From Propionibacteriaceae bacterium (GTDB lineage Bacteria > Actinomycetota > Actinomycetes > Propionibacteriales > Propionibacteriaceae), in NCBI GenBank assembly GCA_017882685.1, contig JADGPA010000045.1, positions 1-47,168 of the forward strand: a stretch of DNA of 47,168 nt, in the 5' to 3' direction. Every line of letters starts with the position of its first letter. The first letter of the stretch is position 1. The notes under the pieces are model-generated. The model saw only the letters and a program-made list of their open reading frames with translations, searched no databases and was not told where the DNA came from. Of the stretch, positions 1 through 47,168 are shown one piece after another. The translations under genes were made by a program, and so were the position numbers.

Positions 1-1180
1 AGACCCGCTCCAGGTACGCCTTGCTCTTCGCGACCTCTGTCTCCAGCGTCCCGATGGTGGCCGCCATCGAATCCAGTGCCTTCAGCTTGAACTGGTCGAT
101 GGAATCCATGGTCTGGTAGATGTTCGCGAACGCTGCCTGCAGCTGCTCCAGCCCGATGGTGGAGGACGCCGCCTGCTCCTGGATCTGCGCCGAGTTCTCC
201 TTCAGCATCTCCGAGGTGCGCTGGATCATTGCCGACGTCGTGGTATTCAGCGCCGTGATCTGGTCGAGCACCAGCTTCTGGTTGCCGAGCGCCTGCGCGA
301 CGATGACGGCCGTCCGCAGCGCGGAGATCGTGGTAGTGGAGGCCCGGTCGACACCCTTGATCAGTTCGACGTTGTTCTTGATGATGATGTCGATCGCGAG
401 GTAGCTCTGGATCGAGACCGCCAGCTGGGTGAGCAGGTCCTGGTGCTTCTGGCGCACGTAGAACAGCACGTCCTGGTTGAGCGCCTTTGCCTTGTCGGGG
501 TCGGACAGCTCGAACTCAGCGATCTGGGCGGCCAGCCTCGCGTCCAGCCGTTCGGCGATGTAGACGTACTGGTTCAGCCGGCCCATCACCGTCCAGAGGT
601 TCTGCTTCTCCATGTTCAGCGCGACGTTGTCCTTGGTGAGCTCGTCCTGGCCCGAGCGCAGCGCATGCAGGATGCCGTTGAGGTGCTGCTGGGAGCTCTG
701 GTACTTGCGGAAGTAGTCCTGCACCGGCTTGCCCACGCCGATGCGGGCGAGGAAGCCCTTGCTACCCCGTGCCCCTGCCGGGTCGAGGTCCTCGACCGTG
801 CGTCGCAGTTCGAGCAGCGTCTTGCCGACCTTCGACGTCTCGGCGAGGCCGCCGGCCTCGATGGCCCGGACCGGGGTCTGCAGCAGGCGGTTGGACGTCT
901 CTGCGGCCTTGCGGATGTCGGAGTCGCCCATGCTGCGCACGGCGTCGGCCTGTGCAGAGAAGGTGGGGGAGTTCTCCTCGCTGGAGTTCAGCGCGGTGAG
1001 GAAGTCGTTGACCTTCGCGTCCAGCACCGGCACCTGGGTGGCCTCGACCTGCGGAGCCATCGACGGCGCCTGCGTGGCGGTCACCGTTGCAGGTGGAGCG
1101 GCAGGGGTGAGGCTCAGCATGTCGGGCGGTGCCAGCTGGACGGCCTGCCCCTGGCTGGACGGCTGCGCGGGTGTGCTCAT
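1..1180 (-). CDS. telA: Toxic anion resistance protein TelA family (3' end outside window)
   Basis: Reading the minus strand from the ATG at 1180 gives an open frame that runs off the left edge after about 393 residues. The protein begins MSTPAQPSSQGQAVQ, has a Pro/Ala/Gln-rich N-terminal stretch of about 50 residues, and then a long soluble helical domain typical of the TelA/KlaA family, with features such as SKVGKTLLELRRTVEDLDP and the conserved stretch VLFYVRQKHQDLLTQLAV followed by NNVELIKGVDRAS. TelA proteins are linked with resistance to tellurite and some membrane-active agents; the biochemical role is unknown. GAGAGG lies 7 nt before the ATG. It is divergent from adnA, with a 163-bp region between them. 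Family assignment is from translated sequence; the missing C-terminus cannot be judged. Confidence 0.88.
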   Translation of the reverse strand, partial: MSTPAQPSSQGQAVQLAPPDMLSLTPAAPPATVTATQAPSMAPQVEATQVPVLDAKVNDFLTALNSSEENSPTFSAQADAVRSMGDSDIRKAAETSNRLLQTPVRAIEAGGLAETSKVGKTLLELRRTVEDLDPAGARGSKGFLARIGVGKPVQDYFRKYQSSQQHLNGILHALRSGQDELTKDNVALNMEKQNLWTVMGRLNQYVYIAERLDARLAAQIAEFELSDPDKAKALNQDVLFYVRQKHQDLLTQLAVSIQSYLAIDIIIKNNVELIKGVDRASTTTISALRTAVIVAQALGNQKLVLDQITALNTTTSAMIQRTSEMLKENSAQIQEQAASSTIGLEQLQAAFANIYQTMDSIDQFKLKALDSMAATIGTLETEVAKSKAYLERV

Positions 1181-1213
1181 CTGATGACCTCTCGACCTTG
1201 GGCGTTGGCCCCC

Positions 1214-1219
1214 AATCTA
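1214..1219 (-). promoter_or_regulatory. Candidate -10 box for telA
   Basis: On the minus strand this reads TAGATT, 33 nt before the telA ATG, which would give a short leader of about 27 nt carrying the GAGAGG ribosome site. No good -35 element is visible. The rest of 1181-1343 is the shared upstream region of telA and adnA; I see no clear adnA promoter in it. Confidence 0.35.
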
Positions 1220-1343
1220 GCCGCACCGACCCACTGCGGCGCCGGTTGTCGGGAGGGTTTTGGCCCCTGTTCCGGGGTGGGCCCGGGGCAACCCCGAGAG
1301 GTGTTGGACACCGATGTCGGTAGGGGGTGATTGCATAGGGGTT

Positions 1344-4300
1344 GTGACCAGCCTGCCGAGCCTCGCTCCAGACCAGGCTGCCGTGTTGGCGAGCTGGGAC
1401 GTCCCTCTGCTCGTGCTGGGCGGGCCGGGCACTGGCAAGACCACCCTTCTCGCGCATGCGGCTGTGGCGCGCAGCACGTCTGGCGACCCGGCGCCGTTGG
1501 TGCTGGCTGCGAGCCGCACCGCAGCCAGTGCCCTGCGAAACACCATCTCTGCCGGCCTGGGTGACGGGTCGTGGCAGCCGGTGGTGACTACTGCGCACGC
1601 CCTGTGCCGCACGATCTGGCAGCGGTTCGCAGGGCGGCCCGACCTGCGCCTGCTTGCCGCTCCCGAGCAGGAGTACCGGGTGCGCGAACTCCTCGCCGTG
1701 TCCGGGGCCACCCATTGGCCGGCAGAGCTGCGGCCCGCGCTGGGTACCCGCGGCTTCGCTGCCCAGGTACGTGCTGCCATCGCCCGCGCTCGGCAGCTGG
1801 GCCTGGAACCTGAGGACCTGGCGGCATTCGGGCAGGAAGCCGACCGTCCGGAGTGGGCAGCCCTGGGCGGCTTTTTCGCCGAGTACCTCGACGTGCTGGA
1901 CGCCGAAGGGGTGCTCGACTACGCAGAGCTGGTGCATCGCGTGCGGCTGCTGCTGACCGAGCCGGCTATTGCCGGGGTGCTGGGTGCCGAGATCGGTGCG
2001 GTGCTGATTGACGACTACACCGAACTCGACCCGGCCCAGATCGCGCTGCTGGCGACTCTCGCCGGCTCCGCGTCCGTGCTGGCCGTCGCCGACCCGGACA
2101 GCATCAGCTCGACCTTCCGCGGCGCACACCCCCGCGCTGTCGCCGACTTCGGGCGCTTCTTCGGACGCCCGGACGCCGCCGTGCGGCGGGCTGAGCTGAC
2201 AACCGGACACCGAAGCGGGCCGGTGATCGCCGACGCACTCGCCGGTGTGCGGGCCCGCCTTCCGCGTCCGGCCGGTGCGGGGCAGCCCGGAATCGTCCCG
2301 GTGGTCGACGGGCCCGGGGAGGTGGCGGTGTTCACGTGCTCGGGGGAGGCCGACCAGGCTGACACCATCGCCGCGGAGATCCGGCGTGCCCGGTTGACGA
2401 CCGGCATCCACTACGGGGATATGGCGGTGCTGTTGCGCTCGGGACGGCGGCAGCTGGGGCCGATCATCCGGTCGCTGGCCGCGGCGGGGATCCCGGTGGA
2501 GGTGGCCGGCGACGAGATCCCGCTGGCGCAGGCGCCATCTGTGCGTCCGCTTCTGCTTGCACTGGCCGTGACCGCAGCTGGCCGGGTGGAGCCGGACGAG
2601 GCCGTTCGGCTGCTCACCTCGCCGCTGGGCGGCTTCGACGCACTCGGCCTGCGGCGGCTGGCGCGGGAGTGGCGGGTCGGTCGGGCCACAACGCCGGCCG
2701 GGCTCCCCGAGCAGCTCGCTGCGGCGATCAACGCCCCGGCCTGGCTGGACGTCGCCGACCCCAGCCCTGTGACTTCGCGGCTGCGCCGGTTGCTGGACGT
2801 GCTGGCCGCCGCCGCCCGACGGGTGCGGGCCGGTGACCCGGTCGACGTGGTGGCATGGACCCTGTGGCAGGGCACCGAATGGCCGCGCCAGTTGGCCAGC
2901 GAGTCGCTGGCAGGGGGAGCGCTCGGCAGCCGTGCAGACGCCGACCTCGACGCGCTCTGCGCGCTGTTCGAGAGCGCTGCGGAGGCCGACCGCCGTGGCG
3001 GGGTGGGTGGTGTCCGCGCCTTCCTCGCCGAGCTCGCGGGCCAGCAGATCCCTGCCGACCGCGAGCGCGAATCCCGGCTGCGCGGGCGCGGCGTCCAGGT
3101 GCTCACCGCGCACCGGGCACGGGGACGCGAATGGGACCTCGTTGTGGTGGCTGGCGTGCAGGAAGGTGTCTGGCCGGTCGGTCGGCGCGTCAGCACGGTT
3201 CTGGAAGCTGCAGCCCTCACGGCCGACGGACTCACCGGGCGGACCGATCACCGCGACCTGCTGGCCGCTGAGCGTCGGCTGCTCCACCTGGCGTGCTCGC
3301 GGGCGAAGCTCCGTCTGGTGGTGACCGCTGCCGCAGGCACGGAGGGGGAGGCCGACTCCCCGTCCCGGTTCCTCGCAGAACTCGGGGTGCCGCTGTCGGC
3401 ACCCGACCGGCACCGGCAACCGCTCACTCTTGCCGCCATGGCCGCAGAGCTCCGTCGGCACGCCACCGCGCCGGGAGCCGCGCCGGAAGTCCGCGCGGCC
3501 GCCGCGGTGGAGCTCGCGCGGCTGGCCGACGCGACCGATGACAGTGGGAAGCACCTGGTGCCCGCAGCCGACCCGTCCACGTGGTGGGGGGTGCGGGAGC
3601 TGACCAGCCGCCCCGAGCCGCTTGGTTCGGGCCGATCGGTGCGACTGAGCCCCAGCCAGGTGAGCGGCATCCTCACCTGCCCCCGTCGCTACTTCCTCGC
3701 CCGGGAGGCGCGCGGGGAGGGTGAGCCGGGGCTCGCGGCTGCGCTGGGGTCATTGATCCACCTGCTGGTGCAGCAAGCCGTCACCGAGGGTTGGGGGCTC
3801 GCAGAGCTGCGCGAACGGCTCAACCAGGTCTGGCACCGGCTCCGGTTCGAGGCGGCGTGGCTGTCGGCCACCGAACGCATCGAGGTCGAGCTGGGCCTTG
3901 CCCGGTTCCTGGCCTGGCGTGAAGCCGCCGCTGCCGACCTGGTTGGGGTCGAGGTGCCGTTCAACCTGGAGCTGGCCGTCGACGACCTCACCGTCGTGCT
4001 GGACGGAAAGGTGGACTGGCTGGAACGCACCCCTGGCGGCCTGAGGGTGGTCGACTTCAAGACTTCCCGGACGGCGCCGACCCGGGCAGCGATCGCCGGC
4101 ATGGAGCAGCTCGGCATCTACCAGCTCGCAGTCGCGTCCGGTGGTTTCGCGGGGCTCGAACCTGACACCGGCACCGCCGGAGCCGCTGCGGTCTACCTGC
4201 GTCTGGCCGGACGACCCGAGGACCTGCCGAAGGAGTTCGACCAGGCCTCGCTGACGTCCACGCCGTACCTGTACGCCGACCCGGAAGAGGAGCGCTATCC

Positions 4301-4445
4301 GACCTGGGTGCACCAGCGGGTGGCGCTGGCCGCCGGCGTGGTGGCCGAGGGCAGCTACCCGGCGACGCCGGGGCCGCACTGCCGCACGTGCCCCTTCGCC
4401 AACAGCTGTCCGGCGTCCGGCCGGGGCGGGCACGTGCTGCGATGA
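1344..4445 (+). CDS. adnA: AdnA, subunit of the AdnAB helicase-nuclease
   Basis: AdnAB is the actinobacterial heterodimer that resects double-strand breaks for RecA-dependent repair. The protein (1033 aa from GTG 1344) has an SF1 motor with Walker A GGPGTGKT at about 26-33, then a UvrD/Rep-like C-lobe (QVLTAHRARGREWDLVVVAG), then a RecB-like nuclease with VVDFKTS. A lone Cys (TCPRRYFLAR) before the nuclease and three C-terminal Cys (HCRTCPFANSCP) match the Fe-S staple of AddB/AdnA proteins. Motif II reads IDDYTELDPAQ rather than DExQD, and motif III is VADPDSISSTFRGA without the usual Gln, so this motor is probably weak or dead, as described for mycobacterial AdnA. The start is uncertain: ATG 1314 is an in-frame alternative. 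It overlaps adnB by 4 bp (ATGA), so co-translation is likely. Confidence 0.93.
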   Translation: MTSLPSLAPDQAAVLASWDVPLLVLGGPGTGKTTLLAHAAVARSTSGDPAPLVLAASRTAASALRNTISAGLGDGSWQPVVTTAHALCRTIWQRFAGRPDLRLLAAPEQEYRVRELLAVSGATHWPAELRPALGTRGFAAQVRAAIARARQLGLEPEDLAAFGQEADRPEWAALGGFFAEYLDVLDAEGVLDYAELVHRVRLLLTEPAIAGVLGAEIGAVLIDDYTELDPAQIALLATLAGSASVLAVADPDSISSTFRGAHPRAVADFGRFFGRPDAAVRRAELTTGHRSGPVIADALAGVRARLPRPAGAGQPGIVPVVDGPGEVAVFTCSGEADQADTIAAEIRRARLTTGIHYGDMAVLLRSGRRQLGPIIRSLAAAGIPVEVAGDEIPLAQAPSVRPLLLALAVTAAGRVEPDEAVRLLTSPLGGFDALGLRRLAREWRVGRATTPAGLPEQLAAAINAPAWLDVADPSPVTSRLRRLLDVLAAAARRVRAGDPVDVVAWTLWQGTEWPRQLASESLAGGALGSRADADLDALCALFESAAEADRRGGVGGVRAFLAELAGQQIPADRERESRLRGRGVQVLTAHRARGREWDLVVVAGVQEGVWPVGRRVSTVLEAAALTADGLTGRTDHRDLLAAERRLLHLACSRAKLRLVVTAAAGTEGEADSPSRFLAELGVPLSAPDRHRQPLTLAAMAAELRRHATAPGAAPEVRAAAAVELARLADATDDSGKHLVPAADPSTWWGVRELTSRPEPLGSGRSVRLSPSQVSGILTCPRRYFLAREARGEGEPGLAAALGSLIHLLVQQAVTEGWGLAELRERLNQVWHRLRFEAAWLSATERIEVELGLARFLAWREAAAADLVGVEVPFNLELAVDDLTVVLDGKVDWLERTPGGLRVVDFKTSRTAPTRAAIAGMEQLGIYQLAVASGGFAGLEPDTGTAGAAAVYLRLAGRPEDLPKEFDQASLTSTPYLYADPEEERYPTWVHQRVALAAGVVAEGSYPATPGPHCRTCPFANSCPASGRGGHVLR

Positions 4446-7400
4446 GGTTCGCCGAACCGGCACAGCTCAGCCGTGCACTGGACATCGACTTCTCCGACCA
4501 GCAAATCGCCGCCATCACCGCGCCGCTCGAACCGGCGGTGATCATCGCCGGCGCCGGCTCGGGCAAGACCACGGTGATGGCAGCAAGGGTGGTGTGGCTG
4601 GTCGGGTCCGGACAGGTTCTGCCGGAACAGGTGCTGGGACTCACGTTCACGCGCAAGGCGGCCGGTGAACTCGGCAGCCGCGTACGGCAGGCGCTGCATC
4701 GGGCCGGGGTGCTGTCCACCGACCAGGAGGCCGGTGAAGAGCTGATCCTCACTTACGACGCCTTCGCGGGACGCCTGGTGTCCGAGCACGGGCTGCGGCT
4801 AGGCATCGAGGGCGACTCCCGGCTGATCACCGGCGCTGCCCGGTTCCGCCTCGCCGCGCGGGTCGTGGCCGACACCCCGGGCCTGCGGTACCTCTCCCGC
4901 CTGCGGCCGGCGGCGGTGACGCAACGGCTCCTGGAGTTGTCCGGCGAGCTCCGCTCCCACCTCGTCGACCCGCTGGCGCTCGCCGACCAGGCGGAGACCT
5001 TCGACGCCGCGCTGAGCGCCGCACCCCGCAACCCGCGCGGGCAGGTCTACCAGGCCCTGCAGACCGCCCGCGCTGCCGCGTCCGAGCGACTGGAGCTCGC
5101 CACCCTCGTGGTGCGCTACGAGGAGTTGAAGGCCGACCTCGGCTACGTCGAGTTCGCCGACCAGATGGCTGCGGCCGCCCGGCTGGCGACGGAGGTGCCC
5201 GCCGTCCCCGCGGCGCTGCGTTCGGAGTTCGCTGTGGTGCTCCTGGATGAGTATCAGGACACCTCGGCAGCGCAGGCCACGCTGCTGCGCGGGCTGTTCT
5301 CGGGGCCTGACCCGGCGTCGGGACGCGGGCACCCGGTCACGGCGGTCGGAGACCCGTGCCAGGCCATCTACGGCTGGCGGGGGGCCGCGGCCAGCAACAT
5401 CCTCGATTTCGCCCGTCACTTCCCGACCATGGACGGGGAGCCCGCCACGGGCTACGCACTCACGGTCAACCGGCGCAGCGGGCAGCGGGTGCTCGACGCA
5501 GCCAACGACCTGGCCGGGACCGTGCGCGGCGAGCCGGCGCTGGTGGCCCACGGGCTCGACCTCGACCTGGTGGCGCCGCCCGGCACCCCGCCGGGACGGG
5601 TGGAGGCGGCCGGCTACGCCACGTGGCCCCACGAAGTGGCCTCCATCGCCGATCGGACGGCTGAACTGCACGCCACCGGGGCGGTCACCGCATGGTCCGA
5701 CATTGCCGTCCTTGCGCGGCGCAACAGCCAGGTCGCCGACGTGTACGCCGAGCTCATGTCCCGGGACATCCCGGCAGAGATCGTCGGGCTGGGCGGACTG
5801 CTCGAGCTGCCGGCCATCGCAGACGTGGTCGCGACCCTCACCCTGCTGGACGATGCGACGGCAAACCCGTCAGTGCTGCGGCTGCTGACCTCACCCCGCT
5901 GGGCGATCGGCATCCCCGACCTGGCCATGCTGGGGCGGCGGGCACGGGAACTGTCGGCTGCCCGGCGTCCCGAGGGCGACGGCGGCACGCAGAGCGACCT
6001 GGAAGCCGTGCTCTCCGGCTCGGACCCCGCGTCTGTGCCCAGCCTGCTCGAGGCCGTCGCCGATCCCGGCCCGCTGTCCTACTCCGGTGATGCGCGGCGT
6101 CGATTCTCGGCGTTCGCGGGCGAGCTGGGCTTGTTGCGGCGTCACGCGGGTGATGCGGTGACCGAGCTGGTGCAGCGGGTGGTGTCCGTATTGGGTCTTG
6201 CCGTGGAGCTTGAGGCGGTCGGCCCTGGGGGCAGCGCGCCGCTGGCCACGTTCGTGCAGGCGGTGGCCGACTACACCGACATCGACGCTGACGCGTCCCT
6301 TGCCGGTCTGCTGGCCTACCTCGAGGCCGAACGGGAGTACGGCACCGGCCTGGAGCAGGCAGTGGTGTCGGCGGCGGACTCGGTGAAGGTGCTCACCGTC
6401 CACAAGGCCAAGGGGCTGGAGTGGGACGTGGTGTTCGTGCCCGGCCTTGCCGCCGACGTGTTCCCGACTGATCGGGTCACCGGCAACTGGCTGCGCAACG
6501 CGTCCTCGCTGCCGTATCCCTTGCGGGGGGACGCGTCGGCCCTGCCGCAACTGGGACGGGTGGACAACACCCAGATGACGGCGTTCGCGTCGGCGCTCAC
6601 TGCGCAGCAGCGGCTCAGCGAGGACCGGCTGGCCTATGTCGCGGTGACGCGGGCCCGGCAGTTGCTCCTGGTGAGCACCCACACCTGGGGCCCTGGGTTG
6701 GCGAAGCCGCGCGACCCGTCGGACTATTTCGTCACGGTCGTCGCGCATGCGCAACGAGTCACCGATGCGGTGGCCGTGCCGGACACGAACCCGCTGCTGG
6801 GCGAGGCAGCGACCACTTCCTGGCCTGCCGTGGGCGACACGGTGGCGTGGACGGTTCGCCGTGAGGCCGCGGCGTTCGTGCGAGACGCCCGCGCTGCTGC
6901 CCGCGACGGCGACTACCCCGAGGTTGCCGGGCTCAGCCTAGATCAGACGGAGCTCGTCGAGCATTGGCGTGAACTCTCTGCAGGGCTGATCGCTGCCGAA
7001 CTGGAGACGGTGCGCGAGCGCAACGCGGGACGGCTGCCCGACTACCTTTCTGTGACCGGCCTGGGCCGCCTGGCACGGGATCCTTCGGGGTATGCGGCCG
7101 AGCTGCGACGACCGATGCCGCGGCTGGTCAGCGAGGCGCAGCGGTGGGGCATCGGGTTCCACCAGTGGCTTGAAGACCGGTTCCGCGGGCAGTCCCCGTT
7201 GCTGGACGGCGACGACGGTGAGGTGACCGGCGTCGACTTCGAGCAGTTGCGCGCGGGCTTCGAGGCTGGGCCGTACGCGACCGCGGTGCCGCTGGCGGTG
7301 GAGACCCCGTTCACGCTCGTGCTGGGCGGACGCCTGGTGCGTGGGCGGATCGATGCGGTGTTCACGGCTGTGGATGGACGGGCTCAGGTGGTCGACTGGA

Positions 7401-7612
7401 AGACCGGAGACGCCCGCCGAGCCGACCCGCTGCAGCTGGCCTGTTACCGGTTGGCGTGGGCGGAGCTCAACGGGCTGGACGTGGCCGAAGTTGACGCAGT
7501 CTTCTACGACCTGCGGGCCGCCGAAGTGCTGCGACCGGCGGACCTGCCGAACCGGGCAGGGCTGGAGGCGCTGCTGGTGGCGGTTCCGGGCTCGGTTAGC
7601 CTTGCGCAGTGA
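4442..7612 (+). CDS. adnB: AdnB, leading motor and nuclease subunit of AdnAB
   Basis: The 1056-aa protein carries a complete SF1A helicase set: GAGSGKT at about 37-43, motif II LLDEYQDTSAAQ, motif III GDPCQAIYGWRGAA, motif V VLTVHKAKGLEWDVVF and motif VI AYVAVTRARQ. Near the C-terminus is a RecB-family nuclease (GRIDAVF, then QVVDWKTGD). Unlike AdnA it has no C-terminal cysteine cluster, as expected for the subunit lacking the Fe-S domain. In mycobacteria AdnB is the motor that drives translocation of the heterodimer; with the degraded AdnA motif II the same division of labour is expected here. The ATG at 4442 overlaps the adnA stop as ATGA. The end overlaps nudC by 4 bp. The length fits the family (about 1050-1100 aa). 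Confidence 0.95.
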   Translation: MRFAEPAQLSRALDIDFSDQQIAAITAPLEPAVIIAGAGSGKTTVMAARVVWLVGSGQVLPEQVLGLTFTRKAAGELGSRVRQALHRAGVLSTDQEAGEELILTYDAFAGRLVSEHGLRLGIEGDSRLITGAARFRLAARVVADTPGLRYLSRLRPAAVTQRLLELSGELRSHLVDPLALADQAETFDAALSAAPRNPRGQVYQALQTARAAASERLELATLVVRYEELKADLGYVEFADQMAAAARLATEVPAVPAALRSEFAVVLLDEYQDTSAAQATLLRGLFSGPDPASGRGHPVTAVGDPCQAIYGWRGAAASNILDFARHFPTMDGEPATGYALTVNRRSGQRVLDAANDLAGTVRGEPALVAHGLDLDLVAPPGTPPGRVEAAGYATWPHEVASIADRTAELHATGAVTAWSDIAVLARRNSQVADVYAELMSRDIPAEIVGLGGLLELPAIADVVATLTLLDDATANPSVLRLLTSPRWAIGIPDLAMLGRRARELSAARRPEGDGGTQSDLEAVLSGSDPASVPSLLEAVADPGPLSYSGDARRRFSAFAGELGLLRRHAGDAVTELVQRVVSVLGLAVELEAVGPGGSAPLATFVQAVADYTDIDADASLAGLLAYLEAEREYGTGLEQAVVSAADSVKVLTVHKAKGLEWDVVFVPGLAADVFPTDRVTGNWLRNASSLPYPLRGDASALPQLGRVDNTQMTAFASALTAQQRLSEDRLAYVAVTRARQLLLVSTHTWGPGLAKPRDPSDYFVTVVAHAQRVTDAVAVPDTNPLLGEAATTSWPAVGDTVAWTVRREAAAFVRDARAAARDGDYPEVAGLSLDQTELVEHWRELSAGLIAAELETVRERNAGRLPDYLSVTGLGRLARDPSGYAAELRRPMPRLVSEAQRWGIGFHQWLEDRFRGQSPLLDGDDGEVTGVDFEQLRAGFEAGPYATAVPLAVETPFTLVLGGRLVRGRIDAVFTAVDGRAQVVDWKTGDARRADPLQLACYRLAWAELNGLDVAEVDAVFYDLRAAEVLRPADLPNRAGLEALLVAVPGSVSLAQ

Positions 7613-8481
7613 TCGACTGGCGGAACGGGAGTGACCTGGATCGGGTCGCAGAACAGCGCACCGACCCCGAGTGGGTGCTGGCAGCCTGGGCGAACCCCGA
7701 CGCGGTCCTGCTGAGGGTGGGCGACGCCAGTGTCGAGACGGGTGTGGACGGCGCGTTGCTCACGCGTCGCGTCGAGGCCGACTTCGATCCCGAACTGCAC
7801 TACCTCCTGGGCCGCATCGAGGGGCGGCCGTGGTTCGCCACGCGCGTCGATGCCGAGGAGGAGCTGACGGCGCTTCGTTCGCTGATGGACGGCTTGCCGG
7901 CGGCAGGGCTCGAGGCGGCTTTCACCGCTGTCGGGCTCGCCACCTGGCATGCCGTCAGCGGATTCTGCCCGCGCTGCGGTGCTCCTACCCGGGCCGTCCA
8001 CGGCGGGCAGTCGCGGAGGTGCACGGCGTGCGGTCTTGAGCTGTACCCGCGCACCGATCCCGCCGTGATCGTCGCGATCGTGGATCCGGAGAACCGGCTG
8101 CTGCTGGGCCGGCAGCCGAGCTGGGCGCCGGGGCGGTACTCGGTGTTCGCCGGTTTCGTCGAGATGGGGGAGTCGCTCGAGCAGACTGTGCACCGGGAGA
8201 TGGCCGAAGAGGTCGGACTGGAACTCACCGGCGTCACTTACCTGGGTTCGCAGCCCTGGCCGTTCCCGCGGTCGCTGATGGTGGGTTTCCTCGCGCACAC
8301 CACACGGGACGAGCCGGTGCCGGCCGTCGGCGAGATTGAACTGGCCCGCTGGTTCACCCACGAACAGCTGGTCGCGGCGATGGCCGCCGGGGACGTGGTC
8401 CTGCCGCCACACACCTCGATCGCCCGAAGAATGATCGAGTCATGGCTCGACGGGAACCTCGCGCAGCCAACCGCTGGTTGA
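7609..8481 (+). CDS. nudC: NAD(+)/NADH diphosphatase NudC (Nudix hydrolase)
   Basis: NudC splits NAD(H) to NMN(H) and AMP and can remove NAD caps from RNA. The 290-aa protein has the family's order: an N-terminal regulatory domain, a zinc ribbon (Cys120, 123, 138, 141: CPRCG and CTACG), then a Nudix box at about 182-204 with the signature GESLEQTVHREMAEEVG, followed by the NudC-specific SQPWPFPRS at about 214-222. It begins with a GTG that overlaps the adnB stop (GTGA), so it is the third gene of the adnAB operon. nudC next to adnAB/uvrD2 is also the mycobacterial order. The stop codon falls within a short dispersed repeat (GGTTGAGCCTGTCGAGAGCC). Confidence 0.95.
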   Translation: MIDWRNGSDLDRVAEQRTDPEWVLAAWANPDAVLLRVGDASVETGVDGALLTRRVEADFDPELHYLLGRIEGRPWFATRVDAEEELTALRSLMDGLPAAGLEAAFTAVGLATWHAVSGFCPRCGAPTRAVHGGQSRRCTACGLELYPRTDPAVIVAIVDPENRLLLGRQPSWAPGRYSVFAGFVEMGESLEQTVHREMAEEVGLELTGVTYLGSQPWPFPRSLMVGFLAHTTRDEPVPAVGEIELARWFTHEQLVAAMAAGDVVLPPHTSIARRMIESWLDGNLAQPTAG

Positions 8482-8495
8482 GCCTGTCGAGAGCC
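8476..8495. repeat. Dispersed short repeat, copy 1 (TGAGCCTGTCGA core)
   Basis: GGTTGAGCCTGTCGAGAGCC. A second, closely similar copy lies at 38400-38418. In both places the TGA of the repeat is the stop codon of the preceding gene (here nudC). Sequences with the core TGAGCCTGTCGA are known to me as abundant dispersed repeats in several high-GC actinobacteria. Confidence 0.6.
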
Positions 8496-8566
8496 AGATC
8501 GGGGAACCAGGTTCTGGAGGGCGTCTCGGATACGCCAAATTGCTTACGGGCACCTCCCCGGACTGA

Positions 8567-8595
8567 TTGAATGTGCGCTCCATTCGATTCATCAT
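8567..8595 (+). promoter_or_regulatory. Candidate sigma-70-type promoter in the nudC-methyltransferase gap
   Basis: TTGAAT (8567-8572), a 17-nt spacer and CATCAT (8590-8595), four of six consensus matches in each box, in a stretch that is less GC-rich than its surroundings. It would transcribe to the right into the small frame at 8607. Confidence 0.35.
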
Positions 8596-8606
8596 CTGGG
8601 GGAATA

Positions 8607-8696
8607 ATGAGAGCGCCCGGGGGCTCGTCGCAGGACTTGTGCACCACGGCGGTCAAGACTTCGGTCCCGACCGTGAAGGTCCTCGCAGCCGCCTGA
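8607..8696 (+). CDS. Possible 29-aa small protein
   Basis: ATG at 8607 is preceded by TGGGGGAATA, a weak purine-rich ribosome site, and by the promoter-like pair at 8567-8595. The frame gives MRAPGGSSQDLCTTAVKTSV and ends with an Ala-rich tail (VLAAA, stop TGA at 8694). I recognise no family and there is no hydrophobic segment. The evidence is positional only: promoter, ribosome site and ATG are in register within a gap of 277 bp. It may equally be an untranslated transcript or a gene remnant. Confidence 0.25.
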   Translation: MRAPGGSSQDLCTTAVKTSVPTVKVLAAA

Positions 8697-8718
8697 GGAT
8701 CGTTATCGACCACGTTGG

Positions 8719-8742
8719 GCCCGGCGGGACATCCCGTCGGGC
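8719..8742 (-). terminator. Hairpin downstream of the methyltransferase gene
   Basis: Arms GCCCGGCGGGA and TCCCGTCGGGC pair at 10 of 11 positions around a minimal loop, 16 nt past the stop codon of the minus-strand methyltransferase gene. No T-tract follows, as is common in high-GC actinobacteria. Confidence 0.55.
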
Positions 8743-8758
8743 TCGACGCATTCCCGGG

Positions 8759-9526
8759 TCAGCCAGCAAGCCGGTAGACGGACACGTGCGAGGTCGACTC
8801 GTGTGTGAATGGGCCGGCCAGCCAATCCGCCGAGCGGGACTCCAGTTCGAAGCCGGCCAGGCGCCCCATCAGGTCGAGCTCTGATGGCCAGATGTAGCGG
8901 TGCGGCGTGCGTCCCAGATGGGCCTCATGCCCGTTGCCGAACCTGAAGTGGTACGAGATGAGGTGCTGGCGCAGGGTGTCCATCGTGTCGACCAGGATGT
9001 AGCCATCCTCGACCGTCTCCACCGCAGCGGGCACGCCAGGAGGCATCCTGCGGAGATCCGGTACCCACAGCTCGATGACGAAGCAGCCGCCCGGTCGAAG
9101 GTGAGCGGCGGCATTGCGGAAGCACTCCACCTGGGCATCCTGGGTCAGCAGGTTGCCGATCGTGTTGAACACCAGGTAGACCAGCGAGAAATCGCCGTCG
9201 ACCCGGGTGGTGGACATGTCGCCACGGGTGACCGGCAGTCGCTCGGCGGTGGCCTTCTCCCGCAGTCGACGGATCATGGACTGCGAGTACTCGATGCCGG
9301 TCACGGGTACACCACGGGCCGTCAGCGGGATCGCGATCCGGCCGGTTCCGACGGCGAACTCCAGCGCCGGACCGCCGTTGGCGAGCGCCGCCAGCCGATC
9401 GACGACAGGGCCGACGACCTCCGGGGCGTCCATCCCCTCGCCGGGGGTGTCGTAGCTGTCAGCGGCTCGGTCGTCCCACAGTTCGTCCTGGGACAGCGCG
9501 GCCAGACGGTCGAAGTCACTCTGCAT
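8759..9526 (-). CDS. Class I SAM-dependent methyltransferase
   Basis: The 255-aa protein from ATG 9526 (MQSDFDRLAALSQDELWDD) has a Rossmann methyltransferase fold: motif I ALEFAVGTGRIAIPL, the acidic end of strand 2 in VTGIEYSQSM, RGDMSTTRVDGDFSLVYLVF as motif II/post-I, and LRPGGCFVIELWVPD as motif III. The substrate cannot be told; the family resembles small-molecule methyltransferases with an N-terminal Asp/Tyr patch (AADSYDTPG). The frame stays open upstream to 9685, but that stretch is low-complexity and lacks family resemblance, so the inner ATG is preferred. It lies 172 bp downstream of recD on the same strand and may be read with recCBD or from its own promoter. Confidence 0.85.
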   Translation of the reverse strand: MQSDFDRLAALSQDELWDDRAADSYDTPGEGMDAPEVVGPVVDRLAALANGGPALEFAVGTGRIAIPLTARGVPVTGIEYSQSMIRRLREKATAERLPVTRGDMSTTRVDGDFSLVYLVFNTIGNLLTQDAQVECFRNAAAHLRPGGCFVIELWVPDLRRMPPGVPAAVETVEDGYILVDTMDTLRQHLISYHFRFGNGHEAHLGRTPHRYIWPSELDLMGRLAGFELESRSADWLAGPFTHESTSHVSVYRLAG

Positions 9527-9698
9527 CCCGCCATCTTCGTCCTCCGTCCCCGTGATTTCGAGATGGCCGTGCCCGGGCGTAGTAGAGATCGCGTGCGGCC
9601 GGGGTTCGACGACGAGCCTGGCCGGCACGAGCGCCCTCCCACCTGGCGATCCGCACTTGTCAGCGAATTCCTCCTTGAGCACCAACCAACCGAGGCGC

Positions 9699-11492
9699 CT
9701 ACAGCCGGTCGCGCAGGCCGGAGGCCCGCCGCGCCTTCATCCGGACCGCCTTGCGCAGCGACTCCTCGGAGCCGATCAGCGTGACCTCGGTCTTGGCCCG
9801 GGTGATCGCGGTGTACAGCAACTCCTGGGTCAGCAGCGGCGACTCCGGCGATGGCAACACCACGGTCACCCGGTCGAACTGGCTGCCCTGCGCCTTGTGC
9901 ACCGTCATCGCGTGAATCGTCTGCACGCCCTCCAGCAGGAAGGGGGACACGGTGTGCACCCTCCGTCCCCGGGAGAAGTGGGCGCGGAGCAGCCCGGCAT
10001 GGTTGACGACCACACCGGTGTCGCCGTTGTACAGGCCGAGGTCGGGGGAGTTCTGGGTCACCAGCAACGGTCGGCCGGCGTACCAGGTAAGGGTCACATC
10101 GAACCCTTCCAGCTCTGCGGCAAGCCACCCCTCGACCTGGCGCGACCACAGGGTCACCCCGTAGGGCCCGCGCCGGTGCGCACAGAGCAGGCGATGCTCC
10201 TCCAGGAGTGCCAGGGCGTCGTCAACGCGGCCCTCGCGGGCTGCCGTGACCATCGCCACTCCGGACGCGGTGACGCGGGCCCGCAGGTCGGTCTCCTCCG
10301 CGGTTGCTGCGAACCGCACGCCCGGCGCTCCGGCCGTTGCCAGCGCAACAGCTGCATCGTCGTCGCCAGACAGCACCGCGGCCGCGAGCTCCGCGATCGA
10401 GCGAACCGAGCGGTAGTTGTGCCGCAGCCTCACCACTGGCCCCGACGGGGGGAGCCCGAGTTCTGCGAGCGCCGGGGCGAGCGACGTTGCCGTGGCCGTC
10501 TCGGCATCCACGATGTCGGCGAGCACTGCGCCGGCCTCCACCGGGGCGAGCTGGTCGGGATCGCCCACCAGCACCAGCCGCGCCTGGGGACGCAGAGCCT
10601 CCAGCAGCCGGGCCATCAGCGTGACGTTCACCATGGAGGCCTCATCGACCACCACCACGTCGTGCGGCAGCGGGTTCGCATGCGAGTGCACGAAGCGGTT
10701 CCGGGAATCGGGCACCCAGCCCAGCAGGCGGTGGATCGTCGTGGCCTGCAGCTGCTCGAGCGCGCCGGCAATGTCGGGGGGCAGTTCGGTCACCGCCTCG
10801 GCGAGCGCCTCCTGCATGCGCACAGCAGCCTTCCCGGTGGGAGCCGCGAGGGCCACCAGGGGCGGCGTCGGCAGCGTGCGCCACAGGACGCCAAGCAGCC
10901 GGGCGAGCGTGTGGGTCTTGCCGGTGCCCGGACCGCCGGCCACCACCGTCACACCGGTGAGCGCGGGCACCAGGGCCGCGGTCGCCTGGTCGAGGTCGGG
11001 ATCGTTGCCCAGCAGCTCGGCGCGGGCGGCGGCCAGCGCGGCGGCCGGGACCGGTGCGGGCGGACGGCCGAAGCGCGCCACCAGCTCCGTGGCCACCACC
11101 GACTCCTCCTGCCAATACCGCTCCAGGTACAGGCGCCGTCCGACCAGGCGCAGCGGACGGTCGCCGCCACCGTCCGCACCGAGGGTGACCAGCCGGCTGG
11201 CCGTGATCGCAGCCAGCCACGGCTCCGCTTGGGGCAGCAGCTCGGACGGAATGCTGACGCTCTCCTCGTCGGTGTCGAACCGCACTTCGTCGATCGCCGA
11301 CAACTCGAGACAGGTCGAGCCTGCCCGCAGCGCACGGACGGCGAGCGCGAGCGCCAGTAGCACCCGCTGGTCGGACTCCCCGAACAGGTGTGACACCTTC
11401 TGGGCGACGTGCACGTCACCCCACGACAGGGCGCCGGTGGCGTGGACGTCGAGGAGGAGGCCGGGGGTGAGGCTGGTCGCGAGGTCGCTCAT
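9699..11492 (-). CDS. recD: Exodeoxyribonuclease V alpha subunit RecD
   Basis: RecD is the 5'-3' SF1B helicase subunit of RecBCD. The 597-aa protein has an N-terminal RecBC-contact domain, then motif I GGPGTGKT at about 186-193, the hairpin-binding TTIHRLLGW, motif II VVVDEASMVN, motif III GDPDQLAPVEAGAVL, and the C-terminal SH3/UvrD_C_2 part with MTVHKAQGSQFDRV and LLYTAITRAK. All catalytic motifs are intact. The ATG at 11492 overlaps the recB stop by 4 bp, making it the last gene of recC-recB-recD. Length is close to that of the E. coli protein (608 aa). Confidence 0.96.
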   Translation of the reverse strand: MSDLATSLTPGLLLDVHATGALSWGDVHVAQKVSHLFGESDQRVLLALALAVRALRAGSTCLELSAIDEVRFDTDEESVSIPSELLPQAEPWLAAITASRLVTLGADGGGDRPLRLVGRRLYLERYWQEESVVATELVARFGRPPAPVPAAALAAARAELLGNDPDLDQATAALVPALTGVTVVAGGPGTGKTHTLARLLGVLWRTLPTPPLVALAAPTGKAAVRMQEALAEAVTELPPDIAGALEQLQATTIHRLLGWVPDSRNRFVHSHANPLPHDVVVVDEASMVNVTLMARLLEALRPQARLVLVGDPDQLAPVEAGAVLADIVDAETATATSLAPALAELGLPPSGPVVRLRHNYRSVRSIAELAAAVLSGDDDAAVALATAGAPGVRFAATAEETDLRARVTASGVAMVTAAREGRVDDALALLEEHRLLCAHRRGPYGVTLWSRQVEGWLAAELEGFDVTLTWYAGRPLLVTQNSPDLGLYNGDTGVVVNHAGLLRAHFSRGRRVHTVSPFLLEGVQTIHAMTVHKAQGSQFDRVTVVLPSPESPLLTQELLYTAITRAKTEVTLIGSEESLRKAVRMKARRASGLRDRL

Positions 11493-14400
11493 CGCTGCCT
11501 CCGACCGGCGAACAGGTCAGAAAGCTCGGTCACCAGGCCGGCGGGCGGAAACCAGCTGAAGACGCCCCTGCCGTCGCCCGCCGACGGTCCGCCCATGCCA
11601 CGCACGAACAGGTAGCCGACGCCGCCGAGGTGTCGTTCCGGGTCGTAGTCGGGGAGCCGCGCAGCCAGGAACCTGTGCAGGGCGACGCAGTAGAGGATCG
11701 CCTGTAAGGGATAGTGCGTGCGCATCATCTCCGCCACCATCGCCGGCTCGTCGTAGTGGTCGAGGGTGAGCCCAGCCGGCCCGAGGCGGTTGGTCTTGTA
11801 GTCGACGACGACGAAGCGCGGTCCGTCGGCCCGATGGATGCGCAGCACAGAATCGATGCTGCCGGTCAGGAAGCCTCGCAGCGCCTGCCCGGCCAGCTGT
11901 GGCTGGGCGAGTTCGGCGGGGTACGCCGCCAGCGGGTCGTCGGCCGGTAGCCACTGCCCCAGCACGTCGGCGACCGCCGCCAGCGTGGTGCGCGAAGAGG
12001 CGTTCCCGAGGGCGAACTCGAAGTTCAGCTCGCTGAGCCGGTCGGCGACGGGAATGCCGGCAAGTGGAAGGCCGTCGGTGAGCGGCCCGAGCGGGGTCAG
12101 CAGGCTCGGCAGCATCGCGGCACCCAGCGCCTCGGGCGTCACGCCGGCGACCGGGTAGCGCTGGGCCGCGGCAGTTGTGGCTTCCAGGAGCCGCTCACCG
12201 AGTGCGGGCTCGTTGGAGGGGCCGGGGGCGAACCAGTCAAGGTTCTCCAGCACCTGGTGCACGAGGCTGCCGAACGCCGCACCACCCGGCAGTTCGGCCA
12301 TCGGGGAGGCCACTCCGGCGGACGCGCCGACCACCGCAACAGCCCCCGCTGGCTCGTCGTCAACGACGGACTCGGCCGTCAAGGACACCGGCGGACGCGC
12401 GTGCACTGTCTCTGTGAGGCCGGAGTAGGAGGTGCGTCGCCAGAGCTGGTCCACCCCCCGGTCGAACCGGGCGAGCGTGAGGTGCGCGGGTCGGTCGGTC
12501 TCCGGGGCAAGTCGAGCGGGGATGACCGGCAGGCAGTCCTCGACAAGGATTCCGGCCGGTGCGAGCCAGTCCAGTCCGGCCGGATGGCCGTCGCCGGGTG
12601 GGGTATCCAGCGGATAACTCGGCTCCGGTGGACCGACCCGGTCGCGGCGCCGGAACAGCATGCGGTGCAGCGGGGCGGCCTCGGTGTTCGCCCACGTGCG
12701 TGCCCACCACATGGTGAGCTGCGACTGGGCGCGGGTGACCGCGACGTACAGGCTGCGCAACCGGTCCTCGGCCTGCTCGGCGGCATGGGCACGCAAACGC
12801 TCGGCGCGGCCGGGGGCATCCCGTCCGCCGAGGTCGAGCACCCGGCGTCCGTCGGAGTGGAAGGCGAGGCAGTTGTCCTCGTCGTCGTCGGGCACCCACA
12901 GGTCGGCGGCCTCGGGCAGCAGCACCACCGGGAACTGCAGCCCCTTGGCCTTGTGCACGGTCATGATCTGGACGGCGCGCCGGTCAGTCTCCAGCCGCCG
13001 GATGCGGTCCGAGCCCGCCGAACCGAGGGCCACCGACTCTGCCAGCCAGGACACCAGCGCTTGCCCGCGCAGCCCGTCGGTGTGCTGCGCGTGCAGGATC
13101 TCCGCCAGGTGCCGGTAGTCGGTGAGATCTCGTTCACCACGGGGACGGCGAAGCACCCGTTCGGCGAGACTGCCGCCACCGCCACCGGCCCCGGCCTCAG
13201 CCTGGACGGCGGCGAACAGCGCTGCCACACCCTGGCTGGCCAGTACCCGCGACCAGCCCTGCATCAGGCCGGACCACGCCGTGAGCTGTTCCTCGTCTGC
13301 CGTGGCGAGCGCGGTCAGGTCGCCGCCGACGAAATCGGTGACGATCGCCGCCCGCACGGCCGCCCGGCGCGGCTGCTCCAGGGCCCGAAGCAATACCAGC
13401 CAGGCCTTGGCGGCCGGGGTGGCGAAGATGGAGTCGGCGCCGGAGAAGGCGACCGGTACCCCTGCCCCGGTGAGCGCATCCGCTACCTGCCGTCCGCGCT
13501 GGTTGGTACTGACCAGGATCGCCACGTCCCGTGCCTCCAGGGGACGCGGTCCGCCGGCATCCACGACGCAGGCGCCGCTGTTCAGCAGCCCGATCAGTTC
13601 CGCGGTCAGGTCATCGATGATGCGCGTGCGGGCCTCGGCCGCCCGCAGCCGCTCGTCGCCGGTGACGCAGCGCAGCCGCACCGGCGAAGCCCACGGAGAA
13701 CCGTCCGGCGTCACCAGCCGGGAGGTCTGGTGGCTGGCCGTGACCGGCGGCACCCCGATGTCGTCGCCGAGCGTCGCGTTGTGGAACAGCGCGTTCACGG
13801 CCCGCACCACGCCAGCATCGGCGCGGTGGTTCTCGGCCAGGGAGTACTGCTCCGTGGCCGTCAGGACGGCATCGGTGTAAGCGACCACGTCAGCCCCACG
13901 GAACGCATAGATGGACTGCTTGGGGTCGCCGATCAACACCAGCGGGACGTGGTCGGCGAAGGCGGTGCGCAGGATCTCCCACTGCACCGGGTCGGTGTCC
14001 TGGAACTCGTCGACGAGGACCACCTCGCACCGTCCCCGCAGCCGGGCCAGCCTTGCCTCCGCGTCCGGACCTCGCAACGAGTCGCGAAGCCGCAGCAGTT
14101 GATCGTCGAAGGAGTAGACGCCCAGCCGTCGCTTGCGCACCGCCAGCTCCTCGCGGACGGCCGTGGCGAACTCGAGTCGTTCGGCGGTCCGGCCGCTCAG
14201 CCCTTCAGCCGGGACGAGCGGCGCGTCGGGCAGCACGTCGGCCTCCCGCGCCAGCTTGCGAGCGGTCGCCAGGTCGAACGGCGTCCCTTGCTGGTTGCGG
14301 GCGTAGCGGACGAGGTAGAGGTCCTCCACCACCTGGTCGCGGACAAGGCTGAGGTCCTCGACAAGGGTTGCCTGAGGGTCGACCTCGGCGAGCACGCCCA

Positions 14401-14803
14401 GTTCGTCGAGCATCGCCTGGCAGAACTGGTGGATGGTCATGATGCTGGCCGCGTCGAGGGTGGCAATCGCCCGGCGCAGGTTCGCCAGCCGTGATTCCAC
14501 CTCGGCCCGGGACCCGGTCGCCAGCAGCTGGTCGGTGGCGTCCGGGTCAGTCTCGAGGGTTCCGTTGAGCTTCCGGGTGAGCACTTCGGCGGTGCTGCGC
14601 ATACGGTCCCGCACCCGGGATCGCAGCTCTGCTGAAGCGATGCGGCTGAAGCTGATCACCGCGAGCCGGTCGGCCGCTACCCGGCCCTCTGCCAGGTAGC
14701 GGGTGGCGAGCGCTGCGATGGCGTGGGTCTTGCCGGTACCGGCGCTGGCTTCCAGCACCGCGGTGCCCAGCGGCAGCGGGCCGGACGGGTCGAAGCGCCT
14801 CAT
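11489..14803 (-). CDS. recB: Exodeoxyribonuclease V beta subunit RecB
   Basis: RecB gives the 3'-5' motor and the single nuclease of RecBCD. The 1104-aa protein starts MRRFDPSGPLP, with Walker A ASAGTGKT near residue 20-26, motif II VVLVDEFQDTDPVQW, motif III IGDPKQSIYAFRGADV, motif V IMTVHKAKGLQFPVVLL and motif VI LYVAVTRAQ. The C-terminal nuclease has GSIDSVLRI followed by FVVVDYKTNRLG, the Asp and Asp-x-Lys that bind Mg2+, so cleavage should be intact. It is shorter than E. coli RecB (1180 aa) but similar to mycobacterial RecB. Four-base overlaps with recC (14800-14803) and recD (11489-11492) imply translational coupling. Confidence 0.96.
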   Translation of the reverse strand: MRRFDPSGPLPLGTAVLEASAGTGKTHAIAALATRYLAEGRVAADRLAVISFSRIASAELRSRVRDRMRSTAEVLTRKLNGTLETDPDATDQLLATGSRAEVESRLANLRRAIATLDAASIMTIHQFCQAMLDELGVLAEVDPQATLVEDLSLVRDQVVEDLYLVRYARNQQGTPFDLATARKLAREADVLPDAPLVPAEGLSGRTAERLEFATAVREELAVRKRRLGVYSFDDQLLRLRDSLRGPDAEARLARLRGRCEVVLVDEFQDTDPVQWEILRTAFADHVPLVLIGDPKQSIYAFRGADVVAYTDAVLTATEQYSLAENHRADAGVVRAVNALFHNATLGDDIGVPPVTASHQTSRLVTPDGSPWASPVRLRCVTGDERLRAAEARTRIIDDLTAELIGLLNSGACVVDAGGPRPLEARDVAILVSTNQRGRQVADALTGAGVPVAFSGADSIFATPAAKAWLVLLRALEQPRRAAVRAAIVTDFVGGDLTALATADEEQLTAWSGLMQGWSRVLASQGVAALFAAVQAEAGAGGGGGSLAERVLRRPRGERDLTDYRHLAEILHAQHTDGLRGQALVSWLAESVALGSAGSDRIRRLETDRRAVQIMTVHKAKGLQFPVVLLPEAADLWVPDDDEDNCLAFHSDGRRVLDLGGRDAPGRAERLRAHAAEQAEDRLRSLYVAVTRAQSQLTMWWARTWANTEAAPLHRMLFRRRDRVGPPEPSYPLDTPPGDGHPAGLDWLAPAGILVEDCLPVIPARLAPETDRPAHLTLARFDRGVDQLWRRTSYSGLTETVHARPPVSLTAESVVDDEPAGAVAVVGASAGVASPMAELPGGAAFGSLVHQVLENLDWFAPGPSNEPALGERLLEATTAAAQRYPVAGVTPEALGAAMLPSLLTPLGPLTDGLPLAGIPVADRLSELNFEFALGNASSRTTLAAVADVLGQWLPADDPLAAYPAELAQPQLAGQALRGFLTGSIDSVLRIHRADGPRFVVVDYKTNRLGPAGLTLDHYDEPAMVAEMMRTHYPLQAILYCVALHRFLAARLPDYDPERHLGGVGYLFVRGMGGPSAGDGRGVFSWFPPAGLVTELSDLFAGRRQR

Positions 14804-17800
14804 GCCGGCACCTCGCCAGCGAGGAGCGGCTCCCAGATGCAGGTCGCGAGAGCGCCGACGAGCGTCCGCTCGCGCGGGTCGGCGTCAGGGACGGCGACGC
14901 CGGCGACCGGGAGGTCGAGCAGTGCAGGAAAGGTGAAAAAGGTGCGCCAATAGTCGTCCGACTCCCAATCCCAGCACCGCTCGAGGTTCTTTCGGCTCAC
15001 AAGCGGGTCGCCAGGGTCACGGTGGCTGACCCGATACCCGGCCCAGGCGGCGCCGATCCTCGGCAGCGCCGGCAGCGGTTGTGACATCCCCAGGGAGTAC
15101 AACGCGAGGTAGCGCCCCAGCAGGCCGCGAGCGGCGTCCTGCGGTGGGGCGACCAGCATGGCCCGCCGGCCCTTGCCGACAACCCTCGCCTGCCAGTCGC
15201 CCGGCACGGCAGCCGATAGTGCCAGCAGCCGCAGCCACGCCGTCAGGCGGTGTCGGGGCTGCAGGCTGGAGAACTCCACCTGCAGCAGTTCGGTGCCGTA
15301 GCTGGCGACGCGTCCGACCAGCGGCACCTGGCCGTGGCCGGGAACCGGGACGGTGAGGGCGAGGTCGTGCAGGCGAGGGTCGGGCAGGTCGGCGGGCACT
15401 TCGCGCACCGAGCGGCGGGCCTCTGTGAGAACGCCGTCCAACAGGGTGTTGCCCAGCTCGAACGGCGGGACGTCGCCCCGCAGCCATTCGGCGCGCTTGA
15501 CCGCGTCCTCGTCGTGCCCGGCGCGCAGCCGGCCGAGGATGCGGTTGCCGATCTGCCAGCGCTCGAGGTGGTCGGGCTCGATCGGGATCGAATCGCCGGA
15601 CTGCTGCTCGTCGCCGAGGCTGATGCCGGTGCGGCCGCGCAGCAGGGCACGGGCGGGATGGGTGAAGTAGCCGGTGAGGTCGTCGAGGCTGACGCCAGTC
15701 GAGAGATCCTTCACCGGCAGCGGTCCGAGCGGCGATGTCAACGCTTTCACGACCGGCTCGGCGAGACTGGCCACTGCTGCCCGGAGGGCCAGCGGGTCGG
15801 CGCTCGCCAGTTCGGGGTGGGCCGGATCGAAGTATCGGGTGTCGAACGGCTGCAGGGGGTGCTGGACGGTGACCGCGGCACCGGCGCCCTTGCCGTCGGC
15901 GGTTTCGGCTGTCTCGTCGAGGGCTTCGAGCAGTTCGGCGATCGGTGAAGCCAGCGGGACGGGTTCATTGGTGGCTTCACTGCGTCCCTGGGCCACCACG
16001 ACCAGGGTCTCGCGGGCGGCCAGGATCGCGTCCAGCAGCACTTGGCGGTCATCGAGCGCAACCGAGGGTTCACCGACGCGCGGCTGTACGCCAAGCAGGT
16101 CGTCGCCGTGTCGCCGTCCCGAGCGGGGGTAGCGGTCGGCGTCCCAGCCAAGGAGGACCACCACGCGGTGGGGCACTTGGCGCAGCGAGGCGAGCCCGGC
16201 CACGATCAGCGAGCCGTTGCCGAAGGCGCCGCGGGCCGGCGAGCTGAAGAACTCCTGCTCGATGGCGCGGACGGCTGCGTGGCGCCCGACCGGGATGTCG
16301 CCGGCCTCTCCGCCGTGCTCGGCCAGACGGGCCAATCCGGCCCAGACGTCGCCGAGCTGCCATTCCTGGTCGAAGGGAAGCTCGACGAGGGATGCCAAAC
16401 CGGCGCGGCACCGCTCGGCCCAGTCGGCGAGCGTCGCTGGCCGTCCGAGTTCGGCCAACAGCCTGGCCAGCCGTCCGACGAGTTCGGTGAGGCCGCCGAC
16501 CAGCTCGACGTCGGAGGACTCGACGTCGTCCAGCGGAAGCACGGTGCCTGCGGAGATCAGGTCGGTCTCGGCGAGCGTGACGCCCAGCAGCATGCGTTGC
16601 AGACCGGTGAACCAGGTGTTCTGTGGGAAGGCCTTCAACCCGTAGCCCTCGCGGTGGGCCTGCGACAGGCCCCAGCGGATACCGGATCGGTCCACCAGGT
16701 CGACCAGCCGCTCGCGGGATTCCGCCACGAAACCGAACCGGTGCGCGATGCCCGGACGGGCACACAACTCCAGCAGGGTGGACGCCTCGATGCGACCATC
16801 GGGCAGCCGCAGCAGGTCGAGCAGCAGCGTCACCATCGGATTCACTTGCGCGACTGAGCGGTCGGCCACCTGCACCCGGAAACGCTGCGCGGGGTGGACG
16901 GCAGCGCCGGCGGGAGGCGTGAACGCGGCACCCACAAGGGGATCGAACGCGTCGACATCAGGGGTGAGCACCACCACGTCGCGGGGCTCGAGCGCCGGGT
17001 CGGCGGCGAGTAGCCCGGTGAGCACCTCCCGCAGCACCTCCACCTGCCGGTCTCGGCCATGCGAAAGGTGCACCCGTACCGAGCGGTCGTCGACGCCCAG
17101 CAGACGCCGGATGGGCTGACGGTCAGCGCGCACATCGTCCTGCAACCAGCCCAGCAGGGTGTCCGGTGCCAGTGGGTCAGGTGACGGCGCGGCCGGAGGC
17201 AGCAGCCGGGCCACCTCGTCGGCGACCACGGCCAGGGACTCATTGAGCGGATGGCCGGGCAGGCGCGTCACTTCGGCGCGGCGCAGGTCGGCGCCGGCGG
17301 AGGCGCCGAGCCTCACCGGCGAGGGGGTCAGCGGCACCACGTCCACACGATGGTGGTGGTCGATGGCCTCCAGCAGCGCGAGCGCGGACGGGTCCAGATG
17401 GCGCGGGGCCAGTACGGCAACCCGCCTCGCCAACGCGGGGACGGGGGCAGCACCCAGCCGCTCGAGTAGCGCGGACCTGCGCGCCAGCGGGTCGTCGCCG
17501 AGCTCCACGGCCAGCAGTCGCCACAGGTGGGGCTGCCAGGTGTTGGCTCCCAGGGGTGCGCCGTCCAGGCCGGTGTCGGCGCCTTCAGCCCAGGCTGCCA
17601 GCATCGACGGACGGTACCGGGCGTAGCTGGCGAACTGGCGCGCGATCCGGTGGCCTGCCGTGAAGCCCTCCCGGGACGCGGCCAGGTGGGCCTGCAGCAC
17701 CGCAAGGGCCGGGTCTCCTGCGCCGGTAGCCACCCTCTGCACCAGCCACGCCAGACGTTCAGGACGCCACGGGTCGTCCAGTCCGGCGAGCCGTCGCTCC

Positions 17801-18006
17801 AGGGCCGGCAGGGAGGTGAAATCGACGCCTGCGCAGATGCCCGGCCGGCCGCCGACAGTGGCCAGCTGCTGGGAGAGCCAACGCTGGAAGCCGGGGCCGG
17901 GCACCACGGCAAGGTCGAAATCGAACGGGTCCTCGCGGGGTTCAGACCACAGCGACACGAGGGTTTCGACCAGCTGGTCGGCGGTGCGCGCGTGGTGGAA
18001 CTGCAT
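14800..18006 (-). CDS. recC: Exodeoxyribonuclease V gamma subunit RecC
   Basis: RecC is the scaffold that splits the DNA duplex and scans for Chi. The 1068-aa protein opens MQFHHARTADQLVETL, a typical RecC N-terminus, followed by FQRWLSQQLA and a dead helicase fold that still shows RRHGDDLLGVQPRVGEPS and the family stretch VVLLGWDADRYPR. There is no intact Walker A, as expected. GTGAGG lies 5 nt before the ATG, a good ribosome site. It is the first gene of the operon and is divergent from uvrD2 across 65 bp. Whether it recognises a Chi sequence, and which, cannot be read from the protein. Confidence 0.95.
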   Translation of the reverse strand: MQFHHARTADQLVETLVSLWSEPREDPFDFDLAVVPGPGFQRWLSQQLATVGGRPGICAGVDFTSLPALERRLAGLDDPWRPERLAWLVQRVATGAGDPALAVLQAHLAASREGFTAGHRIARQFASYARYRPSMLAAWAEGADTGLDGAPLGANTWQPHLWRLLAVELGDDPLARRSALLERLGAAPVPALARRVAVLAPRHLDPSALALLEAIDHHHRVDVVPLTPSPVRLGASAGADLRRAEVTRLPGHPLNESLAVVADEVARLLPPAAPSPDPLAPDTLLGWLQDDVRADRQPIRRLLGVDDRSVRVHLSHGRDRQVEVLREVLTGLLAADPALEPRDVVVLTPDVDAFDPLVGAAFTPPAGAAVHPAQRFRVQVADRSVAQVNPMVTLLLDLLRLPDGRIEASTLLELCARPGIAHRFGFVAESRERLVDLVDRSGIRWGLSQAHREGYGLKAFPQNTWFTGLQRMLLGVTLAETDLISAGTVLPLDDVESSDVELVGGLTELVGRLARLLAELGRPATLADWAERCRAGLASLVELPFDQEWQLGDVWAGLARLAEHGGEAGDIPVGRHAAVRAIEQEFFSSPARGAFGNGSLIVAGLASLRQVPHRVVVLLGWDADRYPRSGRRHGDDLLGVQPRVGEPSVALDDRQVLLDAILAARETLVVVAQGRSEATNEPVPLASPIAELLEALDETAETADGKGAGAAVTVQHPLQPFDTRYFDPAHPELASADPLALRAAVASLAEPVVKALTSPLGPLPVKDLSTGVSLDDLTGYFTHPARALLRGRTGISLGDEQQSGDSIPIEPDHLERWQIGNRILGRLRAGHDEDAVKRAEWLRGDVPPFELGNTLLDGVLTEARRSVREVPADLPDPRLHDLALTVPVPGHGQVPLVGRVASYGTELLQVEFSSLQPRHRLTAWLRLLALSAAVPGDWQARVVGKGRRAMLVAPPQDAARGLLGRYLALYSLGMSQPLPALPRIGAAWAGYRVSHRDPGDPLVSRKNLERCWDWESDDYWRTFFTFPALLDLPVAGVAVPDADPRERTLVGALATCIWEPLLAGEVPA

Positions 18007-18071
18007 GATGACCTCACTTTATGGGTGGGCGCTGACAGTTGTGTCCGAAGCACTGCCTACAGTGGGGTCCC
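18007..18071. promoter_or_regulatory. 65-bp divergent promoter region recC / uvrD2
   Basis: Toward uvrD2, TACAGT at 18058-18063 ends 8 nt before the GTG start, the geometry of a leaderless transcript; upstream CTGACA and TTGTGT are imperfectly spaced -35 candidates. Toward recC the only clear signal is the ribosome site GTGAGG, with CATAAA as a weak -10. The gap is too short for two fully independent promoters with regulators, so the two transcription units may compete or be co-regulated. No SOS-type LexA palindrome (GAAC-N4-GTTC) is present. Confidence 0.5.
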
Positions 18072-20138
18072 GTGATCGCAGAACCCGCCGAGCTGCTCGC
18101 CGGCCTCGACCCGGAGCAGCAGCAGGTGGCGACCAGCTTCGGCCACCCGGTGGTGGTCATCGCGGGTGCAGGTACCGGCAAGACCAGGGCCTTGACCCAC
18201 CGCATCGCGTACGGCGTGGCCACAGGGGTCTACAACGCTGCGGCTGTGCTGGCGGTCACGTTCACCACCCGCGCGGCAGGCGAGCTGCGGTCACGGCTGC
18301 GCGAACTCGGTGTGCCCGCGGTGCAGGCACGTACCTTCCACTCGGCCGCCCTACGCCAGGCGCAGTACTTCTGGCCCCGCGCGTACGGCAGCACGCTGCC
18401 CGACGTCAGCGAAGAGCGGTTCTCCATGGCGGCCGACGCCGCCCGCCGGCTGCGGCTGAGCCCCGACAACAGCACGTTGCGTGATCTGCTCACCGAGATC
18501 TCATGGGCGAAGGTGAGCAACATCGTCCCGGCCGATTACGCCGATCTCGCCGCCTCCGCGGGACGGGAGGTGGCCAACCTCGACCTGGCCCAGGTGGGGC
18601 GGGTGCTCGGCCGGTACGAGCAGGTGAAGGCCGATCGCGGCGTGATCGACTTCGACGACATCCTGCTGTGCGCAACGGCGCTGCTCGCAGAGAACGACGA
18701 CATCGCCGACGAGGTGCGCGCGACCTACCGCCATCTGGTGGTGGACGAGTACCAGGACGTGAACCCGGTGCAGCAGAACCTGCTCGACCTGTGGTGGGGG
18801 GAGGAGGGACGCGACCACTGCGTCGTCGGCGATCCGGCGCAGACCATCCACTCGTTCGCGGGTGCGAGCCCGGTGCATCTCACCGGCTTCGCCGATCGCT
18901 TCCCTGACGCCCGGGTGGTGCGGCTTGTGCGCGACTATCGCTCCAGCCCGGAAGTGGTGGAGCTGGCCAACCTGGTGGCACGCAACACCCGGCTGGGCAC
19001 GGTGACGCTGGAGTCGCAATGCCCTCCGGGGCCGCAACCGCGCATCCTGCCGTGCGCCGGCGAGTACGAGGAGGCCACGGCCGTGGCCCGGTGGTTGGTC
19101 GAGCAGCATGAGGCCGGGGTGCCGTGGCGGGAGCAGGCGGTCTTGTACCGGGTGCACGCGCAGTCGCCGCTGTTCGAGGCGGCGCTGGCCCAAGCCCAGG
19201 TGCCGTTCACGGTGCGCGGCGGCGAAGGCTTCTACGACCGACCCGAGGTGCGCCAGGCCGTGGGCACGCTTACTGAGCAAGCCCGGCGCGACGGGACGGT
19301 CCCGGCTGTGGACGCCTGCCGTGACGTGCTGACCCGCCTGGGCTGGACCGTGCAACCGCCCAGCGGGCAGGGCCGGGTTCGCGAGCGATGGGAGTCGCTG
19401 GCTGCCGTCCTGGCACTGGCCGAGGACGTGGTCGCGGCGCAGCCGGGGGCCGACCTCGCTGCATTCGTCGCAGAGCTCTCGGCTCGCGCGCAGGCAGAGC
19501 ACCCGCTCAGCGCGGACGGGGTGACGCTGTCCACACTGCACGCGGCGAAGGGCCTGGAGTGGACGGCCGTCGCGCTCGTCGGGGTGCAGGAGGGCACACT
19601 GCCGCTGTCGCTGGCCGCAGGCCCGGAGCAGGTGGCCGAGGAGGCCCGGCTGTTCTATGTCGGCATCACCCGGTCGCGGCGGATGCTGATGATCACCTGG
19701 TCGCGCTCACGCCGGGGCGGTGGCGGCAACCGCCAGCCGTCCCGGTTCCTCGACGGCATCGCCGCCCGTCCAGCCCCGGCGCCGACCCGATCCGGCGGGG
19801 CACCCAAACCGAAGTCGGCGATGAGCGCCACGTGTCGGGTCTGTGGGCGTCCGCTGAACACCGGCGCCGAGCGGAAGCTGAAGCGCCACGGCGACTGCCC
19901 GGCCGGCTATGACGAGGACACCTACGCCCGCCTCGTCGCGTGGCGGCTCGAACTGGCGGGGGAGCGTTCGGTGCCGGCGTTCGTCATCTTCACCGACGCC
20001 ACCTTGATGGCAATCGCAGAGGATCGTCCCAAGGATGCCGCCGGTCTCCTGGGCATTCCGGGGGTGGGCCGCACCAAGTGCGAGCTGTACGCCGAGGCGG
20101 TGCTGGGCATCCTCGCCGCAGAGGGCGACGCGGGCTGA
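18072..20138 (+). CDS. uvrD2: ATP-dependent DNA helicase UvrD2 with HRDC domain
   Basis: The 688-aa SF1A helicase has Walker A GAGTGKT at about 32-38, motif II HLVVDEYQDVNPVQQ, motif III VGDPAQTIHSFAGA, motif V LSTLHAAKGLEWTAVALVG and motif VI RLFYVGITRSRR. After a linker (APTRSGGAPKPKSAM) comes a zinc-type motif CRVCG...HGDCP, spaced C-x2-C-x14-H-x2-C, then an HRDC domain (FVIFTDATLMAIAE, GIPGVGRTKCELYAE). This architecture is that of mycobacterial UvrD2, where the equivalent motif is four cysteines; here the third ligand is His. The GTG at 18072 lies 8 nt after a -10 box, so the mRNA is probably leaderless. UvrD2 acts in unwinding during repair and is essential in M. tuberculosis. Confidence 0.95.
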   Translation: MIAEPAELLAGLDPEQQQVATSFGHPVVVIAGAGTGKTRALTHRIAYGVATGVYNAAAVLAVTFTTRAAGELRSRLRELGVPAVQARTFHSAALRQAQYFWPRAYGSTLPDVSEERFSMAADAARRLRLSPDNSTLRDLLTEISWAKVSNIVPADYADLAASAGREVANLDLAQVGRVLGRYEQVKADRGVIDFDDILLCATALLAENDDIADEVRATYRHLVVDEYQDVNPVQQNLLDLWWGEEGRDHCVVGDPAQTIHSFAGASPVHLTGFADRFPDARVVRLVRDYRSSPEVVELANLVARNTRLGTVTLESQCPPGPQPRILPCAGEYEEATAVARWLVEQHEAGVPWREQAVLYRVHAQSPLFEAALAQAQVPFTVRGGEGFYDRPEVRQAVGTLTEQARRDGTVPAVDACRDVLTRLGWTVQPPSGQGRVRERWESLAAVLALAEDVVAAQPGADLAAFVAELSARAQAEHPLSADGVTLSTLHAAKGLEWTAVALVGVQEGTLPLSLAAGPEQVAEEARLFYVGITRSRRMLMITWSRSRRGGGGNRQPSRFLDGIAARPAPAPTRSGGAPKPKSAMSATCRVCGRPLNTGAERKLKRHGDCPAGYDEDTYARLVAWRLELAGERSVPAFVIFTDATLMAIAEDRPKDAAGLLGIPGVGRTKCELYAEAVLGILAAEGDAG

Positions 20139-20149
20139 CGCCTCGTCAG
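20135..20149. terminator. Small hairpin between convergent uvrD2 and MFS genes
   Basis: CTGACG-CCT-CGTCAG, a perfect 6-bp stem that includes the uvrD2 stop codon, followed by CCGGG...CCCGG at about 20151-20173. Only 41 bp separate the two stop codons. This is a weak candidate for a bidirectional terminator. Confidence 0.3.
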
Positions 20150-20179
20150 GCCGGGGGTCGTGGTCTTGCCCGGAGATGG

Positions 20180-21670
20180 TTACTCGGAAACGTCGGCGGT
20201 CTGGGTAGCAGGCTGGAAAGCTGCCGAGTCCACCGAGCCGCGCGGCATCCGCAGGCTGGCGACGCACATCAGGGCCGCGAGCACGGCGACCGCGACGAAC
20301 ACCCAGGTGGAGGCCGAGACGATCGTCGGGTAGTCGTGCTCGCCGAGGCCGGCATTGATCACGTTGTTGGCGATGGCGCCGAAGATCGCCACACCCACAG
20401 CGCTACCGGCAGAGCGGGCGAAGACGTTCACACCGGTCACCACGCCTCGCTCGTCCCAGTCGACGGAGGCCTGCGCCGCGATCAGCGTGGGCGCTGCCGT
20501 CCAGCCGAGGCCGAAGCCGATCACGAACGAGACGGCGGCGACAGTCACCGGGTTGGGATACGGGCCTGTTGCGGCCAGCGCGATGGTTCCGAGGAGCGCG
20601 ATCGCGCTACCGATCAGGATCGTCACCCGGAAGCCGCGCCGCATGTAGATGCGCCCCGCCGTGGACGCGGCCAGCGGCCAGCCCAGGGTGAGCGCCGCCA
20701 CCGCGGCACCCGAGACCAGGGGCGGAGCATTGAGCGCATTCTCCAGGTAGGTCGGCACGAAGCTCGTGACCCCGATCATCAGCGCGCCGACGCCCAGGGA
20801 GACGAGCGTGGTGGTGAGGATCAGGGAGCGGGCGAGGATCGTCAGGTCGACGATCGGCTCGGCGGCCCGGCGTTCCACGAGCACGAACCAGGCAAGCGCG
20901 GCGAAGCCCACGGCAAAGCTCGCGATGCTGGGTCCCGACTGCCAGGCCCAGGCGTTGCCACCCTCGAGCAGGGCGAGGATCACAGCGGTCAGCCCCACCG
21001 TCAGCAGGGCGGCGCCGGCATAGTCGATCTTGTGCTGTCGCGGTTCGACCTGCTCGTGGTAGGAGCGGATGATGGCCCAGGCGGCGATCAGGCACAGCGG
21101 GATGTTGACGATGAAGATCCAGCGCCACGAAGCGAACTGGGAGAAGACGCCGCCCAGGGCGGGGCCGATCACAGAAGACATGGCCCAGACGCTGGCGATG
21201 TAGCCCTGCACGAGGGCGCGTTCCTCGACGGTGTAGATATCCCCCACGATCGTCATCGACATCGGCGCGGCAGCGCCGGCGCCGAGGCCCTGGATGACGC
21301 GGAACACGATCAGCGACGTCATGTTCCAGGCAACGGCACCCAGGATCGAGCCGAGCAGGAACAGCGCAACGCCGGCAAGGATGACCGGCTTGCGTCCGAT
21401 CGTGTCGGCGAGCTTGGAGTAGATCGGCACCGAGACAGCCTGAGCCAGCAGGTACACCGAGAACAGCCACGGGAACTGGTTGAACTCACCCAGATCCTTC
21501 ACCACTGACGGGACGGCCGTGGCGAGGATGGTGGCGTCGATAGCGATCAGCCCGGTCGTCAGCATCAGCGCCATCAGGACTGCGCCGCGCTCGGACCGGA
21601 AACCGACGGTTGTGCTTCGTGTACTGCTCACCCTGCTAGCAAGTCCTGCACGCTCCGAGGTATTCCGCAC
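20180..21670 (-). CDS. MFS drug/proton antiporter, DHA2 (EmrB/QacA) type
   Basis: The 496-aa protein is almost wholly hydrophobic, with about 14 membrane segments, the DHA2 number. Family signatures are visible: LTTGLIAIDATILATAVPSV in TM1 with the TM1 Asp, LADTIGRKPVILAG as motif A in loop 2-3, RVIQGLGAGA as motif B, and GPALGGVFSQFASWRWIF as motif C in TM5. It probably exports hydrophobic or cationic compounds by proton antiport. The start is unsure: GTG 21670 gives a charged 25-residue N-terminus, and GTG 21634 is an alternative. It is divergent from a methyltransferase gene with only 25 bp between starts. No regulator gene adjoins it. Confidence 0.9.
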   Translation of the reverse strand: MRNTSERAGLASRVSSTRSTTVGFRSERGAVLMALMLTTGLIAIDATILATAVPSVVKDLGEFNQFPWLFSVYLLAQAVSVPIYSKLADTIGRKPVILAGVALFLLGSILGAVAWNMTSLIVFRVIQGLGAGAAAPMSMTIVGDIYTVEERALVQGYIASVWAMSSVIGPALGGVFSQFASWRWIFIVNIPLCLIAAWAIIRSYHEQVEPRQHKIDYAGAALLTVGLTAVILALLEGGNAWAWQSGPSIASFAVGFAALAWFVLVERRAAEPIVDLTILARSLILTTTLVSLGVGALMIGVTSFVPTYLENALNAPPLVSGAAVAALTLGWPLAASTAGRIYMRRGFRVTILIGSAIALLGTIALAATGPYPNPVTVAAVSFVIGFGLGWTAAPTLIAAQASVDWDERGVVTGVNVFARSAGSAVGVAIFGAIANNVINAGLGEHDYPTIVSASTWVFVAVAVLAALMCVASLRMPRGSVDSAAFQPATQTADVSE

Positions 21671-21683
21671 ACGACTCCCGGCT

Positions 21684-21689
21684 TAGGGT
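21684..21689 (+). promoter_or_regulatory. Candidate -10 box for a leaderless methyltransferase mRNA
   Basis: TTAGGG-T context: TAGGGT ends 6 nt before the ATG at 21696, and no ribosome site is present. The spacing fits a leaderless start. Confidence 0.3.
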
Positions 21690-21695
21690 GTGACG

Positions 21696-22592
21696 ATGAC
21701 TCCCGAACCCGCCGATTACCTCGCGATCAACCGTGCGAACTGGGACAGTCGGGCACCGATCCACGCGCAGAATTACGGCATCGAACGCTTGCTGGAAGAC
21801 CCGTCCGCGCTCTCCCAGGTGGTGACCTTCGACCTGCCGAGGCTGGGCGACATCACCGGCCTCGACGTGGTCCACCTGCAGTGCCACATCGGCACTGACA
21901 CCCTGAGCCTGCACCGGCTCGGCGGGCACGTGACCGGCGTCGACCTGTCGCCGGCGTCCCTCGCCGAGGCACGCACGCTCGCCGACAAGGCCGGCGCCGA
22001 CATCGACTATGTCGAGTCCGACGTCTATTCCGCCCCCGAGGCACTGGGCGGACGGCAGTTCGACCTGGTCTACACCGGCATCGGCGCTATCGGCTGGCTG
22101 CCGAGCATCCGCCGCTGGGCCGAGGTGGTAGCCACTGTGCTGCGTCCGGGCGGGCGGCTGTTCATCCGGGAAGGACATCCGGTGCTGTGGGCCTCGGTCA
22201 TCGTCCCGCTCGGAGCCGACCCGATCGATCGCGTCGAGCAGCCGTCCATCACCGGCGCGGGCAAGGACACCGTCGCCCTCGAACTTCCCTACTTCGAGCA
22301 GGAACAGGGCATGGCCTGGCATGAGGAGGCCACCTACGCAGGCGAGGAAAAGGTGGCCTCGCCGGACACGCTGGAGTGGAACCACGGGTTGGGGGAGATC
22401 ATCACCGCCCTTTTCGACGCCGGGTTGCAGCTGACCTCGCTGACCGAGCACGACAGCGTGCCCTACGCCGCACTCCCGGGGCTGATGGAAATCGATGAGG
22501 CCACGGGGGAGTACCGGCTCAGCGACCGCCCCGAAAGGCTGCCGGCCAGCTACACGCTGACCGCGGTGAAGCGGCGCGTAATCGACCGCTGA
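21696..22592 (+). CDS. Class I SAM-dependent methyltransferase (UbiE-like)
   Basis: A 298-aa methyltransferase: after the N-terminal YLAINRANWDSRAPIHAQNY, a conserved opening of this actinobacterial group, come motif I DVVHLQCHIGTDTLSL, motif II HVTGVDLSPASLAEA (acidic Asp for the ribose), ESDVYSAPEALGG, FDLVYTGIGAIGWLPSI as motif post-II, and LRPGGRLFIREGHPVLW. The substrate is unknown. It is transcribed away from the MFS exporter gene with a 25-bp gap between starts, so a shared role, for example modification plus export of a compound, is possible but unproven. GTG 21690 is an alternative start two codons upstream. Confidence 0.87.
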   Translation: MTPEPADYLAINRANWDSRAPIHAQNYGIERLLEDPSALSQVVTFDLPRLGDITGLDVVHLQCHIGTDTLSLHRLGGHVTGVDLSPASLAEARTLADKAGADIDYVESDVYSAPEALGGRQFDLVYTGIGAIGWLPSIRRWAEVVATVLRPGGRLFIREGHPVLWASVIVPLGADPIDRVEQPSITGAGKDTVALELPYFEQEQGMAWHEEATYAGEEKVASPDTLEWNHGLGEIITALFDAGLQLTSLTEHDSVPYAALPGLMEIDEATGEYRLSDRPERLPASYTLTAVKRRVIDR

Positions 22593-22942
22593 CTAGGCAA
22601 GATCGGCTCTGGTGATGCGCATTCCCCGGCTTCTAGCCTGCTGTTCAGGCAGCTCGCCCGGTGGTCGTGAGCGACCACACGGTATGGCAGGTCAAGAGGA
22701 CGCTGGTCGAAGCCTGAAGCTCGCAGGCCGGCCTTGATCCGCTCGACGACGAGCGTCACCACAGAGACCCGGTCCACGACGGACCGCTCGATGCTGGTCA
22801 TAACGACCCAGGGCTGCCGTGCTCGGAAACGAAGTCCCGTCCCCCCGCGGCTTGGCTGCGATGTTCCTTCTGTGGCACCGGAATAGTTGAACCGACAACT
22901 GTCTTGTATGGGATGTTGATGTCATCGGATGAAGGAGTGGAC
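22593..22942. other. 350-bp intergenic region without a supported gene
   Basis: An open frame on the minus strand (22550-22801) overlaps the end of the methyltransferase gene and has no ribosome site or family resemblance. The only structure I see is the inverted repeat AGTTG-AACCGA-CAACT at 22885-22900, close to the next gene, which may be a regulator site. Base composition is slightly less GC-rich near 22860-22930, as expected for a promoter, but no clear -35/-10 pair stands out. Confidence 0.4.
22885..22900. promoter_or_regulatory. Small inverted repeat, possible operator
   Basis: AGTTG and CAACT are perfect 5-bp arms separated by 6 nt, 43 nt before the ATG of the NmrA-like gene. HxlR/MarR-type regulators often control NmrA-like genes through such sites; no regulator gene is adjacent, so this is weak. 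Confidence 0.25.
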
Positions 22943-23587
22943 ATGGCACGGATCTCGGTTATCGGTGGGACCGGCTACGCCGGCAGTGCAGTCGTGCGTG
23001 AGGCCGCGAGGCGCGGCCACGAGGTGACCGCCTTCAGTCGCACCTCACCCGCAGCGCCCGTTCCCGGCGTCACGTACGTCAGCGGTTCGGTTCTTGACGC
23101 AGACGTGCTCCAGTGCGCCGTTGACGGGGCTGACGTTCTGTTCGAGGCGTTGTCTCCGCGCGGCGACATGGCCGGGAAGGTGGAGGCTGTGATCGACGAC
23201 CTGATCGGGCTGACCGACAGGGCCGGGGTTCGCCTCGGAGTGCTGGGCGGGGTGTCTTCGGTGCTCGTCTCTCCGGGTGGTCCGCGCTTGTTCGACGTCT
23301 CCGACCCAGCGCCTGAGGTGCTTCCGGAGATCCAGCTCGGCCTGGACAAGCTCGAGGCCATGAAGGCCGCGCCCGACTCACTGGACTGGTTCTACGTCAG
23401 CCCGGCCGTGGAGTTCGGCGCCTGGGTACCGAGCACCGAAACGGGCCAATACCGCATCAGCGACGACGTCCTGCTGAAGGGACCCGACGGCAAGTCCGAG
23501 GTCTCGGCGGGTGACCTTGCGATCGCCATCGTCGACGAATTCGAGAATCCCATCCATCACCGCCAGCGCTTCCACGTCGCGCACTGA
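22943..23587 (+). CDS. NAD(P)-binding atypical SDR protein (NmrA/YwnB-like)
   Basis: The 214-aa protein begins MARISVIGGTGYAGSAVVRE, with the GxxGxxG dinucleotide loop at residues 8-14, then HEVTAFSRT at the end of strand 2. It has the size and C-terminal pattern of atypical short-chain dehydrogenases (SDR_a5, NAD(P)H-binding family), with YVSPAVEFGAWVP late in the fold. There is no classical YxxxK catalytic pair, so it may be a redox sensor or a reductase with an altered site. AAGGAG lies 6 nt before the ATG at 22943, which decides the start over an in-frame codon at 22904. It appears monocistronic. Confidence 0.85.
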   Translation: MARISVIGGTGYAGSAVVREAARRGHEVTAFSRTSPAAPVPGVTYVSGSVLDADVLQCAVDGADVLFEALSPRGDMAGKVEAVIDDLIGLTDRAGVRLGVLGGVSSVLVSPGGPRLFDVSDPAPEVLPEIQLGLDKLEAMKAAPDSLDWFYVSPAVEFGAWVPSTETGQYRISDDVLLKGPDGKSEVSAGDLAIAIVDEFENPIHHRQRFHVAH

Positions 23588-23588
23588 C

Positions 23589-23603
23589 GCGCGAAGTTCG
23601 CGC
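23589..23603 (+). terminator. Short hairpin after the NmrA-like gene
   Basis: GCGCGAA-G-TTCGCGC, perfectly paired arms starting 1 nt after the stop codon. The stem is short after allowing for a loop and no T-tract follows. Confidence 0.35.
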
Positions 23604-23689
23604 TGGATCGGGCGTTCGCGGGCTCACCCCGGGCTCGACCCTCGAGCCGCCGAGCACCACCATCGACGGGAGCCACACAGGAGGCGCCG

Positions 23690-23695
23690 TAGACT
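23690..23695 (+). promoter_or_regulatory. Candidate -10 box for the DUF7455-like gene
   Basis: TAGACT, which would give a 5' leader of about 64 nt before the ATG at 23766. Within the leader a 19-codon frame begins at 23700 (MDADTLHREDEPEPV...) and ends in TAG at 23757-23759, just before the main gene; it could be a short upstream frame. Confidence 0.35.
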
Positions 23696-23765
23696 GTGAA
23701 TGGACGCCGACACTCTTCACCGCGAAGATGAGCCCGAGCCGGTCTCCAGAACGAAGTAGCAGCAC

Positions 23766-24005
23766 ATGGGCACCTACGGCGAAACAACGGGTCGGGCAAC
23801 CCTGCCCGCCACCAGCTTCAAGGCGGTTCAGCCCGCCGACGACAAGCGGACCTTCAGATGCGACTTGTGCGTGGCTCCATCCGTGGCTGTCGTCGTGATC
23901 GGCGAGGGGCCGTCCGCCCTGTCGCTGGAGTTCTGCGGACACCACCTCGCACTGCACACGGCCAAGCTCGCTGATGGCGGGCACAAGGTCGTCTTCCACC
24001 GTTGA
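23766..24005 (+). CDS. Small Cys/His protein, DUF7455-like
   Basis: A 79-aa protein with CDLC in the middle (Cys32/Cys35 region) and FCGHHLALH near the C-terminus. The pattern C-x2-C ... C-x-H-H, spaced by a short beta-rich stretch (VAVVVIGEGPSALSLEF), matches the small actinobacterial DUF7455 proteins, probably a metal-binding mini-domain. The function is unknown. The ribosome site is weak (GAAG). It is convergent with the AarF-like gene, 98 bp away; that gap has no clear feature. Confidence 0.75.
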   Translation: MGTYGETTGRATLPATSFKAVQPADDKRTFRCDLCVAPSVAVVVIGEGPSALSLEFCGHHLALHTAKLADGGHKVVFHR

Positions 24006-24103
24006 CACCAGGCCTTGGCTGCGGAGGCTCGCCTTGGGTGTGAATCCGTGCACCATGACGGTGGACAGATCCACAGTCAGGCGCCTCAAGGCCGAGGCAA
24101 CGA

Positions 24104-25453
24104 TCAACTGGACTCGTCCGGTTCCGCGAAGCCGGGCAGGTACTCGCGCAGCACCTGCGCGAAACGGGCGCGCACGTCGAGTTGGGAGAGCACGGCGATG
24201 CCGCCCATCCACACCCGGTAGATCAGGCCGTACTCCGGCGGAATGTTCAGGCTTGTGGCCACACCGTCGCTGCGGGCGTCGCCGTGCACGCGGGCGAACT
24301 GGCCGCGTGCCCATTCACGATTGAACGCGAACTCCTCGACGCGTGCGGGTTCGACGAACGGTGAGAGGTAGTCCAGCAAGTCGCTTGCCTCCAAATCGCC
24401 GCTGACGAAGCCTTCCTCCTCGAGGCCGGCAAGCATGCTGTCGGCGTCCCGGTCGACTGCGTGGCGGATCAGCTCGCCCATGGCTCGCGGCAGCCCGTTC
24501 GGAAGCCGCGAGACCAACCCGAAATCAACCACGCCCAGCCGTCCGTCGGGGGTCACAAGGAAGTTCCCCGGGTGCGGATCGCCGTGCAGGATGCCCGACA
24601 GCGACGGCCCGGCGAACAGGAACGTCACATAGTCGAGCGCGCTGCGGTTGCGCTCCTCATCGGGCTGACCGATCAGCGAGGTGAGCTTCTCCCCGTCCAC
24701 CCAGTCGCTCACCAGCACCCGCCGCGTGGCCACGTGCACGGCCGGCACCACGAACCGCGGGTGGCCGACCAGGGCCTCGGACATCTGCTGCTGCGCTGCA
24801 CCCTCGCGGGTGTAGTCGACCTCCTCTATGACCCGCGCGGCGAGTTCCTTCGTCAGGGCCACGACGTCCAGCCCACCGGTGAGCGGGGACACAGCCGCAG
24901 CGAGCCGCTGGATCTGGCGCAGGTCACTGGCCAGCGCCGCATCGGCGCCCGGGTACTGCACCTTGATCGCCACCGGCCGGCCGTCGGCCAGCCGCGCCTT
25001 GTGCACCTGGCCGATCGACGCCGCTGCGGCCGGACGAAGGTCGACCTCGGAGAACATCCGGCGCCAGTCGGTACCGAGTTCGGAGCGCAGGACGGCCTGC
25101 GCACGCGAGGACGGCATCGGCGGAGCCGCATCCTGCAGCTTGCGCAGCCGTTCGCGGAAAGGCGCCGCCACGTCCTCGGGAAGCATGGCCTCGAACAGGC
25201 TCAGGGCCTGGCCGAACTTCATCGCCCCACCCTTGAGTTCCCCCAGCACCTGGAACAGCTGCTCGGCCGCGGCGTCACGCAGGGCTGCATCCACCTCCGC
25301 CGAAGGAGCGCCGAGCAGTCGGCGCCCCATCCCTACGCCCGCCCGCGCGGCCGCACCCAGCGGCAGGCTGAGCATGCGTGCGCCACGTCCGAACCCGGAT
25401 TCGGGCATGACGCGACGGTCGTCGGACTCGAGGGATTCGGGTTCGGTGTTCAC
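24104..25453 (-). CDS. ABC1/AarF/UbiB-type kinase-like protein
   Basis: The protein (449 aa from GTG 25453) carries the hallmark elements of the ABC1 atypical kinase family: GGAMKFGQALSL (the KxGQ motif), AAASIGQVHKARL (the Ala-rich nucleotide loop), VAIKVQYPGADAAL with the ATP-contacting Lys, HGDPHPGNFLV as catalytic loop and GVVDFGLVSRLP as DFG motif. In M. tuberculosis the homologous gene (Rv3197) is also next to Rv3196 and near uvrD2. The role is unclear; relatives act in quinone biosynthesis or lipid-linked processes. The GTG start fits the domain start; upstream codons extend the frame into the preceding gene. It lies 22 bp downstream of the Rv3196-like gene on the same strand, so the two are probably one operon. 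Confidence 0.92.
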   Translation of the reverse strand: MNTEPESLESDDRRVMPESGFGRGARMLSLPLGAAARAGVGMGRRLLGAPSAEVDAALRDAAAEQLFQVLGELKGGAMKFGQALSLFEAMLPEDVAAPFRERLRKLQDAAPPMPSSRAQAVLRSELGTDWRRMFSEVDLRPAAAASIGQVHKARLADGRPVAIKVQYPGADAALASDLRQIQRLAAAVSPLTGGLDVVALTKELAARVIEEVDYTREGAAQQQMSEALVGHPRFVVPAVHVATRRVLVSDWVDGEKLTSLIGQPDEERNRSALDYVTFLFAGPSLSGILHGDPHPGNFLVTPDGRLGVVDFGLVSRLPNGLPRAMGELIRHAVDRDADSMLAGLEEEGFVSGDLEASDLLDYLSPFVEPARVEEFAFNREWARGQFARVHGDARSDGVATSLNIPPEYGLIYRVWMGGIAVLSQLDVRARFAQVLREYLPGFAEPDESS

Positions 25454-25475
25454 GGTGCAAGTGTGCCCGGCATGG

Positions 25476-26330
25476 CTAACCGATCGGCAACAGGCACCCG
25501 CAACGGGGATGCGCCGGCCAGGCACGGCTGTGCAGCCGGAAGTCGGCCAGCCCCAGCTCAAGCGTGCTGCCCGTTGTTTCGGGAGTTCCGCCAGCCATCC
25601 AGGCGCGAACCTGCACCGCTGCAGTGCTGGCAGCCCAGGCCAGCAGCGTGGGCTCGGGCGCCACGGCTTCGCGGCACAGTTGCGCGAGCAGATGCGGCCA
25701 CGCGTCGTCGAGGCGGCACCGGTTGAGGTCCTGGCACCGGACGCAGGGGCTCCGGCCGGGCATCACCAGAGGCCCGACCACCGCCCGGTCAGGTTCCAGC
25801 CTGACCACCAGGTGCGGCCGCCCCGAGCGGAACAGCGCATCGGTGAGGGCCCGGTCGGGCTCAGCGGCCTCGCCAGCGAGGATGACGAGCTCGGGGACAC
25901 CGCTCGCGATCGCGGTCTCATCTCCGGCGAGCGCCGCCGGCTCGGCGCGGATCACGTGCAGACCGGTGCGGGTCAGGGATTCCCGCACCGCGTCAGCGAG
26001 GGCACCGGTACCCACAACAGCGAGCGGTGCGATGCTCACAGCCTCCGGGGGTCTCATCAATCCGGCGGCGGTCAGCCGGTCCACCAGCCAGTCGATCCAC
26101 TCCGGGTCAAGGTCGGGCACCAGCCTGGCCAGGTCATCGGTGCCCTGCGGCCGGGCGAGCAACTCGATCGCCAGTGGGAGCCCGGCGGGCACTCCGCTGA
26201 GGACGAGGGCTGGGGAGTCGAGTCCCACCTGCAACACGCCGGGCGAGCGCCAGAGGGCCACAGCCGGCCGGGAGAGCCGAAGAGTCGAGGAGGGCGCCAC
26301 CAGCCAAGGCTCGCCCCTTGCCGTCCACAC
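25476..26330 (-). CDS. Rv3196-like protein (ThiF/cyclodehydratase-like, TOMM leader-binding type)
   Basis: About 284 aa if it starts at GTG 26330. The middle contains a Rossmann-like segment (IAPLAVVGTGALADAVRES, with GTGALA), and the C-terminal half has MPGRSPCVRCQDLNRCRLDD and HPRCGCLLP, cysteine pairs as in E1-like and cyclodehydratase partner proteins that hold a structural zinc. Proteins of this type are annotated as TOMM precursor leader-binding proteins, yet no precursor peptide or YcaO gene is in the window. The neighbour is an ABC1 kinase gene, as for Rv3196-Rv3197. The frame is open up to 26408, but that would place the start inside a strong terminator hairpin, so a start near 26330-26360 is more likely. 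Confidence 0.75.
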   Translation of the reverse strand: MWTARGEPWLVAPSSTLRLSRPAVALWRSPGVLQVGLDSPALVLSGVPAGLPLAIELLARPQGTDDLARLVPDLDPEWIDWLVDRLTAAGLMRPPEAVSIAPLAVVGTGALADAVRESLTRTGLHVIRAEPAALAGDETAIASGVPELVILAGEAAEPDRALTDALFRSGRPHLVVRLEPDRAVVGPLVMPGRSPCVRCQDLNRCRLDDAWPHLLAQLCREAVAPEPTLLAWAASTAAVQVRAWMAGGTPETTGSTLELGLADFRLHSRAWPAHPRCGCLLPIG

Positions 26331-26393
26331 TGGCAAGATCCCCGTGACGACGGACAACACCGCGGCGATGTCGGCAACACTGTCCGGGAACAG

Positions 26394-26427
26394 CAAAGCG
26401 CCGGCCACACGGGCCGGCGCTTTGCAG
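26394..26427 (-). terminator. Strong hairpin terminator of the DUF5679 gene
   Basis: Perfect 14-bp arms GCAAAGCGCCGGCC and GGCCGGCGCTTTGC around a short loop, 7 nt beyond the stop codon of the 53-aa DUF5679 gene. Read on the minus strand it ends in TTTGCTG rather than a clean T-run. This is the most stable hairpin in this part of the window. Confidence 0.8.
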
Positions 26428-26433
26428 TCTGCT

Positions 26434-26595
26434 TCAGGCCTTGGGCAGGAACCGGGTCAGGTTCGTGCCGCACACGGGGCACTTAGCCTTGGCAATCCGG
26501 GTCCCCTTCTCGTTGACCACGACATCGCCTGTCGCTTCGCGGTGGTCCTTGCACTTGACGCAGTAGAACGAACCGCTGTAGGTGTCCTTGGCCAC
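26434..26595 (-). CDS. 53-aa zinc-ribbon protein, DUF5679
   Basis: Found by reading the minus strand from GTG 26595 (ribosome site GGAGGAA, 4 nt upstream). The protein begins MAKDTYSGSFYCVKCKDHRE and ends AKCPVCGTNLTRFLPKA. The C-x2-C ... C-x2-C spacing (YCVKCK and KCPVCG) with KGTRIAKA between is the signature of DUF5679 zinc ribbons, resembling a ribosomal-protein-like or topoisomerase-type zinc ribbon. The function is unknown. It has its own terminator directly downstream, so it is probably expressed as a single short mRNA. Start codon and length are well fixed by the ribosome site and family size (about 50-60 aa). Confidence 0.88.
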   Translation of the reverse strand: MAKDTYSGSFYCVKCKDHREATGDVVVNEKGTRIAKAKCPVCGTNLTRFLPKA

Positions 26596-26829
26596 GTTCT
26601 TCCTCCTGTAGATCGGCTTCGCCCCCTGGTGGGACTCCGCGAGTGGGTTGCCGGTCAGTCTATGCCCAGGAGGCGGCCATCCGGCAGCAGCCTGAGCCCG
26701 GCGTGCGAGGACCCCCAGGACCAGTTCCGCTTGCCTTCCCCTGCGAGCGGACCGGCCACTGGGGGCCTCGCGTCTTGAAGTTAGTGCCCGGCTCGCCGCG
26801 GGTCAACTGAGTCTGTCGGCGGCGTGTCG

Positions 26830-26835
26830 TAACGT
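26830..26835 (+). promoter_or_regulatory. Candidate -10 box, leaderless start of the YgjP-like gene
   Basis: TAACGT ends 7 nt before the ATG at 26843 and there is no ribosome site, which fits a leaderless mRNA. Confidence 0.4.
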
Positions 26836-26842
26836 TTCCGGC

Positions 26843-27409
26843 ATGCCAGCACAAGCCGAGGTCGAGGTCCGTCGCAGCGCACGGAGGAAACGCACCCTCA
26901 CGGTGTTCCGGGAACAGGGCCGTCTTGTTGCACTCGTGCCCGCGCGCCTCACCGCCGCACAGGAACGCAGCCTCCTGCCGCCCCTTGTCGAACGGTTCCT
27001 GGAGCGCGAATCGCGCCGCACCCTGCCGGCTTCCAGTGACGAGCTGAGCGAAAGGGCGCATCGCCTCTACGACGCTTACCTCGCGCCGCGGGCCGCGGCA
27101 CCCCTGCCTTCGTTCAGCGTCCGCTGGGTCGACAACCAGCAGCGCCGATGGGGCTCGTGCTCCAGCGACAGCGGTCGCATTCGTCTGTCCTCGCGGCTGC
27201 GGACCATGCCGTTGTGTGTCTCCGACTATGTCCTGCTGCACGAACTGGCGCACCTGTTCGTGCCCAGCCACTCCGCGGAGTTCCACCACCTGCTGGCCGG
27301 CTATCCCGACCTCGCGCGTGCGCAGGCCTTCCTGGCGGGTTACCAGCACGCCCTTGACGCGGGCAGCCAGCACGCCGGCGGCCAGGACTGGTCCGACGAC
27401 CTCGACTGA
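26843..27409 (+). CDS. YgjP/SprT-like zinc metallopeptidase (M48-type)
   Basis: The 188-aa protein starts MPAQAEVEVRRSARRKRTLT, the beta-rich start of the YgjP (DUF45) family, then RWVDNQQRRWGSCSSDSGRI, the conserved WGSCS stretch, and VLLHELAHLFVPSHSAEFHHLL, containing HExxH and a third His as zinc ligands. It is likely a cytoplasmic metal-dependent peptidase of unknown substrate. Its stop codon directly abuts the stop codon of the convergent DUF2342 gene (TGA at 27407-27409, then TCA), with no bases between. The transcripts must therefore overlap or terminate inside each other. Confidence 0.9.
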   Translation: MPAQAEVEVRRSARRKRTLTVFREQGRLVALVPARLTAAQERSLLPPLVERFLERESRRTLPASSDELSERAHRLYDAYLAPRAAAPLPSFSVRWVDNQQRRWGSCSSDSGRIRLSSRLRTMPLCVSDYVLLHELAHLFVPSHSAEFHHLLAGYPDLARAQAFLAGYQHALDAGSQHAGGQDWSDDLD

Positions 27410-28756
27410 TCAGCTGCCCTGGGAGCCTTCCTCGTCGAGCAGCCGTGCCAGCTCCACGTCCAGCTCGTCGGGCCCCGCCGCGCGGTGGCCCTCCGCAGCG
27501 AAGCCCAGCGGATCGGCCAGGTCGGCGGCAGTCGGCAGCAGGTCCGGGTGGGCCCAGGTCGCGTCGCGCGCCTCCGAGCCGCGGGTCGAGCGGGTCGCGG
27601 CCCACAGGTTGGCCGCGTCCCGGGTGCGGCGCGGCCGCAACTCCAGGCCGACAAGCGACTTCAGGGCAGACTCCGCCGGCCCGCCGGTTGCCCGGCGACG
27701 CCGCAGCGTCTCGGTGAGCCCGGCCGCCACTGGCATTCGCTGGCCGGCGACCTGCGCCACCACCTCATCCACCCATCCCTCCACGAGGGCCAGCAGGTTC
27801 TCGAGCCGGGCCAGCACCTCCAGCTGTTCGTCCGTGCGCTGCGGGGCGAACAACGACCCGGCAAGCGCGTTGCCGGCGTTCTCGAGTTCGCCGGCGGTCA
27901 TCGCAGTGTTGAGCTGGCTCTCGATGGCCTGCTCCAGCGCGTCAGGGTCGATGGTGATGTCCCGGGCATAGTGCTCCACCAGGGCAAGGAGCTGCGGGCC
28001 GAGCCAGCCGACCGCCCCGAACAGGCGCTGGCGCGCGGCCTCGCGGACGGCGAGGAAGAGCAGGATGTCGGCCGGATCGGCAGCGAGTCCTTCGGAGAAT
28101 GCGTCGATGTTGGTGGGCAACAGCGCCACCCGCGGTTGCTCGGTGAGCGGCAGGCCGATGTCACCGGCGCTGACCACGCTGACGGCGAGGCTGCCCAGCG
28201 ACTGGCCCACCTGCGCGGCGAACATGCCGGCAAGGGCCATCCGCAGCATCGGTTCGGCCGCGCGCATCTCGCCCGGACCGTCCACCAGGCCGCGCAGGGC
28301 TGCGGACAGCGACGTCACGACCGGACGTACCAGCTGCTGCCAGGTCGGGTAGGTGTTGTCGATCCACTCCGCGCGGCTCCAGGCGGTGGCCGTCGACGCG
28401 AGGCGGGGGAAGCTGATCTCCTCGTCCAGCCACAGGTCGGCGAGCCCGACGGCGTCCCGGATCCGGGCGAGTTCTGCCGGTGTAGGGGCAGGGTCGGGGC
28501 CGGACGCCGCAGTGGTCCGGCGTACCACGTCCTTGGTGAAGCCCCAGTTCATGCCGCTCTCGGTATCGGACTTGCCGAAACTGGCCATCTGGGTGGTGAA
28601 CGCGCCCATCATGCCCTGCATGCGTCCGAGCAGCTGCTCGATCTCCAGGCGACCGTCCGGCCCCGGTTCGATGCCGAACTGGGCGAGGAATCGAAGCAGG
28701 GCAGCTTCGTCGTCCCCTGGCTCCGGGCGATCGTCGGGGGTGCCCGAATCGGACAT
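27410..28756 (-). CDS. DUF2342 family protein (annotated elsewhere as zinc-dependent metalloprotease)
   Basis: The 448-aa protein matches the Rv3195 family: acidic Pro-rich start, QGMMGAFTTQMASFG, NWGFTKDVVRR, GQSLGSLAVSVVSAGDIGLP, ALLPTNIDAFSEGL and the conserved tail TETLRRRRATGGPAESALKSLVGLELRPRR. Members are labelled as putative zinc-dependent hydrolases. From memory, homologues have His in the helix written REAAHxRLFxHVPWL; here it reads REAARQRLFGAVGWL, so those His are absent and activity is doubtful. AAGGAG lies 6 nt before the ATG at 28756, which fixes the start. It is divergent from the Lon-like protease gene, the order seen for Rv3195-Rv3194c. Confidence 0.88.
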   Translation of the reverse strand: MSDSGTPDDRPEPGDDEAALLRFLAQFGIEPGPDGRLEIEQLLGRMQGMMGAFTTQMASFGKSDTESGMNWGFTKDVVRRTTAASGPDPAPTPAELARIRDAVGLADLWLDEEISFPRLASTATAWSRAEWIDNTYPTWQQLVRPVVTSLSAALRGLVDGPGEMRAAEPMLRMALAGMFAAQVGQSLGSLAVSVVSAGDIGLPLTEQPRVALLPTNIDAFSEGLAADPADILLFLAVREAARQRLFGAVGWLGPQLLALVEHYARDITIDPDALEQAIESQLNTAMTAGELENAGNALAGSLFAPQRTDEQLEVLARLENLLALVEGWVDEVVAQVAGQRMPVAAGLTETLRRRRATGGPAESALKSLVGLELRPRRTRDAANLWAATRSTRGSEARDATWAHPDLLPTAADLADPLGFAAEGHRAAGPDELDVELARLLDEEGSQGS

Positions 28757-28878
28757 TGGCTACTCCTTGCGTGGTGAGGCCTCCATTGTCCTGCACCTGC
28801 CAAGTCCGCGGACCACTGCTGGGGTAGGGTCGGGGGGACGAATCGACCGCCGGACCGCCGGTGGATGAAGGGACGCAC

Positions 28879-29931
28879 GTGACCAAGCAGACCTGGACGG
28901 CGACGGTTTCAGCCGTGCTGTTCGTGGTTCTGGCCGCGGTGATCGCCCTCGTCCCCGTTCCGTACGTCACCTGGTCGCCTGGCGTGACCTACAACCTGTT
29001 CGCCCAGACCGCCCAGGGCGAGGACATCATCAAGATCTCCGGGATCGACACGTTCCCGACAACGGGCCAGTTGCGCATGACGACGGTGTCGGTCACCGCG
29101 CCCTCCAGCACGCTCAGCCTGCCCGAGGTGCTGTTCTCGTACTGGCTCCCTTCGCGGGAGGTGCTGCCACGCAACGCGGTCTACAAGCCGGGCGAGGGCG
29201 CCTCCCAGATCACCGAGCAAGAGACCCAGTTGATGGACAACTCGCAGTCGAAGGCCGTTGTGGCCGCGCTGCGCCAGTCGGGCGTCCAGGTGACCAACTG
29301 GCCGATGGTGACGTCGGTGTCCAACTCAGGACCCTCCGCAGACGTGATGAAGCCCGGCGACCTGATCGTCGCCGTCGATGGCGACAAGACGGCGACCGTC
29401 GAGTCGGTGACGAAGGCGATCAGCCTCCACAACGTCGGCGACCCGGTGGTCTTCACCGTGCTGCGGGACGGCGTGAAGGTGCGCCCGACCGTCATCACGC
29501 GCTCCACCGTCAACAACCCGAAGAAGCCGATCGTCGGGCTGAGCCTGGATATCGGCTACAGCTACAGCCCCAAGGTCAGCTTCGCGATCGACCCGGACAT
29601 TGGCGGTTCCAGCGCAGGGTTGATGTTCGCCATCGCGATCCACGACCGGCTCAGCAGTGCCGACCTGGTGGCTGGGCGGGTGGTTGCAGGCAGCGGCACG
29701 ATGGACTCCGACGGCCACGTCGGCGAGGTCGGCGGCATCCAGGAGAAGCTCGCAGCCGCTGAACGAGACCAGGCCTCGATCTTCCTCGTGCCGGTCAACA
29801 ACTGCTCCGACATCAGCGAGGTGCCAGCCGGCGTCCGCGTCGTCCCAGTCGAATCGCTGGCCGGCGCCACCCAGGCACTGCAGCAGCTGGCCGACCCGGC
29901 CCAGGCCGCCGCCGTCCCGGGGTGCCCGTGA
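28879..29931 (+). CDS. PDZ domain-containing Lon-like serine protease (YlbL family)
   Basis: The 350-aa membrane-anchored protease from GTG 28879 (GAAGGGA 6 nt upstream) has one N-terminal membrane helix (AVLFVVLAAVIALVPVPYV), the YlbL start VTWSPGVTYNLF, a PDZ domain (VSNSGPSADVMKPGDLIVAV) at about 145-200, and a Lon-type catalytic domain. The Ser-Lys dyad is visible: GGSSAGLMFAIAI with Ser at about 245, and GGIQEKLAAAERD with Lys at about 290. The active site should face outside the cell. In Bacillus, YlbL degrades a cell-division inhibitor after DNA damage; whether that holds here is unknown. It is the first gene of an operon with the PPA1309 and UPF0182 genes. Confidence 0.93.
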   Translation: MTKQTWTATVSAVLFVVLAAVIALVPVPYVTWSPGVTYNLFAQTAQGEDIIKISGIDTFPTTGQLRMTTVSVTAPSSTLSLPEVLFSYWLPSREVLPRNAVYKPGEGASQITEQETQLMDNSQSKAVVAALRQSGVQVTNWPMVTSVSNSGPSADVMKPGDLIVAVDGDKTATVESVTKAISLHNVGDPVVFTVLRDGVKVRPTVITRSTVNNPKKPIVGLSLDIGYSYSPKVSFAIDPDIGGSSAGLMFAIAIHDRLSSADLVAGRVVAGSGTMDSDGHVGEVGGIQEKLAAAERDQASIFLVPVNNCSDISEVPAGVRVVPVESLAGATQALQQLADPAQAAAVPGCP

Positions 29932-30425
29932 CTGACACCTTGGTTGCAGCCCTCATCGAGGTGGAGCGGCATGTCGGACGCTACGGCTGGGACCAGCCGG
30001 CGCGGCTGTTCGCGCTGGTCAGGACCGCAGAACTGATCGCTGCCGAGCCCAGTCTCGCCGACCAGCTCACCGGGGCAACCGACGGCTACAGCTCGATCGA
30101 GCAGGAGGACTTCCTTCCCGGCGACGACCTGGCCGAGACGCTCGGGGGAATTGCCTGGCCCGACACCGTCTCCGGCTGCGTCCTCGCTCTCGAGCGCGCC
30201 TTCCTTCCGGCGGACGCCGAGGGCGAACTACCCCTGGACCCGGACGCCGCGGCGCTCGCTGTTGCCAACCATCCGCGCAAGCTCGACCTGCGTGTCGTCG
30301 TCGGGGTGACCAGGGACGGTGCCGGTCACGGACTCGCAAGGGTGCGCGGTGAGGACGGCGACCTGCTCGCCGGGGCTGACCTGGTGCCCGCACTGGCTGC
30401 GGCACTGGCGCATACATTGGAATGA
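29928..30425 (+). CDS. PPA1309 family protein
   Basis: A 165-aa soluble acidic protein from GTG 29928, which overlaps the protease stop codon as GTGA. It contains the family's clear opening LIEVERHVGRYGWDQP, then ARLFALVRTAELIAAEPSL, a central PDTVSGCVLALERAFLP and the C-terminal RKLDLRVVVGVTRDG. The family is restricted to actinobacteria and has no known function. Its fixed place between the Lon-like protease and UPF0182 genes suggests a link with those membrane proteins. GTG 29922 is an alternative start two codons upstream. Confidence 0.85.
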   Translation: MTDTLVAALIEVERHVGRYGWDQPARLFALVRTAELIAAEPSLADQLTGATDGYSSIEQEDFLPGDDLAETLGGIAWPDTVSGCVLALERAFLPADAEGELPLDPDAAALAVANHPRKLDLRVVVGVTRDGAGHGLARVRGEDGDLLAGADLVPALAAALAHTLE

Positions 30426-30465
30426 CCCGAGGCGGCCGGTCGCCCCGGCCCGATGAGGAGTACTC

Positions 30466-33363
30466 GTGAGCATGACGTCACGGATGTCGCGGCGTGGCCC
30501 GTTGATCCCGACGATCCTTGTGATCGCTGCCCTTGTGGCGGCGTTCACCATCTTCGCCGAAGTGTGGACCCAGAAGCTCTGGTTCGACTCGGTCGCCTTC
30601 CCGCAGGTCTTCACCACCCAGCTGCTGGCGCAGGTGCTGCTGTTCTCCCTGTTCGCCCTTGTCATGGGCGGTGTCGTCGGGGTGAACATGTGGATTGCGT
30701 TCCGGCTTCGGCCCACCGTGCGGCGCACCGGCCAGAGTGCCGTCCTCGACCGGTACCGCGACCTGCTCGAATCCCGCATCCTGCTGTCGATCCTCGTGCC
30801 GTCGATCTTCTTCGGGGTCATCGCCGGCGTGTCGGCGTTGAGCCAGGCCATGGAGTACCTGGCCTGGTGGAACCGCACATCGTTCGGCGTCACCGACGCC
30901 TACTTCGGCCTTGACGTCGGCTTCTACGTCTTCGAGTACCCCATCTGGCAGGACCTGCTGTCGTTCATCCTCGGTGCGCTGTTCTTCGGCCTGGTCGCGG
31001 CGGCTGCCGTGCACTTCGCGGTCGGCGGCATCGTGTCGGGACGCGTCCGCGGACGGGCCCCCCGTGACAACGCCGCCCGCATCCACCTCTCCGTCCTGGC
31101 CGGCCTGATGCTGGTCGGCTACGGCCTGCAGAACCTGCTCGACCGCTACGGCTTCCTGCTGCAGCAGGGGACCCTGTTCACCGGCATGCAGTACACCGAC
31201 GCGCACGCGCGGCTCACCGCAAAGCTCGTCATGGCCGTCATCGCCTTCCTGTGCGCCGGCCTGTTCTTCGCCAACGGCTTCCTGCGTCGCTGGACGCTAG
31301 CCATCACCGGGCTGGTGCTGATGATGGTCTCCGGCCTGATCCTCGGCCTGATCTACCCCCTGGTGGTGCAGAGCTTCCAGGTGAAGCCGAACGAGCCTGA
31401 CCTGGAGCGGCCCTACATCCAGGCCCACGTCGACGCCACCCGCCAGGCGTATGGCATCGACAAGACCGAAGTCACCCAGTACGACGCGGTTACCCAGGTC
31501 CGTCCCGGCCAACTGAAGCAGGACGCGGAGGCGCTGCCGGGCATCCGGCTGATCGACCCGGCCGTCGTGGCACCGACCTTCGAGAACCAGCAACAGTTGC
31601 GCGGCTACTACACCTTCCCCGACGACCTCGACGTGGACCGCTACATCATCGACGGCAAGGAGACAGACGCCGTCGTCGCAGCCCGGGAGATCGACTACCA
31701 GAAGCTGCCCGACCAGAACTGGAACAACCTGCACACCGTCTACACCCACGGCTACGGGATGGTCGCCGCGTACGGCAACCGGCGCAGCTCCTCTGGTGAC
31801 CCGGTATGGATCGAGAAGAACCTGCCGCCGGAAGGCGCCCTGCCCAACTACGAGGGCCGGGTCTACTACGGCGAGTACGCCACCACCTTCGCCATCGTGG
31901 GACGCGAGCAGGGCCAGCCGGCCATTGAGTTCGACAGCCCCGGCAACGCCAAGGAGGCAGGCGAGGTGAACAACACCTACGCCGGCAGCGGCGGCGTCCC
32001 GATGGGCGATATGTTCACCCGGCTGCTGTATGCCGCGCACTTCATGGACCTCAATATCGTGCTATCCGACCGGGTCAACACCCAGTCGAAGATCCTCTAC
32101 GACCGCACCCCCAAGGAGCGCGTCGCCCAGGTCGCGCCGTGGCTGACGCTGGACTCCAACGTCTACCCGGCTGTTGTCGACGGACGGATGGTCTGGATCG
32201 TTGATGGCTACACCACCAGCCGCAACTATCCCAACAGCCAGGTGGAGTCTCTGCGTGCGAGCACCAGCGACGCCCAGTCCGCGCTGGTCGGGACCCAGGC
32301 CGACCTCTCCGTCAACTACATGCGCAACTCGGTGAAGGCGGTCGTGGACGTCACCGACGGCAGCGTCGACCTGTACGCCTGGCAGGAGGGCGACCCGATC
32401 CTCCGGGCCTACGAGAACGCGTTCCCCGGATCGGTGAAGCCGCGCAGCGCGATCAGCAAGGACTTGCTGGCCCACCTGCGTTACCCCGAGGACCTGTTCA
32501 AGGTCCAGCGCCAGGTGCTCGCCCGCTACCACATGACTGACCCGAACTCCTGGTTCCAGCAATCCGACCTCTGGCAGATTCCGGCCGACCCCACCCAGAC
32601 CACTCCCGGCCAGACAACGGAACCGACCAAGGCCGGGCCGGCTGAGCCGCCCTACTACCTCTCGATCAAGTGGCCCGGAGATTCCGAGCCGGTGTTCAGC
32701 CAGACGGCGGTCTTCGTGCCGAACCAGCGCGCGAACCTCGCGTCCTACCTGTCGGTGGTCGCGGAGGCGACAAGCCCTGACTACGGCCGATTGCGGGTGC
32801 TGCGCATGTCGGACACCCAACAGATCGCCGGACCCGGCCAGACCCTGAACGCGATGACCACCGACCAGAACTTCGCCGATAGGCTGCGTTCCTACACCAA
32901 CCAGGGCTCGGCCGCGGCGCGGTACGGCAACCTGCTGACGTTGCCGATGGGCAGCGGCCTGCTGTACGTCATGCCGATCTACACCACCCGGGCGGCCAGC
33001 ACCGGCACCGGCACCTATCCGGCGCTGATGTTCGTCGCTGCCCGCTTCGGTGAGCACGTCGGCATCGGCAACACGTTGCAGGAGGCCCTCGACAAGGTGT
33101 TCTCCGGCGACGCGGGCGCGAACACGGGGGAGGACCCGACCCAGCCGACGCAGCCGACGCAGCCGACGCAGCCCACCACCCCGCCGACCGAGCCGACAAC
33201 GGCCGACCGGCAGGCCGCTGTCGCTGCGATGCAGAAGGCGGACGCCGCCTTCGCCGCGGCCGACGAGGCGCTCCGAAAGGGCGACCTGGCTGGCTACCAG
33301 ACCCAGATCGCCGCAGCGAAGGCTGCGGTGACCGAGGCTCTGGCGAAGATGGGCGCCCGGTAG
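30466..33363 (+). CDS. UPF0182 family integral membrane protein
   Basis: A 965-aa protein starting at GTG 30466 (GAGGAG 5 nt upstream). The first 310 residues hold about seven membrane helices, with the family stretches TQKLWFDSVAFPQVF, AWWNRTSFGVTDAYFGLDVG and YVFEYPIWQDLLSF. A large extracytoplasmic domain follows, with the family features NWNNLHTVYTHGYGMVAAYGN and YYGEYATTFAIV, and then an acidic Gln-Pro-Thr linker and an Ala-rich helical tail (about 905-965). The function is unknown; the family (Rv3193c in M. tuberculosis) is one of the largest conserved actinobacterial membrane proteins. It is the last gene of the protease-PPA1309 operon. Confidence 0.93.
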   Translation: MSMTSRMSRRGPLIPTILVIAALVAAFTIFAEVWTQKLWFDSVAFPQVFTTQLLAQVLLFSLFALVMGGVVGVNMWIAFRLRPTVRRTGQSAVLDRYRDLLESRILLSILVPSIFFGVIAGVSALSQAMEYLAWWNRTSFGVTDAYFGLDVGFYVFEYPIWQDLLSFILGALFFGLVAAAAVHFAVGGIVSGRVRGRAPRDNAARIHLSVLAGLMLVGYGLQNLLDRYGFLLQQGTLFTGMQYTDAHARLTAKLVMAVIAFLCAGLFFANGFLRRWTLAITGLVLMMVSGLILGLIYPLVVQSFQVKPNEPDLERPYIQAHVDATRQAYGIDKTEVTQYDAVTQVRPGQLKQDAEALPGIRLIDPAVVAPTFENQQQLRGYYTFPDDLDVDRYIIDGKETDAVVAAREIDYQKLPDQNWNNLHTVYTHGYGMVAAYGNRRSSSGDPVWIEKNLPPEGALPNYEGRVYYGEYATTFAIVGREQGQPAIEFDSPGNAKEAGEVNNTYAGSGGVPMGDMFTRLLYAAHFMDLNIVLSDRVNTQSKILYDRTPKERVAQVAPWLTLDSNVYPAVVDGRMVWIVDGYTTSRNYPNSQVESLRASTSDAQSALVGTQADLSVNYMRNSVKAVVDVTDGSVDLYAWQEGDPILRAYENAFPGSVKPRSAISKDLLAHLRYPEDLFKVQRQVLARYHMTDPNSWFQQSDLWQIPADPTQTTPGQTTEPTKAGPAEPPYYLSIKWPGDSEPVFSQTAVFVPNQRANLASYLSVVAEATSPDYGRLRVLRMSDTQQIAGPGQTLNAMTTDQNFADRLRSYTNQGSAAARYGNLLTLPMGSGLLYVMPIYTTRAASTGTGTYPALMFVAARFGEHVGIGNTLQEALDKVFSGDAGANTGEDPTQPTQPTQPTQPTTPPTEPTTADRQAAVAAMQKADAAFAAADEALRKGDLAGYQTQIAAAKAAVTEALAKMGAR
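33136..33177 (+). repeat. 9-bp tandem repeat coding a Gln-Pro-Thr linker
   Basis: The unit CAGCCGACG occurs three times exactly at 33142-33168, with partial copies on both sides, inside the UPF0182 gene. It encodes repeated QPT between the outer domain and the Ala-rich tail and may vary in copy number by slippage without changing the reading frame. Confidence 0.85.
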
Positions 33364-33364
33364 C

Positions 33365-34702
33365 TCAGTCCTTGAGCGTCACCGGCCACCCGGCGGCGAC
33401 CAGCGGTTCCCGCAGGGCTTCGGCGTCCCCGACCACGACGAGCGTCAGCGCGTCGGGCGGCAGGAGTTCCGTGAGCGCCTGGGTAGCCGATTCCGGCGTC
33501 ACGCGGGTGAGGGCGAGGGCGTTGGAGTTCACGAACTCCGCGCTGAGCCCTGCGCCGACGAGGGAGGACACCCGTTCGGTTACGCCCTGGGCCGTGGAGT
33601 ACCGCAGCGGCGCGATGCCGTTGGTGTAGTTGACCGCGTCGAGCACCTCGGTGGTGGTGATCGGCTTGCCGGTGACGTCCAGCAGCTGGCGGGCGAGGTC
33701 CAGAGCCTCGGGCACCACCTCGGTGCGGAACGAACTCTGCACGGCCAGCAGTCCGCCGTCGCGCATCGGAGAGTTCACCAGGTGCACGCCGTAGGTGAAG
33801 CCCTTCTCCTCCCGCAGCACGCGGTTCAGCCGACTGAGGAACGCCCCGCCGAGCGCATGGGTTGCGACCTGCAGGTCGGCCCACCGCGGGTCGCCGCGGT
33901 CGATGCCGAACCCGCCGAGGCGGATGTCGGCCTGGACGGCGCCGGGCCGGTCGATCAGCCAGCAATGCGGCGTTCGTGAGACCGGCGTCTGGTGGTGCAC
34001 GCCCAGGGTTCCCTGCACCTCCCAGCCGCCGAACGCTGCGGCAGCCTGGTGGTAGACCTCGTTCGTGAGGTCGCCAGAGATGACAAGCGTCGCGCCCTCG
34101 GGACGGTAGTGACGGGCGTGGTAGGCCGCCACGTCGTCCGAGGCGATCGCGGCGACCGTCGCTGCGGTGCCGCCAGCCAGCCGGGACGCGCGGAAGCGGC
34201 CCGGGATACAGGCCTGCCGGAACGCGACCTGGGCACGGTTGGAGGAGTTGGCCATGGTGTGTTCGATCTCCGCCAGCCGCAGCGACTGGTGGCGTTCGAC
34301 GTCGGATGCGCGCAGCTCGGGCTCGGAGATGGCCTGGGCCAGCAGCAGGAGCGCCTCGGACAGCCGGCTCGCCGGCACCTCGAGCAGCAGGTCGCTGGCC
34401 GCGTAGCCGGCCGAGCCGCTGAGCAGAGCCCCGATGTCCTCCAGGCGCTCGGCGAAAGTTGGTCCGGGGTGCGTGGCTGTGCCCTCGTCGAGGCACCGCT
34501 GTGTGATGGTCGCGACGCCTTCGATGTCGCTCGGCTCGGAGCTCAACGGGGTGTCGAGCACGAGGGAGACGGCGGCGATGTACTGGCCGGGACGGTGAAG
34601 AGCGAGTATCTGGAGGCCGTTGTCGAGCCACCAGCGGGCCGGCTCCGGGAAGATCCAGCGGGGCGGTGCCTTCACCTCGGGACGGTGTTCAGGCCTGCGC
34701 AT
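33365..34702 (-). CDS. M16 family peptidase-like subunit without catalytic motif
   Basis: The 445-aa protein has the two-lobe M16 fold (ARWWLDNGLQILALHRPGQYIAAVSLVL at the start and LRYSTAQGVTERVSSLVGAG later), but where HxxEH is expected it reads ITQRCLDEG, so it cannot bind the zinc. It fits the inactive partner of a bacterial M16 heterodimer, supplying the Arg/Tyr pair that holds substrate. The start is taken as ATG 34702, because GGAGG lies 6 nt before it; TTG 34708 is in frame. It overlaps the 3' end of the catalytic subunit gene by 14 bp. It ends 2 bp from the convergent UPF0182 stop. Confidence 0.88.
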   Translation of the reverse strand: MRRPEHRPEVKAPPRWIFPEPARWWLDNGLQILALHRPGQYIAAVSLVLDTPLSSEPSDIEGVATITQRCLDEGTATHPGPTFAERLEDIGALLSGSAGYAASDLLLEVPASRLSEALLLLAQAISEPELRASDVERHQSLRLAEIEHTMANSSNRAQVAFRQACIPGRFRASRLAGGTAATVAAIASDDVAAYHARHYRPEGATLVISGDLTNEVYHQAAAAFGGWEVQGTLGVHHQTPVSRTPHCWLIDRPGAVQADIRLGGFGIDRGDPRWADLQVATHALGGAFLSRLNRVLREEKGFTYGVHLVNSPMRDGGLLAVQSSFRTEVVPEALDLARQLLDVTGKPITTTEVLDAVNYTNGIAPLRYSTAQGVTERVSSLVGAGLSAEFVNSNALALTRVTPESATQALTELLPPDALTLVVVGDAEALREPLVAAGWPVTLKD

Positions 34703-35993
34703 CGCCAACCTCCTGCTGGTAGTCGAGTTGGGCCCGTTGCCCGGGCTGCAGGTACGCAGCGCACATTGCAGCCACCTGGTCGAGGGTGACGGCCTCGACC
34801 TCCGCGAGCCGTCGGTTGACCCGCTCCGGGTCGGAGTGCAGCGTGGCGTAGGCGCTGATCATGTCGGCGCGGGAGTCGAGCGCTGCGAGTTCGCTGAGCC
34901 ACTCCCTTGCATACTGGGCCTTCGCCCTGGCGATCTCCGCCGCCGTCGGGCCTTCTGCGGCGAGCCGCTCCACCTCGGTGAGCGCAGCCTCGATGGCAGC
35001 GCTCGCGTCCGCTCCCGGCAGGGCACGCAGCTGGACGAGCCCGAAGGAATTGCCGCCCACCAGAGGGACGGCCGAGGCGCCCGCACCCGCTGCGACGCCG
35101 AGGTTGCGCACCAACTGCTGGTGCAGCCGGGAGGTCTGCCCGCCGCCGAGTGCAACCAGCCCCAGCTCGCAGGCGTCGAAGTCGGGGGTGTCGCGTGGCG
35201 GGAGCCGCCAGGCGAACCAGGTGGCCGCGGCGGGCACCCGTGCCTGTACCTGCAACACCGGGACGCCCTGAAGAGACGGCAGCGATGTGACCGGGGGCCG
35301 GAGTCGCCGGTTCCAGGCCGGCAGGTGCCCGAAGGCGCGTTCAGCTCGCTTGAAGCCCTCTTTCGCGCTCACGTCGCCGACAAGGGTGAGCACGGCGTTG
35401 TCGGGCCGGTAGTGGTTGCGGAAGAAGTTCGCCGCACGCTCGGCGGTGGCGGCATCCAGGTCGACCATCGAGCCGATCGTGGTGTGGCCGTAGGGATGGT
35501 CGGGGCCGAAGACGAGCCTGACAAGGTGTTGCATCGCGTCCCCGTAGGGCACGTTGTCGTAGCGCTGCCGCTTCTCTTCCTTCACCACTTCACGCTGGGT
35601 GTCGACGCTGGTCTCGTCGAGGTGGGAGGGAAGGCTGGCGAGCCGGTCTGCCTCCATCCACAGCGCCAGCTCGAGCGCCCCGACCGGCAGCGTCTCGAAG
35701 TAGTTGGTGCGGTCGAACCAGGTGGTGGCGTTCACCGCTCCGCCGAGGGACTGCAGCAGATTCAGGTGTTCACCGGTGGCCACGTGGTCGGAGCCGGAGA
35801 ACATGAGGTGCTCGAACAGGTGCGCCCAGCCGTGCTCGCCGGGACGTTCGTCGCGTGAGCCAACGTCGTACCAGAGGTTCACTGCCACCATCGGGACGCT
35901 GTGGTCGGGGCTGACCACCACACGCAGGCCATTGTCGAGCGTGCGCTGGTGGATCGGGTAGTTCAATTGATCGGACGAGGCCACGTTGCCCAT
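34689..35993 (-). CDS. M16 family zinc metallopeptidase, catalytic subunit
   Basis: The 434-aa protein from ATG 35993 carries the inverted zinc motif HxxEH in GWAHLFEHLMFSG (about 58-62) and the distant Glu in EVVKEEKRQRYDN at about 139, roughly 77 residues on, as in pitrilysin-type peptidases. Start features are YPIHQRTLDNGLRVVVSPDH, typical of M16B. It should form a clam-shell heterodimer with the product of the next gene, which lacks these residues. No signal peptide is seen, so it is cytoplasmic. Substrates of the bacterial M16B pairs are mostly unknown peptides. GTG 35984 and an upstream codon at 36020 are alternative starts. Confidence 0.92.
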   Translation of the reverse strand: MGNVASSDQLNYPIHQRTLDNGLRVVVSPDHSVPMVAVNLWYDVGSRDERPGEHGWAHLFEHLMFSGSDHVATGEHLNLLQSLGGAVNATTWFDRTNYFETLPVGALELALWMEADRLASLPSHLDETSVDTQREVVKEEKRQRYDNVPYGDAMQHLVRLVFGPDHPYGHTTIGSMVDLDAATAERAANFFRNHYRPDNAVLTLVGDVSAKEGFKRAERAFGHLPAWNRRLRPPVTSLPSLQGVPVLQVQARVPAAATWFAWRLPPRDTPDFDACELGLVALGGGQTSRLHQQLVRNLGVAAGAGASAVPLVGGNSFGLVQLRALPGADASAAIEAALTEVERLAAEGPTAAEIARAKAQYAREWLSELAALDSRADMISAYATLHSDPERVNRRLAEVEAVTLDQVAAMCAAYLQPGQRAQLDYQQEVGDAQA

Positions 35994-36029
35994 CTCACCA
36001 CATCGCACCAGAGGCCCCACAACATGGCA

Positions 36030-36063
36030 GTCCGGCGGGGCGTCGCCGCACGCCCCGCCGGAC
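36030..36063 (-). terminator. Strong hairpin after the ScyD/ScyE-like gene
   Basis: GTCCGGCGGGGCG and CGCCCCGCCGGAC are perfect 13-bp arms around TCGCCGCA, 24 nt past the stop of the minus-strand gene ending at 36088. It lacks a T-tract but isolates that gene from the M16 pair downstream. Confidence 0.75.
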
Positions 36064-36087
36064 CGGTGTGAGGAGGACCGGCGGCGA

Positions 36088-37185
36088 TTAGTGCCGCCAG
36101 CCCTTGCGGGTGTCGATCCTTACGACTGAACCTACCGGGCCGGTCGGGGGGGTGAAGTCGACGGTGGTCGCATACAACTTGCCGCCCCTGCCCGCTTCGA
36201 CGGCAAGTGCGCCCGGCAGCGGCAGGTACTCAGCCACCTTGCCGTGCCTAATCACAGAGATGCGTCCCGCGAACAGTTCAGCGACGTAGATCTTGCCGTC
36301 CGAGATGGCGAGGTTCGTCGGTCCGAGAAGGCCAGTGGCGATCTCCTTGGCCTTGCCGTTCCACGGGTTCACCCGGTACACCTTGCCGCGGGCGCCGAAG
36401 CTGGGATCCTCCGGGCCGCCCGGAAGGGTTGTCACGTAGAGGAACCCATCGCCGCCAACCTCGACGTCGGTCGGCACCGGCTCGAAGCTGTAGGTGACGT
36501 CACCGGAGCAGATGAGCCCGGCTCCCGCTGCTGCCTCCTTGCTGACCTGGGCCGGTTGTGGCGGCAGCACGGCGAGGGTGGAGATCTTCCCTGTTCGACT
36601 GATGCGCAGCAGGGCGTTGGCACCCGCGTCAGCAAGGACGAAGGAGTTCCCATAAGCGGTCAGGGAATAGGCGTGGGAATCGATGGCTCCGGTGTAGCTC
36701 AGCGGGGGAGCCTGCGGGTTCTTTGGATCGACGGTGCACTGGCTCGGGTCGGACAGGCCGTATTGGTTGACCTTGTCCGGGTTGTTCGCCTTCTCGTACG
36801 CGAGGGTGTTCGCCTTGGCGATGAAGGCTCGCGGACCGGCGATGGTGACCCCACTGTCGGGGACGGGCTGCTCACTGGTGTGGGTGTAGGCGAGATACTT
36901 GCCACCCGGCGACAGTGCGACGCCGGAGGCACCGGTGACATCACTGACGAGGGTCTTCACGGTGCCGTCGGACTTGACCTTGCCGATGAGGCCGGCGCCG
37001 TCGGCGACCAGGATGTTGCCATGGCGCACCTCGAGATTGAAGGGTGCGCCGACGGCCGTGGTCAGGACCTTGGTGGTGGGGGTGGGCGCGGGCTTCGTGG
37101 TGCGTGCCCCCGCCGGGGTCGCGATGATCAGGCTCGTCCCTGCCACGAGGGCAGTAGTGGCGATGAGGATGCGAACTACCCGCAT
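36088..37185 (-). CDS. Secreted ScyD/ScyE family beta-propeller protein
   Basis: The 365-aa protein starts MRVVRILIATTALVAGTSLI with a clear signal peptide ending near TPAGA, so it is exported. GGAGG lies 6 nt before the ATG. The mature part shows repeated strands of an NHL/six-bladed propeller: NLEVRHGNILVADG, GASGVALSPGGKYLAYTH, YGNSFVLADAGANALLRIS, VEVGGDGFLYVTTLPGG, and GPTNLAISDGKIYVAELFAG, matching the ScyD/ScyE family, first named in cyanobacterial scytonemin clusters but widespread in actinobacteria as secreted proteins of unknown role. The C-terminus VRIDTRKGWRH is duplicated as a remnant just upstream of the gene (37299-37340). Confidence 0.87.
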   Translation of the reverse strand: MRVVRILIATTALVAGTSLIIATPAGARTTKPAPTPTTKVLTTAVGAPFNLEVRHGNILVADGAGLIGKVKSDGTVKTLVSDVTGASGVALSPGGKYLAYTHTSEQPVPDSGVTIAGPRAFIAKANTLAYEKANNPDKVNQYGLSDPSQCTVDPKNPQAPPLSYTGAIDSHAYSLTAYGNSFVLADAGANALLRISRTGKISTLAVLPPQPAQVSKEAAAGAGLICSGDVTYSFEPVPTDVEVGGDGFLYVTTLPGGPEDPSFGARGKVYRVNPWNGKAKEIATGLLGPTNLAISDGKIYVAELFAGRISVIRHGKVAEYLPLPGALAVEAGRGGKLYATTVDFTPPTGPVGSVVRIDTRKGWRH

Positions 37186-37298
37186 TGATGCCTCCGAGCG
37201 TTTCGTGGTCGCAGGCCTACGGGCGGCGATGCCTGCACCGACTATCGTCCGATGCGGCTGTGAAGCCCCGGTATGGGCAAACTTGCGGCACAGCGGGC

Positions 37299-37340
37299 TC
37301 AGTGCCGCCATCCCTTGTGTGTGTCGATCTTCAGACCGGA
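37299..37340 (-). pseudogene. Remnant 3' end of a second ScyD/ScyE-like gene
   Basis: The minus strand encodes SGLKIDTHKGWRH and a stop, nearly the same as the C-terminus SVVRIDTRKGWRH of the gene at 36088. The nucleotide sequences match through the stop codon and diverge on both sides, and the remnant has no start or ribosome site. It sits between rpiB and the intact gene. The simplest reading is a tandem duplication of which only the last ~14 codons survive. Confidence 0.65.
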
Positions 37341-37368
37341 CGCCTCCTGGGGTATGCGCCAGCCGGCG

Positions 37369-37854
37369 TCAGCCCTGTGGCAGCGGGGGCAGTTCGCCCG
37401 AGTCCTCGTAGCTCCTGAGCAAGCCGATCCGGCGGGCATGCCGCGGGTCGCCGCTGAATGGTGTGGCCAGGAAGGTGGCGACGAATCCGGTGGCCTCCAC
37501 CGTCGAGTGCATCCGCGCCCCGATGGCGACCACCTGAGCGTCGTTGTGCTCCCGGGCAAGCCGGGCCGTCTCCTCCGACCACGCCAGGGCCGCTCGGATG
37601 CCCCGCACCTTGTTCGCCGACATCTGCTCGCCGTTGCCCGAGCCGCCGATCACCACGCCGAGGGCTTCCACACCGGCATCGGCGTCGGCAGCGACGCCAG
37701 CGGCCGCGCGGAGGCAGTAGACGGGGTAGTCGTCGTCCGGGACGGGGCGGTCCGGGCCGTGGTCGACAGGTTCGTAGCCGTTGGCCACGAGCCAGCCGAC
37801 GATGTGGGACTTCAGCTCCCACCCCGCATGGTCGGAGCCCAGGTGCACGCGCAT
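37369..37854 (-). CDS. rpiB: Ribose-5-phosphate isomerase B
   Basis: RpiB interconverts ribose-5-phosphate and ribulose-5-phosphate in the pentose phosphate pathway. The 161-aa protein starts MRVHLGSDHAGWELKSHI, the family signature, and contains DYPVYCLRAA, VVIGGSGNGEQMSANKVRGI (the phosphate-binding GSGNGE loop), ALAWSEETARLAREHNDAQV, and a C-terminal GDPRHARRI. In the mycobacterial type the catalytic base is a Glu rather than the E. coli Cys; GNGE supplies that Glu here. Length and all motifs are normal. The intergenic remnant of a ScyD-like gene lies just downstream. Confidence 0.95.
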   Translation of the reverse strand: MRVHLGSDHAGWELKSHIVGWLVANGYEPVDHGPDRPVPDDDYPVYCLRAAAGVAADADAGVEALGVVIGGSGNGEQMSANKVRGIRAALAWSEETARLAREHNDAQVVAIGARMHSTVEATGFVATFLATPFSGDPRHARRIGLLRSYEDSGELPPLPQG

Positions 37855-37931
37855 GTCGCCAGTGTTCCACGCCTCCCCAGGGCGCCGGGAAGCTATCGTC
37901 GGTCCCGTCCACGCACGTACCAGGAGTGAGC

Positions 37932-38405
37932 ATGAGCGAGTTGACCGAACAGTTGGAGGCGGAAGAGCGCGAGCTCCGGTTCGCCGATTTCAGCCTCGAG
38001 GACGCCTGGGTGTTGGGCTCCCGGATGCGTGCGGCCGCCGAGGAGGCAGGACTCCCGGTGGCGATCGGCATCCAGCTGGGCGAGCAGCGGGTCTTCCACA
38101 CCGCCCTGCCGGGTTCGAGCTCCGACAACGACCAGTGGCTGGCCCGCAAGACGAGGGTGGCGCTGCGCTACGGGAACGCCTCCCTTGCGGTGGGGGAGAG
38201 CTTCCGCGACCGCGGGCGCGACTTTGACGCCGATTCGCGCCTCGATCCCTCTCGGTACGCCGCCCACGGTGGCGTTGTGCCGCTGCGCCTGAAGAGCGGA
38301 ACGGTGATCGGTGTTGTCGGCGTCTCCGGGCTGCCCCAGCTGGAGGACCACGCTTTCGTGGTGCAGCACCTGCGCGCCTTTCTCGCGGGCCGCGACGCCG
38401 GCTGA
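37932..38405 (+). CDS. HbpS/GlcG-type heme-degrading-domain protein (UPF0303-like)
   Basis: The 157-aa protein from ATG 37932 (GGAG at 37923 upstream) opens MSELTEQLEAEERELRFADF, then AWVLGSRMRAAAEEAGLPVAI and GIQLGEQRVFHTALPGSS, the pattern of the UPF0303/HbpS-like alpha-beta family, ending GGVVPLRLKSGTVIGVVGVSG and QLEDHAFVVQHLRAFL. Relatives bind heme or small ligands; there is no enzyme motif to confirm activity here. It is cytoplasmic, with no signal. The stop codon lies inside a copy of the dispersed TGAGCCTGTCGA repeat. It is divergent from rpiB by 77 bp. Confidence 0.85.
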   Translation: MSELTEQLEAEERELRFADFSLEDAWVLGSRMRAAAEEAGLPVAIGIQLGEQRVFHTALPGSSSDNDQWLARKTRVALRYGNASLAVGESFRDRGRDFDADSRLDPSRYAAHGGVVPLRLKSGTVIGVVGVSGLPQLEDHAFVVQHLRAFLAGRDAG

Positions 38406-38418
38406 GCCTGTCGAAGCC
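38400..38418. repeat. Dispersed short repeat, copy 2 (TGAGCCTGTCGA core)
   Basis: GGCTGAGCCTGTCGAAGCC, the same core as at 8476-8495. Again its TGA is the stop codon of the upstream gene, here the HbpS-like gene. Confidence 0.6.
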
Positions 38419-38420
38419 TG

Positions 38421-38753
38421 CTACTTCGCCGGCAGCGTCCTCGTGAATGACAGCGCCTGATTGAGCCACCAGCGCAGGGCGGCCTCGTCGACGAGGACCG
38501 CGTCGTCGATACGCAGCCAGCCGCTCATCCTGTGGCCGCGCATGTCGAACGGCTGCGCGCCGTCCCGCTCGAGCAGGGATTCGCCCACCATCGGATCGAT
38601 CCGCAGCATCAGTCCGCCCCCGCCGCTGGCGGCAGCGGTCATGTTGCCGCCCAACAGGAAGGCGCAACCGCCGAACATGCGCTTCTCCGTGATGCCGGGT
38701 TCGAAGGACAGCGCCGCGCGGATGCGGGCGGCGAGCTCCTGATCGTAGGCCAT
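38421..38753 (-). CDS. TfoX/Sxy N-terminal-domain protein
   Basis: A 110-aa protein from ATG 38753 (MAYDQELAARIRAAL) with the TfoX N-terminal domain: ITEKRMFGGCAFLLGGNM, then GGGLMLRIDP, and a C-terminal MSGWLRIDDAVL and LRWWLNQALSFTRTLP. Free-standing TfoX_N proteins of about 110 aa are common in actinobacteria and are not the competence regulator itself; their function is unknown. CATAAT ends 7 nt before this ATG on the minus strand, so the mRNA may be leaderless, which favours 38753 over ATG 38762. It ends 2 nt from the dispersed repeat. Confidence 0.87.
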   Translation of the reverse strand: MAYDQELAARIRAALSFEPGITEKRMFGGCAFLLGGNMTAAASGGGGLMLRIDPMVGESLLERDGAQPFDMRGHRMSGWLRIDDAVLVDEAALRWWLNQALSFTRTLPAK

Positions 38754-38795
38754 GGGCGCCATTATGGTGGCTGCCTCCGACGCCCCGGTAGGGCG

Positions 38796-40004
38796 TCAGC
38801 GGGCGACGAACTCCTTCAGCCCAGCCAGCACCCGGTCGACGTCATCGTCGTCGCTGTACGGGGCGAGGCCGAGTCGCAGGCCGTGGGTGTCAGGCAGCGC
38901 CAGCCGGGTGAACGGCTCAAGGGCGTAGAAGGAGCCGGCTGGTGCCAGCACCTTGCGGGCGGCGAGGAACTCGTAGGCGTCCCAGGTGTGTCGTCCAGGC
39001 AGGGTGAGCAGCAGCGTCGGCGTCCGGTCGGCGGCGCGGGAATGCACAACCACGTCGCTGCCGAGCTCGCCCAGGCCAGCTTCCAGGCGGTGCCGTAGCC
39101 GCAGCTCATGAGCGTCGACGGCGTGCAGGGACGCACGCAGTTGTTCGCGGCGGCCACTGGCAGTGCCAGGGGCGATGGCGGCGAGGAAGTCGACGGCGGC
39201 CGTGGCGCCGGCCAGCAGTTCGTAGGGCAGGGTGCCGAGCTCGAACCGCTCGGGAACCTGGTCGGTGGAGGACAGTAGCTTGTCGGGCCACAGGGTCGCC
39301 AGGAGCTCCGGAGCAGCGGCGAGGACGCCGCAGTGCGGGCCAAGGAACTTGTAGGGAGAGCACACGAACGAGTCGACCCCCAGGGCCGCGACGTCGACGA
39401 ATTGATGTGCGGCGTAGTGGACGCCGTCGACGTGCACCAGGGCTCCGACGGCATGGGCCGCGGCGGCGATCGCCCGGAGGGGCGGCTTGGTGCCGATCAG
39501 GTTGGACGCCCCGGTAACGGCGACCAGGCGGGTGCGTGCGGTCAGGGCGGCGGTGACACTTTCGGAGTCAACCTCGCCGGTGGCCGGGTCGAAGTCGATC
39601 CACCTGACCACGGCCCCCACGGCTGCGGCGGCCTGCACCCACGGACGCACGTTGGCGTCGTGGTCGAGACGGGTCACCACAACCTCGTCCCCCGCGCGCC
39701 ACTGCTTGGCAAGGGCGCGGGAGAGGTCGTACGTGAGCTGGGTGGCGCTGCGGCCGTGCACGATGCCGCCGGCGGGTACGCCCAGCAGGTCGGCGTATGC
39801 AGCCCGGAAGCCGGTTACGGCGGCTTCCGCGTTCGCCTCGGAAGGGCTCAGCAGCCCGCGGTTGGACAGCGGTGAGGTGAGGGTTGTCAGGATCGCGGCG
39901 CCCACCTCGAATGGGGTCTGGGTGCCGCCGGGGCCGTCGAAGTGGGCCGTCCCCGAGCGCAGGGACGGGAATTGGTCGCGCAGGGCGGCGACGTCGTAGG
40001 TCAT
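38796..40004 (-). CDS. Cysteine desulfurase-like PLP enzyme
   Basis: The 402-aa protein is a fold-type I PLP enzyme of the SufS/CsdA-like branch: HFDGPGGTQTPFEVG at the start, SATQLTYDLSRALAKQW, RLDHDANVRPWVQAA (the PLP-stacking region), LVAVTGASNLIGTKPPL, HVDGVHYAAHQFVDV and SPYKFLGPHCGVLAA with the Schiff-base Lys. Annotated relatives are called cysteine desulfurase-like and often lack clear evidence of sulfur transfer; the C-terminal active Cys loop of SufS is not obvious. Upstream on the minus strand TAGACT (40034-40039) and GGGAG (before ATG 40004) give a plausible promoter and ribosome site. Confidence 0.9.
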   Translation of the reverse strand: MTYDVAALRDQFPSLRSGTAHFDGPGGTQTPFEVGAAILTTLTSPLSNRGLLSPSEANAEAAVTGFRAAYADLLGVPAGGIVHGRSATQLTYDLSRALAKQWRAGDEVVVTRLDHDANVRPWVQAAAAVGAVVRWIDFDPATGEVDSESVTAALTARTRLVAVTGASNLIGTKPPLRAIAAAAHAVGALVHVDGVHYAAHQFVDVAALGVDSFVCSPYKFLGPHCGVLAAAPELLATLWPDKLLSSTDQVPERFELGTLPYELLAGATAAVDFLAAIAPGTASGRREQLRASLHAVDAHELRLRHRLEAGLGELGSDVVVHSRAADRTPTLLLTLPGRHTWDAYEFLAARKVLAPAGSFYALEPFTRLALPDTHGLRLGLAPYSDDDDVDRVLAGLKEFVAR

Positions 40005-40174
40005 CAGGGCTCCCGGATCGTGTGGCGCTGGCGAGTCTAGGGGCGGGCCGCTGGCCCCGCCCGCCCCTGGCCGGGGGACGGATTCGCGCGTGCTGTGGCA
40101 GGCCGCGCGGCGGTCGTGTCACTGTTCACGACGAAAGCTCGGAAATGGGTCGCCGGCCGGGCCATGATGGCCTC

Positions 40175-40744
40175 ATGGGCACGCTTGCAGAGGATGTCGT
40201 TAACGCACTGCGGGAGGCGGGCGCTCTCCTCACCCCCGGCCTGACCGCAGAGGAATTGGCGACTGTGCAGGACCAGTGGGGTGTCGAATTCTCCGCCGAC
40301 CACGCCGAGTTCCTTCGGCTGGCCGTCCCTCTCGGTGAGGGCTGGGTCGACTGGCGCGGGCCCGCCGAGCCGGTCGCACTGCTGCTGAGGGTTCCGACCG
40401 ACGGACTGCTGTACGACGTGGAGCACAACGACTTCTGGCCGGCATCCTGGGGTGAGCGCGTCAGCGACCCCACCACGGCGCTTGGGGTGGCGTCCGAACA
40501 TCTCGCCGGCTGGCCACGCCTCCTCCCGCTGTACAGCCACCGTTACCTGCCGCCGGGCCCGCTCGCGTCCCCGAGCCCGGTCTTTTCGGTTGTCCAGAGT
40601 GACGTGGTCTACTTCGGCGTCGACCTGATGGAGTGGGTGCAGCGGGAGTTCTTCGGGGTGCCGCTGCCCACGGGACGAGACCTTCGTCCCTTGGTGCCGC
40701 ACTGGACGCAGCTGGCCGAAGGCAGCGAGGACTTCGACCTCTAG
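40175..40744 (+). CDS. SMI1/KNR4-like protein
   Basis: A 189-aa protein starting MGTLAEDVVNALREAGALL. The part LTAEELATVQDQWGVEFSADHAEFLRLAVPLGEGWVDWRG follows the SMI1/KNR4 pattern (an N-terminal helix, then a strand with the conserved FSADHAEFLRL), and LPLYSHRYLPPGP and VVYFGVDLMEWVQREF come later. SUKH members often serve as immunity proteins to secreted toxins, but no toxin or secretion gene adjoins it and many stand-alone members have unknown roles. CATGAT ends 6 nt before the ATG, again hinting at a leaderless transcript. Confidence 0.72.
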   Translation: MGTLAEDVVNALREAGALLTPGLTAEELATVQDQWGVEFSADHAEFLRLAVPLGEGWVDWRGPAEPVALLLRVPTDGLLYDVEHNDFWPASWGERVSDPTTALGVASEHLAGWPRLLPLYSHRYLPPGPLASPSPVFSVVQSDVVYFGVDLMEWVQREFFGVPLPTGRDLRPLVPHWTQLAEGSEDFDL

Positions 40745-40773
40745 CCGCTTCGAGGGAGGCGCCGTCAGCGGGC

Positions 40774-41128
40774 TCAGTCGTCGCTGCCGCGAGGGATCCC
40801 CAGGGTGGCCAGCAGGTCCTCGTTGAACCCGATCAACACCAGCTGGCAGGAGGCCCTGTGCGGATCGTCCAGCCACGCCCCGTCCCCATGCCGCACGCGC
40901 TGGATGGCGGCGTGGTGCGCCTGGGCGTGCCCATCGAAACGGGCAAGGACGGCGGTGAACCGCAGATCATGGCCAGGCCGGCGTCGGCACGCTCGAGGTC
41001 GTCCAGGGCAGCGGCGCCCCACCGCAGGTCGGAGTGGTCGTTGCGGCCCGGCGGGTCCCACCCGGCGACCCCAGCACCCGGACGCCGTGCAGGGCGAGGA
41101 GGTCGGGAGAAGAGCGGTGGGCTGTCAT
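40774..41128 (-). pseudogene. Broken MarR/winged-helix-type regulator gene
   Basis: Three frames on the minus strand together resemble one actinobacterial regulator-like protein. From ATG 41128 comes MTAHRSSPDLLALHGVRVLG, the N-terminal helix; then another frame gives GRNDHSDLRWGAAALDDLER, matching the family's middle part (usually PNDHTDPRWD); and the third gives RFTAVLARFDGHAQAHHAAI, then WLDDPHRASCQLV and FNEDLLATLGIPRGSDD, the typical C-terminus. The DNA-binding wing (about 50-80 residues) is missing and at least two frameshifts are needed. I infer a deletion followed by decay. It lies between the SMI1-like gene and lsr2. Confidence 0.6.
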
Positions 41129-41248
41129 CCGCGCGACGCTTCGACTGCCATGCCGACCGCGCCAGGTCAAACCCGCTCCGATCCGGGGCACATGCCGCGG
41201 TAGCGGGAAATGCGTTGTCGGAACCTGTGATTGCTGTGTCGCGCCTGC

Positions 41249-41278
41249 TTGATCAGTGCACTCCCTGAGCCCTAGAGT
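41249..41278 (+). promoter_or_regulatory. lsr2 promoter
   Basis: TTGATC (41249-41254), an 18-nt spacer and TAGAGT (41273-41278). Transcription would begin near 41285, inside the palindrome at 41280-41293, leaving a leader of about 25 nt with the ribosome site GGGAGAGGAA. Confidence 0.6.
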
Positions 41279-41279
41279 C

Positions 41280-41293
41280 GTACGAGTTCGTAC
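41280..41293. promoter_or_regulatory. Palindrome over the lsr2 transcription start (candidate operator)
   Basis: GTACGA-GT-TCGTAC: perfect 6-bp arms separated by two bases, immediately downstream of the -10 box. A protein bound here would block initiation. Confidence 0.5.
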
Positions 41294-41309
41294 ACCGGGA
41301 GAGGAAAAC

Positions 41310-41642
41310 ATGGCGCGCTCTTACGTGGCCGTTATCAAGGATGATCTGACTGGCGAGGTGATCGAGGACGGCAAGGCGGTCACGATCGAGTTCACCGTTG
41401 GTGGAAGGGCCTACACCATCGACCTGGGCCCCACGAATGCCGATGCGTTCCACGCGGCGCTCGAGAAGTACGTCGCGGCCGCCACCAAGGTCGGGGGAGC
41501 AGCCCGCGGGCGCAGGACATCGACCAGGAACCCTCAGGACCTGGCAGCCATCCGCGCATGGGCCAACGATCATGGCTATGTCGTGGCTGCCCGCGGACGG
41601 ATCAGCTCTGAAATCAAGGAAGCGTTCGAGCAGGCTCGCTGA
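41310..41642 (+). CDS. lsr2: Lsr2 family nucleoid-associated xenogeneic silencer
   Basis: The 110-aa protein MARSYVAVIKDDLTGEVIED is a canonical Lsr2. The N-terminal dimerisation domain spans about 1-55 (VTIEFTVGGRAYTIDLG), and the C-terminal DNA-binding domain has the RGR hook in YVVAARGRISSEI (residues 95-97), which inserts in the minor groove of AT-rich DNA. The linker carries GGAARGRRTSTRN. GGGAGAGG lies just before ATG 41310; the frame is open upstream but without a start signal. Lsr2 bridges and silences foreign AT-rich DNA. It is monocistronic, with promoter, palindrome and terminator all visible. Confidence 0.96.
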   Translation: MARSYVAVIKDDLTGEVIEDGKAVTIEFTVGGRAYTIDLGPTNADAFHAALEKYVAAATKVGGAARGRRTSTRNPQDLAAIRAWANDHGYVVAARGRISSEIKEAFEQAR

Positions 41643-41658
41643 TCGCGTCCTGATGAGT

Positions 41659-41694
41659 GGGCCCGGATCCGACAATGACGTCGGTTTCGGGCCC
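41659..41694. terminator. Hairpin between lsr2 and the VOC gene
   Basis: GGGCCCGGATCCGAC and GTCGGTTTCGGGCCC pair at 13 of 15 positions around a six-base loop. It stands between convergent stop codons (41642 and 41703) and can serve both. Confidence 0.7.
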
Positions 41695-41702
41695 TCCTCC
41701 TG

Positions 41703-42149
41703 CTATTGCCCGGAGTTGGCGCCTGCGGCGTCCATGACATTCGTCCCATCGGACAGCACGGGTGAAATGAAGCCGAAAATGTTGCCGTCTGGGTCGATCA
41801 GGTAGGCAATACGGCCCACCCCGGCCATGTCGGCCGGCGGCAGCGCGCCCACCCCGCCCAGCTCGATGCCCTTGGTGAAGACGGCGTCGACGTCGTCGAC
41901 GCCGAGGACGAGGTTTGCCCCTGCCACCGGGCCGCCGACCTGTGGGCTCGCGCCCTGCCGCTGCACGAGGCCGCCGTTGATGCCATGCCCGGCGGAGCCC
42001 GTCACGATCGAGCCATCGCCGGTGTTGATCACCCAGTACTCGACCTCGCCGAACCGTGTGAACGTCCAGCCGAACAGGGCGGAGTAGAAGTCGATCAGCC
42101 GCTGCGGCTCGGCCGCATGGATCTCGAAATGGACGACGAGGTTGGCCAT
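41703..42149 (-). CDS. VOC (glyoxalase/bleomycin-resistance-like) protein
   Basis: A 148-aa protein with two beta-alpha-beta-beta-beta modules: MANLVVHFEIHAAEPQRLID and FYSALFGWTFTRFGEVEYWV at the start, and GANLVLGVDDVDAVFTKGIE, then GRIAYLIDPDGNIFGFISP at the end, where DPDGN-x-FG is the common VOC ending. Metal ligands can be guessed at His (HFEIH) and the late acidic residue, but the reaction is unknown. CAGGAGG lies 4 nt before ATG 42149, fixing the start. It is a single gene, convergent with lsr2. Confidence 0.88.
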   Translation of the reverse strand: MANLVVHFEIHAAEPQRLIDFYSALFGWTFTRFGEVEYWVINTGDGSIVTGSAGHGINGGLVQRQGASPQVGGPVAGANLVLGVDDVDAVFTKGIELGGVGALPPADMAGVGRIAYLIDPDGNIFGFISPVLSDGTNVMDAAGANSGQ

Positions 42150-42234
42150 GGTTCCTCCTGGAATCCGGGTGCCGGAACTCCTGACAGTCTCCTCGCCCCT
42201 CGAAGCGCCCGACAAGGGGAACCGCGCGCAGGTG

Positions 42235-42849
42235 CTAGGCGATGACGACTCTTCCGTTGCGCGGCAGGCCGTCCGGGAACGAGATGGGGAGGGCGCTGGC
42301 GCGGTTCGCGTCCGCGTGGGTCATGGCCTGGAGGTGGACGTGAGGCTCTGTGCTGTTGCCGGAGTTCCCGCACTGCCCGATGGGGAACCCAGCCGTGACT
42401 GCCTGGCCCGGGGCGACCGTGATGCTGCCCCGTCGCAGGTGGCACAGTGCCACAACTGCTCCCTGCTCGACCTCGATCACGACGTGGTTTCCCGCCAGCC
42501 CTGACCACCCACCGTCGGCCCGGCGACGCTGAGTGAGCGCGTAGCCCACCGATGGCAGGCCCCGGAACGCGTCGTGGTCGGGCTCGCCGTCGTGCACGGT
42601 GGCGACGATGCCGTAGACAGGTGCGAAGAGCGGCATGCGGAAGCCGATGAACCGGTCGGGAGGCTCGGGACGGATCAGGGACCCGAAGGTGAAGGGGGCC
42701 GAGCGTCCCCGCGTGTCGACCGGCAAGAAATCGATCGCGTTTGCCGTGGCGAACATTCGCGTGCCGTGACTCGGCACACGATCGGCCGGGCTGTTCTGGA
42801 CGAGCCAGCGTCCGGCGAAGGGATACGCGAGTGCAAGGGTGTCGCTCAC
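42235..42849 (-). CDS. M23 (LytM-type) peptidase-like protein without signal peptide
   Basis: The 204-aa protein from GTG 42849 (AGGAGG about 9 nt upstream) begins MSDTLALAYPFAGRWLVQNS, then SHGTRMFATANAIDFLPVD, which supplies the first His and Asp zinc ligands (H-x8-D region), and PVYGIVATVHDGEPDHD. Later come GNHVVIEVEQGAVVALCHLR and the ending NSTEPHVHLQAM with the HxH pair, the LytM/M23 signature. Most M23 enzymes are exported to cut peptidoglycan; here no signal peptide or membrane segment is visible, so it may be cytoplasmic or secreted in another way. The substrate is unknown. Confidence 0.85.
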   Translation of the reverse strand: MSDTLALAYPFAGRWLVQNSPADRVPSHGTRMFATANAIDFLPVDTRGRSAPFTFGSLIRPEPPDRFIGFRMPLFAPVYGIVATVHDGEPDHDAFRGLPSVGYALTQRRRADGGWSGLAGNHVVIEVEQGAVVALCHLRRGSITVAPGQAVTAGFPIGQCGNSGNSTEPHVHLQAMTHADANRASALPISFPDGLPRNGRVVIA

Positions 42850-42943
42850 CGGAGACGCCTCCTTGCGCCGCGCCGATGGTCCACCCCGACTGACTCCATG
42901 CATTCATGGTCCCACTCGAGCCGGCCCCACGCTGGGGCAGGCG

Positions 42944-44251
42944 TCACTCCGCCTGCGGCCGGTAAGCGGCGATTCGGCTGAGTAGCGCGTCTGCCGCGCG
43001 ATGAACGGGCACCGAGTCGGCCGACTGCCGGATCTCGCGGTCGGCGTCGGCGAGGATCAGTTTCGCCTCGTCGGCGATGTCGCTCAGCCGCGTCCAGTCC
43101 CGGTGGACGATAGTGGCGCAGGTGTCGAGCAGCCGTAGCAAGGCGAGGTCGACCGTCGGTTCGCTGGCTCCGTATCGGCGCACGAGGCCGCACATCGTCC
43201 GCAGGTACTCGCCGAAACGCCGGCTGGGGACGACGACGACGACGTGGTCCCCAGCCCAGACCACGCGCGGCCCAAGATGATGCTGCGCCATCGCCGCGAA
43301 AATGACTGCCATGTGGTCGACCGCCTGCACCGCCGTGTAGGGGTCGTTGACGGCCGGGGACAGCGCCTTGCAGGCGGCGTCGACGAGCTGCCGGATGCCC
43401 ATGGCGGCGTCCTGCTGGCGGGTGCGCTCGAAGCCGATGCCGACCGCGTCATCCAGGGCGTGGGCGAAGACGCTCGCGTCCGGCTGGGGATCGTCGGGGC
43501 CGGGCGTCCAGATCCTGGCGAGCGGTACCCCTTGGACGACGTGCTCGCCGACGCGTTTGCTCAGGGCGATCGACACTCCGCAGCGGGTGGCCAAGGGCGC
43601 CAGCAACTGGGGATGGGCTGTCACGACGTAGCCGGACGATCGGGCCGGGATCGTGATCGCCCACGGGGGAGGCTCTGGCGGGACGAGGTCGACGTCCTCG
43701 TGCATGTGGCTGACGACCGCGAGCGACTCGACTTCGACGCGTTGCATGATCGAGTCGACCTGGATCGCATGCGACACGTGGTCGGCGTAGAAGACGACGG
43801 CGGCGAGACTCGCGAACAGTAACAGGATGGATCCGCTGACGGCCAGGCGCGGGAAGTCCTCTGGGTCACTTTCGACGCCCACGGTGTACAGGCCTGCGGC
43901 GGAGTAGCAGAACGTGCCCATGAACACGCTCAGCACCCACTGGTTCTGCCGGTCACGAAGGAAGTTGCGTAGCAGCCGGGGCGAGAACTGGGTGGACGAC
44001 GTCTGCAGCGCGACCACCGAGAGGCCCAGGACGAGTGCCATGACCGTGACCATCGTCCCGGAGATCGCCGTCAGCGCGTCCCGCGCTTGGGCTGAGGATC
44101 CCCGGAAGGCGAGAAGTCCTAGCCAGCTGCCAGGGGCTGGCTCGACCATCGACACGACCCAGCCGACCAGGATCGAGATCGCACCGGAGATGAACGGCAG
44201 CACGAAGAGTGATGCATTCAGGTATTCGGCCAGGGCCTCACGACGCCGCAT
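42944..44251 (-). CDS. DUF2254 family membrane protein
   Basis: A 435-aa protein with four N-terminal membrane helices (NASLFVLPFISGAISILVGW, TAISGTMVTVMALVLGLSVV, VLSVFMGTFCYSAAGLYTVG, LAVSGSILLLFASLAAVVFY), then a large cytoplasmic domain with DHVSHAIQVDSIMQRVEVE, the conserved QTSSTQFSPRLLRNFLRDRQ in the helix 2-3 loop, and AMGIRQLVDAACKALSPAVND, the best family match. The function is unknown. The start is taken as ATG 44251; GTG 44266 is possible. The upstream frame to 44389 is not supported. It is divergent from the HsmA-like gene by 176 bp. Confidence 0.88.
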   Translation of the reverse strand: MRRREALAEYLNASLFVLPFISGAISILVGWVVSMVEPAPGSWLGLLAFRGSSAQARDALTAISGTMVTVMALVLGLSVVALQTSSTQFSPRLLRNFLRDRQNQWVLSVFMGTFCYSAAGLYTVGVESDPEDFPRLAVSGSILLLFASLAAVVFYADHVSHAIQVDSIMQRVEVESLAVVSHMHEDVDLVPPEPPPWAITIPARSSGYVVTAHPQLLAPLATRCGVSIALSKRVGEHVVQGVPLARIWTPGPDDPQPDASVFAHALDDAVGIGFERTRQQDAAMGIRQLVDAACKALSPAVNDPYTAVQAVDHMAVIFAAMAQHHLGPRVVWAGDHVVVVVPSRRFGEYLRTMCGLVRRYGASEPTVDLALLRLLDTCATIVHRDWTRLSDIADEAKLILADADREIRQSADSVPVHRAADALLSRIAAYRPQAE

Positions 44252-44427
44252 GGCATCAGAGTGCACCTCGAGGGGGTCTCCATAGCGAGAATCCGTGCAG
44301 CTCGTGCCGCGATCGCGCAAGTCGCATCTGGCCGCAGGGAACGCGGCGGATCGTACCGAGTCCGGATCCCGCACGACCAACGCTGGCATGTCACTAGCCT
44401 TGGACGGGTCCGTCCTCAGGAGCCTCC

Positions 44428-44793
44428 GTGAATCCGCTTGCCAGCACCTTCATCACCGCGGCGTTGGTCTTCTACTCCATCGGCGTGTGGGGCGAGCGCC
44501 TGGTCGGCCGCCTCAAATGGTGGAACTTCGTGTTCTTCGTCCTCGGCCTCACCTGCGACACGGTGGGCACCGGCATGATGCTCGACTTCGTCGGCGGCAT
44601 GACCTTCGACGTCCACGGCATCTCCGGTCTCATCGCCATCCTGCTCATGTTCGTTCATGCCGTCTGGGCGCTCGTCGTCCTCCTCAAACAAGACGAGGTC
44701 GCCCTCAGGAAGTTCCACCGGTTCAGCGTGTTGGTATGGGTTGTCTGGCTGATTCCCTACTTCAGCCCCATGTTCGTCGCCATGGCGCGGTGA
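44428..44793 (+). CDS. HsmA-like (TIGR03987) small membrane protein
   Basis: A 121-aa protein starting at GTG 44428 (AGGAG 5 nt upstream) with four membrane segments: STFITAALVFYSIGVWGE, WWNFVFFVLGLTCDTVGTGM, GISGLIAILLMFVHAVWALV and FSVLVWVVWLIPYFSPMFVA. The WGERLVGRLKWWNFVFFV and LTCDTVGTGMM stretches are typical of the HsmA family (TIGR03987), small four-helix proteins of unknown role. It is monocistronic; no terminator hairpin is obvious after the stop. Confidence 0.85.
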   Translation: MNPLASTFITAALVFYSIGVWGERLVGRLKWWNFVFFVLGLTCDTVGTGMMLDFVGGMTFDVHGISGLIAILLMFVHAVWALVVLLKQDEVALRKFHRFSVLVWVVWLIPYFSPMFVAMAR

Positions 44794-44870
44794 ACGCCCA
44801 CTTCTGTCGCGAGCAATGCGTGCAGAGCTGGCCGTCTCCGGCCCTTGACAGGGGCGCCGCCGCGCGGCAG

Positions 44871-44903
44871 CGTCCCGCGTCCCGCGTCCCGCGTCCCGCG
44901 TCC
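44871..44903. repeat. 7-bp tandem repeat (CGTCCCG)n
   Basis: About 4.7 copies of CGTCCCG in noncoding DNA after the HsmA-like gene. It marks the left side of the accessory-looking region and may vary between strains by slippage. Confidence 0.85.
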
Positions 44904-44911
44904 AGGCATGG

Positions 44912-45043
44912 TCATGTTCGGCCCGCCGCAAGCGCGGCCTCATCGTGCACGGCGGCCTTGAGTTCCGCCTGCGTCTCCGGGTCTAGCCCATCCCAGAACT
45001 GCACCAGCTTCTCCCTTGGGATGACCTCTTGCGGTTGCGTCAT
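44912..45043 (-). CDS. 43-aa hypothetical protein
   Basis: From ATG 45043 the minus strand encodes MTQPQEVIPREKLVQFWDGL, then DPETQAELKAAVHDEAALAAG. It is acidic and should be two amphipathic helices, with amino-acid usage like a real protein rather than an antisense frame. CAGACT ends 7 nt before the ATG, the spacing of a leaderless promoter; there is no ribosome site. The frame continues upstream to 45235, but that part is low-complexity. I do not recognise a family. It may be a small regulator or a remnant. Confidence 0.5.
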   Translation of the reverse strand: MTQPQEVIPREKLVQFWDGLDPETQAELKAAVHDEAALAAGRT

Positions 45044-45107
45044 GGGTCGCAGTCTGACCTCTGTGCGCTTGCCGCCGCAGGAGATAGCAAGCGAACGTGG
45101 CAGCGAC

Positions 45108-45246
45108 CCCGGGCCGAAGCCCGGGACCTTGCTGGGAACGCCACTGCAGATGGCGCCCCCAGCACGCGACCATGTTGCCGGCACCCCCCCAAAGACGGCA
45201 CAGTCGCGCTCCCGGGCATAGCAAAGCCTTACCAAGGAGAAGGCAA
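45108..45246 (-). ncRNA. Candidate small RNA A1 (minus strand, about 139 nt)
   Basis: On the minus strand TAGCGT (45252-45257) and an upstream TGGTCA 18 nt away form a promoter-like pair; the start would fall near 45246. The RNA would begin UUGCCUUCUCC, the exact complement of a strong ribosome-binding site, then a stretch with GGGGGGG, a hairpin (GCTGGG/CCCAGC plus CGCCA/TGGCG with an AA/CC internal loop, 45131-45163), and end in CCCGGGC-UUCG-GCCCGGG (45108-45125). The same layout occurs in A2 at 45551-45710. No coding potential is convincing. Orientation is inferred from the UUCG tetraloop and the matching promoters. Confidence 0.45.
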
Positions 45247-45332
45247 GGGCGACGCTACGTGCACGACGCGACCGCTGACCAGACCCCGTTCAGGGGACAT
45301 CGGAACGAATGCCCGGGTGCTACCATTCGTAG

Positions 45333-45415
45333 CTGGTGAACGCCAACCCCCGGTGTTCCCGCCCGCCCCCCGTTGGGCAGAGACCCCCCGGAAGCCCCCC
45401 GCGACCCGGGGGTCT
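45333..45415 (+). ncRNA. Candidate small RNA B1 (plus strand, about 83 nt)
   Basis: An extended -10 box TGC-TACCAT (box at 45321-45326) should start a transcript near 45333. It would run to the hairpin AGACCCCCCGG...CCGGGGGTCT (45381-45415, one bulged C). The matching copy B2 at 45863-45946 has nearly the same length. A GTG lies at leaderless distance (45336), so a translated product is not excluded, but the two copies do not share protein sequence. The promoter is divergent from that of A1, 64 bp away. Confidence 0.35.
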
Positions 45416-45442
45416 GGCATGTCATCGACCTTGCAACAGCGG

Positions 45443-45462
45443 CCCCGAGCCGAGGCCCGGGG
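45443..45462 (-). terminator. UUCG-type hairpin, third copy (CUCG loop)
   Basis: On the minus strand CCCCGGGC-CUCG-GCUCGGGG, the same stem as the hairpins at 45108, 45551 and 46583 including the G-U pair. It stands alone in the spacer between the two duplicated units, with no identified gene upstream of it. The adjacent run AAAAAA on the plus strand (45466-45471) lies before it in minus-strand reading. Confidence 0.5.
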
Positions 45463-45550
45463 TGGAAAAAAGCCCTCAGATAGAAATCGCGGCGGGCGTG
45501 GTCCTGGGTGGCGCTCCACTCAGAAGAACGAGGCCGCTGACACAAGCGCG

Positions 45551-45710
45551 CGGCCCCGAGCCGAAGCCCGGGGCCGCTGGGCCTTGCTGGGAGCGTCACC
45601 AGCGGGTGGCGCTCAACCAGCACGCGATTGCGCCTACGGCACCCCCCCCGAAAGCCCAGGCACAGTTCGCACTCCCGAGCAGGACAAGGCCCCCGCCAGG
45701 GAGAAGGCAA
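45551..45710 (-). ncRNA. Candidate small RNA A2 (minus strand, about 160 nt)
   Basis: Promoter-like TTGTCG, 18 nt, TAGCCT (-10 at 45716-45721) on the minus strand places the start near 45710, so the RNA begins UUGCCUUCUCC exactly as A1 does. The body is closed by GGCCTTG (45580-45586) pairing with CAAGGCC (45685-45691). Inside is a long hairpin at 45586-45621: GCTGG/CCAGC, GAGCG/CGCTC, a G-U pair and CACC/GGTG, with a two-base bulge. The RNA ends in an 11-bp UUCG hairpin (45551-45576). In that hairpin one pair is G-U on the minus strand but A-C on the plus strand, which supports this orientation. Confidence 0.48.
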
Positions 45711-45862
45711 ATGTGAGGCTAGATGTACGAACCGCCGGCCGACAAGACCCCATTCAGGGGACGCCCGCAAACATCGTGTGAAGCCTCTATGTTGCTTGAG
45801 GAACGGCGAGCCACTCTCCCAGCCTCCGCGATCTAGGTAGGCAAGAGTGCTAGCGTCGCGAT

Positions 45863-45946
45863 CGGTGGACGACCTACCCCCTCGGACGTTCGACCTCCCT
45901 GCAAGGGACAGACCCCCGGATGAGGCCCCCCCGGCCCCGGGGGTCT
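45863..45946 (+). ncRNA. Candidate small RNA B2 (plus strand, about 84 nt)
   Basis: Extended -10 TGC-TAGCGT (box at 45851-45856) gives a start near 45863; the perfect 10-bp hairpin AGACCCCCGG/CCGGGGGTCT (45910-45919 with 45937-45946) would end it. Length matches B1. A 68-codon frame starts at GTG 45865, at leaderless distance, with MDDLPPRTFDLPARDRPPDE; it runs past the hairpin to 46071. I favour an RNA because the hairpin and promoter are what the two copies share. Confidence 0.35.
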
Positions 45947-46048
45947 GGCATGCAGGCGCGTCCATAACCCACCCGGCCAGCGAGTTGAGGCGCTACCCGT
46001 TCCGTGAGATGACTGGGCCGCACCCGTCCAAGCTGGGCGTGTCACGGC

Positions 46049-46091
46049 TAAGTGTTGTGGTGGGGTGCTAGTGTGAACACCACAACACTTA
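46049..46091. promoter_or_regulatory. Perfect 14-bp inverted repeat bracketing a promoter (operator)
   Basis: Left arm TAAGTGTTGTGGTG (46049-46062) and right arm CACCACAACACTTA (46078-46091) are exact reverse complements, 15 nt apart. The spacer holds TGC-TAGTGT, an extended -10 box (46069-46074). The arms thus flank the -10, and the right arm covers the expected start site near 46081. This suits a repressor binding both arms. It precedes the regulator-like gene at 46108. Confidence 0.75.
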
Positions 46092-46107
46092 AGGAAGGGT
46101 GGATACC

Positions 46108-46569
46108 GTGTCCCGTGGCCCTGGACGCTGGCAGCGTGCAATCCTCACCGCCGTGGCCGATGGCCCCGTGGCCCTCACCCACCCCGATTACACACCTGCC
46201 GAACAGAACGCCATCCGACGCGCTGCCTACGTCCTGGAGAAAGCCGGGCGGATACAACTCTCATCCGAACGGGTGGACGGCACCGCGCCCCGCCTGGTGG
46301 CTCGTGCTGCGGGCTCCGCCGCGGTCCCTGGCCACGTCACCATCGGGTTGGATGGCAAGAAGTATCGCCGGCCCCCGTTGCCGCCGCTCGACATTCACGC
46401 ACTCCTGCCCGACATGGCGCCCGAGGAAATCGCCGATCTCATCGCGATGGCCGACCTACCACAAGCCGCCTTTGAGCAGGCGCTTCGCAAGGCCCGCCTC
46501 GACGGCGACCTCAGCCGGGAGAACGTCCTGAGACGCGCAGGTGTCGAACCCAAAAACCTTTCCGGCTAG
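46108..46569 (+). CDS. Winged-helix-like hypothetical protein of the accessory region
   Basis: A 153-aa protein from GTG 46108 (GGAAGGG 8 nt upstream; GTG 46099 is an alternative). The N-terminal part, RWQRAILTAVADGPVALTHP, then NAIRRAAYVLEKAGRIQLSS, looks like a winged helix-turn-helix. The C-terminal part, IADLIAMADLPQAAFEQALR and ARLDGDLSRENVLRRAG, resembles helical segments of plasmid and phage proteins with the GDLSR-x-NV pattern. I do not recognise a named family. The promoter sits inside a perfect inverted repeat, so autorepression is a reasonable guess. It faces an XRE-type gene across a shared terminator region. Confidence 0.75.
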   Translation: MSRGPGRWQRAILTAVADGPVALTHPDYTPAEQNAIRRAAYVLEKAGRIQLSSERVDGTAPRLVARAAGSAAVPGHVTIGLDGKKYRRPPLPPLDIHALLPDMAPEEIADLIAMADLPQAAFEQALRKARLDGDLSRENVLRRAGVEPKNLSG

Positions 46570-46582
46570 ACACAGCATAGCG

Positions 46583-46604
46583 GCCCCGAGCCGAAGCCCG
46601 GGGC
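46583..46604. terminator. UUCG-type hairpin between convergent regulator genes
   Basis: Minus-strand GCCCCGGGC-UUCG-GCUCGGGGC, fourth member of the hairpin family at 45108, 45443 and 45551. It lies 13 nt past the stop of the gene at 46108 and, with the hairpin at 46611-46646, also downstream of the XRE-type gene. Confidence 0.7.
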
Positions 46605-46610
46605 AGCTTG

Positions 46611-46646
46611 CTGTCCGCCCGAAACCCACCCCAGGAAGGCGGACAG
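46611..46646 (-). terminator. Second hairpin after the XRE-type gene
   Basis: CTGTCCGCC and GGCGGACAG, perfect 9-bp arms around an 18-nt loop, 12 nt beyond the stop of the minus-strand gene at 46659. Confidence 0.5.
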
Positions 46647-46658
46647 GCAGGGTGGAGT

Positions 46659-46937
46659 CTAGAGGGTGTCGGCCTCACCCACACCCTCTATGCCGGCGTC
46701 TCGCACGGCAATGCCGTAGGCATCCTCGAGGAGGTCGGCAGCCTCACAACCCGAGAGAACAGCGAACTCGAACAGGTCGCACATGTAGATGGGGGACCGT
46801 CCGGTGAGCTTGCGCCAGAGGGTGCTGCGGGGCATGTTGATCTGCTCGGAAGCTTGAGCCTGCGAGACGCCCGCGGCGCGCAGGGCGCGCTTGCATGCGA
46901 GACCCCATTGAACTCGGTCGGGATGGGTGGTGGTCAT
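46659..46937 (-). CDS. XRE-like helix-turn-helix regulator
   Basis: A 92-aa protein starting MTTTHPDRVQWGLACKRALR at ATG 46937, with GGAGGG 7 nt upstream. RAAGVSQAQASEQINMPRST followed by LWRKLTGRSPIYMCDLFEFA is a helix-turn-helix of the XRE/Cro type: SQAQASEQI is the first helix of the pair, MPRSTLWRKLTG the recognition helix. The C-terminus (GCEAADLLEDAYGIAVRDAG) is acidic. Such short single-domain regulators are typical of phages and integrative elements. A TGC-TAGGCC box lies at 46964-46969 on the minus strand, similar to the other boxes of this region but without the final T. Confidence 0.85.
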   Translation of the reverse strand: MTTTHPDRVQWGLACKRALRAAGVSQAQASEQINMPRSTLWRKLTGRSPIYMCDLFEFAVLSGCEAADLLEDAYGIAVRDAGIEGVGEADTL

Positions 46938-46993
46938 AGGTGAACCCTCCAGAACGGGGGAGCGGCCTAGCACTGTTGCCCATGACTTGCCCG

Positions 46994-47047
46994 GGTAACA
47001 AGAAACCCGCTCCCGACTTGGTTGTTTCACCTTGTCAGAAGCGGGTT
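46994..47047 (-). terminator. Rho-independent terminator of the initiator tRNA gene
   Basis: On the minus strand AACCCGCUUCUGAC (47034-47047) pairs with GUCGGGAGCGGGUU (47004-47017), all 14 positions allowing two G-U pairs, followed by UUCUUGUU. It starts 9 nt after the tRNA 3' end. Confidence 0.8.
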
Positions 47048-47055
47048 CCTACTTG

Positions 47056-47129
47056 TAGCGGGGACAGGATTTGAACCTGTGACCTCTGGGTTATGAGCCC
47101 AGCGAGCTACCGAACTGCTCCACCCCGCG
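47056..47129 (-). tRNA. Initiator tRNA-fMet (CAU)
   Basis: The minus strand gives CGCGGGGTGGAGCAGTTCGG at the 5' end, anticodon arm CTGGG-CTCATAA-CCCAG and T arm CAGGTTCAAATCCTG. The three G-C pairs below the anticodon loop and the unpaired C1-U72 end mark it as an initiator tRNA. It is 74 nt, and CCA is not encoded (CAAGT follows). On the minus strand TAAGCT (47141-47146) is a possible -10 box; the -35 falls at or beyond the window edge. Its 3' end borders the accessory-looking region. Confidence 0.95.
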
Positions 47130-47168
47130 CCGGTTCCTTCAGCTTAGGTGAGAGCTACCCGGTTCCCC

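Follow-up and report, generated by a model that had tools for sequence, protein, structure and literature searches.

The window analysed here, the whole 47,168-nt stretch of contig JADGPA010000045.1, carries at 45105-45951 two diverged copies of one noncoding unit, recognised by sequence check and repeat search, which are probably neighbouring copies of a divergently arranged pair of small RNAs (A and B) beside a tRNA gene. The host is an uncultured Propionicimonas-like bacterium with an incomplete genome (2.99 Mb in 215 contigs, 88.9% complete). A third copy of the unit (A27/B27) was found in contig JAOATP010000035.1 (26326 nt) of Propionicimonas sp. (genome G027), a member of the same genus, with 74.5-75% identity to the window unit over 340-353 nt (BLAST, E about 1e-45 to 6e-45), and at about 1e-45 in another genome the duplicated unit is not a product of chance. 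The explanation that we favour, tentatively and with somewhat less than even confidence, is that B is a 6C/B11-like regulator acting through C-loops, that the divergent A is its G-run antagonist and that the two share a control region. The G-run in A, the C-runs in the loops of B, the third copy and the likeness to 6C/B11 go beyond what a first-pass annotation of this DNA had described. The features are as follows.

45105-45246, minus strand: putative RNA A1 (sequence and folding), closing stem, three arms and a 3' UUCG hairpin (45108-45125)
45184-45190, minus strand: 7-G run in the apical part of A1 arm 2
45252-45281, minus strand: promoter-like pair of A1, TGGTCA (45276-45281), 18 nt, TAGCGT (45252-45257)
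45282-45298: conserved palindrome CCCC-N5-GGGG in the interval that separates the divergent promoters of copy 1, possible binding site of a regulator
45318-45326, plus strand: extended -10-like box of B1, TGC-TACCAT
45333-45420, plus strand: putative RNA B1, three hairpins with C-run loops (45347-45351, 45366-45371, 45395-45400)
45437-45462: hairpin of the UUCG kind with a changed loop, between copy 1 and copy 2
45550-45710, minus strand: putative RNA A2, layout as in A1, UUCG hairpin at 45550-45577
45642-45649, minus strand: 8-G run in the apical part of A2 arm 2
45716-45745, minus strand: promoter-like pair of A2, TTGTCG (45740-45745), 18 nt, TAGCCT (45716-45721)
45746-45761: CCCC-N5-GGGG palindrome of copy 2
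45848-45856, plus strand: extended -10-like box of B2, TGC-TAGCGT
45863-45951, plus strand: putative RNA B2, C-runs kept in the first and last hairpins (5 and 7)

Copies of the unit and their genomic setting

The first-pass annotation had placed two diverged copies 446 bp apart; the copies are borne out by sequence, repeats and the third copy, while the single spacing is not, the distance between corresponding parts varying from 447 to 531 nt owing to some 66 additional nt that copy 2 carries between A2 and B2. A mechanical search returned direct repeats of 67 nt at 78% identity (offset 464) and of 62 nt at 71% (offset 531). With the region as a BLAST query, 10 of 146 genomes matched at E up to 0.001, the own genome included; among the nine others the match was long only in G027 and short elsewhere, consisting of the UUCG hairpin or part of it in seven genomes and of a 39-nt piece in G079. 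A and B occur together in all three known copies. The 39-nt piece (45807-45845, in the extra nucleotides of copy 2) is 85% identical to two places in G079 that we take, from their motifs, to be part of a phage terminase gene, and is a possible prophage scrap inside the copy 2 control region.

Both genomes have an Lsr2-like gene, a peptidase gene, the unit and a tRNA-Met-derived sequence in common, the unit lying on the same side of the first two genes, towards the tRNA-Met or tRNA-Met-like end; the peptidase gene and the unit are separated in the window by a DUF2254 gene and one of the HsmA family, and the contig ends 1.2 kb to the right of it. Between the two genomes, identity is 74.5% for the unit, 79% for the peptidase gene and 88% for the Lsr2-like gene, and it drops to 19-38% to the left and 28-48% to the right outside the unit. 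The name Lsr2 is our presumption (NCBIfam gave no match for this gene), as is that of an M23-type peptidase (NCBIfam gave peptidoglycan hydrolase matches below the cut-off only). ARAGORN found no whole tRNA in JAOATP010000035.1; positions 993-1082 of that contig resemble the 3' end of tRNA-Met together with its downstream hairpin, and this tRNA-Met-like end matches at 79% a 94-nt piece of the window extending into tRNA-Met. An adjoining frame looks on inspection like what we take to be an integrase, and the 993-1082 stretch is perhaps the attachment site of an integrated element. Searched in distant mode, neither the phage nor the plasmid collection gave a match for the region.

Other elements surround the unit in the window. 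A short tandem repeat of GCGTCCC units lies at 44870-44900, and a perfect 14-nt inverted repeat (TAAGTGTTGTGGTG/CACCACAACACTTA; 46049-46091), operator-like in appearance, is found just 5' of the frame 46099-46569. On the minus strand, 46659-46937 encodes a small helix-turn-helix protein next to tRNA-Met that matches phage transcriptional repressors in PHROG (5.9e-11). A riboswitch for the 43-codon frame 44912-45043 was considered and rejected, since the left flank is not conserved.

Two long overlapping frames (45029-45781 on the plus and 45255-45965 on the minus strand) stay open for 236-250 codons, as they would if they encoded proteins, a reading that we regard as highly improbable: no Pfam match was obtained, GC-rich DNA gives such frames freely, and the copies differ by gaps of 1 and 2 nt that break the frame. 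The earlier suggestion that selection acts on RNA rather than protein is supported by these gaps and also by the good folding of five of the six RNAs relative to shuffles and the predominance of G-U among the helix variants of A on the minus strand.

Putative promoters and shared control region

The elements proposed at first pass upstream of A, namely an 18-nt spacer, TAGCGT or TAGCCT, a further 5 nt and then the identical 11-mer TTGCCTTCTCC, could be read directly in both copies; the description of the -35 box as T-TGTC-like suits TTGTCG of A2 and fits TGGTCA of A1 poorly. The TGC-TANNNT boxes of the plus strand were likewise recovered in both copies. The proposed starts of A and B are 87 nt apart in copy 1 and 153 nt apart in copy 2. 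The palindrome adjoins the -35 box of A, and the block formed by the two is 82-91% identical between copies; identity is 39-61% in the spacer between the -10 and -35 boxes of A and 22-67% in the alignment of the B -10 box, a low value to which the insertion in copy 2 contributes.

A consensus scan for sigma-70-type promoters across the unit returned none, and the UUCG and AGACCCCC hairpins were not scored as intrinsic terminators by a consensus scan because no T-run stands 3' of them. The only terminator-like site that was scored (minus strand, 45248-45227) falls at the 5' end of A1 and is at chance level (shuffle mean 0.8). The putative promoters and terminators thus named rest on position and conservation.

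RNA A

The A transcripts would start on the minus strand at 45246 (A1) and 45710 (A2), each at the 11-mer, and GGGGGGGTGC is also invariant in A. The same fold is predicted for all three copies on this strand, a closing stem with three arms, and the core is 76-80% identical between copies. The UUCG hairpins noted earlier are indeed complete in A1 and A2, and the hairpin is incomplete in the G027 copy. A run of G in the apical region of arm 2 is kept in all three copies (7, 8 and 7 G in A1, A2 and A27, respectively). Runs of at least seven G or C number four in the window and three of them fall within the 856-nt stretch of the unit, a count reached by 2 of 200 first-order random stretches of equal length. 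Over the window as a whole, such runs are rarer than expected (4, where 200 first-order random sequences averaged 16.6).

Compared with 200 shuffles, the folding energies gave z -3.69 for A1 (no shuffle as good), -1.24 for A2 (21 as good) and -2.41 for A27 (3 as good), A2 being the one exception among the six A and B RNAs, the other five of which were equalled by at most 5 of the 200 shuffles. The opposite strands scored -3.70, -2.59 and -2.62 (0, 2 and 2 shuffles as good) and, because they fold as well relative to shuffles, this comparison alone does not tell the strand of A. Among the variable pairs in the consensus fold of the minus strand, 19 exchange Watson-Crick for G-U, 6 exchange it for A-C and 3 occur as two Watson-Crick types; the corresponding counts in the fold of the opposite strand are 8, 13 and 3. 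Each consensus fold was derived on its own strand and is biased in its own favour, yet a gain is seen for the minus strand only; the G-U variants favour the minus strand for A. Double-sided covariation is weak, the three pairs being reached by 141 of 500 shuffles and thus not above them.

How open the G-run would be differs between predictions. In the RNAalifold structure, three G of the arm 2 apex are engaged by three U/C, and the centroids show a large open loop there in A1 and A2, not in A27. Along the G-run the predicted unpaired probability ranges from 0.04 to 1.0, and its 3' part is predicted to be mostly paired in A2 and A27.

A covariance model (R1) in whose building A1 and A2 were used matches A1 at 45124-45246 with 106.5 bits and A2 at 45579-45710 with 117.6 bits; it also matches the plus strand of the two regions weakly (20 and 18.9 bits), which we ascribe to a self-complementary arm. 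No Rfam family matched A at the gathering score, and over 44900-46100 Rfam gave four weak matches (E 0.95-4.8), all far below the cut-off; over the whole window it found only tRNA at cut-off. If transcribed as proposed, A would by itself constitute a new structured RNA.

RNA B and its likeness to 6C/B11

B1 comprises three predicted hairpins, the first GAACGCC-AACCCCC-GGUGUUC, the middle one GCCC-GCCCCCCGUU-GGGC and the last formed by AGACCCCCCGG, a loop with six C and GGGGGUCU. The hairpin loops of B1 and B27 hold 5-6 C (6, 6 and 5 in B27), and the middle hairpin of B2 has lost its C-run. The last hairpins (AGACCCCC/GGGGGTCT; 45381-45415 in B1 and 45910-45946 in B2) end 83 and 84 nt after the proposed starts, in line with the distance of about 83 nt given at first pass, and that of B1 may be a terminator. 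Very few of 200 shuffles fold as well as any of the three B RNAs (z -3.15, -2.51 and -2.23 for B1, B2 and B27, with 0, 2 and 5 shuffles as good). In the first hairpin, the loop ACCCCC is kept while the stems differ between copies, and five variable pairs of the B consensus, counted with no shuffle comparison, keep Watson-Crick pairing through a double change. The C-runs of the first and last loops are predicted to be mostly unpaired, and the loop C of the middle hairpin have unpaired probabilities of 0.41-1.0 in B1 and 0.24-0.68 in B27. A covariance model (R2) built from B1 and B27, leaving out B2, finds B2 with 40 bits (E 9e-5 over 87 kb; E 0.0031 in a genome-wide search). The opposite strand of B has a lower consensus energy and a G-U bias (9 variable G-U pairs versus 1 A-C), so folding does not settle the strand; we infer the plus strand from the extended -10-like boxes and the likeness to 6C/B11.

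In the published descriptions, as far as covered here, 6C takes its name from a pair of stem-loops carrying some six C apiece (Corynebacterium glutamicum and Streptomyces); in C. glutamicum it measures about 100 nt on a Northern blot and has eight C. RNAs of the 6C/B11 type are reported from many actinobacteria, with 6C near Ms1, one gene between them, in mycobacteria and Streptomyces coelicolor. B11 is described as acting by pairing of its C-loops with G-tracts; in Mycobacterium abscessus it represses eccB4, which carries six G in its 5' UTR, and one C-loop, no matter which, suffices. B shares with this family (RF01066), as so described, a succession of hairpins whose loops contain 5-7 C and a length of about 85-100 nt; at least two hairpins in every copy of B have loops of roughly six C, B2 keeping two of the three. 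It differs in the short stem of its middle hairpin, in having no U-run after the last hairpin where B11 is described with one, and in being accompanied by a divergent G-run RNA with two copies in tandem. The reported neighbourhood near Ms1 was not recognised around B, whose neighbours before the contig end are the Lsr2-like, peptidase, DUF2254, HsmA-family and tRNA-Met genes.

That B is a true, diverged 6C with A as a lineage-specific neighbour is unlikely in our estimation, though compatible with the explanation that we favour. The same C-loop hairpin chain and similar length speak for it, and so does the outcome that the Rfam 6C model exceeded its cut-off in none of 146 genomes, the own included (30 candidates scored per genome at most), which implies that 6C has diverged or been missed in this order. 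Against it, the 6C model, run on 1201 nt with E up to 5, did not match B, R2 gave no match at E up to 1 to the six below-cut-off 6C candidates of the order (L135-L140, in 6 of the 146 genomes, E 8e-4 to 0.009), and the neighbourhood reported for 6C was not recognised among the genes seen beside B. In the own genome the 6C model matched one place, elsewhere, with 23.9 bits against a cut-off of 47. In the six weak candidates a long stem is capped by a loop containing C-runs, and L136 and L140 have a further C-run hairpin just upstream of the model start. The canonical 6C place, sought through a gene at L136 that we take to be of the HAD type, was recovered in 0 of 30 genomes at a strict E of 1e-30, which shows little. 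Because the Rfam 6C model fails on B, we call B 6C-like only. The view taken at first pass, that no described family has this layout, therefore holds for A and for the pair in the searches made, but for B it gives way to the 6C/B11 layout seen in the accounts covered.

Distribution

In the covariance check suggested with the first-pass annotation, Rfam gave no convincing match for A or B, and among the genomes searched the model from the copies found A convincingly in the own genome and in G027. With R1, A was detected in 2 of 146 genomes of relatives, own included, and in 2 of 198 genomes of the family (the own and G027); with R2, B was detected in 2 of 197 genomes of the family, the same two. 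These three large searches used strict filters and scored at most 17-23 candidates per genome, out of hundreds in most genomes listed, for which reason absence elsewhere is weak evidence. Within the genus, R1 at E up to 1 reported 3 of 30 genomes, own counted, the third being G020 (E 0.81, 23.6 bits), a match with poor pairing that we take as chance. A pattern for the third arm of A occurred in 54 stretches of genome contigs, of which R1 (E up to 1) confirmed only that in JAOATP010000035.1 (L053), and in two stretches of viral contigs, neither confirmed by R1; a second A pattern had no occurrence in the viral contigs. With filters off, the best R1 score in six loci of relatives was 15 bits. 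Two R2 matches near the peptidase of G006 (14.9 bits) and G007 (20.5 bits), also with filters off, were taken as chance; these stretches are alike in the two genomes, are devoid of C-run loops and look on inspection like part of a gene.

The last hairpin of B is of a type (AGACCCCC-N8-24-GGGGGTYT) that occurs twice in the own genome and once in G027, always within these units, and once each in 7 of the 28 other genomes of the genus, being absent from the remaining 21. Six of these seven other places were inspected and taken as terminators; open frames of at least 80 codons overlap them. In viral contigs the B-hairpin pattern occurred once, in L141, where R2 scored 29.8 bits (E 0.0043), mainly over the end hairpin, and no A was present. 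The hairpin there (4405-4447, AGACCCCCGG/CCGGGGGTCTGGC) is terminator-like and follows what on inspection is a capsid-like gene. L141 was rejected as a B, C-runs being absent upstream of the hairpin, and taken as a shared type of terminator, as was an R2 match in L142 (21.2 bits, E 0.11).

Such recurrences could mean that selection has acted on terminators and promoters only, the region being what remains, as strong hairpins and spacer, of a mobile island that decayed next to tRNA-Met. The UUCG hairpin or part of it in seven other genomes, the AGACCCCC hairpins in seven other genomes of the genus and after a viral capsid-like gene, the phage-repressor-like gene nearby, and the tRNA-Met-like end and presumed integrase frame flanking the G027 copy would all fit. 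We nevertheless judge this quite unlikely: conservation extends beyond the end hairpins to the core of A (76-80%), which is about as conserved as the flanking gene (79%), the four-way fold of A has G-U-biased variants, and the C-run loops of B persist while its stems change.

Predicted pairing between A and B and a proposed mechanism

After the costs of opening, the predicted A-B pairing energies run from -10.4 to -11.4 kcal/mol in the three own pairs and, when all nine combinations are taken, from -10.1 to -13.1 kcal/mol, the best pairing in each being that of the G-run with a C-run. Shuffled versions of A paired as well as the real A in 0 of 60 cases for each of the three own pairs, so it is the G-run that makes the pairing possible. 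Shuffled versions of B paired with A as well or better in 54, 17 and 31 of 60 cases; since many do as well, specificity between A and B beyond the C-richness of B is not supported, and an interaction is something we infer.

These numbers leave room for A and B to be real small RNAs with no functional tie that happen to have a divergent promoter region in common, B regulating mRNAs through its C-loops and A having some other job in which its G-run serves structure or another partner. We put this somewhat below even, only a little behind the explanation that we favour. A pairs no better with the real B than with many C-rich shuffles, the 3' part of its G-run is predicted to be mostly paired in A2 and A27, and five of the six RNAs fold well on their own; yet A and B stand together in the three known copies, the family searches, with their strict filters, found neither alone, and the G-run and the C-runs are both conserved.

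The explanation that we favour, with B as regulator and A as antagonist, starts from the observed anatomy, third copy and similar neighbourhood, and takes in the G-U bias of A, the conservation of both kinds of run and the co-occurrence of A and B. Two small RNAs would be transcribed divergently from a shared control region. B, read from the plus strand, would present C-runs in hairpin loops and pair with G-tracts of target mRNAs, typically near ribosome binding sites, whose translation would thereby be repressed. A (about 140 nt) would bind with its G-run the C-loops of B, and of other C-loop RNAs, as a decoy or antagonist, and one regulator at the palindrome between the promoters could set the ratio of A to B.

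The role proposed for A draws on the co-occurrence, the conserved runs and a precedent in Campylobacter jejuni, where CJnc190, a small RNA with C/U loops, is described, in the portion of the report covered, as having an RNA antagonist, CJnc180, from the same locus. That antagonist is described as cis-antisense, whereas the transcripts proposed for A and B run away from each other with no overlap, and the comparison is an analogy by description, not one of homology. A would also resemble the sponge RNAs of base-pairing small RNAs in sequestering a small RNA through a complementary loop; it differs in having a four-way fold of its own, and its interaction with B is a predicted one. A literature search by title and start of abstract, with few subscription journals represented, gave no G-loop antagonist of a 6C-type RNA among the matches listed.

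More broadly, and with lower expectation still, the unit might be a self-contained actinobacterial module, a 6C-like C-loop regulator with a purpose-built divergent G-run antagonist, duplicated so that the copies set dosage or specialise; we think this somewhat unlikely. No antagonist dedicated to small RNAs of the C-loop class is known to us from this phylum. The known range of the unit is narrow (two genomes). How low-complexity C-loop seeds are restrained is not addressed in the 6C/B11 literature covered here, and a divergent G-run RNA beside a C-loop RNA would, if true, be a simple and testable answer.
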